34,839 bases of DNA from a virus. Of the stretch, positions 1 to 34,839 are shown piece after piece. The notes under the pieces were generated by a model, which worked only from the letters and a program-made list of their open reading frames with translations, ran no database searches and was not told the DNA's origin. Position 1 is the first letter of the stretch. The number at the start of each line of letters is the position of its first letter. A program made the translations under genes and the position numbers. The stretch spans positions 1 through 34,839 of the IMG/VR virus record IMGVR_UViG_3300030329_004051; one strand, written 5' to 3'.

Positions 1-137
1 AGCTTTAAAGCAGTATTTTTACCTTCACCATCTTGCACCCTAACAGGGCTTGTACCTACACCAGTATTACTAGATTGATCCAACCCTAGTATATTTTTAT
101 AAAAATTAGCAAATGCTTTTCCTGTAAATGTTGGCAT
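1..137 (-). CDS. Fibre protein, partial: N-terminal module copy 1
   Basis: This is the 5' part of a gene cut by the window edge; about 46 codons are present, starting with ATG at 137 and beginning MPTFTGKAFANFYKNILGLD. The encoded module is nearly identical to the N-terminus of the fibre-like protein at 34044-34832: only two residues differ (Pro for Thr, Lys for Arg) among the visible residues. The ATG follows a GGAG ribosome-binding site that lies inside the end of the preceding fibre gene. The module is probably a virion-attachment or trimerisation head shared by exchangeable fibre tips; that role is inferred from its N-terminal position and duplication. The C-terminal, receptor-facing part is outside the window, so its specificity cannot be judged. 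Confidence 0.75.
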   Translation of the reverse strand, partial: MPTFTGKAFANFYKNILGLDQSSNTGVGTSPVRVQDGEGKNTALK

Positions 138-144
138 TTTATTC
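1..144. repeat. Terminal near-repeat, copy 1 (pairs with 34696-34839)
   Basis: Bases 67-144 match 34762-34839 exactly (78 bases). Bases 1-66 match 34696-34761 with eight mismatches. The repeat covers a ribosome-binding site, start codon and the first 46 codons of two fibre genes. Because the divergent part lies at the very window edge, it is not a plain circular assembly overlap; two paralogous modules, or two strain variants, are involved. Confidence 0.85.
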
Positions 145-1383
145 TCCTGTTGTTATTGTTGCAGGTAATGCTGTAGCTTTTACTATGATTGGAGGATAGT
201 GGCTACCTGTTGTCCTATTTCTTCCATGTTGAATATAAGATGTCCCACTTACTGTTTCTGCTCCCGATATATAATAAGTATAAGATGTACCTGCTGTTAA
301 GCCTGTTACTGCCCAATCTACATTGACCTTATTTCTATCTGTTTCATCCGATGTTACGACACCTGCATCATAAGTATGAGCCTCAGCTATTTCATTATGA
401 GTTGTATTATCTGATAAAGCAAATTCTATTGTTTTACTACTTGCATAAACAACAGCACTAAATGTGATTTCAACATTCCCTGATGGTGGGGCAACAAAAG
501 TTACTCCGACATTAGTTCCCGATGCAGTTTGCAATACTGTCAAAGTTCCATCCATAGTAATATGAGCCTCGCCTATACTCGTTCCATCATTCTGTATCCT
601 TGTATATCCTAATATCATACCTGCGTAAGCCGAGTTTGCAGGACTAAACTCAACCCCTGCCCTTTTAGAAATAAATACACCTGTTTGAGAATCTAAAGTA
701 ATATCACCATCTACATCCATAATCAAGTCAGCATCAGAACCTGCCGCATCAACAGTTGTTATAGTTGTTTCACCATTAGCTACACATCTTATTCTTAAAT
801 AATCATCAGTAGAAGCTCCACCATTTTCATAAAAAATTAATTGAGAATTAGTCTTTGATAATTTAGCATAAGTTGTTCCATTTCCTTGTATTTCTATATC
901 TTCACCTACAGGATTTAATGTAATATCGCCATCTGCTTTTATGGTTAAGTGAGCCAAAGACGCATCAGCATCTACTGTTTCTAGTGTAGTTGCACCATTT
1001 GTAGTTGTTTTCAATATTGAATAATCTGCTGTATTTACTAGGCTCATCTGCTTAATAGATGTAGTTCCTGTAGCACCATTATTCAAAGTCATTGTTACTG
1101 CTGAACTTTTAATATGTACGTCTTGCCCTGTTGCAGGAACTAAAGTAATATCGCCATTAGGTGTTGATATTGTCATATCAGAATCACCCTCAATCGTATT
1201 TGTTTCAACTCTTCCTGCACTTAATTTTGGAACTTGTCCTGTTATCTGTAAATCACCATTAACTCTTGCACCATTTCCGTGTGAAGCTGTTTCAATAGCA
1301 GTCATCTCATCATCAACCTTAATAGGTCGAAGATGTTCATCTACTGGAGCTTGTCCTTCTTGAAACTTTAAATCATTTGCCAT
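139..1383 (-). CDS. Beta-repeat tail fibre or receptor-binding-type protein
   Basis: A 414-residue protein beginning MANDLKFQEGQAP. The middle has at least three degenerate repeats built around the core DGDITL or NGDITL, spaced by roughly 45-75 residues, each followed by a short hydrophobic strand; this suggests a beta-solenoid or trimeric beta-prism shaft. The C-terminal ~110 residues look like a fibronectin-type-III-style beta-sandwich, with runs such as WAVTGLTAGTSYTYYISGA. Such architecture is common in fibres of marine phages. It lies at the end of the lysis cassette and directly before another fibre start at 137; the stop codon and next ATG are almost fused. Its start overlaps the upstream gene by 11 bases. 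No enzymatic motif is seen. Host-recognition function is an inference. Confidence 0.7.
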   Translation of the reverse strand: MANDLKFQEGQAPVDEHLRPIKVDDEMTAIETASHGNGARVNGDLQITGQVPKLSAGRVETNTIEGDSDMTISTPNGDITLVPATGQDVHIKSSAVTMTLNNGATGTTSIKQMSLVNTADYSILKTTTNGATTLETVDADASLAHLTIKADGDITLNPVGEDIEIQGNGTTYAKLSKTNSQLIFYENGGASTDDYLRIRCVANGETTITTVDAAGSDADLIMDVDGDITLDSQTGVFISKRAGVEFSPANSAYAGMILGYTRIQNDGTSIGEAHITMDGTLTVLQTASGTNVGVTFVAPPSGNVEITFSAVVYASSKTIEFALSDNTTHNEIAEAHTYDAGVVTSDETDRNKVNVDWAVTGLTAGTSYTYYISGAETVSGTSYIQHGRNRTTGSHYPPIIVKATALPATITTGE

Positions 1384-1576
1384 CTTTTATCATTTCTTTT
1401 AACATCTCTACTTGTGCTTCTAATTTTTCTACTTTTTTATCTAATTCATTTGGCATTTCTACATACTCTAAAACTTTCTCAAGTTTAAATACCTTCATTA
1501 AATGACTAGATATTTTCTCCTGTAATTTAGGAGCAATTAATTTCAATATTGTAGGTGCAAATGAAGCAGGAAACAT
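1373..1576 (-). CDS. Small coiled-coil protein of the lysis/fibre segment
   Basis: A 67-residue protein. The first half is amphipathic and hydrophobic (starts MFPASFAPTILKLIAPKL), and the second half is a strongly predicted heptad coiled coil (LDKKVEKLEAQVEMLKEMI). It overlaps both neighbours by a few bases, indicating translational coupling within the late minus-strand operon. I do not recognise a family. Position among holin-like genes suggests a membrane-associated accessory or a fibre-linked oligomerisation protein, but this is only contextual. Confidence 0.55.
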   Translation of the reverse strand: MFPASFAPTILKLIAPKLQEKISSHLMKVFKLEKVLEYVEMPNELDKKVEKLEAQVEMLKEMIKDGK

Positions 1577-1773
1577 TACTTTTTAATACCCCCAACAACA
1601 TCAATTACAACCTCATATACAGCCTCCATTAATTCTGCTTCTTGTTTCTCGTCGAGAATTGGAAGGTTTATTTTTTTATTTGCAGCTTTTATTACATCGG
1701 CTTTGTTATTCTTTAAATACTTCATAACATAATCCATAGCAAAATTCTGTAGGAATGTTCCTAGTTTTTTCAT
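1576..1773 (-). CDS. Small hypothetical protein
   Basis: 65 residues, beginning MKKLGTFLQNFAMDYVMKYL. Helical and amphipathic throughout, basic in the first half and acidic in the second, with a hydrophobic C-terminal stretch (VYEVVIDVVGGI) that is too short and charged to be a confident transmembrane segment. Start and stop codons are shared or adjacent with both neighbours (one-base overlaps), so it is clearly part of the same operon. No family recognised. Confidence 0.55.
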   Translation of the reverse strand: MKKLGTFLQNFAMDYVMKYLKNNKADVIKAANKKINLPILDEKQEAELMEAVYEVVIDVVGGIKK

Positions 1774-2072
1774 TATTTCCCCTTCATTGTTAAGTCAATA
1801 TAAACTTTTAAATCACTCTTGATTTCACTACACCATTTTTTAATTTTTTCCGTATCATCTCTTTCTTGGTCAAATCGAAGGTGCATTTCTTTCTTAATCT
1901 CATCTATTTCTTTTAATAAATGATCATGCCTAGAATCAAATCTAGTTAAAGTGTCCTCAACCTTATCTTTTAATATATATTTTACTACCCACCCTAACAT
2001 CAACATACAACCAATAGAAACTGCCACAGGAAAGCCTAATGTTTGAACTATATTGATTATGTCGTCTGTCAT
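1773..2072 (-). CDS. Holin-like membrane protein with coiled-coil tail
   Basis: 99 residues. A short N-terminal segment precedes one transmembrane helix (about residues 12-33, LGFPVAVSIGCMLMLGWVV), followed by a charged coiled-coil C-terminus. This is the layout of BhlA-type and other single-helix phage holin-like proteins. The helix is similar in pattern to that in the product of 2792-3073 (FGLPVVMLLGMSYALVQLF), suggesting the two are diverged paralogues. It overlaps the upstream gene by four bases. Holin activity cannot be proven from sequence; antiholin or spanin-accessory roles are possible. Confidence 0.55.
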   Translation of the reverse strand: MTDDIINIVQTLGFPVAVSIGCMLMLGWVVKYILKDKVEDTLTRFDSRHDHLLKEIDEIKKEMHLRFDQERDDTEKIKKWCSEIKSDLKVYIDLTMKGK

Positions 2073-2509
2073 TTGTTCTTCTTATCCTTGCCCCATACCA
2101 CATCATCATCACTTACGTGGATATTGGTTGAACCTTCAGTTAAACTTACTTCTTTATCACCTAATCTAATGCTTTGTGATTTAGACTTTTCTTTAATAAC
2201 AAGTTCTATTAAGGCAGCATTTTGATCTGAATAACCTTTAATAATAGATACAATCGGGTCTTCTTTGTCCTTATGCCCTGTCATTGTATTTAAAATTGAT
2301 ATTAAAGCCATAGATGTTGAAGATGTAGCGGCTGATATAATAGCAATAGCTGACATATCTTTTATAAACACGATACTGCCAACCAAACCTGCAAATAATA
2401 AAATAATCGTAGGTAGCGCCCATCTAGAAATAGAAACAGCAGCCTTATCTCGCATTATACGTATATCCCTTGCTCTTTGTGCTTTCATCTGATCTACATC
2501 AATTGCCAT
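2069..2509 (-). CDS. Two-helix membrane protein, possible holin
   Basis: 146 residues with a basic N-terminus, a first transmembrane helix around residues 31-51 (WALPTIILLFAGLVGSIVF) and a second hydrophobic Ala/Ser-rich helix around 53-73. A long soluble tail with an acidic segment (HVSDDDVVW) and a Lys-rich end follows. The two-helix topology with a cytoplasmic charged tail fits a holin or holin-like pore former. It sits between other small membrane genes downstream of the lysozyme and overlaps both neighbours. Family not recognised with certainty. Confidence 0.5.
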   Translation of the reverse strand: MAIDVDQMKAQRARDIRIMRDKAAVSISRWALPTIILLFAGLVGSIVFIKDMSAIAIISAATSSTSMALISILNTMTGHKDKEDPIVSIIKGYSDQNAALIELVIKEKSKSQSIRLGDKEVSLTEGSTNIHVSDDDVVWGKDKKNK

Positions 2510-2795
2510 ACATTTTCCTTTTAATATATTCTAAATCATCATTAATACCATTAATTTCGGCTTTGATATTTTTCAATTCAGTATCTTGTCTTACGTCTGA
2601 TGGTATTGGAGCATCTTGTAAAGCTTTCATCTCGTCTATCGTTTGAGTGTTTCTTTTAGATTTATTTTCTACAAATGTAATTCTAGTTGTTAATTGACCA
2701 TATCCCCATACCATAGCTGATATAAATCCTACAACTTGTATTATCATAGGAAGGCTTATATTTAAACTGGTTTTATCGCTTATTCTATTATTCAT
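2499..2795 (-). CDS. Single-helix membrane protein with periplasmic-type coiled coil
   Basis: 98 residues: an N-terminal polar segment, one transmembrane helix (about residues 16-34, PMIIQVVGFISAMVWGYG), then a long charged helix with heptad spacing and a Pro-containing break (APIPSDVRQ). An inner-membrane helix followed by a coiled coil resembles i-spanin organisation, but no partner lipoprotein (o-spanin) is seen nearby, so that is tentative. It starts inside the end of the 2792-3073 gene. Confidence 0.5.
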   Translation of the reverse strand: MNNRISDKTSLNISLPMIIQVVGFISAMVWGYGQLTTRITFVENKSKRNTQTIDEMKALQDAPIPSDVRQDTELKNIKAEINGINDDLEYIKRKMYGN

Positions 2796-3073
2796 TTCTT
2801 TAACCCATTACCCGAAAGCTTAACAAGTACATCAACTAAGGAATCCAGTCTTTGGAAGATCGAGTTAAAATGTTCTCGATTTTGCTCACGCTCTTTTTTA
2901 GAATTGTCAATAAGTTTAACCACAATGTTTTCAATTCTTTCTTCATTGCGCTGTAACTGAGCCATCAAGTCGTTCGCCATCCACTTGAATAGCTGTACAA
3001 GAGCATAACTCATACCGAGAAGCATCACGACGGGTAAGCCGAACCGTTCTGCTATCCCAATCCACTCTTCCAC
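2792..3073 (-). CDS. Holin-like protein (BhlA-like layout)
   Basis: 93 residues. One N-terminal transmembrane helix (about residues 10-31, FGLPVVMLLGMSYALVQLFKW) and a long amphipathic charged helix to the C-terminus. It lies immediately downstream of the lysozyme gene with no gap, the classic place for a holin. Its helix motif resembles that of the 1773-2072 product, implying duplication. This is my best holin candidate of the cluster, but the cluster has several similar proteins and their division of labour is unknown. Confidence 0.6.
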   Translation of the reverse strand: MEEWIGIAERFGLPVVMLLGMSYALVQLFKWMANDLMAQLQRNEERIENIVVKLIDNSKKEREQNREHFNSIFQRLDSLVDVLVKLSGNGLKK

Positions 3074-3481
3074 CTATCCGTGTTCAGCGACGATAGTAGC
3101 CAATCTCTCACATCTTTGAGGAGTCTGGCGATGCCAAAGAGAGTCTTTCATCTCTTCTGCTGCATCTTTCCAGTTTTTCTCCTTCATGTTGGCTATCATC
3201 TTTTTGAACTTGAGCATTCCACGCTTACCTATTTGAAAGCACATTTCGATTATTACGCCTTGCACTTCTGGAGGTAGGTCTGAATACCAATCTATGTCAT
3301 CTAATAAATCTAAGTGTAAATCCGATACACGACCTGCTAAGATGTGCATCGACTCTTCTTCTGTAATCCAAGTGAAGCCGATACCAAAAGTATCCACTCC
3401 CTCGCTACATTTGTAAACTTTACTTCTAAATCCCTCGTTTTGAGCGATTCTATCAACAAGTGCTTTGAAATCAGGCATCAT
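3074..3481 (-). CDS. Endolysin, T4-type lysozyme (GH24)
   Basis: 135 residues. The N-terminal catalytic block is NEGFRSKVYKCSEGVDTFGI, which aligns with T4 lysozyme around its E11-D20-T26 triad. Here Glu16 matches E11 and Thr31 matches T26, but Cys25 replaces D20, and Phe36 replaces H31 of the GIGH motif. The C-terminal half carries the usual muramidase helices (VQGVIIEMCFQIGKRGMLKF). Known family function is cleavage of the MurNAc-GlcNAc bond of peptidoglycan. No signal peptide is visible, so release presumably needs the holin-like proteins encoded downstream. The gene overlaps the upstream Lys-rich gene by four bases (ATGA). There are two adjacent ATG codons; either could start it. Confidence 0.85.
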   Translation of the reverse strand: MMPDFKALVDRIAQNEGFRSKVYKCSEGVDTFGIGFTWITEEESMHILAGRVSDLHLDLLDDIDWYSDLPPEVQGVIIEMCFQIGKRGMLKFKKMIANMKEKNWKDAAEEMKDSLWHRQTPQRCERLATIVAEHG

Positions 3482-3714
3482 TTCTTTTTCTTTGCCTTTG
3501 GCTTTGCTTTGGGTTTTGCTTTGGGTTTTGCTTTGGGTTTTGCTTTGGGTTTTGGCTTTGATATTTCAAAAGGTGTTAGATCATCCATCCCCTTAACCCT
3601 CTTAAACGATTCAGAATAAAGTTTTTCTTTTGCCGCATTGTTAAACCAAGATTCTTTGCGCTTATGGACTATCTTTGTCCGATTAGTATAATATCTAAAT
3701 TCTTCTTTTGCCAT
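3478..3714 (-). CDS. Lys-Pro-Ala-repeat basic protein
   Basis: 78 residues. The first ~50 residues are a compact basic/aromatic segment (starts MAKEEFRYYTNRTKIVHKRK); the rest is a run of KPKA repeats ending in KKKK, like a histone-H1 tail. It has a strong AGGAGG ribosome-binding site just after the terminator-like hairpin that follows the capsid gene. Its stop overlaps the lysozyme start. The basic tail may bind DNA or acidic cell-surface polymers; no function is known to me. A role with the capsid or packaged DNA is possible from gene order. Confidence 0.6.
   Translation of the reverse strand: MAKEEFRYYTNRTKIVHKRKESWFNNAAKEKLYSESFKRVKGMDDLTPFEISKPKPKAKPKAKPKAKPKAKPKAKKKK
3503..3556. repeat. 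12-bp tandem repeat encoding the KPKA tail
   Basis: About four to five head-to-tail copies of a 12-base unit (gctttgggtttt on the plus strand) encode four residues per unit on the minus strand. The unit is a multiple of three, so copy-number change would lengthen or shorten the tail without breaking the frame. Confidence 0.8.
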
Positions 3715-3730
3715 ACAGACCTCCTTATTT

Positions 3731-3758
3731 AAAGGGGGATAGGCTAGTATCCCCCTTT
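3731..3758 (-). terminator. Hairpin after the capsid gene (terminator or attenuator)
   Basis: A perfect 11-bp inverted repeat AAAGGGGGATA / TATCCCCCTTT with a 6-base loop lies between the capsid stop and the next gene. In the minus-strand transcript it is followed by a short U-containing stretch (TTTAAAT) and then the AGGAGG site of the next gene. The weak U tract suggests partial termination, or 3'-end protection of abundant capsid mRNA, rather than a full stop. Confidence 0.7.
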
Positions 3759-3778
3759 ATTATTTAATCAACTACGAT

Positions 3779-4828
3779 TTATTCGTAGTCTACTAATGCA
3801 AATACTCTTCGGTTTCCATCGGCATCGGTATTTCTAATAGCCGCACCATAAGCAGATTCACAAGTAACAAGTGTAGATAAATATGCGTGTCTGTAAGTAG
3901 CTGTTATTTTAGCTTTTCTTGAGAAAGCATAATATAAGGCACTTTCATGTATTGCATATCCATATACGATATCATCGTTATCTGTACCTGAGTCATCAAG
4001 AGTCGTAACTTGAAGGATACCTTTACTTTCATCAGCAGCAACAGTAGCACCACTATTCGCTGATCCCATATATGGTGATTGAGCAACCCATACAGGCATA
4101 CCAAGTATTGAGCCAGCATTACCAGTTCTGCCCCACTCTGCACCAAGAGGTGCGCCTTGTGTTCCTTGTGCATATTCAGTTAAAGCATTAAGATTTGCAT
4201 AAGTGTCAGGAGAGAGAACTAGATGCCATCCCTCTGTTGAGCCAGTTTCTCCAAGAATTAAACCCATAAGTGAGGTTAAATTCCCTTGAGTTAATGCAGC
4301 ACTTGTCATAAGAACGTGCATTGAAAGGTTAGCATCTGCACCCACTACACCAGTATTACTTGAAAGTAAAGTTTCAAAGTTTTTCGCTACTTGGTAGTGC
4401 ATGAAGTTATCAAAACCTCTTGCATTGGCATATGCTAACTGTTTTACATAGATGCTCATCAAATCATAATTTGATTGAACCTTTGTAATATCAGGAACAT
4501 ATACAGATGAAACATTATATTGGTCTATAGTTAGATCAGTTTGCGTTTCACTTCCACTACCACTTATATCGACTGCTACTTCTTCGCCATGTGTAACTGC
4601 CTGTAGAGCTGGTACGCCAATATGTGGTAGATGAATTACATCACCCGCCTGTGAAACATCTGTAGACAAATCTACACCAAGATTATCCATCATTATTGTT
4701 TGCTGGAATACATCTAAAACAGCTTGCCCCCATACCTCAGGCACAAACTGGTCTGCTATAGGATAAGAGTTCTTACCCGTACCACCAGAGTGGACATTAA
4801 CATTAGTTGGATCACCGCTAAAAGCCAT
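3779..4828 (-). CDS. Major capsid protein (HK97-fold type)
   Basis: 349 residues. The N-terminus (PIADQFVPEVWGQAVLDVFQ), the central Ala-rich spine helix (VKQLAYANARGFDNFMHYQV), and the C-terminal HESALYYAFSRKAKI region resemble the coat proteins of many marine siphoviruses and the P22-coat-like branch of the HK97 fold. Its length fits, and its place directly after a scaffold-like gene supports it. It is expected to form capsid hexamers and pentamers, assembled around the scaffold encoded upstream. A good ribosome-binding site (AGGAG) precedes the ATG. The hairpin after the gene would favour high capsid output relative to downstream lysis genes. Confidence 0.88.
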   Translation of the reverse strand: MAFSGDPTNVNVHSGGTGKNSYPIADQFVPEVWGQAVLDVFQQTIMMDNLGVDLSTDVSQAGDVIHLPHIGVPALQAVTHGEEVAVDISGSGSETQTDLTIDQYNVSSVYVPDITKVQSNYDLMSIYVKQLAYANARGFDNFMHYQVAKNFETLLSSNTGVVGADANLSMHVLMTSAALTQGNLTSLMGLILGETGSTEGWHLVLSPDTYANLNALTEYAQGTQGAPLGAEWGRTGNAGSILGMPVWVAQSPYMGSANSGATVAADESKGILQVTTLDDSGTDNDDIVYGYAIHESALYYAFSRKAKITATYRHAYLSTLVTCESAYGAAIRNTDADGNRRVFALVDYE

Positions 4829-4887
4829 TGTTTTCTCCTAGATTTTTACCCTCTATCAGCTATCTCTCGATCTTCAAGCAGGGCTAA

Positions 4888-5406
4888 TTATTTTTGATAT
4901 TGTTGTAAAATGCTTTTCCAATTCTTCTTGCGCTCATCTGCATCCATTTTTGTAAAATCAGGAGGAGGTTGCTTCCCAACAGAACCTCTTGCAGTTGGAG
5001 TATCAGTAGATTTGGTAGCAATCTTATTTTTAAGTAAACGAAGCGTAGAAAGACTTTCCTTTGAAAGCTGTTCTGCTTCCGCTTCATCAGCAGCAATAGA
5101 TGCGATAAGCGATGTTTTCTCATCATCTTCATATTTAGATAAACGAGTATGCTCACTTGACAGATGCTCAACTTTCTGATTTAATTCAGCTATGAGTTCA
5201 TCTTTTTTTCCATCTTCTGCTAATTGTTTTTGCCTTGTTTTTTCTTGTGCAGTTTCGTATTCTCCTAATTTAGCTTGCAATTCTTTAATTGTAGCCTTTT
5301 TAGCCATTACTTCCTGCAATAAACCAGAATCGGCAGTTTCTGGATTATTCTCTGTCTTAATATCAAGACTTTCTTGTACGTTCTCTTGTACTTTTTCTTC
5401 GGACAT
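4888..5406 (-). CDS. Scaffolding protein
   Basis: About 172 residues from the ATG at 5406 (MSEEKVQENVQESLD). It is acidic, Gln/Glu/Lys-rich and almost wholly coiled coil (residues ~30-80), with a Pro-rich linker (SVGKQPPPDFTKM) and a basic C-terminal helix ending KSILQQYQK. These are standard features of phage head scaffolds, whose basic C-terminus contacts the coat protein. It lies immediately upstream of the capsid gene. An in-frame ATG at 5445 exists, but it overlaps a TATAAT-like -10 box and lacks a ribosome-binding site, while 5406 has AGGAG just upstream, so 5406 is preferred. Confidence 0.8.
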   Translation of the reverse strand: MSEEKVQENVQESLDIKTENNPETADSGLLQEVMAKKATIKELQAKLGEYETAQEKTRQKQLAEDGKKDELIAELNQKVEHLSSEHTRLSKYEDDEKTSLIASIAADEAEAEQLSKESLSTLRLLKNKIATKSTDTPTARGSVGKQPPPDFTKMDADERKKNWKSILQQYQK

Positions 5407-5443
5407 ATCTCTCCTTTTATTCAAATTGTTGTATGTTTCAAAC

Positions 5444-5449
5444 ATTATA
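5444..5449 (-). promoter_or_regulatory. Likely -10 box for the scaffold/capsid operon
   Basis: TATAAT is read on the minus strand about 40 bases upstream of the scaffold ATG. No good -35 hexamer is found at 17 bases, so an activator or a non-canonical promoter is possible. Confidence 0.4.
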
Positions 5450-5476
5450 ACTTAAATTTGAAAAGAATATAATTGC

Positions 5477-5493
5477 AAGTATTTACAATACTT
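5477..5493. promoter_or_regulatory. Perfect dyad between divergent late operons (candidate operator)
   Basis: AAGTATT-TAC-AATACTT is a perfect 7-bp inverted repeat with a 3-base centre. It sits in the short region separating the capsid operon (minus) from the terminase operon (plus), where one bound protein could control both. The binding protein is unknown. Confidence 0.5.
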
Positions 5494-5534
5494 TCCGTAA
5501 TTAATTAAAGTAAGGCTTGAAATAAAATAAAGAT

Positions 5535-6842
5535 TTGAATAGCAATCTCACGACATATAAAAGAGAATGGTTTGACTTCATGGGCTATCAGCCTCACAAA
5601 GGTCAATCCATGCTGCACTTCCCAAAAAAGAAAACTTCTAGGTTTTTTGTAATTGTATGTGGCAGAGGCTATGGAAAGACCTTTGCATCTGCAAAAGAAG
5701 CGTCATTTGTCGCTTCCATGCCTAATAAAAAAGTGGCACTTGTTGGACTTTCATATAAGAAGTCCAAGCTTTTATTCGACGAGATATGGCGCACTATGGT
5801 ACTTCCTAATAAGAACGAGGTAGTTAAATCTTCTGAAAAAGACCAATATGTCCGATTTAAGTGGGGAAGTTCAATAGAAGGTCTTTCTGCGGATAATCCA
5901 GATTCACTTGTAGGAGATGAGTATGACCTTGTAGTTTTAGATGAGGCTGCGAAGATGAAAGAAGACATTTGGGATATGTATATTTCTCCTGCTGTAGGTA
6001 GAAGGAACGGAAAGGCAATTTTTATCACAACGCCTCAGGGTTTTAATTGGGTATATGATAAGTATCTTTTAGGTAAATCTGATAATATGTGGGAATCTCA
6101 TACAGCACCTGCTTGGGAAAATCACCATGCTTATCCTGATGGAATTAATAACCCAGTTATTGTTGAGCGTAAAAGAAATATGTCAAAGGAGGTATTTGAT
6201 CAAGAATATGGGGCAAAGTTCACTTCGTTCGCTGGTAGAGTTTATCCTTTTGATAGGAATCTTGATGTTGGTCATTATCCCTACAATAGTAATTTTCCGA
6301 CTTACTGTGCTATTGATTTTGGTTATCGTATGCCTGCTGTGGGTTGGTTTCAAGTATATAAAGTCGCAGGTATCTCGCATATTAACATGGTAGATGAAAT
6401 TATACACGAAGAGAATATTAAAACAGACACCTTAATTGAAATGATTAAAGCAAAAAAATATCATGTAATGGAATATTACGGTGATCCTGCGGGTATGCAA
6501 GCTCAGGGGCAATCAGGTCTTGGAGATATAGAAATATTTCGCAGAAATGGTATTATTGTTAAATCGGTAAGGGATAAGACTTCCAGAAATAAGCCTTCTG
6601 GTGAAAGTCATGTAAGGTCTTTTATTGAGAGTGCAGATGGCAGTCGTAGATTTCACATAGATGAGCATTGCAAGGGAATACAGGAGGATTTAGAGAGCCT
6701 GAGGTATCCTGAGAGTACAGGTGATTTAAAACCAGAGAGTTTAAAAGATGGTTATCACGATCATGGTTGTGATATGGTTAGATATTTTTTCATAAATAGG
6801 TTTCCTATAAAGAACAGGGAGGTTAAGATAATTAAGCGATGA
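5535..6842 (+). CDS. terL: Terminase large subunit
   Basis: 435 residues counted from a TTG codon. The ATPase domain shows a Walker A (GRGYGKT, residues 43-49), a Walker B (LVVLDE, 132-137) and a coupling motif TTPQG (165-169). The C-terminal RNase-H-like nuclease has its acidic residues at D261 (AIDFGY), D317 (YGDPAG) and D409/D413 (YHDHGCDMVRYF). Known function is ATP-driven packaging of DNA into the prohead through the portal, and cutting of the concatemer. The portal gene overlaps by four bases. The start is uncertain: TTG 5535 lacks a convincing ribosome-binding site; an in-frame ATG sixteen codons later is an alternative. The small subunit is encoded 4 kb away on the other strand, which is unusual. 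Confidence 0.93.
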   Translation: MNSNLTTYKREWFDFMGYQPHKGQSMLHFPKKKTSRFFVIVCGRGYGKTFASAKEASFVASMPNKKVALVGLSYKKSKLLFDEIWRTMVLPNKNEVVKSSEKDQYVRFKWGSSIEGLSADNPDSLVGDEYDLVVLDEAAKMKEDIWDMYISPAVGRRNGKAIFITTPQGFNWVYDKYLLGKSDNMWESHTAPAWENHHAYPDGINNPVIVERKRNMSKEVFDQEYGAKFTSFAGRVYPFDRNLDVGHYPYNSNFPTYCAIDFGYRMPAVGWFQVYKVAGISHINMVDEIIHEENIKTDTLIEMIKAKKYHVMEYYGDPAGMQAQGQSGLGDIEIFRRNGIIVKSVRDKTSRNKPSGESHVRSFIESADGSRRFHIDEHCKGIQEDLESLRYPESTGDLKPESLKDGYHDHGCDMVRYFFINRFPIKNREVKIIKR

Positions 6843-8137
6843 TGGACTTAATACAAGAATCAATAAAAGAGTTAAAATTGCATAATGCAAAAAAGCGAGA
6901 AGATCATATAGAAAAGCTACTTGATTACTATAATGGTAATAATACAGCAAACTATATACATAGGATGTTTGCGGGTGCTGCATTTAGAGAAATACCACCA
7001 ATAGAGGCAAACATAACTCGCAGATTTATCAATAAAATGTCAAGAATTTATACAATTGGCGCAACAAGGAATGTAAGTGATAAATATGATGAGCTTACAA
7101 TAATGAAATCAGCTCGAATGAAGCACGTTGAGCGCATGACACGCCTTGTTGGAACTATTGCTACTCGTGTGGTATGGAATGAAGGCGATACTCCTTATTT
7201 CGATTATAGACCTGTTTACTTTTTTCATGTGTTTTTCGGTGACGATCCCTTCGTTCCTGCCGCCATATCATATCCACTATTGCAACCAGTAGAGGATTCT
7301 TCTAAGGTTGAAAAGATGCAGTATGCGTACTGGGATGCTGAAAAGTATGTTCACATGGATGAGGATGGTGTTATTTTAAATGAGATCCCTCATTCTTATG
7401 GAGTTTTGCCATTTGTGTTTACCCACAGGGAAAATCAAACAGATTCTTTCTATGTTGAGGGTGCAAATGATCTGGTGAACTGCAACGAACACATAAATAT
7501 TGCTATGACGGAAATGCAATTAGGACTTCGCTTCCAAATGTTTGGACAGCCAGTAATGACTGGTGCTGAAATGGGAAATAATCAAAGAACTGGCTCAGAT
7601 GTTACTTTAGAGCTTCCAGAAGGCTCAACTTATGATATTGTAGCACCTCAAGGCGATGTAGAGAAGGTAATTGAAAATGTGAAATTCCTCGTCGAGCTTG
7701 TTGCTCAAAATAACCATTTGTGGGTAAGTTGGGCAGAGCAAGGCGGTGAAGTTCCCTCTGGAATATCGATGATGATAAAAGATTTAGAGAGAACAGAAGA
7801 TTATAAGGATGATTTAGCTCTTTGGAAGATGTATGAAGAGGATTTTTATCGGGTAGAACGTCAGATTGCAAAAAGCTCTGGTGTAACGCTACCTGATACG
7901 TTAGGAATAGATTTTAAAGAGCCAGAATATCCAAAAACAGTACAAGACCAGATTCTATGGGATAAACATCGTTTAGAAATGAATTTAATAGACGAAGTTG
8001 GACTTCTCATGGAATATAACAACGATTTAACTCAAGAACAAGCGGAGCTAACCATTGCCTCAAATAAACAAAGAAACGAAAAACTCTCAATCTTTGAGAA
8101 AGCACGTCAAGTCGCTCAAAGAACTACTGAAGTTTGA
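6839..8137 (+). CDS. Portal protein
   Basis: 432 residues. It begins MMDLIQESIKELKLH and contains stretches typical of SPP1 gp6-like/Gp4-like portals of marine phages: a helical N-terminus with IPPIEANITRRFINKM, a central beta-rich region with HSYGVLPFVFTHRE, and a C-terminal helical region with PSGISMMIKDLERTEDYK. The dodecameric portal forms the DNA channel at one capsid vertex and docks the terminase. The start overlaps the terminase stop (ATGA). The end overlaps the next gene by 83 bases in another frame. Confidence 0.85.
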   Translation: MMDLIQESIKELKLHNAKKREDHIEKLLDYYNGNNTANYIHRMFAGAAFREIPPIEANITRRFINKMSRIYTIGATRNVSDKYDELTIMKSARMKHVERMTRLVGTIATRVVWNEGDTPYFDYRPVYFFHVFFGDDPFVPAAISYPLLQPVEDSSKVEKMQYAYWDAEKYVHMDEDGVILNEIPHSYGVLPFVFTHRENQTDSFYVEGANDLVNCNEHINIAMTEMQLGLRFQMFGQPVMTGAEMGNNQRTGSDVTLELPEGSTYDIVAPQGDVEKVIENVKFLVELVAQNNHLWVSWAEQGGEVPSGISMMIKDLERTEDYKDDLALWKMYEEDFYRVERQIAKSSGVTLPDTLGIDFKEPEYPKTVQDQILWDKHRLEMNLIDEVGLLMEYNNDLTQEQAELTIASNKQRNEKLSIFEKARQVAQRTTEV

Positions 8138-8288
8138 TATAGCCCTTAAAGGCGATATTAATGAAATACTAGACAACCCTCAAGAGTGGGCAGAAAAGTT
8201 CGCAGAAGAGGTAATTTTGGACAATTTAGACATATATCGTAAAGCTAAGAAGATGGGGGAGGACTTCGCTAATGAAATTAAAGGTTGA
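8055..8288 (+). CDS. Small head-morphogenesis-type protein, TTG start
   Basis: 77 residues. No ATG is available near the front; TTG at 8055 has GGAG seven bases upstream and is the best start, giving an 83-base overlap with the portal gene. The C-terminal half (NPQEWAEKFAEEVILDNLDI) looks like a conserved small phage protein seen beside portals, often as the N-terminal part of larger minor head proteins. Alternatively it could be expressed as an extension of the portal by frameshifting. Function unknown; probably structural. Confidence 0.6.
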   Translation: MPQINKETKNSQSLRKHVKSLKELLKFDIALKGDINEILDNPQEWAEKFAEEVILDNLDIYRKAKKMGEDFANEIKG

Positions 8289-8733
8289 AACAAATTTTGA
8301 TTTTGGTAAATTGGCAAGTAAGCTTGATAATATTTTAGATGATGTGGTTGATGACTCGAAGAGGGTATATCGTGTGGCAACCAGAGAGAATTTAAAAAGT
8401 GGTAAGTTAAGGAAGCTTAGACCGACTAGTATAGAGAATAGAAAAAGAGGTAATTACGGTTTTGGTAAAAAAGCACCAAAAACATCGAGTACAAAGCCAC
8501 TTGTTTGGACAGGAAGGCTCTTAAATAGCATACAGGTTAAGGATGAGGGTATTGAAATGATGAAATATGGTATGCACCATAATGATGGGTTTAATATTGG
8601 TTCAACACCTGTAGCACCAAGACCATTTTTAGCAATTAAGGGAAAGCGTATAGCTGGAACTAAATATGGTAAGGAGTATGAAAAATTTATTAATAAAATG
8701 TATAAAAGAATACGTAAGGCACTTAAAAAATAA
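8272..8733 (+). CDS. Virion morphogenesis protein (Mu gpG / HK97 gp10-like)
   Basis: 153 residues, very basic. The pattern PLVWTGRLLNSIQV, then a His/Asn-containing loop and VAPRPFLAIKG, matches the core of the phage virion-morphogenesis and HK97-gp10-like families, which act in head completion or head-tail joining. A strong GGAGG site precedes the ATG, which overlaps the upstream gene by 17 bases. Its place between portal and a minor head gene, rather than next to the tail tube gene, resembles Mu-like order. Confidence 0.7.
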   Translation: MKLKVETNFDFGKLASKLDNILDDVVDDSKRVYRVATRENLKSGKLRKLRPTSIENRKRGNYGFGKKAPKTSSTKPLVWTGRLLNSIQVKDEGIEMMKYGMHHNDGFNIGSTPVAPRPFLAIKGKRIAGTKYGKEYEKFINKMYKRIRKALKK

Positions 8734-9236
8734 TGGCAGAGGATACTATATTTGAAGAAGAAATTGAGCAAAAGCTCGAAGAAGACGACGAAAACATCTT
8801 GCTCTGGGCAACACTTGGAGTTAGCTTTGGAATTGATGTCTTTGTTACAAGGATTGAAAGAGAGATTGCAGTCCTTAGAAACGCTGGAGTATCGCAATCA
8901 GCAATCCTTGATATTCTGGGAAATGATCTTGCCACAAATGGAAGAGTCTTCGGGGAATTTCGTAATACCATTAAGCGAGGAATTGTATCGGCAACTATGC
9001 AAGCATCTCGAATCGGACAAGATAGAGTTTATGGGGATAGCGTAAAAATGCGCTGGGTTTCCGTCGGAACACCTAAAATATGTCGTGATTGTGAAGCTCG
9101 TATTGGTGCAGTTAGGTCTTGGGAGGAGTGGGAGGCTTTGGGTTTACCTGCTTCTGGTTTTTCGGTTTGCAAGGAGTATTGCTATTGCCAGCTTGTGCCT
9201 GAGGAGATTGAGATACCTGATTCTCTTTCGCTATAA
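8733..9236 (+). CDS. Minor head protein with C-terminal Cys motif (gpF/SPP1 gp7-like)
   Basis: 167 residues. An acidic N-terminus (MAEDTIFEEEIEQKLEEDDE) and helical middle are followed by a Cys-containing C-terminus: ICRDCEARIG, then GLPASGFSVCKEYCYC. Such a CxxC...C...CxC ending is typical of the minor head (Mu gpF) domain, in which the cysteines probably bind a metal. It begins at a TAATG junction with the upstream gene. The last 125 bases overlap the small terminase gene on the opposite strand, and the conserved Cys block lies partly in that overlap. Confidence 0.7.
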   Translation: MAEDTIFEEEIEQKLEEDDENILLWATLGVSFGIDVFVTRIEREIAVLRNAGVSQSAILDILGNDLATNGRVFGEFRNTIKRGIVSATMQASRIGQDRVYGDSVKMRWVSVGTPKICRDCEARIGAVRSWEEWEALGLPASGFSVCKEYCYCQLVPEEIEIPDSLSL

Positions 9237-9867
9237 TTTTACTTTCCCACGCTTTACGCTGACCTTTCGTTGGTCTTCTGGCGGGTAACGGATCAACACC
9301 TGCTGCTTCAGCTCTTTTTTGCCAAGATCTCATTATTTTACGAGCCTCATTCCTTCGTATCCTGCGTTCTTCCTTTGTAATCTCAACCCGAACCTTACCA
9401 TGCTCATTTCTCGCCCTCCATGTGCCTTTTTCTTCTTTTCTATCAGGTAGGTCACTAAAATCATTTAACTCCGCAGGAATCTCCTTAAATTCATTTACAA
9501 CCTCCGCATCATCTATCTCACCTTTATTCATCCATTTCTCAAAAGGTGACATCACCGTAATGTTTATATTTTTCTGCAACTTACCGCTATGTTCTAATAC
9601 TAACCTTCCAGCTTGCACATTACCAGCCTTTGCCTCACGAACCATAGCCTTCAACACACCAACAACATCACCCTCAAAAGTAACCATGTAATGATCATAC
9701 ACCTTAGCCCAGAAGTTAGGATCACGCCTAAGCCGAAGCAACGTAGTTTCAGATACACCAAGCATAGCAGCAGCTTCATCATGCCTAATATCAGGCTTAG
9801 TAGCATATATCTCCACAGCCTTCTCATACACAGGCTTTAAAGCTAATTCTCTATTACTCGCTGGCAC
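9112..9867 (-). CDS. terS: Terminase small subunit (helix-turn-helix type)
   Basis: 251 residues from a GTG start. Residues ~25-50 form a helix-turn-helix (RHDEAAAMLGVSETTLLRLR) followed by DPNFWAKVYDHY, as in phBC6A51-type terminase small subunits, which recognise the packaging site and bind the large subunit. The middle is helical. The C-terminus is basic and then disordered, Pro/Gln/Asn-rich (ending NPKPPTPPKT), and this tail overlaps the minor head gene antisense. The single-gene minus-strand location between two plus-strand operons is atypical. A general HTH regulator is the alternative. Confidence 0.7.
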   Translation of the reverse strand: MPASNRELALKPVYEKAVEIYATKPDIRHDEAAAMLGVSETTLLRLRRDPNFWAKVYDHYMVTFEGDVVGVLKAMVREAKAGNVQAGRLVLEHSGKLQKNINITVMSPFEKWMNKGEIDDAEVVNEFKEIPAELNDFSDLPDRKEEKGTWRARNEHGKVRVEITKEERRIRRNEARKIMRSWQKRAEAAGVDPLPARRPTKGQRKAWESKIIAKENQVSQSPQAQAGNSNTPCKPKNQKQVNPKPPTPPKT

Positions 9868-9882
9868 TTATCTTCTCTAGTA

Positions 9883-9999
9883 TCATACTTTATAATTTAA
9901 AGCACAATGACACTTCTTCCAAATATTTTTAAATTTTACTGATTCTGGACTTAATATCTTAACTTTGTGAGGAGAGTGGATGCCCACCCGTGCTTTCAA
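9883..9999 (-). CDS. Possible small CDS upstream of terS
   Basis: 38 codons from a TTG start (MKARVGIHSPHKVKILSPES...), preceded by a strong GGGAGG site five bases upstream. It ends 16 bases before the small terminase start and contains a CHC near its C-terminus. The reading frame stays open upstream of the TTG for about 13 codons. A plus-strand ORF with its own GAGGAG site overlaps the same DNA, so the coding strand is not certain; the minus-strand version reads better downstream and is in operon with terS. Confidence 0.4.
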   Translation of the reverse strand: MKARVGIHSPHKVKILSPESVKFKNIWKKCHCALNYKV

Positions 10000-10216
10000 G
10001 CTATCCTCCCTACCCCATCTGTCAACGTGGCATATCCGCTTTTATGGTACATCTTAAGGGATAAGTGTGGTGTGTGGTGGCGTATTACATCCCCTTTTAA
10101 TTATAGTTTATTTAGTTTTTTAACCGTGATTGATTAACATTACATTAATATATACTTGCATTGTATTATGTGTTGTAGCTTATTAGAGTTATTTAGTCTA
10201 ATTTGGTTTGGGTTAA

Positions 10217-10232
10217 GGTAATTTTAATTACC
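10217..10232. promoter_or_regulatory. Operator-like dyad, copy 1
   Basis: GGTAATTTTAATTACC is a perfect 7-bp inverted repeat around TT. It differs at only two of 16 positions from the element at 10287-10302, implying that both bind the same dimeric protein. Confidence 0.55.
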
Positions 10233-10280
10233 ATTAAGTTAAGCATTTACAACAACTTATTAAATTAATATTGTTTTCTA

Positions 10281-10310
10281 TTGTATGGTAAGATTAATTA
10301 CCCTTAATAT
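10281..10310 (+). promoter_or_regulatory. Early promoter with operator copy 2 in its spacer
   Basis: A -35-like TTGTAT (10281-10286) and -10-like TAATAT (10305-10310) are separated by 18 bases. The spacer contains GGTAAGATTAATTACC (10287-10302), nearly the same as the dyad at 10217-10232. A protein bound there would block RNA polymerase. The first early gene starts 40 bases downstream. The Cro-like protein at 14192 is the obvious candidate regulator. Confidence 0.5.
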
Positions 10311-10349
10311 ATAGCGTTGGTTAACAATAAACAGAATAGGAAATAACAA

Positions 10350-10541
10350 ATGGAATACTTATTAATAATTAATACTTACATAATGATAATAACAATTTTA
10401 ATAATTACATTAAATAACATATTTAAAGTTGTTTCATTGAAAAAAATATCTTTTATTTTTTGTATTACATCTAATTTATTTTTAATAAATCTATTATTAT
10501 TTCTATTCATAGATTGTAATATAATTCAATATTTAAAATAA
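10350..10541 (+). CDS. Small two-helix membrane protein
   Basis: 63 residues, almost entirely hydrophobic: two likely transmembrane helices (about 3-25 and 34-54) separated by a short basic loop (KVVSLKK). It is the first gene after the early promoter. Its leader (AACAATAAACAGAATAGGAA) is nearly repeated before the next gene. A small early membrane protein could act in superinfection exclusion or host takeover, but this is speculation. Low-complexity AT-rich DNA makes the call less secure. Confidence 0.5.
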   Translation: MEYLLIINTYIMIITILIITLNNIFKVVSLKKISFIFCITSNLFLINLLLFLFIDCNIIQYLK

Positions 10542-10573
10542 TTAAACAATAAACAAAATAGGAATTAAACAGA

Positions 10574-11407
10574 ATGAAAAAAGTATTTAATAATAACATT
10601 AAAAGAAATATTGCTGAACTTGCAAGCAAGAATAATAAAAAAGATATTATTACAATATTAGAAAATTTTATTGATGGTAATACTAACTTTAAAAAAGGTA
10701 GCAATGAATATTTCATAATTAAATTTTTAGCATGGTTAAAAGGTGAAAGTAATAAGCTACCATTTAATGTATTTAAAATAGGTAATAGTAAGCTTCCATT
10801 TTTAAATTTTTCAACACTACCTATTGTAACATGTGCTGGCTCTGGTGAATGTGAAATATATTGCTATAGTTTAAAAGCTTGGAGGTATCCAAGTGCTTTT
10901 TTATCACAAGTTCAAAACACATTGTTAATGTTTGATTTTGATATAATACAAAATGAATTTAAAAAAGTATTAAATAGACCAAAATTTAAAAAACTTAATA
11001 AAATAGATTTTAGGCTTTATGTAGATGGTGATTTCTCCAATAATACCGATTTAGTTAACTGGATGGAATTATTAAGAGAAAATAAAAAAGTAAACGCTTA
11101 TGGCTATTCCAAGAGCCTAAATATATTTTTAGATGTAACCGATCAAGGCTATAAAATACCATCTAATTACGTTTTAAATTTGTCAAATGGTGGTATATAT
11201 GACAGCTTAAAACAATTTTTAATTAATAAAGATTTTGTAAGAGGAAATTTTACAGCGGTAAAAGGTGATATTAAAACAATTCGTAAGCAATTTAATAATA
11301 AAGTGTTTGTTTGTCTTGGTGATTGTGGATCATGTACAAAAATCGGTCACGCTTGCGGTAATATGGACGTTTTTAATAAAATGGAAATAGTAATACCAAT
11401 TCATTAA
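10574..11407 (+). CDS. GP88-like Cys-rich phage protein
   Basis: 277 residues. After a basic helical N-terminus come CAGSGECEIYCYSLKAWRYP (residues ~91-110), the motif RLYVDGDFSN, AYGYSKSL, LNLSNGG and a C-terminal Cys cluster (CLGDCGSCTKIGHACG). This pattern matches the GP88-type family known from mycobacteriophages and other phages, whose biochemical activity I do not know. Seven conserved-looking cysteines in two clusters suggest an iron-sulfur cluster or zinc. It is the largest protein in the first early block, and expressed first, suggesting a host-interaction role. The ATG sits inside an AAACAGAATG element with AGGA upstream. Confidence 0.6.
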   Translation: MKKVFNNNIKRNIAELASKNNKKDIITILENFIDGNTNFKKGSNEYFIIKFLAWLKGESNKLPFNVFKIGNSKLPFLNFSTLPIVTCAGSGECEIYCYSLKAWRYPSAFLSQVQNTLLMFDFDIIQNEFKKVLNRPKFKKLNKIDFRLYVDGDFSNNTDLVNWMELLRENKKVNAYGYSKSLNIFLDVTDQGYKIPSNYVLNLSNGGIYDSLKQFLINKDFVRGNFTAVKGDIKTIRKQFNNKVFVCLGDCGSCTKIGHACGNMDVFNKMEIVIPIH

Positions 11408-11447
11408 AATAATTGATTTAAAGCATAAAATAGGAATAAAAAACAGA

Positions 11448-11573
11448 ATGAAATATATTAAAATAAATATGAATAGCTATAATGAACGCAAAAAATTATC
11501 AAAATTACAGAATGATAATTGGAAAATATTATATATAAAACCATCATTAATACAATTATATAAAAGGAGCTAA
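11448..11573 (+). CDS. Very small hypothetical protein (41 aa)
   Basis: 41 codons (starts MKYIKINMNSYNERKK). Its initiation region, TAGGAATAAAAAACAGAATG, repeats that of the preceding gene almost exactly, which is the main evidence that it is translated. The stop is followed one base later by the next ATG. Basic, no recognisable motif. Confidence 0.5.
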   Translation: MKYIKINMNSYNERKKLSKLQNDNWKILYIKPSLIQLYKRS

Positions 11574-11574
11574 A

Positions 11575-11817
11575 ATGAATAAAAATAATACTATTGATAA
11601 TCTATACAATATATTACAAGACGAATTAATATATCTAGTTAAGCGTATAAAAAAACGTCCACAAGTAACAAAAAATAATTATGGTGATTATTTAAATCAG
11701 ATAACAGAATTAAAAAATATTACTAATTTAAATCACAATATTATTGCAATCTTATTAATTCGAGCTGGTGGCAATAAAAATGGGATTCGTGATGCAATGA
11801 GAATTATAAATCTATAA
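11575..11817 (+). CDS. Hypothetical protein
   Basis: 80 residues, basic, with two predicted helical halves; the second (NHNIIAILLIRAGGNKNGIR) has a hydrophobic helix followed by a Gly-rich turn. AAGGAG precedes the ATG. No family recognised; part of the early small-gene cluster. Confidence 0.55.
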   Translation: MNKNNTIDNLYNILQDELIYLVKRIKKRPQVTKNNYGDYLNQITELKNITNLNHNIIAILLIRAGGNKNGIRDAMRIINL

Positions 11818-11823
11818 TTATAT

Positions 11824-11849
11824 TTTAGCATTATAATTTAGCATTATAA
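11824..11849. repeat. 13-bp tandem direct repeat in an intergenic gap
   Basis: TTTAGCATTATAA occurs twice in direct succession between two early genes. It contains a TATAA core, so it may be a promoter element or protein-binding site, or simple duplication. Confidence 0.6.
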
Positions 11850-11884
11850 TTTTGAAATTTAATTTTAAAATGGAGAAATAAAAA

Positions 11885-12115
11885 ATGAAGACTATAATAG
11901 ATAAAAAAATTGAATGGTTAAACTTACATTGTAAAAACAAATTTGTTATCAGTATAAATGAAGACAATAAAAAATTTAACATTCGATTTAACAATAAAAA
12001 AATAATAAAAGATTTATCTAAACATTTATTAAATAAAGAATTAGATGAATTTGAAAGAAAATTATCATTTGGTAAAAATCTAGATACAATATGTAATAAA
12101 ATGGAGATATTATAA
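11885..12115 (+). CDS. Hypothetical protein
   Basis: 76 residues, very Lys/Asn-rich, with a possible beta-hairpin (FVISINEDNKKFNIRF) and a helical C-terminus. GGAG lies about ten bases upstream of the ATG. No family recognised. The next small ORF starts at the base after its stop. Confidence 0.5.
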   Translation: MKTIIDKKIEWLNLHCKNKFVISINEDNKKFNIRFNNKKIIKDLSKHLLNKELDEFERKLSFGKNLDTICNKMEIL

Positions 12116-12214
12116 ATGGTAGTATATATTAAAACTCGTATAAATGGTGTTTATAAATATAAAGCAATATTTTTAAAAGAAAATAATAAACAGAATAAAA
12201 AGGATAATAAATAA
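12116..12214 (+). CDS. Very small basic protein (32 aa)
   Basis: 32 codons starting MVVYIKTRINGVYKYKAIF, immediately after the previous stop and one base before the next ATG. Tight packing and the absence of any gap support expression; no ribosome-binding site is strong. An AAACAGAAT element lies inside its 3' end, in the position of a leader for the next gene. Confidence 0.4.
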   Translation: MVVYIKTRINGVYKYKAIFLKENNKQNKKDNK

Positions 12215-12215
12215 A

Positions 12216-12413
12216 ATGAAAAATAATAGTATAGAAGAACAAGAGAGGTCAATCAAGCAAGATGAGGATATATCTTTAATGATACGGTTATTTAGGGATA
12301 TATATTATCACACACTTGGTCAGTCGGGTGACAGGAGTTGTTATCCCTGCCCTCAAATTGACAAAGTCTTGATGGACTATGGAATAAACCTTAAAGAAGA
12401 GGAGAATAAATAA
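12216..12413 (+). CDS. Hypothetical protein
   Basis: 65 residues, acidic at both ends, with a central CYPCP motif (SGDRSCYPCPQIDKVL). AAGG precedes the start, which follows an AAACAGAAT element. Two close cysteines could bind metal as a dimer. Resembles small orphan genes common in phage early regions; no function known. Confidence 0.55.
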   Translation: MKNNSIEEQERSIKQDEDISLMIRLFRDIYYHTLGQSGDRSCYPCPQIDKVLMDYGINLKEEENK

Positions 12414-12414
12414 A

Positions 12415-12624
12415 ATGAGTATTAAAGAACTACATAAACTACTATCAGATATGATTAATGAACGTCCCGAATGTGCATCATTACCCGTAAGATTAGAATT
12501 AACAGATGATGAGGAAAATTATGACCAAGCATCTAATTATTGGCTTACAGATTATGAATTGCATAGCACGGGGATAAGTGGATATGAAGAAGAGGGTGAA
12601 CTTAAACTAATAGGAGAACAATAA
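12415..12624 (+). CDS. Small acidic hypothetical protein
   Basis: 69 residues, strongly acidic (LELTDDEENYDQASNYWLTD). N-terminal helix then beta-rich acidic segment. AGGAG ribosome-binding site. Acidic early phage proteins of this size are often DNA mimics or inhibitors of host factors, but there is no direct evidence here. Confidence 0.55.
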   Translation: MSIKELHKLLSDMINERPECASLPVRLELTDDEENYDQASNYWLTDYELHSTGISGYEEEGELKLIGEQ

Positions 12625-12812
12625 TGAATTATGATGACTTTTATAATTATAATGAACAGAATTTACTTAAGAATTATAAAAAAAGACGTAAAATTATAAG
12701 AAGGTCTTCTTTTTATGAGTATTGTAAGTTCGTTTATGTAGCACTAGAGAAGAATTTTTGGCTACATGAGAGTTATAAATCGGGTATAGTATTTAAAAAG
12801 GAGAATAAGTAA
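12624..12812 (+). CDS. Small basic hypothetical protein
   Basis: 62 residues, Tyr- and Lys-rich (MNYDDFYNYNEQNLLKNYKK). Coupled to the previous gene by a TAATG junction and to the next by another. No motif recognised. Confidence 0.55.
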   Translation: MNYDDFYNYNEQNLLKNYKKRRKIIRRSSFYEYCKFVYVALEKNFWLHESYKSGIVFKKENK

Positions 12813-13006
12813 TGGAAAAAATATATAAACTAACAGATAATGAAATTAGTGATATAGTAGAGAGAGAGTTACCTCAAGAGAATTTCTTTCAAGATGGAGA
12901 ACTCACTATAAAACAAGCATTAAAAAATCTTGTATGGCTTGTTGAGAATAGAAGAATATCAAGAATAACCTTTGACTATTATATGGAGGATTACTTAAAT
13001 GGCTAA
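12812..13006 (+). CDS. Hypothetical protein
   Basis: 64 residues, mostly helical and acidic (MEKIYKLTDNEISDIVEREL). AGGAG site, TAATG start. Ends inside the beginning of the next gene. No family recognised. Confidence 0.55.
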   Translation: MEKIYKLTDNEISDIVERELPQENFFQDGELTIKQALKNLVWLVENRRISRITFDYYMEDYLNG

Positions 13007-13175
13007 AATATATAAGAGTTATAATGATTATGAAATAACACATATCACCCTTGAAAAAAAAGATATGGAAAATCTTCGCAAAGGTGAAGATATAATTGCA
13101 GAGGTGTCTGGCGACGAAGGAAAACTTATTCATATACTAACAGGTGATGAATATTATGGGAAGGAGAATAAATGA
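12999..13175 (+). CDS. Hypothetical protein (58 aa)
   Basis: 58 residues starting MAKIYKSYNDYEITHITL. GGAGG lies just before the start, inside the preceding gene, and the stop overlaps the next start as ATGA. Alternating beta-strand pattern with a conserved-looking GDE near the end. Function unknown. Confidence 0.55.
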   Translation: MAKIYKSYNDYEITHITLEKKDMENLRKGEDIIAEVSGDEGKLIHILTGDEYYGKENK

Positions 13176-13339
13176 ATTGTTGGCATTGTAAAACTGAATT
13201 AATATGGGGTGGTGACCATAGCTTTGAAGATTATGGAATGGAAGGCGAAGGAATTGTTAGTAATCTATCATGCCCCAAATGTCCTACATCAGTAGAGGTA
13301 TATTATAATATAGATGAAGAACAAGGAGAAATAAAATGA
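13172..13339 (+). CDS. Small zinc-ribbon protein (55 aa)
   Basis: 55 residues beginning MNCWHCKTELIWGGDHSFED with a second pair CPKC near residue 34. Two CxxC knuckles about 30 residues apart make a zinc ribbon. Small proteins with the same opening CWHC...WGGDH are, as I recall, widespread in phages. Coupled to both neighbours by ATGA overlaps. Probably nucleic-acid or protein binding; exact role unknown. Confidence 0.7.
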   Translation: MNCWHCKTELIWGGDHSFEDYGMEGEGIVSNLSCPKCPTSVEVYYNIDEEQGEIK

Positions 13340-13638
13340 ATTATTTAACACACAATGATAAAGAAATTAACTTTATGGGTACAAGTTATGTAGGAGAAAT
13401 AATAGTAAATTATAATAAACTTGTTGATGTTTTTGGTAAAAGTCAGTCTTGGGATGATTATAAAACCGATGCCCATTGGACTATTGAATTTGAGGATGGT
13501 GAAATTGCTACAATATATAACTGGAAAAATGGGGTTAATTATTTAGGCAAAGAAGGTAGTTCTACAAGTAAGATAAAAGAATGGAATATCGGTGGAAGGT
13601 CATCAGATGTAGTTGAAAGAATTAAAAGCTTACTTTAA
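13336..13638 (+). CDS. Conserved-type phage hypothetical protein
   Basis: 100 residues. The core DAHWTIEFEDGEIATIYNWK followed by EWNIGGRSSDVVERI matches a small phage family I have seen in many unrelated phages, with no assigned function. Beta-rich N-terminal half, helical C-terminus. AAGGAG site. It ends this early block; the non-coding region follows. Confidence 0.65.
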   Translation: MNYLTHNDKEINFMGTSYVGEIIVNYNKLVDVFGKSQSWDDYKTDAHWTIEFEDGEIATIYNWKNGVNYLGKEGSSTSKIKEWNIGGRSSDVVERIKSLL

Positions 13639-13657
13639 TTATAAATAGCTATATTAT

Positions 13658-13745
13658 TTTACCTTTGTATGTTTTGTTGGATTGGATAGAGCCTTCCTTA
13701 CCCCTATCAAGAATAAGGTTCGCTCTATCCGACTTTACCTTTGTA
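13658..13745. repeat. 12-bp direct repeats flanking a hairpin
   Basis: TTTACCTTTGTA occurs at 13658-13669 and 13734-13745, bracketing the hairpin at 13684-13730. This arrangement is not explained by a gene. Confidence 0.6.
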
Positions 13746-14020
13746 GAGGTTTCGCCATTATGGATAATTACAACCATGCAGGGTTATAATATGCTTATCT
13801 ACTTTCAAACTGCATTTTTATCTGGAGGTGGTGATAAGTTCGCCTCACCTTATATGGCTGTCCAGAAAACCCCTTTTAGTAACCATTTTGAATCTTGTAA
13901 CCCTAAAAGTGTCAAACCAAACGATTACAAGTGGGGATAAAGTTATAAATAATGATTATAATTTTGCAAGTAAAAAAGGTAGAGCCTAAAGTAGTTTGGT
14001 TTATTAGTACCCTAGGCTCT
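13660..14020 (+). ncRNA. Candidate structured non-coding RNA region
   Basis: A stretch of about 360 bases, GC-richer than its flanks, in a 553-base gap between genes. Stems visible: GGATAGAG/CTCTATCC (13684-13691 with 13723-13730) enclosing CCTTA/TAAGG; CTTTTAG/CTAAAAG (13873-13879 with 13903-13909); GGGTTA/TAACCC (13781-13786 with 13898-13903, an alternative to the previous one); AGGTG/CACCT (13826-13830 with 13846-13850); and AGAGCCTA/TAGGCTCT (13981-13988 with 14013-14020). A TTG-started frame is open across most of it but lacks a ribosome-binding site. Strand is assumed from the neighbours. Known class not identified. Confidence 0.45.
13981..14020 (+). terminator. Stable hairpin at the end of the structured region
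   Basis: A perfect 8-bp stem AGAGCCTA/TAGGCTCT with a 24-base loop. No U tract follows, so it is not a standard intrinsic terminator; it could be a 3' end of the putative RNA or a processing site. Confidence 0.4.
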
Positions 14021-14031
14021 TAAACAGAATG

Positions 14032-14041
14032 TGTTCGAACA
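14032..14041. promoter_or_regulatory. Perfect palindrome TGTTCGAACA upstream of the Cro-like gene
   Basis: A 10-bp perfect palindrome about 150 bases upstream of the regulator gene. It could be a binding site for that protein. It is not the GAAC-N4-GTTC arrangement of Gram-positive LexA boxes. Confidence 0.4.
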
Positions 14042-14107
14042 TTATAAGTTATAAATAAGGTCAAATATTTGCAAATGAAAAAAAATATTTATTTTTGTAA
14101 AAAAAAC

Positions 14108-14137
14108 TTGCACAAATTATAAATAATTGTGTAAAAT
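14108..14137 (+). promoter_or_regulatory. Promoter for the regulator/recombination operon
   Basis: TTGCAC (14108-14113), 18-base spacer, TAAAAT (14132-14137). The spacer holds an imperfect dyad (CACAAATTAT ... ATAATTGTG), mirroring the operator-in-spacer layout of the 10281 promoter. It lies about 55 bases upstream of the Cro-like ATG, suggesting autoregulation. Confidence 0.5.
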
Positions 14138-14191
14138 TACTTAACAGATTTAACATTATAAACAGAATAATAATTTTAATCGGAGAAAAAA

Positions 14192-14392
14192 ATGAATAGG
14201 ATCAAGGAAATGATTCGTGCGTCTGGATTGCGTAGTAATTTTGTCGCTGAAAAACTTGGAGTTCACCCAACACATATAAGTATGTGGCAATCTGGTGAAA
14301 GGTATCCAAATAAAAAACGAATTAGGGAGTTGTGTAAATTATTAAATTGTAAGCTAAAGGATTTATTTCCAGAGGGAGTTAAAAATGGATAA
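14192..14392 (+). CDS. Cro/XRE-family transcriptional regulator
   Basis: 66 residues, a single helix-turn-helix domain: GLRSNFVAEKLGVHPTHISM covers helices 2 and 3, with WQSGERYPNKKRIRELCKLL completing the XRE fold. No extra dimerisation or protease domain, so Cro-like rather than CI-like. GGAG ribosome-binding site. It probably binds the dyads near 10.2-10.3 kb or 14.03-14.13 kb and controls early genes; that is inferred. With no integrase present, lysogeny control is not supported. The next gene starts inside its last codons. Confidence 0.8.
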   Translation: MNRIKEMIRASGLRSNFVAEKLGVHPTHISMWQSGERYPNKKRIRELCKLLNCKLKDLFPEGVKNG

Positions 14393-14519
14393 GATGGCAG
14401 AAGCATACAAAGATTTGTTTTCACAAATAATACCAGAATCACCCCTTAAAGAGGCTTTCCGTATATGGAATGAATCAGAGAAAATAAGAGAAAAAAACAG
14501 AAAAAAAAAGGAGAAGTAA
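14385..14519 (+). CDS. Small helical basic protein (44 aa)
   Basis: 44 codons (starts MDKMAEAYKDLFSQIIPE), coupled by overlap to both the regulator upstream and the ParB-like gene downstream. Amphipathic N-terminal helix and a Lys/Arg-rich C-terminus. It could be a partner peptide of either neighbour. No family recognised. Confidence 0.5.
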   Translation: MDKMAEAYKDLFSQIIPESPLKEAFRIWNESEKIREKNRKKKEK

Positions 14520-15283
14520 TGAAGAAAGAAAAGAATACTAAAATAAAAGTAGTACGTTTAATGTATATTGACAATTATGATGTTTTAGTAAAAGCTGAAG
14601 GTCAAAGAAATCAAGGCGACAACAAAGATCTTGTAGATTCTATTCATGAATTTGGAATGTGTAGTGCTATAACAGTTGTCCAAGAAGAAGATAAATATAT
14701 AGTAGTTGATGGTTGGCATAGAAAAAAAGCGTGTGAAAAAGCTAAATTGCCAATACCATGTATAGTAGTAGAAACACAAGCTTCAATACAAGACCTTATG
14801 ATAGCATTAAATACTACAATGTGGAATTGGAAACCTAAAGATTTCTTAAATTTTGGCATTACATTTTGCAATAATCCCGATTATGTATTTTTAGATAAAA
14901 TATATCAAGAATCAGAATTATCATTAGTTGCACTGTATGAAATCTTTTCACTTGATATGAAGTCTAAAGAAAGAAAGAAATCATTTGAAAGAGGTACATG
15001 GGAAATAACCACGCACAATGTTGGAATGAAAACAATAGAATATGCAAATATTCTTAAGCAAACCCTTCCTAGAGAATTTAAATTTGCTAATAATGCAAAC
15101 TTTTTAAGAGGTTTTGCTATTTGTGTTAAGAAAAAGGCTTTTGATTTTGACCATTTATTGGCAAAAGTTTCTAAATATAAATCAATGGTACATGATGGAG
15201 ATAAGCCTAGTCAGCACGCTCAAATGATAAATGAGATATATAATCTTAATACTCATGAAGATAAGCAAGCATATTTAGCATAA
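14519..15283 (+). CDS. ParB/Spo0J N-terminal-domain protein
   Basis: 254 residues. The first ~90 show a ParB-like nuclease/CTPase fold: NKDLVDSIHEFGMCSAITVV, then YIVVDGWHRKKACEKAKLPI, i.e. the strand-GxHR-type motif (here DGWHRKKA) and PIPCIVV. The remainder is helical and unlike chromosomal ParB HTH regions that I know. Phage members of this superfamily act as nucleases, in DNA segregation, or in modification control. Being beside a Cro-like regulator and ERF suggests a role in replication or partition. AAGGAG site. Which activity applies cannot be told. Confidence 0.75.
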   Translation: MKKEKNTKIKVVRLMYIDNYDVLVKAEGQRNQGDNKDLVDSIHEFGMCSAITVVQEEDKYIVVDGWHRKKACEKAKLPIPCIVVETQASIQDLMIALNTTMWNWKPKDFLNFGITFCNNPDYVFLDKIYQESELSLVALYEIFSLDMKSKERKKSFERGTWEITTHNVGMKTIEYANILKQTLPREFKFANNANFLRGFAICVKKKAFDFDHLLAKVSKYKSMVHDGDKPSQHAQMINEIYNLNTHEDKQAYLA

Positions 15284-15316
15284 ATAAATATTATTTAATA
15301 TAGGAGAAACAGAATA

Positions 15317-15904
15317 ATGGATGATAAATCATTACAAGAGTGTTTGAATTATATTCAAGTCAGTTTAAACGCCCCAAAAAACCTTCATAATAAGTTTGGT
15401 AACTATAAGTATCGAAATTTAGAGGGGATATTCGAAGGACTTAAACCATTACTTTTAAAGACAGGCTGTATCGTCACTATTTCCGATAGCTTAGAGCTTG
15501 TTGGCGATCGTTATTATATCAAGGCTACTGCCTCGATTATAAAGGGCGATGAAAAAATATCCGTTGATGGTTGGGCAAGGGAATCAGAATCAAAAAAGGG
15601 TATGGATACATCGCAGATTACAGGCTCTACAAGTTCTTACTCGAGGAAGTATGCAATGAATGGACTTTTCGCAATCGATGATGTAGCAGATGCAGATTCT
15701 ATGGATAATAGCTACACAATTACAGATGATCAAAAAGCGAAATATCAAGACCTCTTAAATTCTGGGGCATATGAAGGACAAAAAGCGAAAATTAATAGTT
15801 GGTGGAAAGGTTTCACAACTAAAGAACAGGCTGATACAGGCTTAATACACATGATAAAGCACGTTAAAGAATACAAAGAAAAAGGAGAAAAAAGTGGCAT
15901 CTAA
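15317..15904 (+). CDS. erf: ERF-type single-strand annealing protein
   Basis: 195 residues. The opening LQECLNYIQVSLNAPKNLHN, the NYKYRNLEGIFEGLKPLLLK block and the signature SQITGSTSSYSRKYAMNGLF with following DDVADAD are diagnostic of the ERF superfamily. ERF proteins form rings, anneal complementary single strands and support recombination-dependent replication or circularisation. The C-terminal segment contains a small helical extension. AGGAG lies within an AGGAGAAACAGAATAATG leader. The next gene, a small SSB-tailed protein, overlaps its end. Confidence 0.88.
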   Translation: MDDKSLQECLNYIQVSLNAPKNLHNKFGNYKYRNLEGIFEGLKPLLLKTGCIVTISDSLELVGDRYYIKATASIIKGDEKISVDGWARESESKKGMDTSQITGSTSSYSRKYAMNGLFAIDDVADADSMDNSYTITDDQKAKYQDLLNSGAYEGQKAKINSWWKGFTTKEQADTGLIHMIKHVKEYKEKGEKSGI

Positions 15905-16154
15905 AAACAATAGTGGTAATCTTTTTAAGAATACCTTTAAAGAGGAAGGCTCAAAGCAACCCGACTTCAAAGGAGATGTTGTAGTAGAGGGTAAAGTAAT
16001 GAAGGCTTCAATGTGGGTAAATAAAGATAAGAACGGGAATCGATATTTTGGAATTTCATTTCAAACATTGGATGAGGTTGCCAAATATACCAAAGAGGTA
16101 ACTAACTCAACCCCAAAGCCAGAATTTGAGAAAACAGATGACATTCCGTTTTAA
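15894..16154 (+). CDS. Small beta-rich protein with SSB-like C-terminal tip
   Basis: 86 residues from a GTG with GGAG upstream. The middle (VVVEGKVMKASMWVNKDKNG, then NRYFGISFQ) has the pattern of small phage/plasmid beta-barrel proteins seen next to SSB or recombination genes. The last residues, KTDDIPF, match the conserved acidic tip of bacterial SSB, which docks RecO, PriA, exonuclease I and other partners. It overlaps the ERF gene by 11 bases. It may bind ssDNA or simply recruit host repair proteins. No full OB-fold SSB is present elsewhere in the window. Confidence 0.6.
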   Translation: MASKNNSGNLFKNTFKEEGSKQPDFKGDVVVEGKVMKASMWVNKDKNGNRYFGISFQTLDEVAKYTKEVTNSTPKPEFEKTDDIPF

Positions 16155-16509
16155 AATATTAATCCAGACAGCTGGGGGTGAGGAAAGATGGGCGGATGCT
16201 TCAAAGGTGTTCGCCCACCTTTTAAAAGAATATACCAAGAATGAGGTTAAGGGGATTAAACCAAAACCTTATCAAGAAAGAGTTGATAATTTTTTTAGCA
16301 GTATTGATGAGGATTGGCTATTAGTCTTAAAAGATGCGTATCCGAATGTAGATATAAATCAAGAATTAAAAAATGCGAAGGCTTGGCTTTTGTCAAATAC
16401 TAAAAATGCAAAATCAGATTTTAAGAAATTTGTAAATAATTGGTTGGCTAAATCTATGAATAATAAAAAAATAGATAACAAAGAAAGGGTTATGTTTGGA
16501 GAATATTAG
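16138..16509 (+). CDS. Replication-accessory-like protein (C-terminal phage replication domain)
   Basis: About 123 residues from ATG 16138. The C-terminal half, with WLLVLKDAYPNVDINQELKN, then AKAWLLSN and FVNNWLAKS, resembles the C-terminal domain found on phage replisome organisers and DnaT-like loaders. The DNA-binding N-terminal domain usual in those proteins is missing, so this is either a split or shortened version. It follows ERF and the SSB-tailed gene, fitting a replication role. A TTG at 16126 gives a longer form; ATG 16138 is preserved in an AAACAGATG context like other early starts. Confidence 0.5.
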   Translation: MTFRFKILIQTAGGEERWADASKVFAHLLKEYTKNEVKGIKPKPYQERVDNFFSSIDEDWLLVLKDAYPNVDINQELKNAKAWLLSNTKNAKSDFKKFVNNWLAKSMNNKKIDNKERVMFGEY

Positions 16510-16510
16510 A

Positions 16511-16915
16511 ATGGAAGAAATGAGGGATCTGGCTCATTATTTCGGTAGAACTGCATTTCAAAAAGAAATAGCGAATCAATATGAGTCTATTATAAATAGT
16601 TGGTCGGAAAAATTATTTGGCGATGTTGTTAGATACATAAGGGAAAGCGAACATATAACAGATTTTCCAAAACCATTTGAGATGGAAAGGATTGGGAAAA
16701 AATTATATATATCCAATGATGAATTTTATAATAATTGTAAATATTGTGACAACAAAGGCTTTATAATTAGAGAAGAATATCCTGCAACAGCAGATAATAA
16801 AATGTATAGATTTTCTTATAAATGCAAATGTGCTAGAGGGGTTACATATGCCAAAGGATATGGAGTTTCATATTTTAGCAAGTTTGATTACGATAATGAT
16901 AAAGGGAGAGTTTAA
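16511..16915 (+). CDS. Zinc-binding protein, replication-region type
   Basis: About 134 residues from ATG 16511, with GGAG nine bases upstream. Helical N-terminus and a C-terminal CKYCDNKGFI ... YKCKCARG zinc site; the CxxCxxxG(F/W)-CxC pattern is typical of phage proteins in the place of helicase loaders or their accessories. It sits directly after the replication-accessory gene. It could help load host helicase, but I cannot assign a family. Its stop shares a base with the next start. Confidence 0.55.
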   Translation: MEEMRDLAHYFGRTAFQKEIANQYESIINSWSEKLFGDVVRYIRESEHITDFPKPFEMERIGKKLYISNDEFYNNCKYCDNKGFIIREEYPATADNKMYRFSYKCKCARGVTYAKGYGVSYFSKFDYDNDKGRV

Positions 16916-17070
16916 TGAATACTTTATTGTGCGATGGAGATTGTGGAAATTATTACGATACTAAAGATATGAGTCTAACATACGATGGTCAGAATATGTG
17001 CAAAAAGTGTATGTTTACTTTCATGGCGGAACTTAGCAAAATAGAGGAATATGAAGAGCATCTCAGATAA
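16915..17070 (+). CDS. Small Cys-rich protein (51 aa)
   Basis: 51 residues beginning MNTLLCDGDCGNYYDTKDMS with CKKC further on: CxxxC then CxxC, a likely zinc knuckle pair, and an acidic helical C-terminus. It begins on the last base of the previous stop and overlaps the next gene by 20 bases. One of a run of short Cys-rich proteins here. Confidence 0.6.
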   Translation: MNTLLCDGDCGNYYDTKDMSLTYDGQNMCKKCMFTFMAELSKIEEYEEHLR

Positions 17071-17287
17071 AGATATTACATCGTATATGAAATTTGTTGG
17101 AAAAAAAATGTGTGTATGTAATCATTTTTGCAATAATAAGGTTCGCAATACTAAATTTTACCATTGGTTTACATTCCTTACGAATGAGTTTATTAAGGAA
17201 ATGTGTGAAACCTGTGCATTGAGAGAAATTTGGGGTTATAATTATAAACAATCAAAGGGGTATAAAAGATGGGTTGGTTCATGTTAG
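17051..17287 (+). CDS. Small Cys-rich protein (78 aa)
   Basis: 78 residues, basic, with CVCNHFC near residue 21 and CETC near residue 52, plus a C-terminal Cys. Four well-spaced cysteines suggest a zinc ribbon. No family recognised. Overlaps genes on both sides. Confidence 0.55.
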   Translation: MKSISDKDITSYMKFVGKKMCVCNHFCNNKVRNTKFYHWFTFLTNEFIKEMCETCALREIWGYNYKQSKGYKRWVGSC

Positions 17288-17367
17288 GATGTTGGATTGG
17301 AGTTATAATTGGATTTCTTGTCGCAATTTTTTTAAGACAAATACCCGACGAAGATGAATTTTTTTAA
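17269..17367 (+). CDS. Tiny single-helix membrane protein (32 aa)
   Basis: 32 codons: MGWFMLGCWIGVIIGFLVAI forms one transmembrane helix, followed by a short acidic tail (PDEDEFF). It overlaps the preceding gene and is followed by AAGGAG for the next. Tiny membrane proteins of this type occur in many phages; function unknown. Confidence 0.5.
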   Translation: MGWFMLGCWIGVIIGFLVAIFLRQIPDEDEFF

Positions 17368-17378
17368 GGAGAATTAAA

Positions 17379-17516
17379 TTGGATAGATTATCAGAATGCT
17401 GTAAAGCAAGATTAACATATTATGATAAAGTCTGGAGAGATGGGATTTGTAGCGAGTGCGATGAACATAGTCCAGAATTAGGCGAACATAACGATGAAGA
17501 ATTAGAAAAAGCTTGA
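17379..17516 (+). CDS. Small Cys-rich acidic protein, TTG start
   Basis: 45 codons from TTG, chosen because AAGGAG sits eight bases upstream and no ATG is available. Sequence MDRLSECCKARLTYYDKVWR then CSECDEH: a CC and a CxxC that could bind zinc. Its stop codon lies at the base of the nested hairpin that follows. Confidence 0.5.
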   Translation: MDRLSECCKARLTYYDKVWRDGICSECDEHSPELGEHNDEELEKA

Positions 17517-17600
17517 GCAGATGCACTCCTTACATATTGATGATGAACAACGATTGTTTAATCCGCACATTAAACAAAGTCCTCAAATAGTCATCTGCTC
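17515..17600 (+). ncRNA. Nested double stem-loop, candidate small RNA or mRNA element
   Basis: An outer perfect 9-bp stem GAGCAGATG (17515-17523) / CATCTGCTC (17592-17600) encloses an inner perfect 9-bp stem TTGTTTAAT (17554-17562) / ATTAAACAA (17569-17577) with loop CCGCAC. Total 86 bases, in a gap between small genes. It lacks tRNA arms and a TTC loop motif. A 27-codon ORF fits inside, but its ribosome-binding site is poor. Strand assumed from the operon. Confidence 0.45.
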
Positions 17601-17653
17601 TTAAATTCCGTAGCTATTACTCAATGAATCGTATATATTGAATAAGAAGAATA

Positions 17654-17716
17654 ATGGCAAGAAGACGGTGGGGGGTGGTAGTGCAGTATCACCCCCAAAA
17701 AATTAAAGGAAAATAA
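17654..17716 (+). other. GGGGGTG hairpin overlapping a 20-codon ORF
   Basis: GGGGGTG (17671-17677) pairs perfectly with CACCCCC (17690-17696) across a 12-base loop, strikingly GC-rich for this AT-rich region. A 20-codon ORF (MARRRWGVVVQYHPQKIKGK) spans it with a weak AAGAAG-type site. Without a U tract it is not a classic terminator. It may protect or process the downstream mRNA. Confidence 0.4.
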
Positions 17717-17721
17717 TTACT

Positions 17722-17856
17722 ATGAATAAATGCTATAAATGTGATATAGAAATAGATGAAGCAGATATTGTTTGTTGCAATTGTATAGATAATACAGATG
17801 GTCGCAATTCTCATTTTTGGCAAATTAAAAAAGAGAAAGAAAATGAAAATATGTAG
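17722..17856 (+). CDS. Small zinc-knuckle protein (44 aa)
   Basis: 44 residues: CYKC near the start and CCNC near residue 19, then a charged helical tail. Two paired-Cys knuckles make a compact zinc site. An AAAGGA ribosome-binding site precedes the ATG. It overlaps the next gene by 14 bases. Confidence 0.55.
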   Translation: MNKCYKCDIEIDEADIVCCNCIDNTDGRNSHFWQIKKEKENENM

Positions 17857-17998
17857 TAAATGCAAAGAAGAGTTGCCCTTAAATAAGTTTTATAGATACA
17901 AGGAAAGATATCAATCTGTTTGTAATTCTTGTAAAACAATTATAAATAAAAAGAAGTACAAAGAGCAAAAAGAAAGATTAAGGAAGTCTAAATGGTAA
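17843..17998 (+). CDS. Small zinc-finger protein (51 aa)
   Basis: 51 residues from ATG 17843: MKICSKCKEELPLNKFYRYK, then CNSCK and a basic Lys-rich tail. CxxC...CxxC with a FY-R/K middle is the layout of small HNH-accessory or DNA-binding zinc fingers seen in phages. A longer frame from 17798 exists, but it starts inside the previous gene without a site; the internal ATG after AGAGAAAG is preferred. Confidence 0.6.
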   Translation: MKICSKCKEELPLNKFYRYKERYQSVCNSCKTIINKKKYKEQKERLRKSKW

Positions 17999-18129
17999 AG
18001 AAAAATAAAAGACCGCCACAATCATTTTGGAGATTGCAACGTCATTTAGACAAAATACATCAATATAATATAGAAAAAATAGATATTAATGAATATCTCG
18101 AATCAGTTTTAAAAAAACAGAATAACTAA
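17992..18129 (+). CDS. Small hypothetical protein (45 aa)
   Basis: 45 codons (MVKKNKRPPQSFWRLQRHLD), starting within the last codons of the preceding gene. Basic N-terminus, helical, acidic in the second half. AAGG lies upstream. No family recognised. Confidence 0.5.
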   Translation: MVKKNKRPPQSFWRLQRHLDKIHQYNIEKIDINEYLESVLKKQNN

Positions 18130-18142
18130 AAAGGAGAACAGA

Positions 18143-18388
18143 ATGAGTAAAGTAGGTGAATATTATAGAGAGCTAGAAGAAAGAGAGATGAATCACGTAA
18201 TGCCATCAATAGAGGATTATAAATCACTTGAAAGAAATAAAAGCTTTAAATACGGATTTATGGCTGCGTGTATCATTATATTTTTGAGTGTAATTTTTAT
18301 ATCGTGTTCTATGGCAACGCTTAAGGCTAGCGGATCTAGTTGCGGTGAGTCAAGTTGGAATCCATGTTACGTTAAAATAGTTAAATGA
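18143..18388 (+). CDS. Small membrane protein
   Basis: 81 residues: a charged helical N-terminus (~35 residues), one transmembrane helix (about 36-56, YGFMAACIIIFLSVIFISC), then a short C-terminal part with two cysteines (CGESSWNPC) probably outside the cytoplasm. AAGGAG lies within an AAGGAGAACAGAATG leader. Function unknown; possibly an early membrane-modifying protein. Confidence 0.55.
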   Translation: MSKVGEYYRELEEREMNHVMPSIEDYKSLERNKSFKYGFMAACIIIFLSVIFISCSMATLKASGSSCGESSWNPCYVKIVK

Positions 18389-18801
18389 TTAGCTTTACAG
18401 TAAAAGGAACACCAAGAGCTTTAAAACGTCACAGAAGCACAAGAACGGGGCGTATGTATGATCCTTCTGCAAGGGATAAGAAAGAGCTTTGGTTGCAAAT
18501 TGCAAAATACAAGCCAAAACGCCCCTTTGCAGGCGATGTTATGATAAAGATGTTGTTTACTATGCCTCACCCAAAAAGTCATTACAGAACAGGCAGATAT
18601 AAGCATTTACTAAAAAGTCAATTTGAAGAGCTTACATTCCATAGCTTTAAACCAGATTTGGATAATTTAGTCAAGCTTGTACTTGATACAATAGGAAAAA
18701 ACAGGATGATAGTTGATGATAGTCAAATATGTAGATTGCAAGCAGAAAAAATATATGGAAAGCATGGAAGCACAGAAGTCTACATCGAAGAAATATCTTG
18801 A
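18385..18801 (+). CDS. rusA: RusA-type Holliday junction resolvase
   Basis: 138 residues. Begins with the characteristic ISFTVKGTPRALKRHRS strand and contains the catalytic block FKPDLDNLVKLVLDTIGKN followed by VDDSQICRLQAEKIY; the Asp residues of KPDLDN and VDD coordinate Mg2+. RusA cleaves Holliday junctions and processes branched phage DNA before packaging, usually at CC dinucleotides. Start overlaps the membrane-protein gene by four bases. Works with the ERF and NinB-like proteins encoded nearby. Confidence 0.9.
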   Translation: MISFTVKGTPRALKRHRSTRTGRMYDPSARDKKELWLQIAKYKPKRPFAGDVMIKMLFTMPHPKSHYRTGRYKHLLKSQFEELTFHSFKPDLDNLVKLVLDTIGKNRMIVDDSQICRLQAEKIYGKHGSTEVYIEEIS

Positions 18802-19045
18802 TTATATTCGCAAATCCCCTTGCTTGGTATGCGGATTGCAACCTTGTGATCCAGATCACTTAGAGGCTCGTGGTATGGGTGGTGCGAATAAAAGCGGATA
18901 CAAGGATTATTCCTGTGTTCCTTTATGTAGAATACACCACTCTGAACGCCATCAGCTTGGTAATGAGAAGTTTGAAAATAAATATCGCATCAATCTCTGG
19001 AAAGATGCCTTTAACTTAATAAGGAGATACTTTGTTTCAACGTGA
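18755..19045 (+). CDS. HNH-type nuclease (recombination-gene neighbour)
   Basis: About 96 residues from ATG 18755. The sequence has CLVCGLQPCDPDHLEARGMG, then YSCVPLCRIHHSERHQLG: CxxC metal ligands, DPDHLE with the catalytic His, and CRIHHxxxHQxG as the distal HNH half. Similar small HNH proteins sit beside rusA and ninB in many phages and resemble the core of Ref/DUF968-type nucleases. The start is uncertain (ATG 18764 is three codons later). It overlaps rusA in another frame. Confidence 0.75.
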   Translation: MESMEAQKSTSKKYLDYIRKSPCLVCGLQPCDPDHLEARGMGGANKSGYKDYSCVPLCRIHHSERHQLGNEKFENKYRINLWKDAFNLIRRYFVST

Positions 19046-19460
19046 TTTAAAGATAGGCGAAAAGCTAGAGCATCATATACTTAAAAAGATACAAAAAAGC
19101 TATCCAAAGGCTCGAAAAATTGAAGGATACTTCAAGGATTATGATATATATGTAGAGGAATTAGGCATTCGAATAGAAGTTAAGCAAGATATAAAATCAC
19201 AGCATACAGGAAACTATGTAATCGAAACCTCGTTCAATGGAAAGCCTTCTGCTTTATCAACCACAAAAGCTGATTATTGGGTTATATATGATGGAGAATG
19301 TGAAATATGGACAACCCCGTGGAGAATAAAGAAAGCTGTAAAAGGTTTAAAGCAGGCAACTTTTACAGGAAAGGGCGACACTAAGTCCAAAACTGCCTAT
19401 TTATGTCCAAAAGAAAGAATTAAAAAAACTGCGGAGTTTGTATATGAGATTCACAGGTAA
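19032..19460 (+). CDS. PD-(D/E)XK-type nuclease-like protein
   Basis: 142 residues from TTG, chosen because AAGGAG lies five bases before it. The core FKDYDIYVEELGIRIEVKQD has the D-(X)n-ExK arrangement of the PD-(D/E)XK fold (D of YDIYV; E and K of EVK). The rest alternates beta and helix (YWVIYDGECEIWTTPW). Members include recombination-linked exonucleases, resolvases and restriction-type enzymes; which one this is cannot be told. The genomic place among rusA, HNH and NinB-like genes argues for DNA processing. Confidence 0.65.
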   Translation: MFQRDLKIGEKLEHHILKKIQKSYPKARKIEGYFKDYDIYVEELGIRIEVKQDIKSQHTGNYVIETSFNGKPSALSTTKADYWVIYDGECEIWTTPWRIKKAVKGLKQATFTGKGDTKSKTAYLCPKERIKKTAEFVYEIHR

Positions 19461-19791
19461 AATAAAAGATGGTAAAATAGAATGGCATGATGTTGCCAAT
19501 TTAAGGAACTTTTTATCTGAATGTGAAGGTGAAGTCTATGTTGATATAAAACCTTCTAAAATACGCAATACTGCTCAAAATAACTACTATTGGGCAATGC
19601 TTAAAGCTTTTGGAGATCAATGTGGTTATTCTTCAGATGAAATGCACGATGTCTGTAAGACTCATTTTAAAATATCCTCTACGAAAGAATTAAACAAAAA
19701 TGAATTTAGTGAGTATTTAGACAGGATTCACAGGTGGGCAGCCGAACAAGGATTCCCAATTAAAGATCCTAGAACTACCAGACTTCCCTAA
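19444..19791 (+). CDS. NinB-like recombination protein
   Basis: About 115 residues from ATG 19444 (MRFTGKIKDGKIEW). The QNNYYWAMLKAFGDQCGYSS helix and the segment STKELNKNEFSEYLDRIHRW with AAEQGFPIKDP resemble the lambda NinB/Orf-type recombination mediator family, which helps load recombinases on SSB-coated DNA. A TTG two codons earlier is also possible. It is the last gene of the plus-strand early operon; its 3' end overlaps the converging tail gene by 17 bases. Confidence 0.65.
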   Translation: MRFTGKIKDGKIEWHDVANLRNFLSECEGEVYVDIKPSKIRNTAQNNYYWAMLKAFGDQCGYSSDEMHDVCKTHFKISSTKELNKNEFSEYLDRIHRWAAEQGFPIKDPRTTRLP

Positions 19792-20863
19792 TCCTTAAAG
19801 ATATATTATAAACAGTATTTGCAACCTGTTTCATTTTAAAGTTTTTATCCAGCTTACATATTGCAAACCCATCGGGATTGGTATTGGTTGAATCGGGTTG
19901 AAATATAAATTTAAATCTTCCCCTTGTTTTCTGTATGACATCTGAATAAAAATCACGAGAACCAGCGATAGTATATTGATCTGGAGATGCTGCATTTACA
20001 TCATCTGTTTCAATTACATTTGCAGAGCTATACTTTGGAAGCAAATCTGAATTAGCCATAAAGTTAAATTTTAGCTGCCACGATCTGCGCCCAGACCTTG
20101 CAAGTCGCTTATTAGGCAATGAATTATTATCTATTTCCCATGCCCCAAGATCTCCCCAAGAAGGATTACCAGTATAATCAACATCTACAATGTCCACTCC
20201 TCCTTTGGTTCTTGTTCTCCGAACACCTTCCAATTCATGTGTCATGGTAATATCTACCTCAGAAGATGGCATTTCATGTATAATACCCATTGAAAAAGAA
20301 CCTATTTTATACACAGGATCATCACTAGAGGTTGTGTTTTTTAAATGTATTCCTAAGACATTTTCAGTTGCTGATTTTGCCTTCATATTAAGCTTTTGTA
20401 TAGAAAAACCATCATATTGAACAGGGAAATCTGAATTAGCCCCATTACTCATATTTACAATCGTTTCAAAATCTCCATTATTATAATTCCCAAAAGAATG
20501 CTCACTACCAACACCTCTAAATGCGGTAGGATTAAAATTTCCAAAATCATAAAACAAATTTTCTTGCATCGTATTAAGATTATGCCCAAGCACAGCAAAA
20601 TATTCTATATCTGTAAGATTTACAGGATTGTAAAATTCATAAAATGGAACGCAAACATTAGAAGTAGGGCTATTTCCAAGAAAACCAGTCGATGTATTGT
20701 ATATTTTATAAGGATTCAATGAGAATAAATGCGAATGAACATCTAATGGTATTACCTGACCATTAAATCTATCCTTAACTGCTGTATGTCCTAACCCAAG
20801 AGCATTGTAAATTTGAAAATAATCTATAAAGAATCTACATTTTCCGACACCTTGATAAGCCAT
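19775..20863 (-). CDS. Tail-tip protein, paralogue B
   Basis: 362 residues, beginning MAYQGVGKCRFFIDYFQIYN. It shares a conserved frame with the adjacent upstream gene: an N-terminal RF-I-D-Q/W-ALGL motif, GAWE, the block RSGRRSWQLKF, FIFQPDSTNTNPDGFA, and an ISLRIREV-type ending. The two are therefore tandem paralogues. Predicted beta-rich. Placed at the end of the late tail operon, after the large tail-tip protein, so it is likely a tail-tip or side-fibre structural subunit. Family name not recognised. Confidence 0.6.
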   Translation of the reverse strand: MAYQGVGKCRFFIDYFQIYNALGLGHTAVKDRFNGQVIPLDVHSHLFSLNPYKIYNTSTGFLGNSPTSNVCVPFYEFYNPVNLTDIEYFAVLGHNLNTMQENLFYDFGNFNPTAFRGVGSEHSFGNYNNGDFETIVNMSNGANSDFPVQYDGFSIQKLNMKAKSATENVLGIHLKNTTSSDDPVYKIGSFSMGIIHEMPSSEVDITMTHELEGVRRTRTKGGVDIVDVDYTGNPSWGDLGAWEIDNNSLPNKRLARSGRRSWQLKFNFMANSDLLPKYSSANVIETDDVNAASPDQYTIAGSRDFYSDVIQKTRGRFKFIFQPDSTNTNPDGFAICKLDKNFKMKQVANTVYNISLRIREVW

Positions 20864-21876
20864 TAAAATACCTCTTCAATTTTAAGCGATATATCATAAG
20901 TATTAACAGAAGATCTCTTTGCTTGCAAGCTACCTTGTGTAAATCGAGCTAGCGCAAATCCTTCGCTAGTATTATTTGTTTTATCTGGTTGGAATACAAA
21001 TGGTAATTTACCTTGCAAAGTGGGTATCCAAACTTCTGAGAAAAAATTTCCACCACCAAGCAGATTGTTTAAGAAATCACCTTCTAATAATTCTGTATCT
21101 GGTATATCACCTTGTGATTCTAGGTATGTAGAAAGCGAATGATTAGCACCATATAAATCGCTGTTATTAATATATGAAAATTTTAAATTCCAAGATCTAC
21201 GCCCGCTTCTTTTAAAAATAGGATTTATTGATTCTGTGTTAGGCTCTATCAGCTCCCAAGCACCCATAGGAGGGAATAGATTAAGACTATCGTAGATATA
21301 AAGACCGTTGCCCCAGTCTGGAGCAGAATCATACATCGTATTGCTACCACTAGCACCAGTATATGATGTAAACTCTTTTGTTCCTCCGTAAGTAATATTA
21401 AAATCTAATGATAGCAAGGGAGATACTGGCATATTGAAATATCTACCAACAAGCATAGAAGATATGACACTACCTATATTGCTAGGACTAGAATATATTT
21501 TTATTTTATTAGGATTAATATCATTAGAATTTAATGTGATAAAAGAAAATCCATCATTAACAACTTTAATTACATTCACATGATTTTCAGCATTGACAAT
21601 TATATCATTTGTGAACTCTGCATTGGTTTCATTATTTCCATCGCTAGCATCTAAAAATAAATAAGCTTGGTCGCTAATCGAATCACGATGGCTGCCAAGC
21701 CTATGACCGAGAATCCCCCATATGTTGATATGTTTAAACGGAAATCCGCTTGGTATGTCGAACTCTAACGGGTTGCCGCCACTTGGGTTCAATGTATATT
21801 TTGTTGTAAGCCCTAAAGCCCCAAACCATTGCATCCAATCTACTATAAATCTCGGAGTAGCAACATTACTATACAT
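20863..21876 (-). CDS. Tail-tip protein, paralogue A
   Basis: 337 residues beginning MYSNVATPRFIVDWMQWFGA. It aligns in outline with the downstream gene (RFIVDWxQ, GAWELI, RSGRRSWNLKF, FVFQPDKTNNTSEGFA, YDISLKIEEVF). The middle is more divergent. Stop and next start overlap as TAATG, indicating coupled translation, which suits two proteins assembling together. Probably virion structural. No catalytic motifs. Confidence 0.6.
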   Translation of the reverse strand: MYSNVATPRFIVDWMQWFGALGLTTKYTLNPSGGNPLEFDIPSGFPFKHINIWGILGHRLGSHRDSISDQAYLFLDASDGNNETNAEFTNDIIVNAENHVNVIKVVNDGFSFITLNSNDINPNKIKIYSSPSNIGSVISSMLVGRYFNMPVSPLLSLDFNITYGGTKEFTSYTGASGSNTMYDSAPDWGNGLYIYDSLNLFPPMGAWELIEPNTESINPIFKRSGRRSWNLKFSYINNSDLYGANHSLSTYLESQGDIPDTELLEGDFLNNLLGGGNFFSEVWIPTLQGKLPFVFQPDKTNNTSEGFALARFTQGSLQAKRSSVNTYDISLKIEEVF

Positions 21877-22522
21877 CTGTCATTCTTTCTTTCTTGAGTT
21901 TATTTTTTTGTATTCTAATTATATCATTTTGCTTAAAGCGCATCTTTTTAGCTTGTTTACGAATATACTTTTCTGGAATCTCAGAAGATTTAACATATAG
22001 CATCTTGGACTTTTTACTATGTATTGCACCCGTCATCGGTTTATTACTTTCAATATGAATATGAAAATATCCACTATAAGGAGATCCATCTTCCAAAAAG
22101 AGCTTAACTTGTTCTTGTGTAGTATTTAAGTTTTCAATGACTTTTTTTTCAATAATTCTTTTTCTACCAAAAAGAGTGGAATTAATATTTTCAGATAAAG
22201 TTGTAAGTTCCTCTGCGTTTGTATCTAAAAATTCCGCAAAATCAACAACCTTAATAATTTTACAAGATAACCTTTCTCCATTCTCTCCTGCAACTATAAT
22301 AGAATTAATTTTAAGGTCACCATGATACATAAATAAATCTTTTAAATATCCAGATTTTCCTCCTGCTGGTATAATTAGTATTGCCTGATTAAGGTTAAAA
22401 GAAAAGAAATTATCACCTGCTGTACTTTGTATTGCAACATTTCCAGAATACCTAATTTCAACACCTCTTATTTGAGAACCCTCTATTGTACATTCACCAT
22501 TCCCATAATATAATTTTACCAT
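21869..22522 (-). CDS. Tail protein, unknown family
   Basis: 217 residues: a beta-rich N-terminal half (LYYGNGECTIEGSQIRGVEI) and a Lys-rich helical C-terminus. The pattern YSGNVAIQS ... FNLNQAILIIP suggests a small jelly-roll or OB-like core. Located between the giant tail-tip protein and the paralogue pair, and coupled to both. Probably tail-tip structural or an assembly factor. Confidence 0.55.
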   Translation of the reverse strand: MVKLYYGNGECTIEGSQIRGVEIRYSGNVAIQSTAGDNFFSFNLNQAILIIPAGGKSGYLKDLFMYHGDLKINSIIVAGENGERLSCKIIKVVDFAEFLDTNAEELTTLSENINSTLFGRKRIIEKKVIENLNTTQEQVKLFLEDGSPYSGYFHIHIESNKPMTGAIHSKKSKMLYVKSSEIPEKYIRKQAKKMRFKQNDIIRIQKNKLKKERMTDV

Positions 22523-22720
22523 TTATTCTCCTAAATTATCGCAGTCTTGGTTTAATATGCAATTTGCTAATGCCACAATATCTAATACATTATAAAAGCC
22601 ATCACCATTAACATCTATACATTTGTTAAACTCTAAATTTGAACAATTTTGATTTAAAACACAATTTGCCATAGTAACAATATCTAACACATCCCAAGTA
22701 GAGTCACCATTTACATCACC
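22523..22720 (-). other. Dockerin-like domain (two F-hand repeats)
   Basis: The last 65 residues of the giant tail protein. Repeat 1 DVNGDSTWDVLD has acidic/Asn ligands at positions 1, 3, 5, 9 and 12; repeat 2 DVNGDGFYNVLD keeps the same spacing with Asn at position 9. Each is followed by a helix with ANC and LNQ(N/D)C. Dockerins bind Ca2+ and pair with cohesins. Confidence 0.8.
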
Positions 22721-25700
22721 AAGACCTATGCTACCTGTTTCTATGCAATCCATAGCGGCTTGATTTTGCCAATCAATAAAAAAATTACCTGATAAAGCGT
22801 GCATAAAATTATTATCAGTAAGCTCTGGAAATGATTTATATATCTTTATATTGAACATATAAACACCTCCATCTTCTGGGTAATCATTATCCGTATCATC
22901 TACAGTATGACTATATTGAATATTAAAATACGTCGGCTCTTCCGATTCGTAAATATCGCCATTTTTCAAAGTTTCTGTTTCCTCTCCTCTGTGAACTCTT
23001 AAATTCCCTTCTGTACCATATTCCGCTATTGGTTCAAATCCATTTGATTGTTTTTGATAAACTTTAATTATCACATAAGGAATGGAATCATAATCTCCAA
23101 TATCAATTAAACCTAAATTAAATGCAGTTTGAATTTGGTTTTCATCGTCTTCAGTAGAAGTATCATCAGCTAAATCTTTCAATATATTTGGTGCATCAGC
23201 CACAGATATATCATTTATAGTTGTAATCACCTCTTCTGTTGAACGAAGTGTTAAACCAATTCTGTCTATGCGTGCATAGCTCTCTATAAGACATTGCTCA
23301 TAATTAGAATATAAAATAATAGGAAAGTTTAAATATTGCAAAGCTTGATAATTTTCATCTTCCCAGTATTCTATTGCTTGATCTCTAACATCCGACTCAC
23401 ACATTGCATCGCCATTATTTGCGCAAAAAAATTGTATTTCATAAAGTATCTGTTCTCCTTTGGTTGCAAATGTTTTGCCATAACTATTCGTATCAGGTGG
23501 CGCACCATCCCAGTCTGTGCCATCCCATATACCCACACCTATCTCTAAATCTGTCGGAGAATAATTTTCATTCTCTGCAAGGTCAAAGTTTTTTTCTGGC
23601 ATTAAGTCTTTCCAGTAATTTTCAACATCTAATCCATCCATTGTATGTACTGGGCATATCGCCATTTCTATATCCCATTCATCCCAATTTTCACTTCCAT
23701 CCTCTACATCAACTAAAGGATCTCTATTTATAGGCATTAAGCAAAGTGTATTATTTTCTCCAGATGGGTTACAATGTGCGTTAGGATTATAATTTACCGC
23801 ACCACTATCCATACATCCAAATTCAAGAGAAGCATTTTCAGCAGCCTGAGAGGTGCAATAAGGCTCATTTGTATCAGGATTATGGGTGTTTCCACAGGTA
23901 TCAGTAAACAAAGGGTTTGGAATTGGAGCGTCATTTTCATCAAGCTCCATACATCCGCATTCATCTACTAAATTACTATAGCAATCTGTAGCTTCATCCT
24001 CCTCAGGACAATCACAAAGACCATCACCATCTAAATCTTCAAACTCTGGCAAGCAAGCCCCATTACAGTCTTTGCAAACTGTTTCTGGATAATAGCAACT
24101 ATAGTCTTCTATAGTAGCTTCAGAATTATAATTACAAGAATTTTCATCCATACAACCATGTACATCTATATTTTCATAATCTTGAAGAACGTGTTGTTGC
24201 TGGCATTTGATATTTATATGGTCTATCTTTTTATCTGTGCTTAAAATCATAAAATAGGGTGTCGTAACCTGTTGATTTAAATTATCATTTGTTGCATAAT
24301 TTATCCCATAAGGCTTAGAATGGCTCAATAATGAGTCAAATCTTACAATATCTCCTACCTCTATATTTAAATACTTTCCAACAGGAAGCTTTAGATTCAC
24401 TATGAGTTTCTGATTTCTACTATATTCAAATAACCATTCTGCATAGTTTCTAGCTGTATTAAAATCAGATATATATTTACCTCTATCGTCATCGATTACA
24501 AGTGTTGTGTCGGTTACCTTTCCCGCCACGCTATCAGCTTCATAATTTTCTGAATAAGAAAAACCATAATAACCATAAGCTTTAGCAATATCAACAGATG
24601 CAATATTGGTTAAAGCGTATTTAAATTCAGCCTGACTATTAAACTTTTCATAAGGATAGCTCCAATTATAATTAATAATTACTTTAGTATGCACATCTTC
24701 AATTTTTGTTCTATCGTAACTAAAATCAATCACATCATGCTTATATATCATATGATCATGGGTTGTAGGATTCCTCTTAATAGCATTAAAGCGAAATTCA
24801 CCTAAGTAATTAAAACGTGAAATGTAGGGAGATGCAGAAGTTAACTGCTCTATTAATTTCTTAGAATTTATTTTATCTTTTACCGTGAAATCATACCTCC
24901 AATGCCTGTATTCCCAATCATTATTCATATACTCTGAAGTATTAATATCTAATACTTCTTGCCCAAGCTCTTCCTCTGCTATGTTTTTAATTACTTCTGG
25001 TAAAGATGCTGAGTTTGTACGCCCATCAATATTCCCAAAATAATCTAATTGATCTGCCTTATCTACAATAAAATGTTGAGTAATAGATGAATCTTGTATT
25101 CGTACCCTTGCAGCCATCGTCGCTTCAGCCAAAGCTGCTTTTTCAAATTTTAAATAATACATCAAAGCATCACTATTTTGTATAACTACATCATCAAGAT
25201 TATTATTAAAGCTGTTATACTCCGTGAATTTGTCTTCATCTAAATCACTAAGATTGATACTTAATTGAACCTTATGTTTATCACCAGCTTGATTACCTCC
25301 AATTCTTATCGAAACAAGCTTATCTTGATCTGAATTTATAGCTTTTCTAGCATTTGCAAATCCTACGCTTATATTCCCTTTTGTTAGAAGTGCGGCACTA
25401 CTTAAAGTATCAGACCTTGATATTAAATCAGGTACTATTTGAAAGCCTAAAACGCCCTCCTGCCTTGCACCTCTTTCCTCTTGTAATTTTGCCTCTTCAT
25501 CATCTCCATTTTGATCATATTTATATCCTGTCTGATCACTATCTATACCATGTAATTGCGATTCTCCAGTATAAAAATTTGCCGTGCTATTTGATTCCCC
25601 ATAAATAGTACCAAAAACCTCTATTATATCAGTTTCATTTAACTGCATACCTGTATAGATAGAATGTTCATTATTATGTTGCATATCTCCACTTACTACA

Positions 25701-26731
25701 AAATAATCTGTTTCCCCGCCCGCTAAAACCTTTACCATCTTTTTTTCAAGATAAGTTTTAATGTATGCGTACATTAAATTTTTAAGTATAGGGCTTTTAC
25801 TATTTGCGCCCATAGTAACCTTATTTCCTGCTCCAGATATATAAAAAAGAATTTGGTTAAATTCAATTCCTACATAAGGATAGGTAGGAGAAATATCTTC
25901 ATCATCAATAGACTGTTCTTCTACTTCAGAAGATTCCACAGCTTGATTTAATTGATCTAATATACTCTCATCTGTAGCAACCCTCTCTGGAATAAATGCA
26001 AGTTTATTGCCAACTTTTACCAAAATAGGATATAGAGCATCACCAAAACCCTCAAGAGCAAGGCTGCGAAATTGTGAACCCTGATTATAATCTGCATAAA
26101 AATCTACTTCAGCATTATTTTCATTGAAGTCTGCGCCTTGATTGAACTCAGGCATATTTCTTTTTAAAACTAAAGGACTTTTTAAAACCTCTCCAAAAAC
26201 CATCGGTATGTATCGGTTCTCTTGTTTTTCTATATTTGTGTCAAGAATTTTTTCAGCAGGCAAATTAATATGCAACTTAGATTGACTTCTGTCTTCTGCA
26301 ACTATTTTTACAACTTTATCATCATGCGTATATCTTCTTATAATACCCTGATAAACTAATAAAGCATCAGTATCCTCACCCTTATCAATAGTAGTAGTGC
26401 TTTCACAAGCCCAGTATATTCTGCAATTTGCATTGATAATATTTGAATAATATTGTGAAGATATTTTTTCCGATAATCTTTCTCCGTTATACGGAGTATT
26501 AGAAACATTAAGGCTAACATTAGATATTCTATATTTTCTTTTTTCAAAATCTATGCTTTCTTTTAAAGATGGCATATTTAAAAGCAATGGATCAAATTTT
26601 TTCCCATCAACAGTTACATGGTTTGTGCTGATATACCATATGTTATCAATAACAACAAGAGGTATGATTGATGTATCTCTTCCTTGCGCTTCTAATGTTT
26701 GTTTAAATCTGAGGGGCAGGTTTAACGACAT
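22523..26731 (-). CDS. Giant tail-tip/hub protein with GCMD repeats and C-terminal dockerin
   Basis: 1402 residues. The N-terminal ~850 residues are phage-like: opening MSLNLPLRFKQTLEAQGRDT, mixed alpha/beta, ending in a region around LKLPVGKYLNIEVGDIVRFD like tail-tip or baseplate-hub proteins. From about residue 857 come two Cys-rich GCMD repeats (HGCMDENSCNYNSEATIEDY and FGCMDSGAVNYNPNA) around a DLDGDGLCDC calcium-type loop. An acidic beta-rich domain follows, and residues ~1338-1402 form two dockerin-type-I repeats (DVNGDSTWDVLD and DVNGDGFYNVLD, each followed by ANC(V/I)LNQ). It lies directly downstream of the tape-measure region, where hub and tip genes belong. The C-terminal modules look host-derived. 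Confidence 0.75.
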   Translation of the reverse strand: MSLNLPLRFKQTLEAQGRDTSIIPLVVIDNIWYISTNHVTVDGKKFDPLLLNMPSLKESIDFEKRKYRISNVSLNVSNTPYNGERLSEKISSQYYSNIINANCRIYWACESTTTIDKGEDTDALLVYQGIIRRYTHDDKVVKIVAEDRSQSKLHINLPAEKILDTNIEKQENRYIPMVFGEVLKSPLVLKRNMPEFNQGADFNENNAEVDFYADYNQGSQFRSLALEGFGDALYPILVKVGNKLAFIPERVATDESILDQLNQAVESSEVEEQSIDDEDISPTYPYVGIEFNQILFYISGAGNKVTMGANSKSPILKNLMYAYIKTYLEKKMVKVLAGGETDYFVVSGDMQHNNEHSIYTGMQLNETDIIEVFGTIYGESNSTANFYTGESQLHGIDSDQTGYKYDQNGDDEEAKLQEERGARQEGVLGFQIVPDLISRSDTLSSAALLTKGNISVGFANARKAINSDQDKLVSIRIGGNQAGDKHKVQLSINLSDLDEDKFTEYNSFNNNLDDVVIQNSDALMYYLKFEKAALAEATMAARVRIQDSSITQHFIVDKADQLDYFGNIDGRTNSASLPEVIKNIAEEELGQEVLDINTSEYMNNDWEYRHWRYDFTVKDKINSKKLIEQLTSASPYISRFNYLGEFRFNAIKRNPTTHDHMIYKHDVIDFSYDRTKIEDVHTKVIINYNWSYPYEKFNSQAEFKYALTNIASVDIAKAYGYYGFSYSENYEADSVAGKVTDTTLVIDDDRGKYISDFNTARNYAEWLFEYSRNQKLIVNLKLPVGKYLNIEVGDIVRFDSLLSHSKPYGINYATNDNLNQQVTTPYFMILSTDKKIDHINIKCQQQHVLQDYENIDVHGCMDENSCNYNSEATIEDYSCYYPETVCKDCNGACLPEFEDLDGDGLCDCPEEDEATDCYSNLVDECGCMELDENDAPIPNPLFTDTCGNTHNPDTNEPYCTSQAAENASLEFGCMDSGAVNYNPNAHCNPSGENNTLCLMPINRDPLVDVEDGSENWDEWDIEMAICPVHTMDGLDVENYWKDLMPEKNFDLAENENYSPTDLEIGVGIWDGTDWDGAPPDTNSYGKTFATKGEQILYEIQFFCANNGDAMCESDVRDQAIEYWEDENYQALQYLNFPIILYSNYEQCLIESYARIDRIGLTLRSTEEVITTINDISVADAPNILKDLADDTSTEDDENQIQTAFNLGLIDIGDYDSIPYVIIKVYQKQSNGFEPIAEYGTEGNLRVHRGEETETLKNGDIYESEEPTYFNIQYSHTVDDTDNDYPEDGGVYMFNIKIYKSFPELTDNNFMHALSGNFFIDWQNQAAMDCIETGSIGLGDVNGDSTWDVLDIVTMANCVLNQNCSNLEFNKCIDVNGDGFYNVLDIVALANCILNQDCDNLGE

Positions 26732-27011
26732 TTTGCTCCTTTGTATTTACTCTATCCCATTTCCCAATAGGACACCGTGCTGTACTTATTTTATATTTTA
26801 CTGTCATCCAGCATCCGCATTTGAGGCATCTGTTATCATCTCTTAAAAATTCACAACCTTTACACAAATCCCATCTATAATCCAATATGCTCTGATCTTC
26901 AATTAAAACTCTTTTAAATGAAAGGGGTGCTTTCCTTAAATCAAAAGTTTTACTTGTTTCCGCATAGGTATCAGCTTCATATTTTGCCTTTAAGAATAAC
27001 AATTTCAGCAT
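26703..27011 (-). CDS. Small Cys-rich (zinc-binding) tail-region protein
   Basis: About 102 residues from ATG 27011. The C-terminal half contains CKGCEFLRDDNRCLKCGCWM and then ARCPIGKW: CxxC ... CxxCxC ... C, a zinc or structural Cys cluster. A longer frame runs upstream into the tape-measure gene, but no start there has a ribosome-binding site. The gene lies between the tape measure and tail-tip genes, and overlaps the latter's start by 29 bases. Small Cys-cluster proteins at this place are found in other marine siphoviruses; function unknown. Confidence 0.55.
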   Translation of the reverse strand: MLKLLFLKAKYEADTYAETSKTFDLRKAPLSFKRVLIEDQSILDYRWDLCKGCEFLRDDNRCLKCGCWMTVKYKISTARCPIGKWDRVNTKEQNVVKPAPQI

Positions 27012-27078
27012 TATACTTTTAGTTATACCTAAGCAAAACTCTATAAATAAAACCTTATTGGTAAATATGTAAAAAAAA

Positions 27079-28905
27079 CTATAATCCAAAATCAGATCCT
27101 CTTCTAACTGCTTCACGAATTTGCTCACTAAGTTCACCTTCAACAAAATCCTGCGACATAACATTTCCAGATAGATTAACTGTAACAGCTCCGCCTCCAC
27201 CACCCTGATTCATAGCATTTAAACTTTCTACGCCTATCGCATCTACAGCATCCCTTCTCATAACAAACTCGCCTTGTTCTGCTTCTATTACTGTACCACC
27301 TTGAGAATGTCTTCTACCACCAACCAGCCCACCATCTTCAAATTTTATATGTCTTTGAGCCTGACCAACAAGAGATCCAATTACCGCCCCTGCTGTTGCT
27401 GCAAGAGGAACACCAAACCATCCAAGTTTTTTAACTGCATCTGCCATCAATGACATAACTGCTTCTTGTATTAATGATTGAATAACTTGCTGTCCAGCCT
27501 TTTCTGCTGCCTTCCCTGCATTATCATAAGCAATACCAGTTTGAACAGAACTGCCAACAATAGCCTTTGTTTGCTGTTCTTGTGATATTGCAGATATTTT
27601 AAAAGCATCAGCTAAGCTCATATAGCTACTCGCAGTATCTTCGTTTGAAAACTTTACGCCCTCTTGTACGACTATAAGTTTTGACCATTCCTCTACAAGA
27701 TCAGCTAAGCCTTGTCTTGTAATATCCATCGTTTCAAGCATCTCAGAATCAATATCTTCCCCAAATAAATTTAAAATACCTGTCTTTAAAGTTGCGCTGT
27801 TTATCTCTTGAAGTCTATCTTGGAGTAATTGCAATTCTACTTGAAGTGATTGCATACCCTCAGCCTGCTCTGATGTAGCTCTTTTGCCAAATGCTTCTTC
27901 TATTGACTCACCATAATCTCTATGCACGGTTTGACTTAACTGTCTAATCTCATTTTCAACCTCCTTTATTGCAAAGGTTAACATACTCTCATTACTTATA
28001 GCATTTATCGTCTGCTCATTTAAATGTCCTTGCGCAAATGCTGTTAAATTCAATTTTTCTGTTAATTTATCAATAGCACTTGCGGTATTTTGCGTAGCTG
28101 AAGGTAAATTAAATATAGTTGAAATAAAATTACCCATTGATGTTGTAGCATCAAAAGTTGAGGCACTTAACTTGTCGTAGGAATCTTGAGTTGAAAGCGT
28201 TTCTTCTCCAAGTTGAGAAACCTTAGATCTTGCCGCCTCCATAGTAGCCTGTAAAAACGCTTGTTTTTTCTGCGCATCTGTTAATTGATCTGTGGAAATT
28301 CTAAGCTTTTTAGCATAATCATCATAAGCTTGATCGGCTTTGACGATAATTCCAATATTATCTAGCATAAGACGAGATTGTCGCCCAATACCTGTTATAA
28401 GTGATTCTACTGATGAAGCAGTATCTCTCCCTAATGCTCGCCCTAATCGTTGTGCAACATCAAACATTTCAGCCATCTCATCAGAATTTTTACTCACACC
28501 AAGTATCATGGCATTATTTGCTTGTTGGAAAAGATCAAATTGATTCATAGTTCCATCTGTTGCAATTTTTAATTTCTCCATAGCAACAGAAGATTCCATA
28601 GATCCGCCAGAAAGAGTATTAAACGCCCTTGACATAGATTCTATTTTAGCTGCTTGTTTTGTAAATCCAATTAATTGCTTAATACCCATTGCCATTGCAA
28701 AATTAACAAGAAGGAGCTTAGAGCGAATTGTTGCAAATGAATTTGATAAAAGACGGTTGTTTTTAACTCCAGCCAAAGATGTTTCATTATATTTCTTAGA
28801 CTGGTTTTGCAGGCTTCTTATTTGCTTATCAAGCTGTTTTACTGCTGCAATTAAGCCTTTTTCGCCAACTGCATCAAATTTAATCGTTATTTTTTCTTGT
28901 GCCAT
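27079..28905 (-). CDS. Tail tape measure protein
   Basis: 608 residues. Starts MAQEKITIKFDAVGEKGLIA, then a helical coiled-coil region, a hydrophobic stretch (LLLVNFAMAMGIKQLIGF), a conserved block GRALGRDTASSVESLITGIG and STDQLTDAQKKQAFLQATME typical of tape measures, long Gln/Ser-rich helices, and a Gly/Ala hydrophobic helix near residue 505 (GVPLAATAGAVIGSLVG). The final segment (GGRRHSQGGTVIEAEQGEFV) is a conserved tape-measure C-terminal motif. At the usual ~1.5 angstrom per residue it would predict a tail of roughly 90 nm. It follows the tail chaperone genes. Confidence 0.9.
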   Translation of the reverse strand: MAQEKITIKFDAVGEKGLIAAVKQLDKQIRSLQNQSKKYNETSLAGVKNNRLLSNSFATIRSKLLLVNFAMAMGIKQLIGFTKQAAKIESMSRAFNTLSGGSMESSVAMEKLKIATDGTMNQFDLFQQANNAMILGVSKNSDEMAEMFDVAQRLGRALGRDTASSVESLITGIGRQSRLMLDNIGIIVKADQAYDDYAKKLRISTDQLTDAQKKQAFLQATMEAARSKVSQLGEETLSTQDSYDKLSASTFDATTSMGNFISTIFNLPSATQNTASAIDKLTEKLNLTAFAQGHLNEQTINAISNESMLTFAIKEVENEIRQLSQTVHRDYGESIEEAFGKRATSEQAEGMQSLQVELQLLQDRLQEINSATLKTGILNLFGEDIDSEMLETMDITRQGLADLVEEWSKLIVVQEGVKFSNEDTASSYMSLADAFKISAISQEQQTKAIVGSSVQTGIAYDNAGKAAEKAGQQVIQSLIQEAVMSLMADAVKKLGWFGVPLAATAGAVIGSLVGQAQRHIKFEDGGLVGGRRHSQGGTVIEAEQGEFVMRRDAVDAIGVESLNAMNQGGGGGAVTVNLSGNVMSQDFVEGELSEQIREAVRRGSDFGL

Positions 28906-29368
28906 CTATTTGATTCCTTTGTTTTTTAGCAAAAGCGTGTTTAATGATAAACGCCCTATCAACCCATTTTGCTGGCTGATCTCCATAACTTCCAGAATAT
29001 GGCGAAACACCAAACTGTTCACAATAAATATATCTCTCAATGTCTTTTTGGATTTCTTTTGACTGAAGAATATTTTTACAACAAAAATGAGGCAACTGAG
29101 CAATGACTGATTTAGCAACATCAAACTGTTTACCTTTTTCATTAAACTCCTTTGTTTCCTCAATTAATAAATCAATTACATCCCATACATCATCTTTGTT
29201 TTCAAACCTTTGAAGCCCTAACTTTCCATTTACACGAATAGGAATTTGAGCCTCATACGGAAATGTATGGTACTGACAGCCTCCACACCAATCCGTATGT
29301 ATATTTAGTTCAATTTGGAGGCGTTCTCTTCCCCCATTATAAGCTTCTCCTTCATAGATAGGAAAAAT
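28880..29368 (-). CDS. Tail assembly chaperone T-like extension (reached by -1 frameshift)
   Basis: A 162-codon open frame with no credible start codon. It overlaps the end of the G-like gene in the -1 frame (open from the stop at 29371-29369) and ends 26 bases inside the tape-measure gene. It reads as a normal protein: PIYEGEAYNGGRERLQIELN, then DWCGGCQYH, a helical middle, and GVSPYSGSYGDQPAKWVDRA near the end. The gene order tail tube, short ORF, startless overlapping ORF, tape measure is the classic G/GT layout of siphophages, in which ribosomes slip back one base to make a long chaperone fusion. CxxC near the frameshift may bind metal. Confidence 0.75.
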   Translation of the reverse strand: MFPIYEGEAYNGGRERLQIELNIHTDWCGGCQYHTFPYEAQIPIRVNGKLGLQRFENKDDVWDVIDLLIEETKEFNEKGKQFDVAKSVIAQLPHFCCKNILQSKEIQKDIERYIYCEQFGVSPYSGSYGDQPAKWVDRAFIIKHAFAKKQRNQIDGTRKNND

Positions 29369-29604
29369 TCAGTTCTCTCATCCATTGTTAAGCCAATGAT
29401 AAATTCATCTGTTCCCTGTCCATTTAAGCATATCCTAAGCCACTTAGTAACAGTCTTCATCATTGATTTAATGCCGATAACATCGCCTTTTGAATTATAT
29501 ACATTCTCACATTCAGCCAAACTATCAACAAGCTCATCTCTCTCATCAAGAGAAATATCCTTTAAATCCAATTCACGCCCTGATTTTAGTTTTAATTTTT
29601 CCAT
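29305..29604 (-). CDS. Tail assembly chaperone (G-like)
   Basis: 99 residues, acidic and helical (MEKLKLKSGRELDLKDISLD). The ISLDERDELVDSLAECE and TMDERTEFFLSMKEKLI segments look like the small chaperones that hold the tape measure during tail tube polymerisation. It lies two bases after the tail tube gene stop. Its last ~20 codons overlap the -1-frame T extension. Confidence 0.7.
   Translation of the reverse strand: MEKLKLKSGRELDLKDISLDERDELVDSLAECENVYNSKGDVIGIKSMMKTVTKWLRICLNGQGTDEFIIGLTMDERTEFFLSMKEKLIMGEENASKLN
29328..29370 (-). promoter_or_regulatory. Probable -1 ribosomal frameshift window
   Basis: The -1 frame is open only downstream of 29369, so slippage must happen between here and the G-like stop at 29305. 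Two slippery runs are in phase: GAA-TTT-TTC (29370-29362) and ATG-GGG-GAA (29338-29330). On the first, Phe tRNA would re-pair on ATT/TTT; on the second, Gly tRNA re-pairs perfectly with GGG. Neither is the canonical XXXYYYZ. Confidence 0.5.
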
Positions 29605-29606
29605 GA

Positions 29607-30605
29607 CTAATCGCTCAACTCAACTATTAATAGGTCATCTGCGCCATCATCTACCGCCTTAATAGAACAATCAAGCATCATTATATCACCTTCTGAGTAT
29701 GCTACGCTAGTAAGCACGCCATTAGCGGTATCTACACCAAAGTTGCCATTATTCGCAATAATAAACGTATTTTCTGCCAATGCAGCAGTTTGTGTATCAA
29801 ATGAATTTACCAAGCCTTTAGTTTCTTCATCGTATTTAACTTGACAGTCGTGAGTTACTGAGCATTCTGCGCCCCTTGCTACAGCTTGATACCCTGTTGA
29901 TGATATACCTGTAAATACAGCAGGATAATCAATCGTTGTAGTAAAGCTATTCATCATTGCATCCTTATTGAAAATCTTTGTTACTGACGCAGATCCTAAG
30001 GTTGTAGTTGTAGTATTCGTATAAGCAGTTATTGTAGGATTTGCAGTAGAAGCCAAATCAGGAGTTTTGCCAGTTTGCAATGTAGCCGACCATTTATACC
30101 TTCCACCCTCTGTTCCAGCATCAGCCGAAATTGCAAAGCTAGTAACCACACAACCAAAAAGCTCCAATCCTGTCTGATTAGTAACATCTGATGGTTGCAA
30201 TACTACAGTTAAAGATGATGCGTTATTTGTTACTGCCGCACCATATAATTGTGATATTATTTTATGCCCTGATCCAATAGTTTGATTCGTATCATCCGCT
30301 TGAGCAGCTCCACAAATATTAGCTAATAATAATCTATGCCCTACATCATCATGTAATGTTCCAGATAAGCTTAATTCAACCACTCTCAATTTATTATCTT
30401 GAAAAAAATCTTCATCCTTCAAGGTATGCCCAACTCCGCTTCTTACTTCCATCGCTTGTGTAACATTAAGAGCTGGAAATGATACTGAATCAACATCTAA
30501 TTGATACATAGTTGTTCCTATTCCTGTTGCCCCAGCATTAGTTGCATCCGATACAACAGCTACCTTCCATTCTTTGGGTGAAAATGTGTGTGCTGATGTT
30601 GCCAT
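29607..30605 (-). CDS. Major tail tube protein
   Basis: 332 residues, beta-rich with low charge. Opening MATSAHTFSPKEWKVAVVSD, then NVTQAMEVRSGVGHTLKDED, and repeated Thr/Ser/Gly strands. The length, beta composition and place just before the chaperone pair and tape measure identify it as the tube protein of a non-contractile tail. A possible added domain makes the C-terminal half long. It begins at a TAATG junction with the 59-residue gene upstream. AGGAG site. Direct sequence-family naming is not certain. Confidence 0.75.
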   Translation of the reverse strand: MATSAHTFSPKEWKVAVVSDATNAGATGIGTTMYQLDVDSVSFPALNVTQAMEVRSGVGHTLKDEDFFQDNKLRVVELSLSGTLHDDVGHRLLLANICGAAQADDTNQTIGSGHKIISQLYGAAVTNNASSLTVVLQPSDVTNQTGLELFGCVVTSFAISADAGTEGGRYKWSATLQTGKTPDLASTANPTITAYTNTTTTTLGSASVTKIFNKDAMMNSFTTTIDYPAVFTGISSTGYQAVARGAECSVTHDCQVKYDEETKGLVNSFDTQTAALAENTFIIANNGNFGVDTANGVLTSVAYSEGDIMMLDCSIKAVDDGADDLLIVELSD

Positions 30606-30784
30606 TATTTATCTCCTTTTTTTTTCGCACCAGAAACATTTACTAAAGCTTCTATAATTTCTGGAACAGTTTTTACTTCAATTTCCTTGCCTTTTTGCAA
30701 CTCTTCCCAATTTTTACGAGAAACTCCGCATTGTTTCCATATATTTGGAAGAGCTGTGCCTTTATTTATCAATTTTATTTTCAT
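30605..30784 (-). CDS. Small protein between tail terminator and tail tube genes (59 aa)
   Basis: 59 residues beginning MKIKLINKGTALPNIWKQCG with LQKGKEIEVKTVPEIIEALV and a basic end (KKKGDK). AAGGAG lies five bases upstream of the ATG, and the stop overlaps the tube start (TAATG). The VSRKNWEELQKGK segment looks like a small helix-turn-helix-like fold common in this genomic slot in siphoviruses. Function unknown; probably an assembly factor. Confidence 0.65.
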   Translation of the reverse strand: MKIKLINKGTALPNIWKQCGVSRKNWEELQKGKEIEVKTVPEIIEALVNVSGAKKKGDK

Positions 30785-30792
30785 ATTTCTCC

Positions 30793-31224
30793 TTATCCAA
30801 TGTTACTTAAGTGCATACATCTATATTCCCATTCAACAACATACATATCATCATCACCTGCATTTAGCTCCGTACTCTGCATCCGACAATTAAACAAATT
30901 ACTATTATCAGAAAGCGTCATAGCCATGTTATCGTGTATTAGAGCCTCTATTCGTGAAGTAGTGCGAAGGATATGATCTAACGCAGTATCTCTCACATTA
31001 GCCTCTAAAAAGTAATATAAAACCTGTATGCTAAATTCCCTTGTTTCAGATGTAACATTATACTCAACAAGCTCACTACCTATAGGATTTAACTGCAAGT
31101 AAGTAGTGCCTGCTGGGGATTTATTACCCTTGTAAACAGGTAAAGCACCTTTAAATTCATCTCTTAGAATACTCTCTAATTTATCAAGAATATTCTTCCA
31201 GTTGTTAGTAAAACTTATAGCCAT
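30793..31224 (-). CDS. Tail terminator / tail completion-like protein
   Basis: 143 residues. N-terminal amphipathic helix (WKNILDKLESILRDEFKG), then alternating strands (REFSIQVLYYFLEANVRDTA) and an acidic-aromatic C-terminus. This matches the size, layout and order (after the connector, before tail tube) of tail terminator proteins, which cap the tail tube at the head end. Overlaps the preceding gene by ten bases. Confidence 0.6.
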   Translation of the reverse strand: MAISFTNNWKNILDKLESILRDEFKGALPVYKGNKSPAGTTYLQLNPIGSELVEYNVTSETREFSIQVLYYFLEANVRDTALDHILRTTSRIEALIHDNMAMTLSDNSNLFNCRMQSTELNAGDDDMYVVEWEYRCMHLSNIG

Positions 31225-32402
31225 CTTGAATTATTCACACTTTTAACGCCAGAGGCATCTATATGTTCTGTTGCACCCATAACTTCTATTTCCCATTCAT
31301 TTGTAGCAGTAGCAACTGAAGTTTTACTTTCTCCTGCAAATCTTATCTGTAATCCGCCCGCAAGAGCCTGATAGTCACCATTAATTTTTTCTGATGTCAC
31401 CACTTGGTTACCCTGTTGAATACCTAATTTGTCTGCATTTTTAACCCATACAGAATAAGTAGCTGTGCCATCTAGCGCACCACCAGTTTCAATCTTTACC
31501 CTTATAAGGTCAAAAGTACCATTCCACACTCCACGAGTATCTACTGGGCGAACACTACCATCTGTATAAGATACATCTCTTATAATTCCCCTTGAAGCAT
31601 CTCTGGTAGTCTGCCATGAGAGAGCGGCTTTACCATCATTTAAAGCATCAATATTTCCTTGAGCCTCCTCCATAAGTGCTGTTGCTACCTCATTTGTGGG
31701 ATCATTCGCACGGATAAGAAATGCAGCAGCTATAAGTGCTGAACTGCGAATAATCATATAGTCAAAATTCCCACTTTTATCTTTAAGTTGCTCACGAGGA
31801 AGATTTGGATCGAGCTTACTATCAAGGTATCTACTTGCATCCGTGCGAAATTGTGTAATTAAATCGGTAAAATCTTCTCCAGCCTCAGTTAAAAGATCAT
31901 TTAAGTTAGAGCCATACTTTACTATTATAAAGTCATTATCGGAATCATATAGATTGTCACCATTGCTTGCAGGCTGAAAATGCTTAAAAATTGACGAGCC
32001 ATTTGCGTGCGCTGAAGGCGTTGTTCCTAATTCTCCTCTTGTAACAGTTAAATTATCTGTACTTATTGCAGTAATTCCTAATACTTCAGAACCTATCTTT
32101 ATATATGTAGAATCAGTTAGCGTATTTCCAGCAGCTACTGTAAGAGTAGTATCATTAACAGTAAATTCTTCATTCACCGTTGTAGTAGCAGAAGTTCCAA
32201 TAGTCTGATTTCCAGATTGCTGAGATACACCATCTATAAAGAGCTGTGTCATCAATCCAGTATCATAAGCAATATAATAAGTATTACTATCTAATGTTGT
32301 TGTACTCCATCCATATACAGGAGTTTTTGCATCAAATGAATCTATCTGCGGATAAACTCTTTTAAGCTCTTTATGGGTGCAATATATGGGTGCTGTAGCC
32401 AT
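31215..32402 (-). CDS. Head-tail connector protein with inserted beta domain
   Basis: 395 residues. The core TDLITQFRTDASRYLDSKLD, then MIIRSSALIAAAFLIRANDP and VATALMEEAQGNIDALNDGK, matches the helical head-tail adaptor (gp6/DUF1320-type) fold, normally ~150 residues. An inserted beta module at about residues 80-140 contains TLTVAAGNTL...NLTVTRGELGTTPSAHANG, which is also seen in the next-upstream gene. The C-terminal beta part (~100 residues) has no obvious match. It probably sits between portal and tail and is decorated by the extra domain. Confidence 0.65.
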   Translation of the reverse strand: MATAPIYCTHKELKRVYPQIDSFDAKTPVYGWSTTTLDSNTYYIAYDTGLMTQLFIDGVSQQSGNQTIGTSATTTVNEEFTVNDTTLTVAAGNTLTDSTYIKIGSEVLGITAISTDNLTVTRGELGTTPSAHANGSSIFKHFQPASNGDNLYDSDNDFIIVKYGSNLNDLLTEAGEDFTDLITQFRTDASRYLDSKLDPNLPREQLKDKSGNFDYMIIRSSALIAAAFLIRANDPTNEVATALMEEAQGNIDALNDGKAALSWQTTRDASRGIIRDVSYTDGSVRPVDTRGVWNGTFDLIRVKIETGGALDGTATYSVWVKNADKLGIQQGNQVVTSEKINGDYQALAGGLQIRFAGESKTSVATATNEWEIEVMGATEHIDASGVKSVNNSRWL

Positions 32403-32404
32403 TC

Positions 32405-32473
32405 TTATCTCCTATTCTTTTTCTTTTTAGGTCTGCCAACCTTTTTACCATATGTTCCTTTACCTTTTGGCAT
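32405..32473 (-). CDS. 22-residue AT-hook-like peptide (MPKGKGTYG family)
   Basis: 22 codons: MPKGKGTYGKKVGRPKKKKN plus RR. AAAAGGAGATAGG precedes the ATG at an ideal distance, and it fits exactly between two structural genes. The opening MPKGKGTYG is one I recall repeatedly at this position in phage structural operons. The GRP core with basic flanks is an AT-hook, which binds the minor groove of AT-rich DNA. Suggested roles: packaged DNA or connector; unproven. Confidence 0.7.
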   Translation of the reverse strand: MPKGKGTYGKKVGRPKKKKNRR

Positions 32474-32474
32474 C

Positions 32475-34034
32475 CTATCTCCTTTTAATTGTTAATTGAG
32501 CTTTGCCTTTTTGGTTAGGCGTATTACCATATATAGCTTTTAAGCTATTCATCTTTGCGCTATCAGTAGCACTTTTTCTACCAGAAAATGGAGATGTATG
32601 CAAGCAGCTATATACAAATTCAGCATTAGGTGGCGCATTTTTTATATTAATCTCTCCAGTTTCATAATTGATAGTTCCCCCACATACACCCTCTAACTGA
32701 CCATACGAATTATCGTAACAAAATGCCCCAGTATTAGGAGAAGTTAAATAACTAACGCTATCATATAAATTATCATCTGGAAGCTTTGCAGCTATCGCAG
32801 TTGGTATTGTGGCAGGAAATCTACCAATAACATTAGAAGTATCAAAAAGTTCATCTGTGCCTGCTGTTCCATCTGTATTTGTTGTTACAGATATTGCAGA
32901 CGTTGATAATCTTTGACCGCTTGTAATTCTTAAATTTCCATCAACAATACTAACAAAAGCTCTTTTTTCATATCCATTCTTAGCTGGATTATAATAAAGC
33001 TCATTTATGCTAGTCTGAAGCTTTTCAATAATCCCGTTAGCACCTCCAAAATTAACATTAGTTGAATCTACCGTAAAAGTAATCTTGTCTGTCGTTCCAC
33101 CATCAATGGAAACAGACAGATAATATGTTGATCCACCAGTCAAACCAGAGTTTGTAGAAGATGTTATGTCGCCATCATTTGTTAAATTTTGGAAGCCTGC
33201 ATCAAAGAATTTGATTGCGACCGAACCTGCGGTTATCCCCATTAAATGTGTTGCTGCTCGACCTGCGCCAAAAAAGTTCTTTGCGTGAAATCTACCATTT
33301 GCATCTGTTTGAACAACCGTATAGCGATTATACTCCCCTCCATAAATATTAAAGAAAGGAAAATAAATTTTAGCATTATCTACTACACCAGAAGTTGCAT
33401 TTGTTTGCGCATCCTTGTCATTTGCAGTAGTGCCATACAAAGCTCTTTCTAATGTTAGCACGTTTGTGGCAATAGCTGTAACTCTACATATCTCTATTTT
33501 TGTAGCAGTTGTAGTATTAATTCCAAACTGGATTAGATCTCCAACTCTAAAAAAATCTCCATCATCTACTGTTATTGAAGTATCAGCAGCCTCAAAACTC
33601 GCATCATCTATAGTTGTACCACTATCAGCATAAGCATAATTTGCAGTAACAGAAGGAGTAGCATTAGTCACAGCAGTACCATCTAATTGCTCTAATGTTT
33701 CATCTGAAATAACAGCAGGACAATCAGGAACAACCATACCCTCATTAGGGCGTAATAAAAAATTAACCTGATAAGTATTACCACTCATAGTTCCTTCAGC
33801 AGTCCATAACCTGTAATTAAGGATAGCAAAAGCCGAGTGCCTTCCAGTATTCACAATCTCTATCTCTCCAACATCAGCAACCTTAACAGAGCCTTCTGTT
33901 TGAGCTGATTCTACATCAAGCAAAAGCGCATTATCTGATGCTGAATAAGTAAATTCTTTTATATGCTCTTTTACTGTACTTGTAGCTGTATTTGTTCTTG
34001 TTTCCGAACGACTCATAGTCGAATAAATTGCCAT
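32475..34034 (-). CDS. Virion structural protein (large, beta-rich)
   Basis: 519 residues. N-terminal ~120 residues look like a beta domain (TYSASDNALLLDVESAQTEG). Residues ~150-205 contain the module SITVDDGDFF...ICRVTAI...LTLERALYGTT that reappears in the connector gene. A strand-rich region with YFPFFNIYGGEYNRYTVVQT follows, and a C-terminal domain with Cys residues and CLHTSPFSGRKS. No enzyme motif. In gene order it comes after a fibre and before connectors. It could be a head or neck fibre, or a decoration protein. Confidence 0.55.
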   Translation of the reverse strand: MAIYSTMSRSETRTNTATSTVKEHIKEFTYSASDNALLLDVESAQTEGSVKVADVGEIEIVNTGRHSAFAILNYRLWTAEGTMSGNTYQVNFLLRPNEGMVVPDCPAVISDETLEQLDGTAVTNATPSVTANYAYADSGTTIDDASFEAADTSITVDDGDFFRVGDLIQFGINTTTATKIEICRVTAIATNVLTLERALYGTTANDKDAQTNATSGVVDNAKIYFPFFNIYGGEYNRYTVVQTDANGRFHAKNFFGAGRAATHLMGITAGSVAIKFFDAGFQNLTNDGDITSSTNSGLTGGSTYYLSVSIDGGTTDKITFTVDSTNVNFGGANGIIEKLQTSINELYYNPAKNGYEKRAFVSIVDGNLRITSGQRLSTSAISVTTNTDGTAGTDELFDTSNVIGRFPATIPTAIAAKLPDDNLYDSVSYLTSPNTGAFCYDNSYGQLEGVCGGTINYETGEINIKNAPPNAEFVYSCLHTSPFSGRKSATDSAKMNSLKAIYGNTPNQKGKAQLTIKRR

Positions 34035-34043
34035 AATTATCTC

Positions 34044-34832
34044 CTACCTAATGTGATATTTTATATTGAAACTAACTGATAAATCTGTTGTTGAATCTGA
34101 TTCCACAAAACCTATAACTACTTTTCCTGCATCTATATTTGCAGAATCTAAAGAAAATGTTCCTGTTTTTACAGTATCGTTTGTTGCAGAAACACTTGCA
34201 TTTGCATGAACTGTTCCATTTGACAAATCCCCATGATTAGAACTTGTGTCTAAGTCATAAGCAAATAAGTGAAAATTTAATGTATCTGAGCCATCTGCTG
34301 TTGCCATATACCTAACTGAATCTAATGCTATATTGTTTTCTAAGTACCAATAAACTGCTATTGCATTTTCTTGTTGCGTTAATCCTGATACATCTAAACT
34401 TGTTGCAGGATCAGTTCCATTACCCCAATCTGCATCGTGTGCAAAGTTTTCTGTACCTGTTGATGGGAACATTGTATTGGCGATTAGTGGATAATGATAA
34501 CCTGCTGAATTAGGACTAAAGTCATATAATCCCATTTCTTTAAATAAAGTAAGCACGTTAGCTTGTGTTGCACCTGCTACAACCAATTTATTTGCAGTAT
34601 CTACTTTAAAAACAGGAGTACTGTCAACTTGATCTACTAAAAAAGTACTAGTTTCATTTGTATTAACAGGCTGTATTGTAAATTGATCATCTGATAGCCT
34701 TAAAGCTGTATTTTTACCTTCACCATCCTGCACCCTAACAGTACTTGTCCCTACACCTGTGTTACTAGATTGATCCAACCCTAGTATATTTTTATAAAAA
34801 TTAGCAAATGCTTTTCCTGTAAATGTTGGCAT
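34044..34832 (-). CDS. Fibre-like protein with shared N-terminal module (copy 2)
   Basis: 262 residues, complete. The first 46 residues are nearly identical to copy 1 at 1-137. A beta-repeat linker (STFLVDQVDSTPVFKVDT) follows, then a C-terminal ~150-residue beta-sandwich, lectin-like in composition (ENAIAVYWYLENNIALDSVR, NFHLFAYDLDTSSNHGDLSN). The modular plan, constant N-terminus plus exchangeable C-terminal domain, suits adsorption or neck fibres. Sugar binding is an inference. AGGAG is not included in the window; only GAATAAA precedes the ATG. Confidence 0.65.
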   Translation of the reverse strand: MPTFTGKAFANFYKNILGLDQSSNTGVGTSTVRVQDGEGKNTALRLSDDQFTIQPVNTNETSTFLVDQVDSTPVFKVDTANKLVVAGATQANVLTLFKEMGLYDFSPNSAGYHYPLIANTMFPSTGTENFAHDADWGNGTDPATSLDVSGLTQQENAIAVYWYLENNIALDSVRYMATADGSDTLNFHLFAYDLDTSSNHGDLSNGTVHANASVSATNDTVKTGTFSLDSANIDAGKVVIGFVESDSTTDLSVSFNIKYHIR

Positions 34833-34839
34833 TTTATTC
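34696..34839. repeat. Terminal near-repeat, copy 2 (pairs with 1-144)
   Basis: See the copy at 1-144: 78 bases exact, then 66 bases with eight mismatches. The window ends inside the exact part, as expected where an assembler breaks at a repeat. Confidence 0.85.

Follow-up and report, generated by a model that had tools for sequence, protein, structure and literature searches.

The viral sequence analysed here is an IMG/VR record of 34,839 bp, taken in its entirety and referred to below as the window. Its genes include those for a terminase, a major capsid protein, a lysozyme, a tape measure protein and an ERF recombinase. The same 144 bp, at 94% identity, occur at both extremities (positions 1-144 and 34696-34839) and correspond to the start of a gene beginning MPTFTGKAFANF.... 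This end repeat indicates that the record, which is classed as linear, is probably a near-complete, circularly mapping genome with some strain variation.

The tail genes present a constant order, in which a major tail protein and a small gene are followed by the tape measure, the predicted hub, a protein of 140-270 aa (designated A3 in the window) and one or two proteins starting with MAYQNVGTPRFYID (Table 1). The first-pass annotation had described the product of the 1402-codon gene as a tail protein, an identity borne out by its relatives, in which the hub gene lies directly behind the tape-measure gene. In the window, the start codon of A3 abuts the stop codon of the hub. The interval between tape measure and hub contains a small ORF (26703-27203, minus strand) with a Cys-rich C-terminus, a weak match to DUF6171 and a match to PHROG 13558 (E=6.6e-12).

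Table 1. Features of the tail-tip region, in window coordinates
Feature	Position	Strand	Basis
Tape measure protein, 608 aa	27079..28905	-	PHROG 3779, E=1.5e-12
Tail hub protein, 1402 aa	22523..26731	-	ORF; synteny and homologues in 15 records, 71 loci
Hub N-terminal conserved region, aa 1-190	26162..26731	-	36-52% identity to relatives
Hub core, aa 555-850, highest conservation in the hub	24182..25069	-	Comparison with relatives
Cys-rich region, aa 859-1000, two GCMD repeats and DLDGDGLCDC	23732..24157	-	Sequence; repeat type in relatives
Dockerin type I domain, aa 1337-1392	22556..22723	-	Pfam PF00404; PDB dockerins by sequence and fold
First F-hand calcium loop DVNGDSTWDVLD, aa 1339-1350	22682..22717	-	Ligands kept, 43 members
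Second F-hand calcium loop DVNGDGFYNVLD, aa 1373-1384	22580..22615	-	Ligands kept, 43 members
A3, gene next to hub, 217 aa, candidate dockerin partner	21869..22522	-	ORF; orthologues behind relatives' hubs
A3 N-terminal domain, aa 1-92, predicted nine-stranded cohesin-like fold	22247..22522	-	AlphaFold; Foldseek PDB
Tail-tip protein, MAYQNVGTPRFYID family, 337 aa	20863..21876	-	Synteny
Second tail-tip protein, MAYQNVGTPRFYID family, 362 aa	19775..20863	-	Synteny

In its place behind the tape measure, its large size and its variable C-terminus, the phage hub resembles hubs of the lambda J type, from which it differs by terminating in a dockerin. A single weak Phage-tail_3 match (E=0.098) was obtained among 15 hub members, and a PDB sequence search returned no convincing match between the phage hub and solved hubs.

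The dockerin domain of the hub

As the first-pass annotation had read them, the hub ORF ends in two F-hand repeats, DVNGDSTWDVLD and DVNGDGFYNVLD, and two GCMD repeats (at aa 859 and 972) flank the stretch DLDGDGLCDC (aa 899). Its assignment of the terminal repeats to a dockerin was upheld by profile search, in which Dockerin_1 (PF00404) scored 31.3 bits (cut-off 22.9; E=2.4e-7). This is the sole Pfam-A match in the entire hub, and a six-frame search placed it at the same site. The hub sequence also matched dockerins in the PDB (6kg9, E=1.7e-4). Structure prediction was in agreement, yielding a helical dockerin half that aligns with 2ccl_B (TM-score by target 0.83, rmsd 1.8) at a pLDDT of only about 60-75.

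Analysis of 71 related hubs identified 108 instances of the F-hand motif in the last 400 aa, versus 7.1 expected from shuffled sequences, and the C-terminal motif is hence beyond chance; the remainder of these hubs contained 14 instances in 56,450 residues. In both loops, the calcium-ligand positions are 80-100% conserved across 43 members, with values of 93-100% for the Asp residues, 85-87% for N3 and 80-84% for N9. A Cys pattern (ANCVL...NC) is also conserved in the dockerin helices of the window hub (aa 1338-1402) and of its closer relatives L144, L146, L156, L160 and L204, and its residues suggest putative disulfides or metal binding.

The phage domain shares with clostridial cellulosomal dockerins (2ccl, 2vn6, 6kgc) the two F-hand loops, the conserved ligands, the length and the C-terminal position. 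The clostridial domains are carried by secreted bacterial enzymes, whereas the phage dockerin is located on a tail hub and has only a candidate partner. With regard to the features of a cellulosome, no cohesin family match was detected in the phages and no dockerin-bearing carbohydrate enzymes were found among the scanned window proteins.

Distribution and exchange of modules among related phages

Related loci were retrieved from IMG/VR by searches with the terminase (80 viral loci) and with the hub core (71 loci), while IMG/VR scans using the whole hub or the dockerin as query returned no loci. The tail protein was matched in 15 of 43 terminase-linked records, and 12 of these 15 hub homologues matched the Dockerin family above cut-off. 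The 3' end is complete in 60 hubs, of which 41 carry the dockerin at their C-terminus and four more have it on the next gene. In almost all the hubs carrying one, the dockerin lies at most seven residues from the stop codon.

A set of 71 rows, comprising the loci, the window and longer records, included 20 hubs without a dockerin of their own. Four of these (L145, L147, L151 and L153) have the dockerin on a separate gene beside A3, nine keep one C-terminal F-hand and five, falling in two clades, present no convincing C-terminal F-hand; the remaining two (L148 and L155) are not scorable because the locus stops right after the hub. The single motif of L200 sits in the hub core and is unlike a dockerin repeat. 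Overall, the dockerin is widely spread on the hub tree and is only here and there lost or moved to the next gene, which indicates that it is probably ancestral. This spread rules out a recent private capture by the window phage, and a chimeric assembly join is ruled out by dozens of independent contigs that share the layout.

Several rearrangements were observed among these genes. L152 and L206 encode hub and A3 as one fused protein in which only one clear F-hand remains, suggesting that hub and A3 act together. In L149 (4305-5627), a GCTD repeat and a full dockerin interrupt the middle of the third cassette protein, which belongs to the MAYQNVGTPRFYID tail-tip family, and in L166 (8368-9936) the orthologue of A3 has an extension consisting of a laminin-G (concanavalin-like) lectin domain (E=1.8e-23). 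Taken together, the fusions, the insertion and the lectin extension show that these three proteins (hub, A3 and the third of the cassette) form a set within which modules are exchanged. The idea that fusion simply replaces the dockerin is weakened by the two fused hubs that keep one F-hand and by the five unfused hubs that have none. The first-pass annotation had also proposed that the phage captured surface modules from its host. As the insertion in L149 illustrates, the dockerin and the GCMD/GCTD repeats do act as mobile modules, but the notion of capture by a single phage does not fit a dockerin present clade-wide.

Repeats of the form GC(T/M)D..A.NYNP.A were identified in 22 six-frame ORFs of the loci, some of them overlapping or redundant, and nearly always fall in the variable hub segment that separates the core from the dockerin. 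The GCMD region of the window hub did not match any Pfam or NCBIfam model. These repeats, of a type that we take to be common in bacterial surface proteins, are probably spacer or display modules. The phage family is uncultured and probably marine, a label that we assume from the repeat type and from general knowledge of such sequences.

The A3 protein and its predicted fold

In all 45 cases with a dockerin, 41 at the hub C-terminus and four on the next gene, A3 is conserved behind the dockerin as a gene of its own. A likeness of A3 to cohesin-like domains of dockerin-rich bacteria was spotted in its sequence ahead of any modelling. The hub C-terminus and A3 were then modelled with AlphaFold as a single chain, in which the hub stop codon was set to Gly for modelling purposes only. 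The resulting model comprised the helical dockerin half and a nine-stranded A3 domain, and cohesins made up its first 12 matches in a Foldseek search of 350,542 PDB chains. Modelled alone from 52 aligned sequences, A3 also presented nine strands, with a pLDDT of about 94 over aa 1-92. Its best Foldseek match was 2xdh, a non-cellulosomal cohesin from Archaeoglobus fulgidus (probability 1.00, TMq 0.48, E=2.9e-3), and cohesins accounted for 10 of the first 12 matches, the other two being cellulose-binding CBM2 domains, whose fold is related. The TM-scores for A3 are modest (at most 0.48 by query length) and the structural E-values moderate; TMq is lowered by disorder in about a quarter of the chain that was modelled.

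Sequence comparisons did not detect this relationship. A search of 16 phage records with the Pfam cohesin model (PF00963) returned nothing at E<=10, hhalign comparison of A3 with bacterial cohesins yielded a probability of 0.1, and a profile search of PDB sequences with A3 returned no cohesin. Given these results and the moderate structural E-values, the A3 domain is here termed cohesin-like rather than a cohesin, and its predicted fold is a likeness to cohesin rather than proof of descent. It shares with PF00963 cohesins the predicted nine-stranded fold, with 2xdh as the nearest structure, but cohesins span about 140 residues and are found in scaffoldins, whereas the A3 domain spans about 92 and forms the base of a phage tail-tip protein, and sequence similarity between them is undetectable.

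The C-terminal part of A3 varies among phages, and it is this part that contains the lectin domain of L166. A motif located at aa 139-175 (LEDGSPYSGYFHIH...MTGAIH) recurs in several relatives. A viral structure library contained nine close relatives of A3, one of which, with 1389 aa, is possibly another fusion.

Candidate roles of the hub dockerin

The observations comprise a conserved dockerin at the C-terminus of the hub, an unchanging gene order and, for A3, a cohesin-like predicted fold. They constitute the basis for the reading that we favour, and that we regard as evenly poised between right and wrong, in which the hub dockerin and the cohesin-like base of A3 would form a calcium-dependent joint within the virion. 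The window protein would be the tail-tip hub of an uncultured tailed phage, with a calcium-binding dockerin at its C-terminus that would plug onto the N-terminal domain of A3. A3 would act as an adaptor or receptor-binding protein and carry its variable parts outward, with a putative role in adsorption. Such a joint, of the cohesin-dockerin type and presumably in need of calcium, would couple the adsorption parts to the hub while permitting the exchange of receptor-binding parts. The retention of A3 next to the five hubs without any F-hand counts against this joint, as do the lack of a cohesin match by sequence, the modest structural scores and the CBM2 domains that rank shortly after the cohesins. 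Once the hub tree was accounted for, dockerin and A3 did not covary significantly in a mirror-tree test (partial r 0.15, p 0.09), and in a strand-face test the group without F-hands ranked lowest of 37, barely under the nearest controls. The broader proposition, that widespread and probably marine phages possess a calcium-dependent tail-tip joint of the cohesin-dockerin type, encoded by neighbouring genes and allowing receptor-binding modules to be exchanged, is advanced tentatively, at slightly less than an even chance.

The explanation ranked second follows the first-pass annotation in having the dockerin face outward and bind a surface protein of the host that is a cohesin or resembles one; the phage would thus adsorb by means of host glue. 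Hubs of the lambda type, such as lambda J, bind their receptors with the C-terminus, dockerins occur commonly among bacteria (in one phylum, 40 of 141 genomes have one), and the GCTD repeats and the dockerin resemble bacterial surface modules. A receptor-binding end is nevertheless expected to diverge fast, whereas this dockerin is strongly conserved, and the adjacent gene encodes a candidate partner whose fold is predicted to be cohesin-like. The one metagenome-assembled genome with a related terminase contig, whose own link to the host is weak, has neither cohesins nor dockerins. Docking to the host is considered unlikely. The contig in question (L142, in the assembly 'bacterium TMED88') encodes a terminase 67% identical to that of the window and was the sole close relative in a GTDB terminase search; it may be a binned phage contig, and the presence of a contig in a bin is weak evidence for a host.

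We also deem it improbable that the dockerin is a generic, calcium-stabilised cap or end piece of the hub without a specific partner, and A3 a functionally unrelated carbohydrate-binding beta-sandwich. The matches of A3 to CBM2 domains, the single F-hands kept in hubs without a full dockerin and the outcome of the covariation and strand-face tests are consistent with such a cap. Yet a cap would not need a full two-loop dockerin at the extreme C-terminus, which is present in most of this diverse clade, and would not shift to a separate gene beside A3, as observed in four loci. In a further reading, the dockerin would dock within the virion, but its partner would be a phage protein other than A3, for example one of the MAYQNVGTPRFYID family. 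This is suggested by the passage of modules between these proteins, as evidenced by the dockerin and GCTD insertion of L149, but appears very unlikely, since these genomes yielded no cohesin family match and a cohesin-like fold was predicted for A3, the one candidate partner that was modelled.

A tblastn search of 50,697 phage records did not identify any isolated phage with such a hub or dockerin, and none of the papers covered by a literature search dealt with dockerins or cohesins in phage tails. Gene 40 of phage VvAW1 was called a dockerin on the basis of BLAST similarity and discussed in connection with integration (PMC3558961), and Gp02 of HSE2 has a modelled likeness to a module in PDB 2wz8, called a carbohydrate-binding module (PMC5967307). 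These proteins share only the word dockerin with the hub, and neither is a conserved tail dockerin. Even without the pairing with A3, phage tail hubs with a conserved dockerin seem not to have been described before, and they represent a case of known modules in a new machine.

Cohesin-dockerin pairs, which occur in cellulosomes and in further secreted proteins of bacteria, are among the tightest known non-covalent protein joints. If the favoured reading is true, a joint of this type in the virion would constitute a new way of attaching receptor-binding proteins and shed light on how these are swapped between phages. Adsorption in an abundant group of uncultured phages would then include a calcium-controlled step that can be tested directly.
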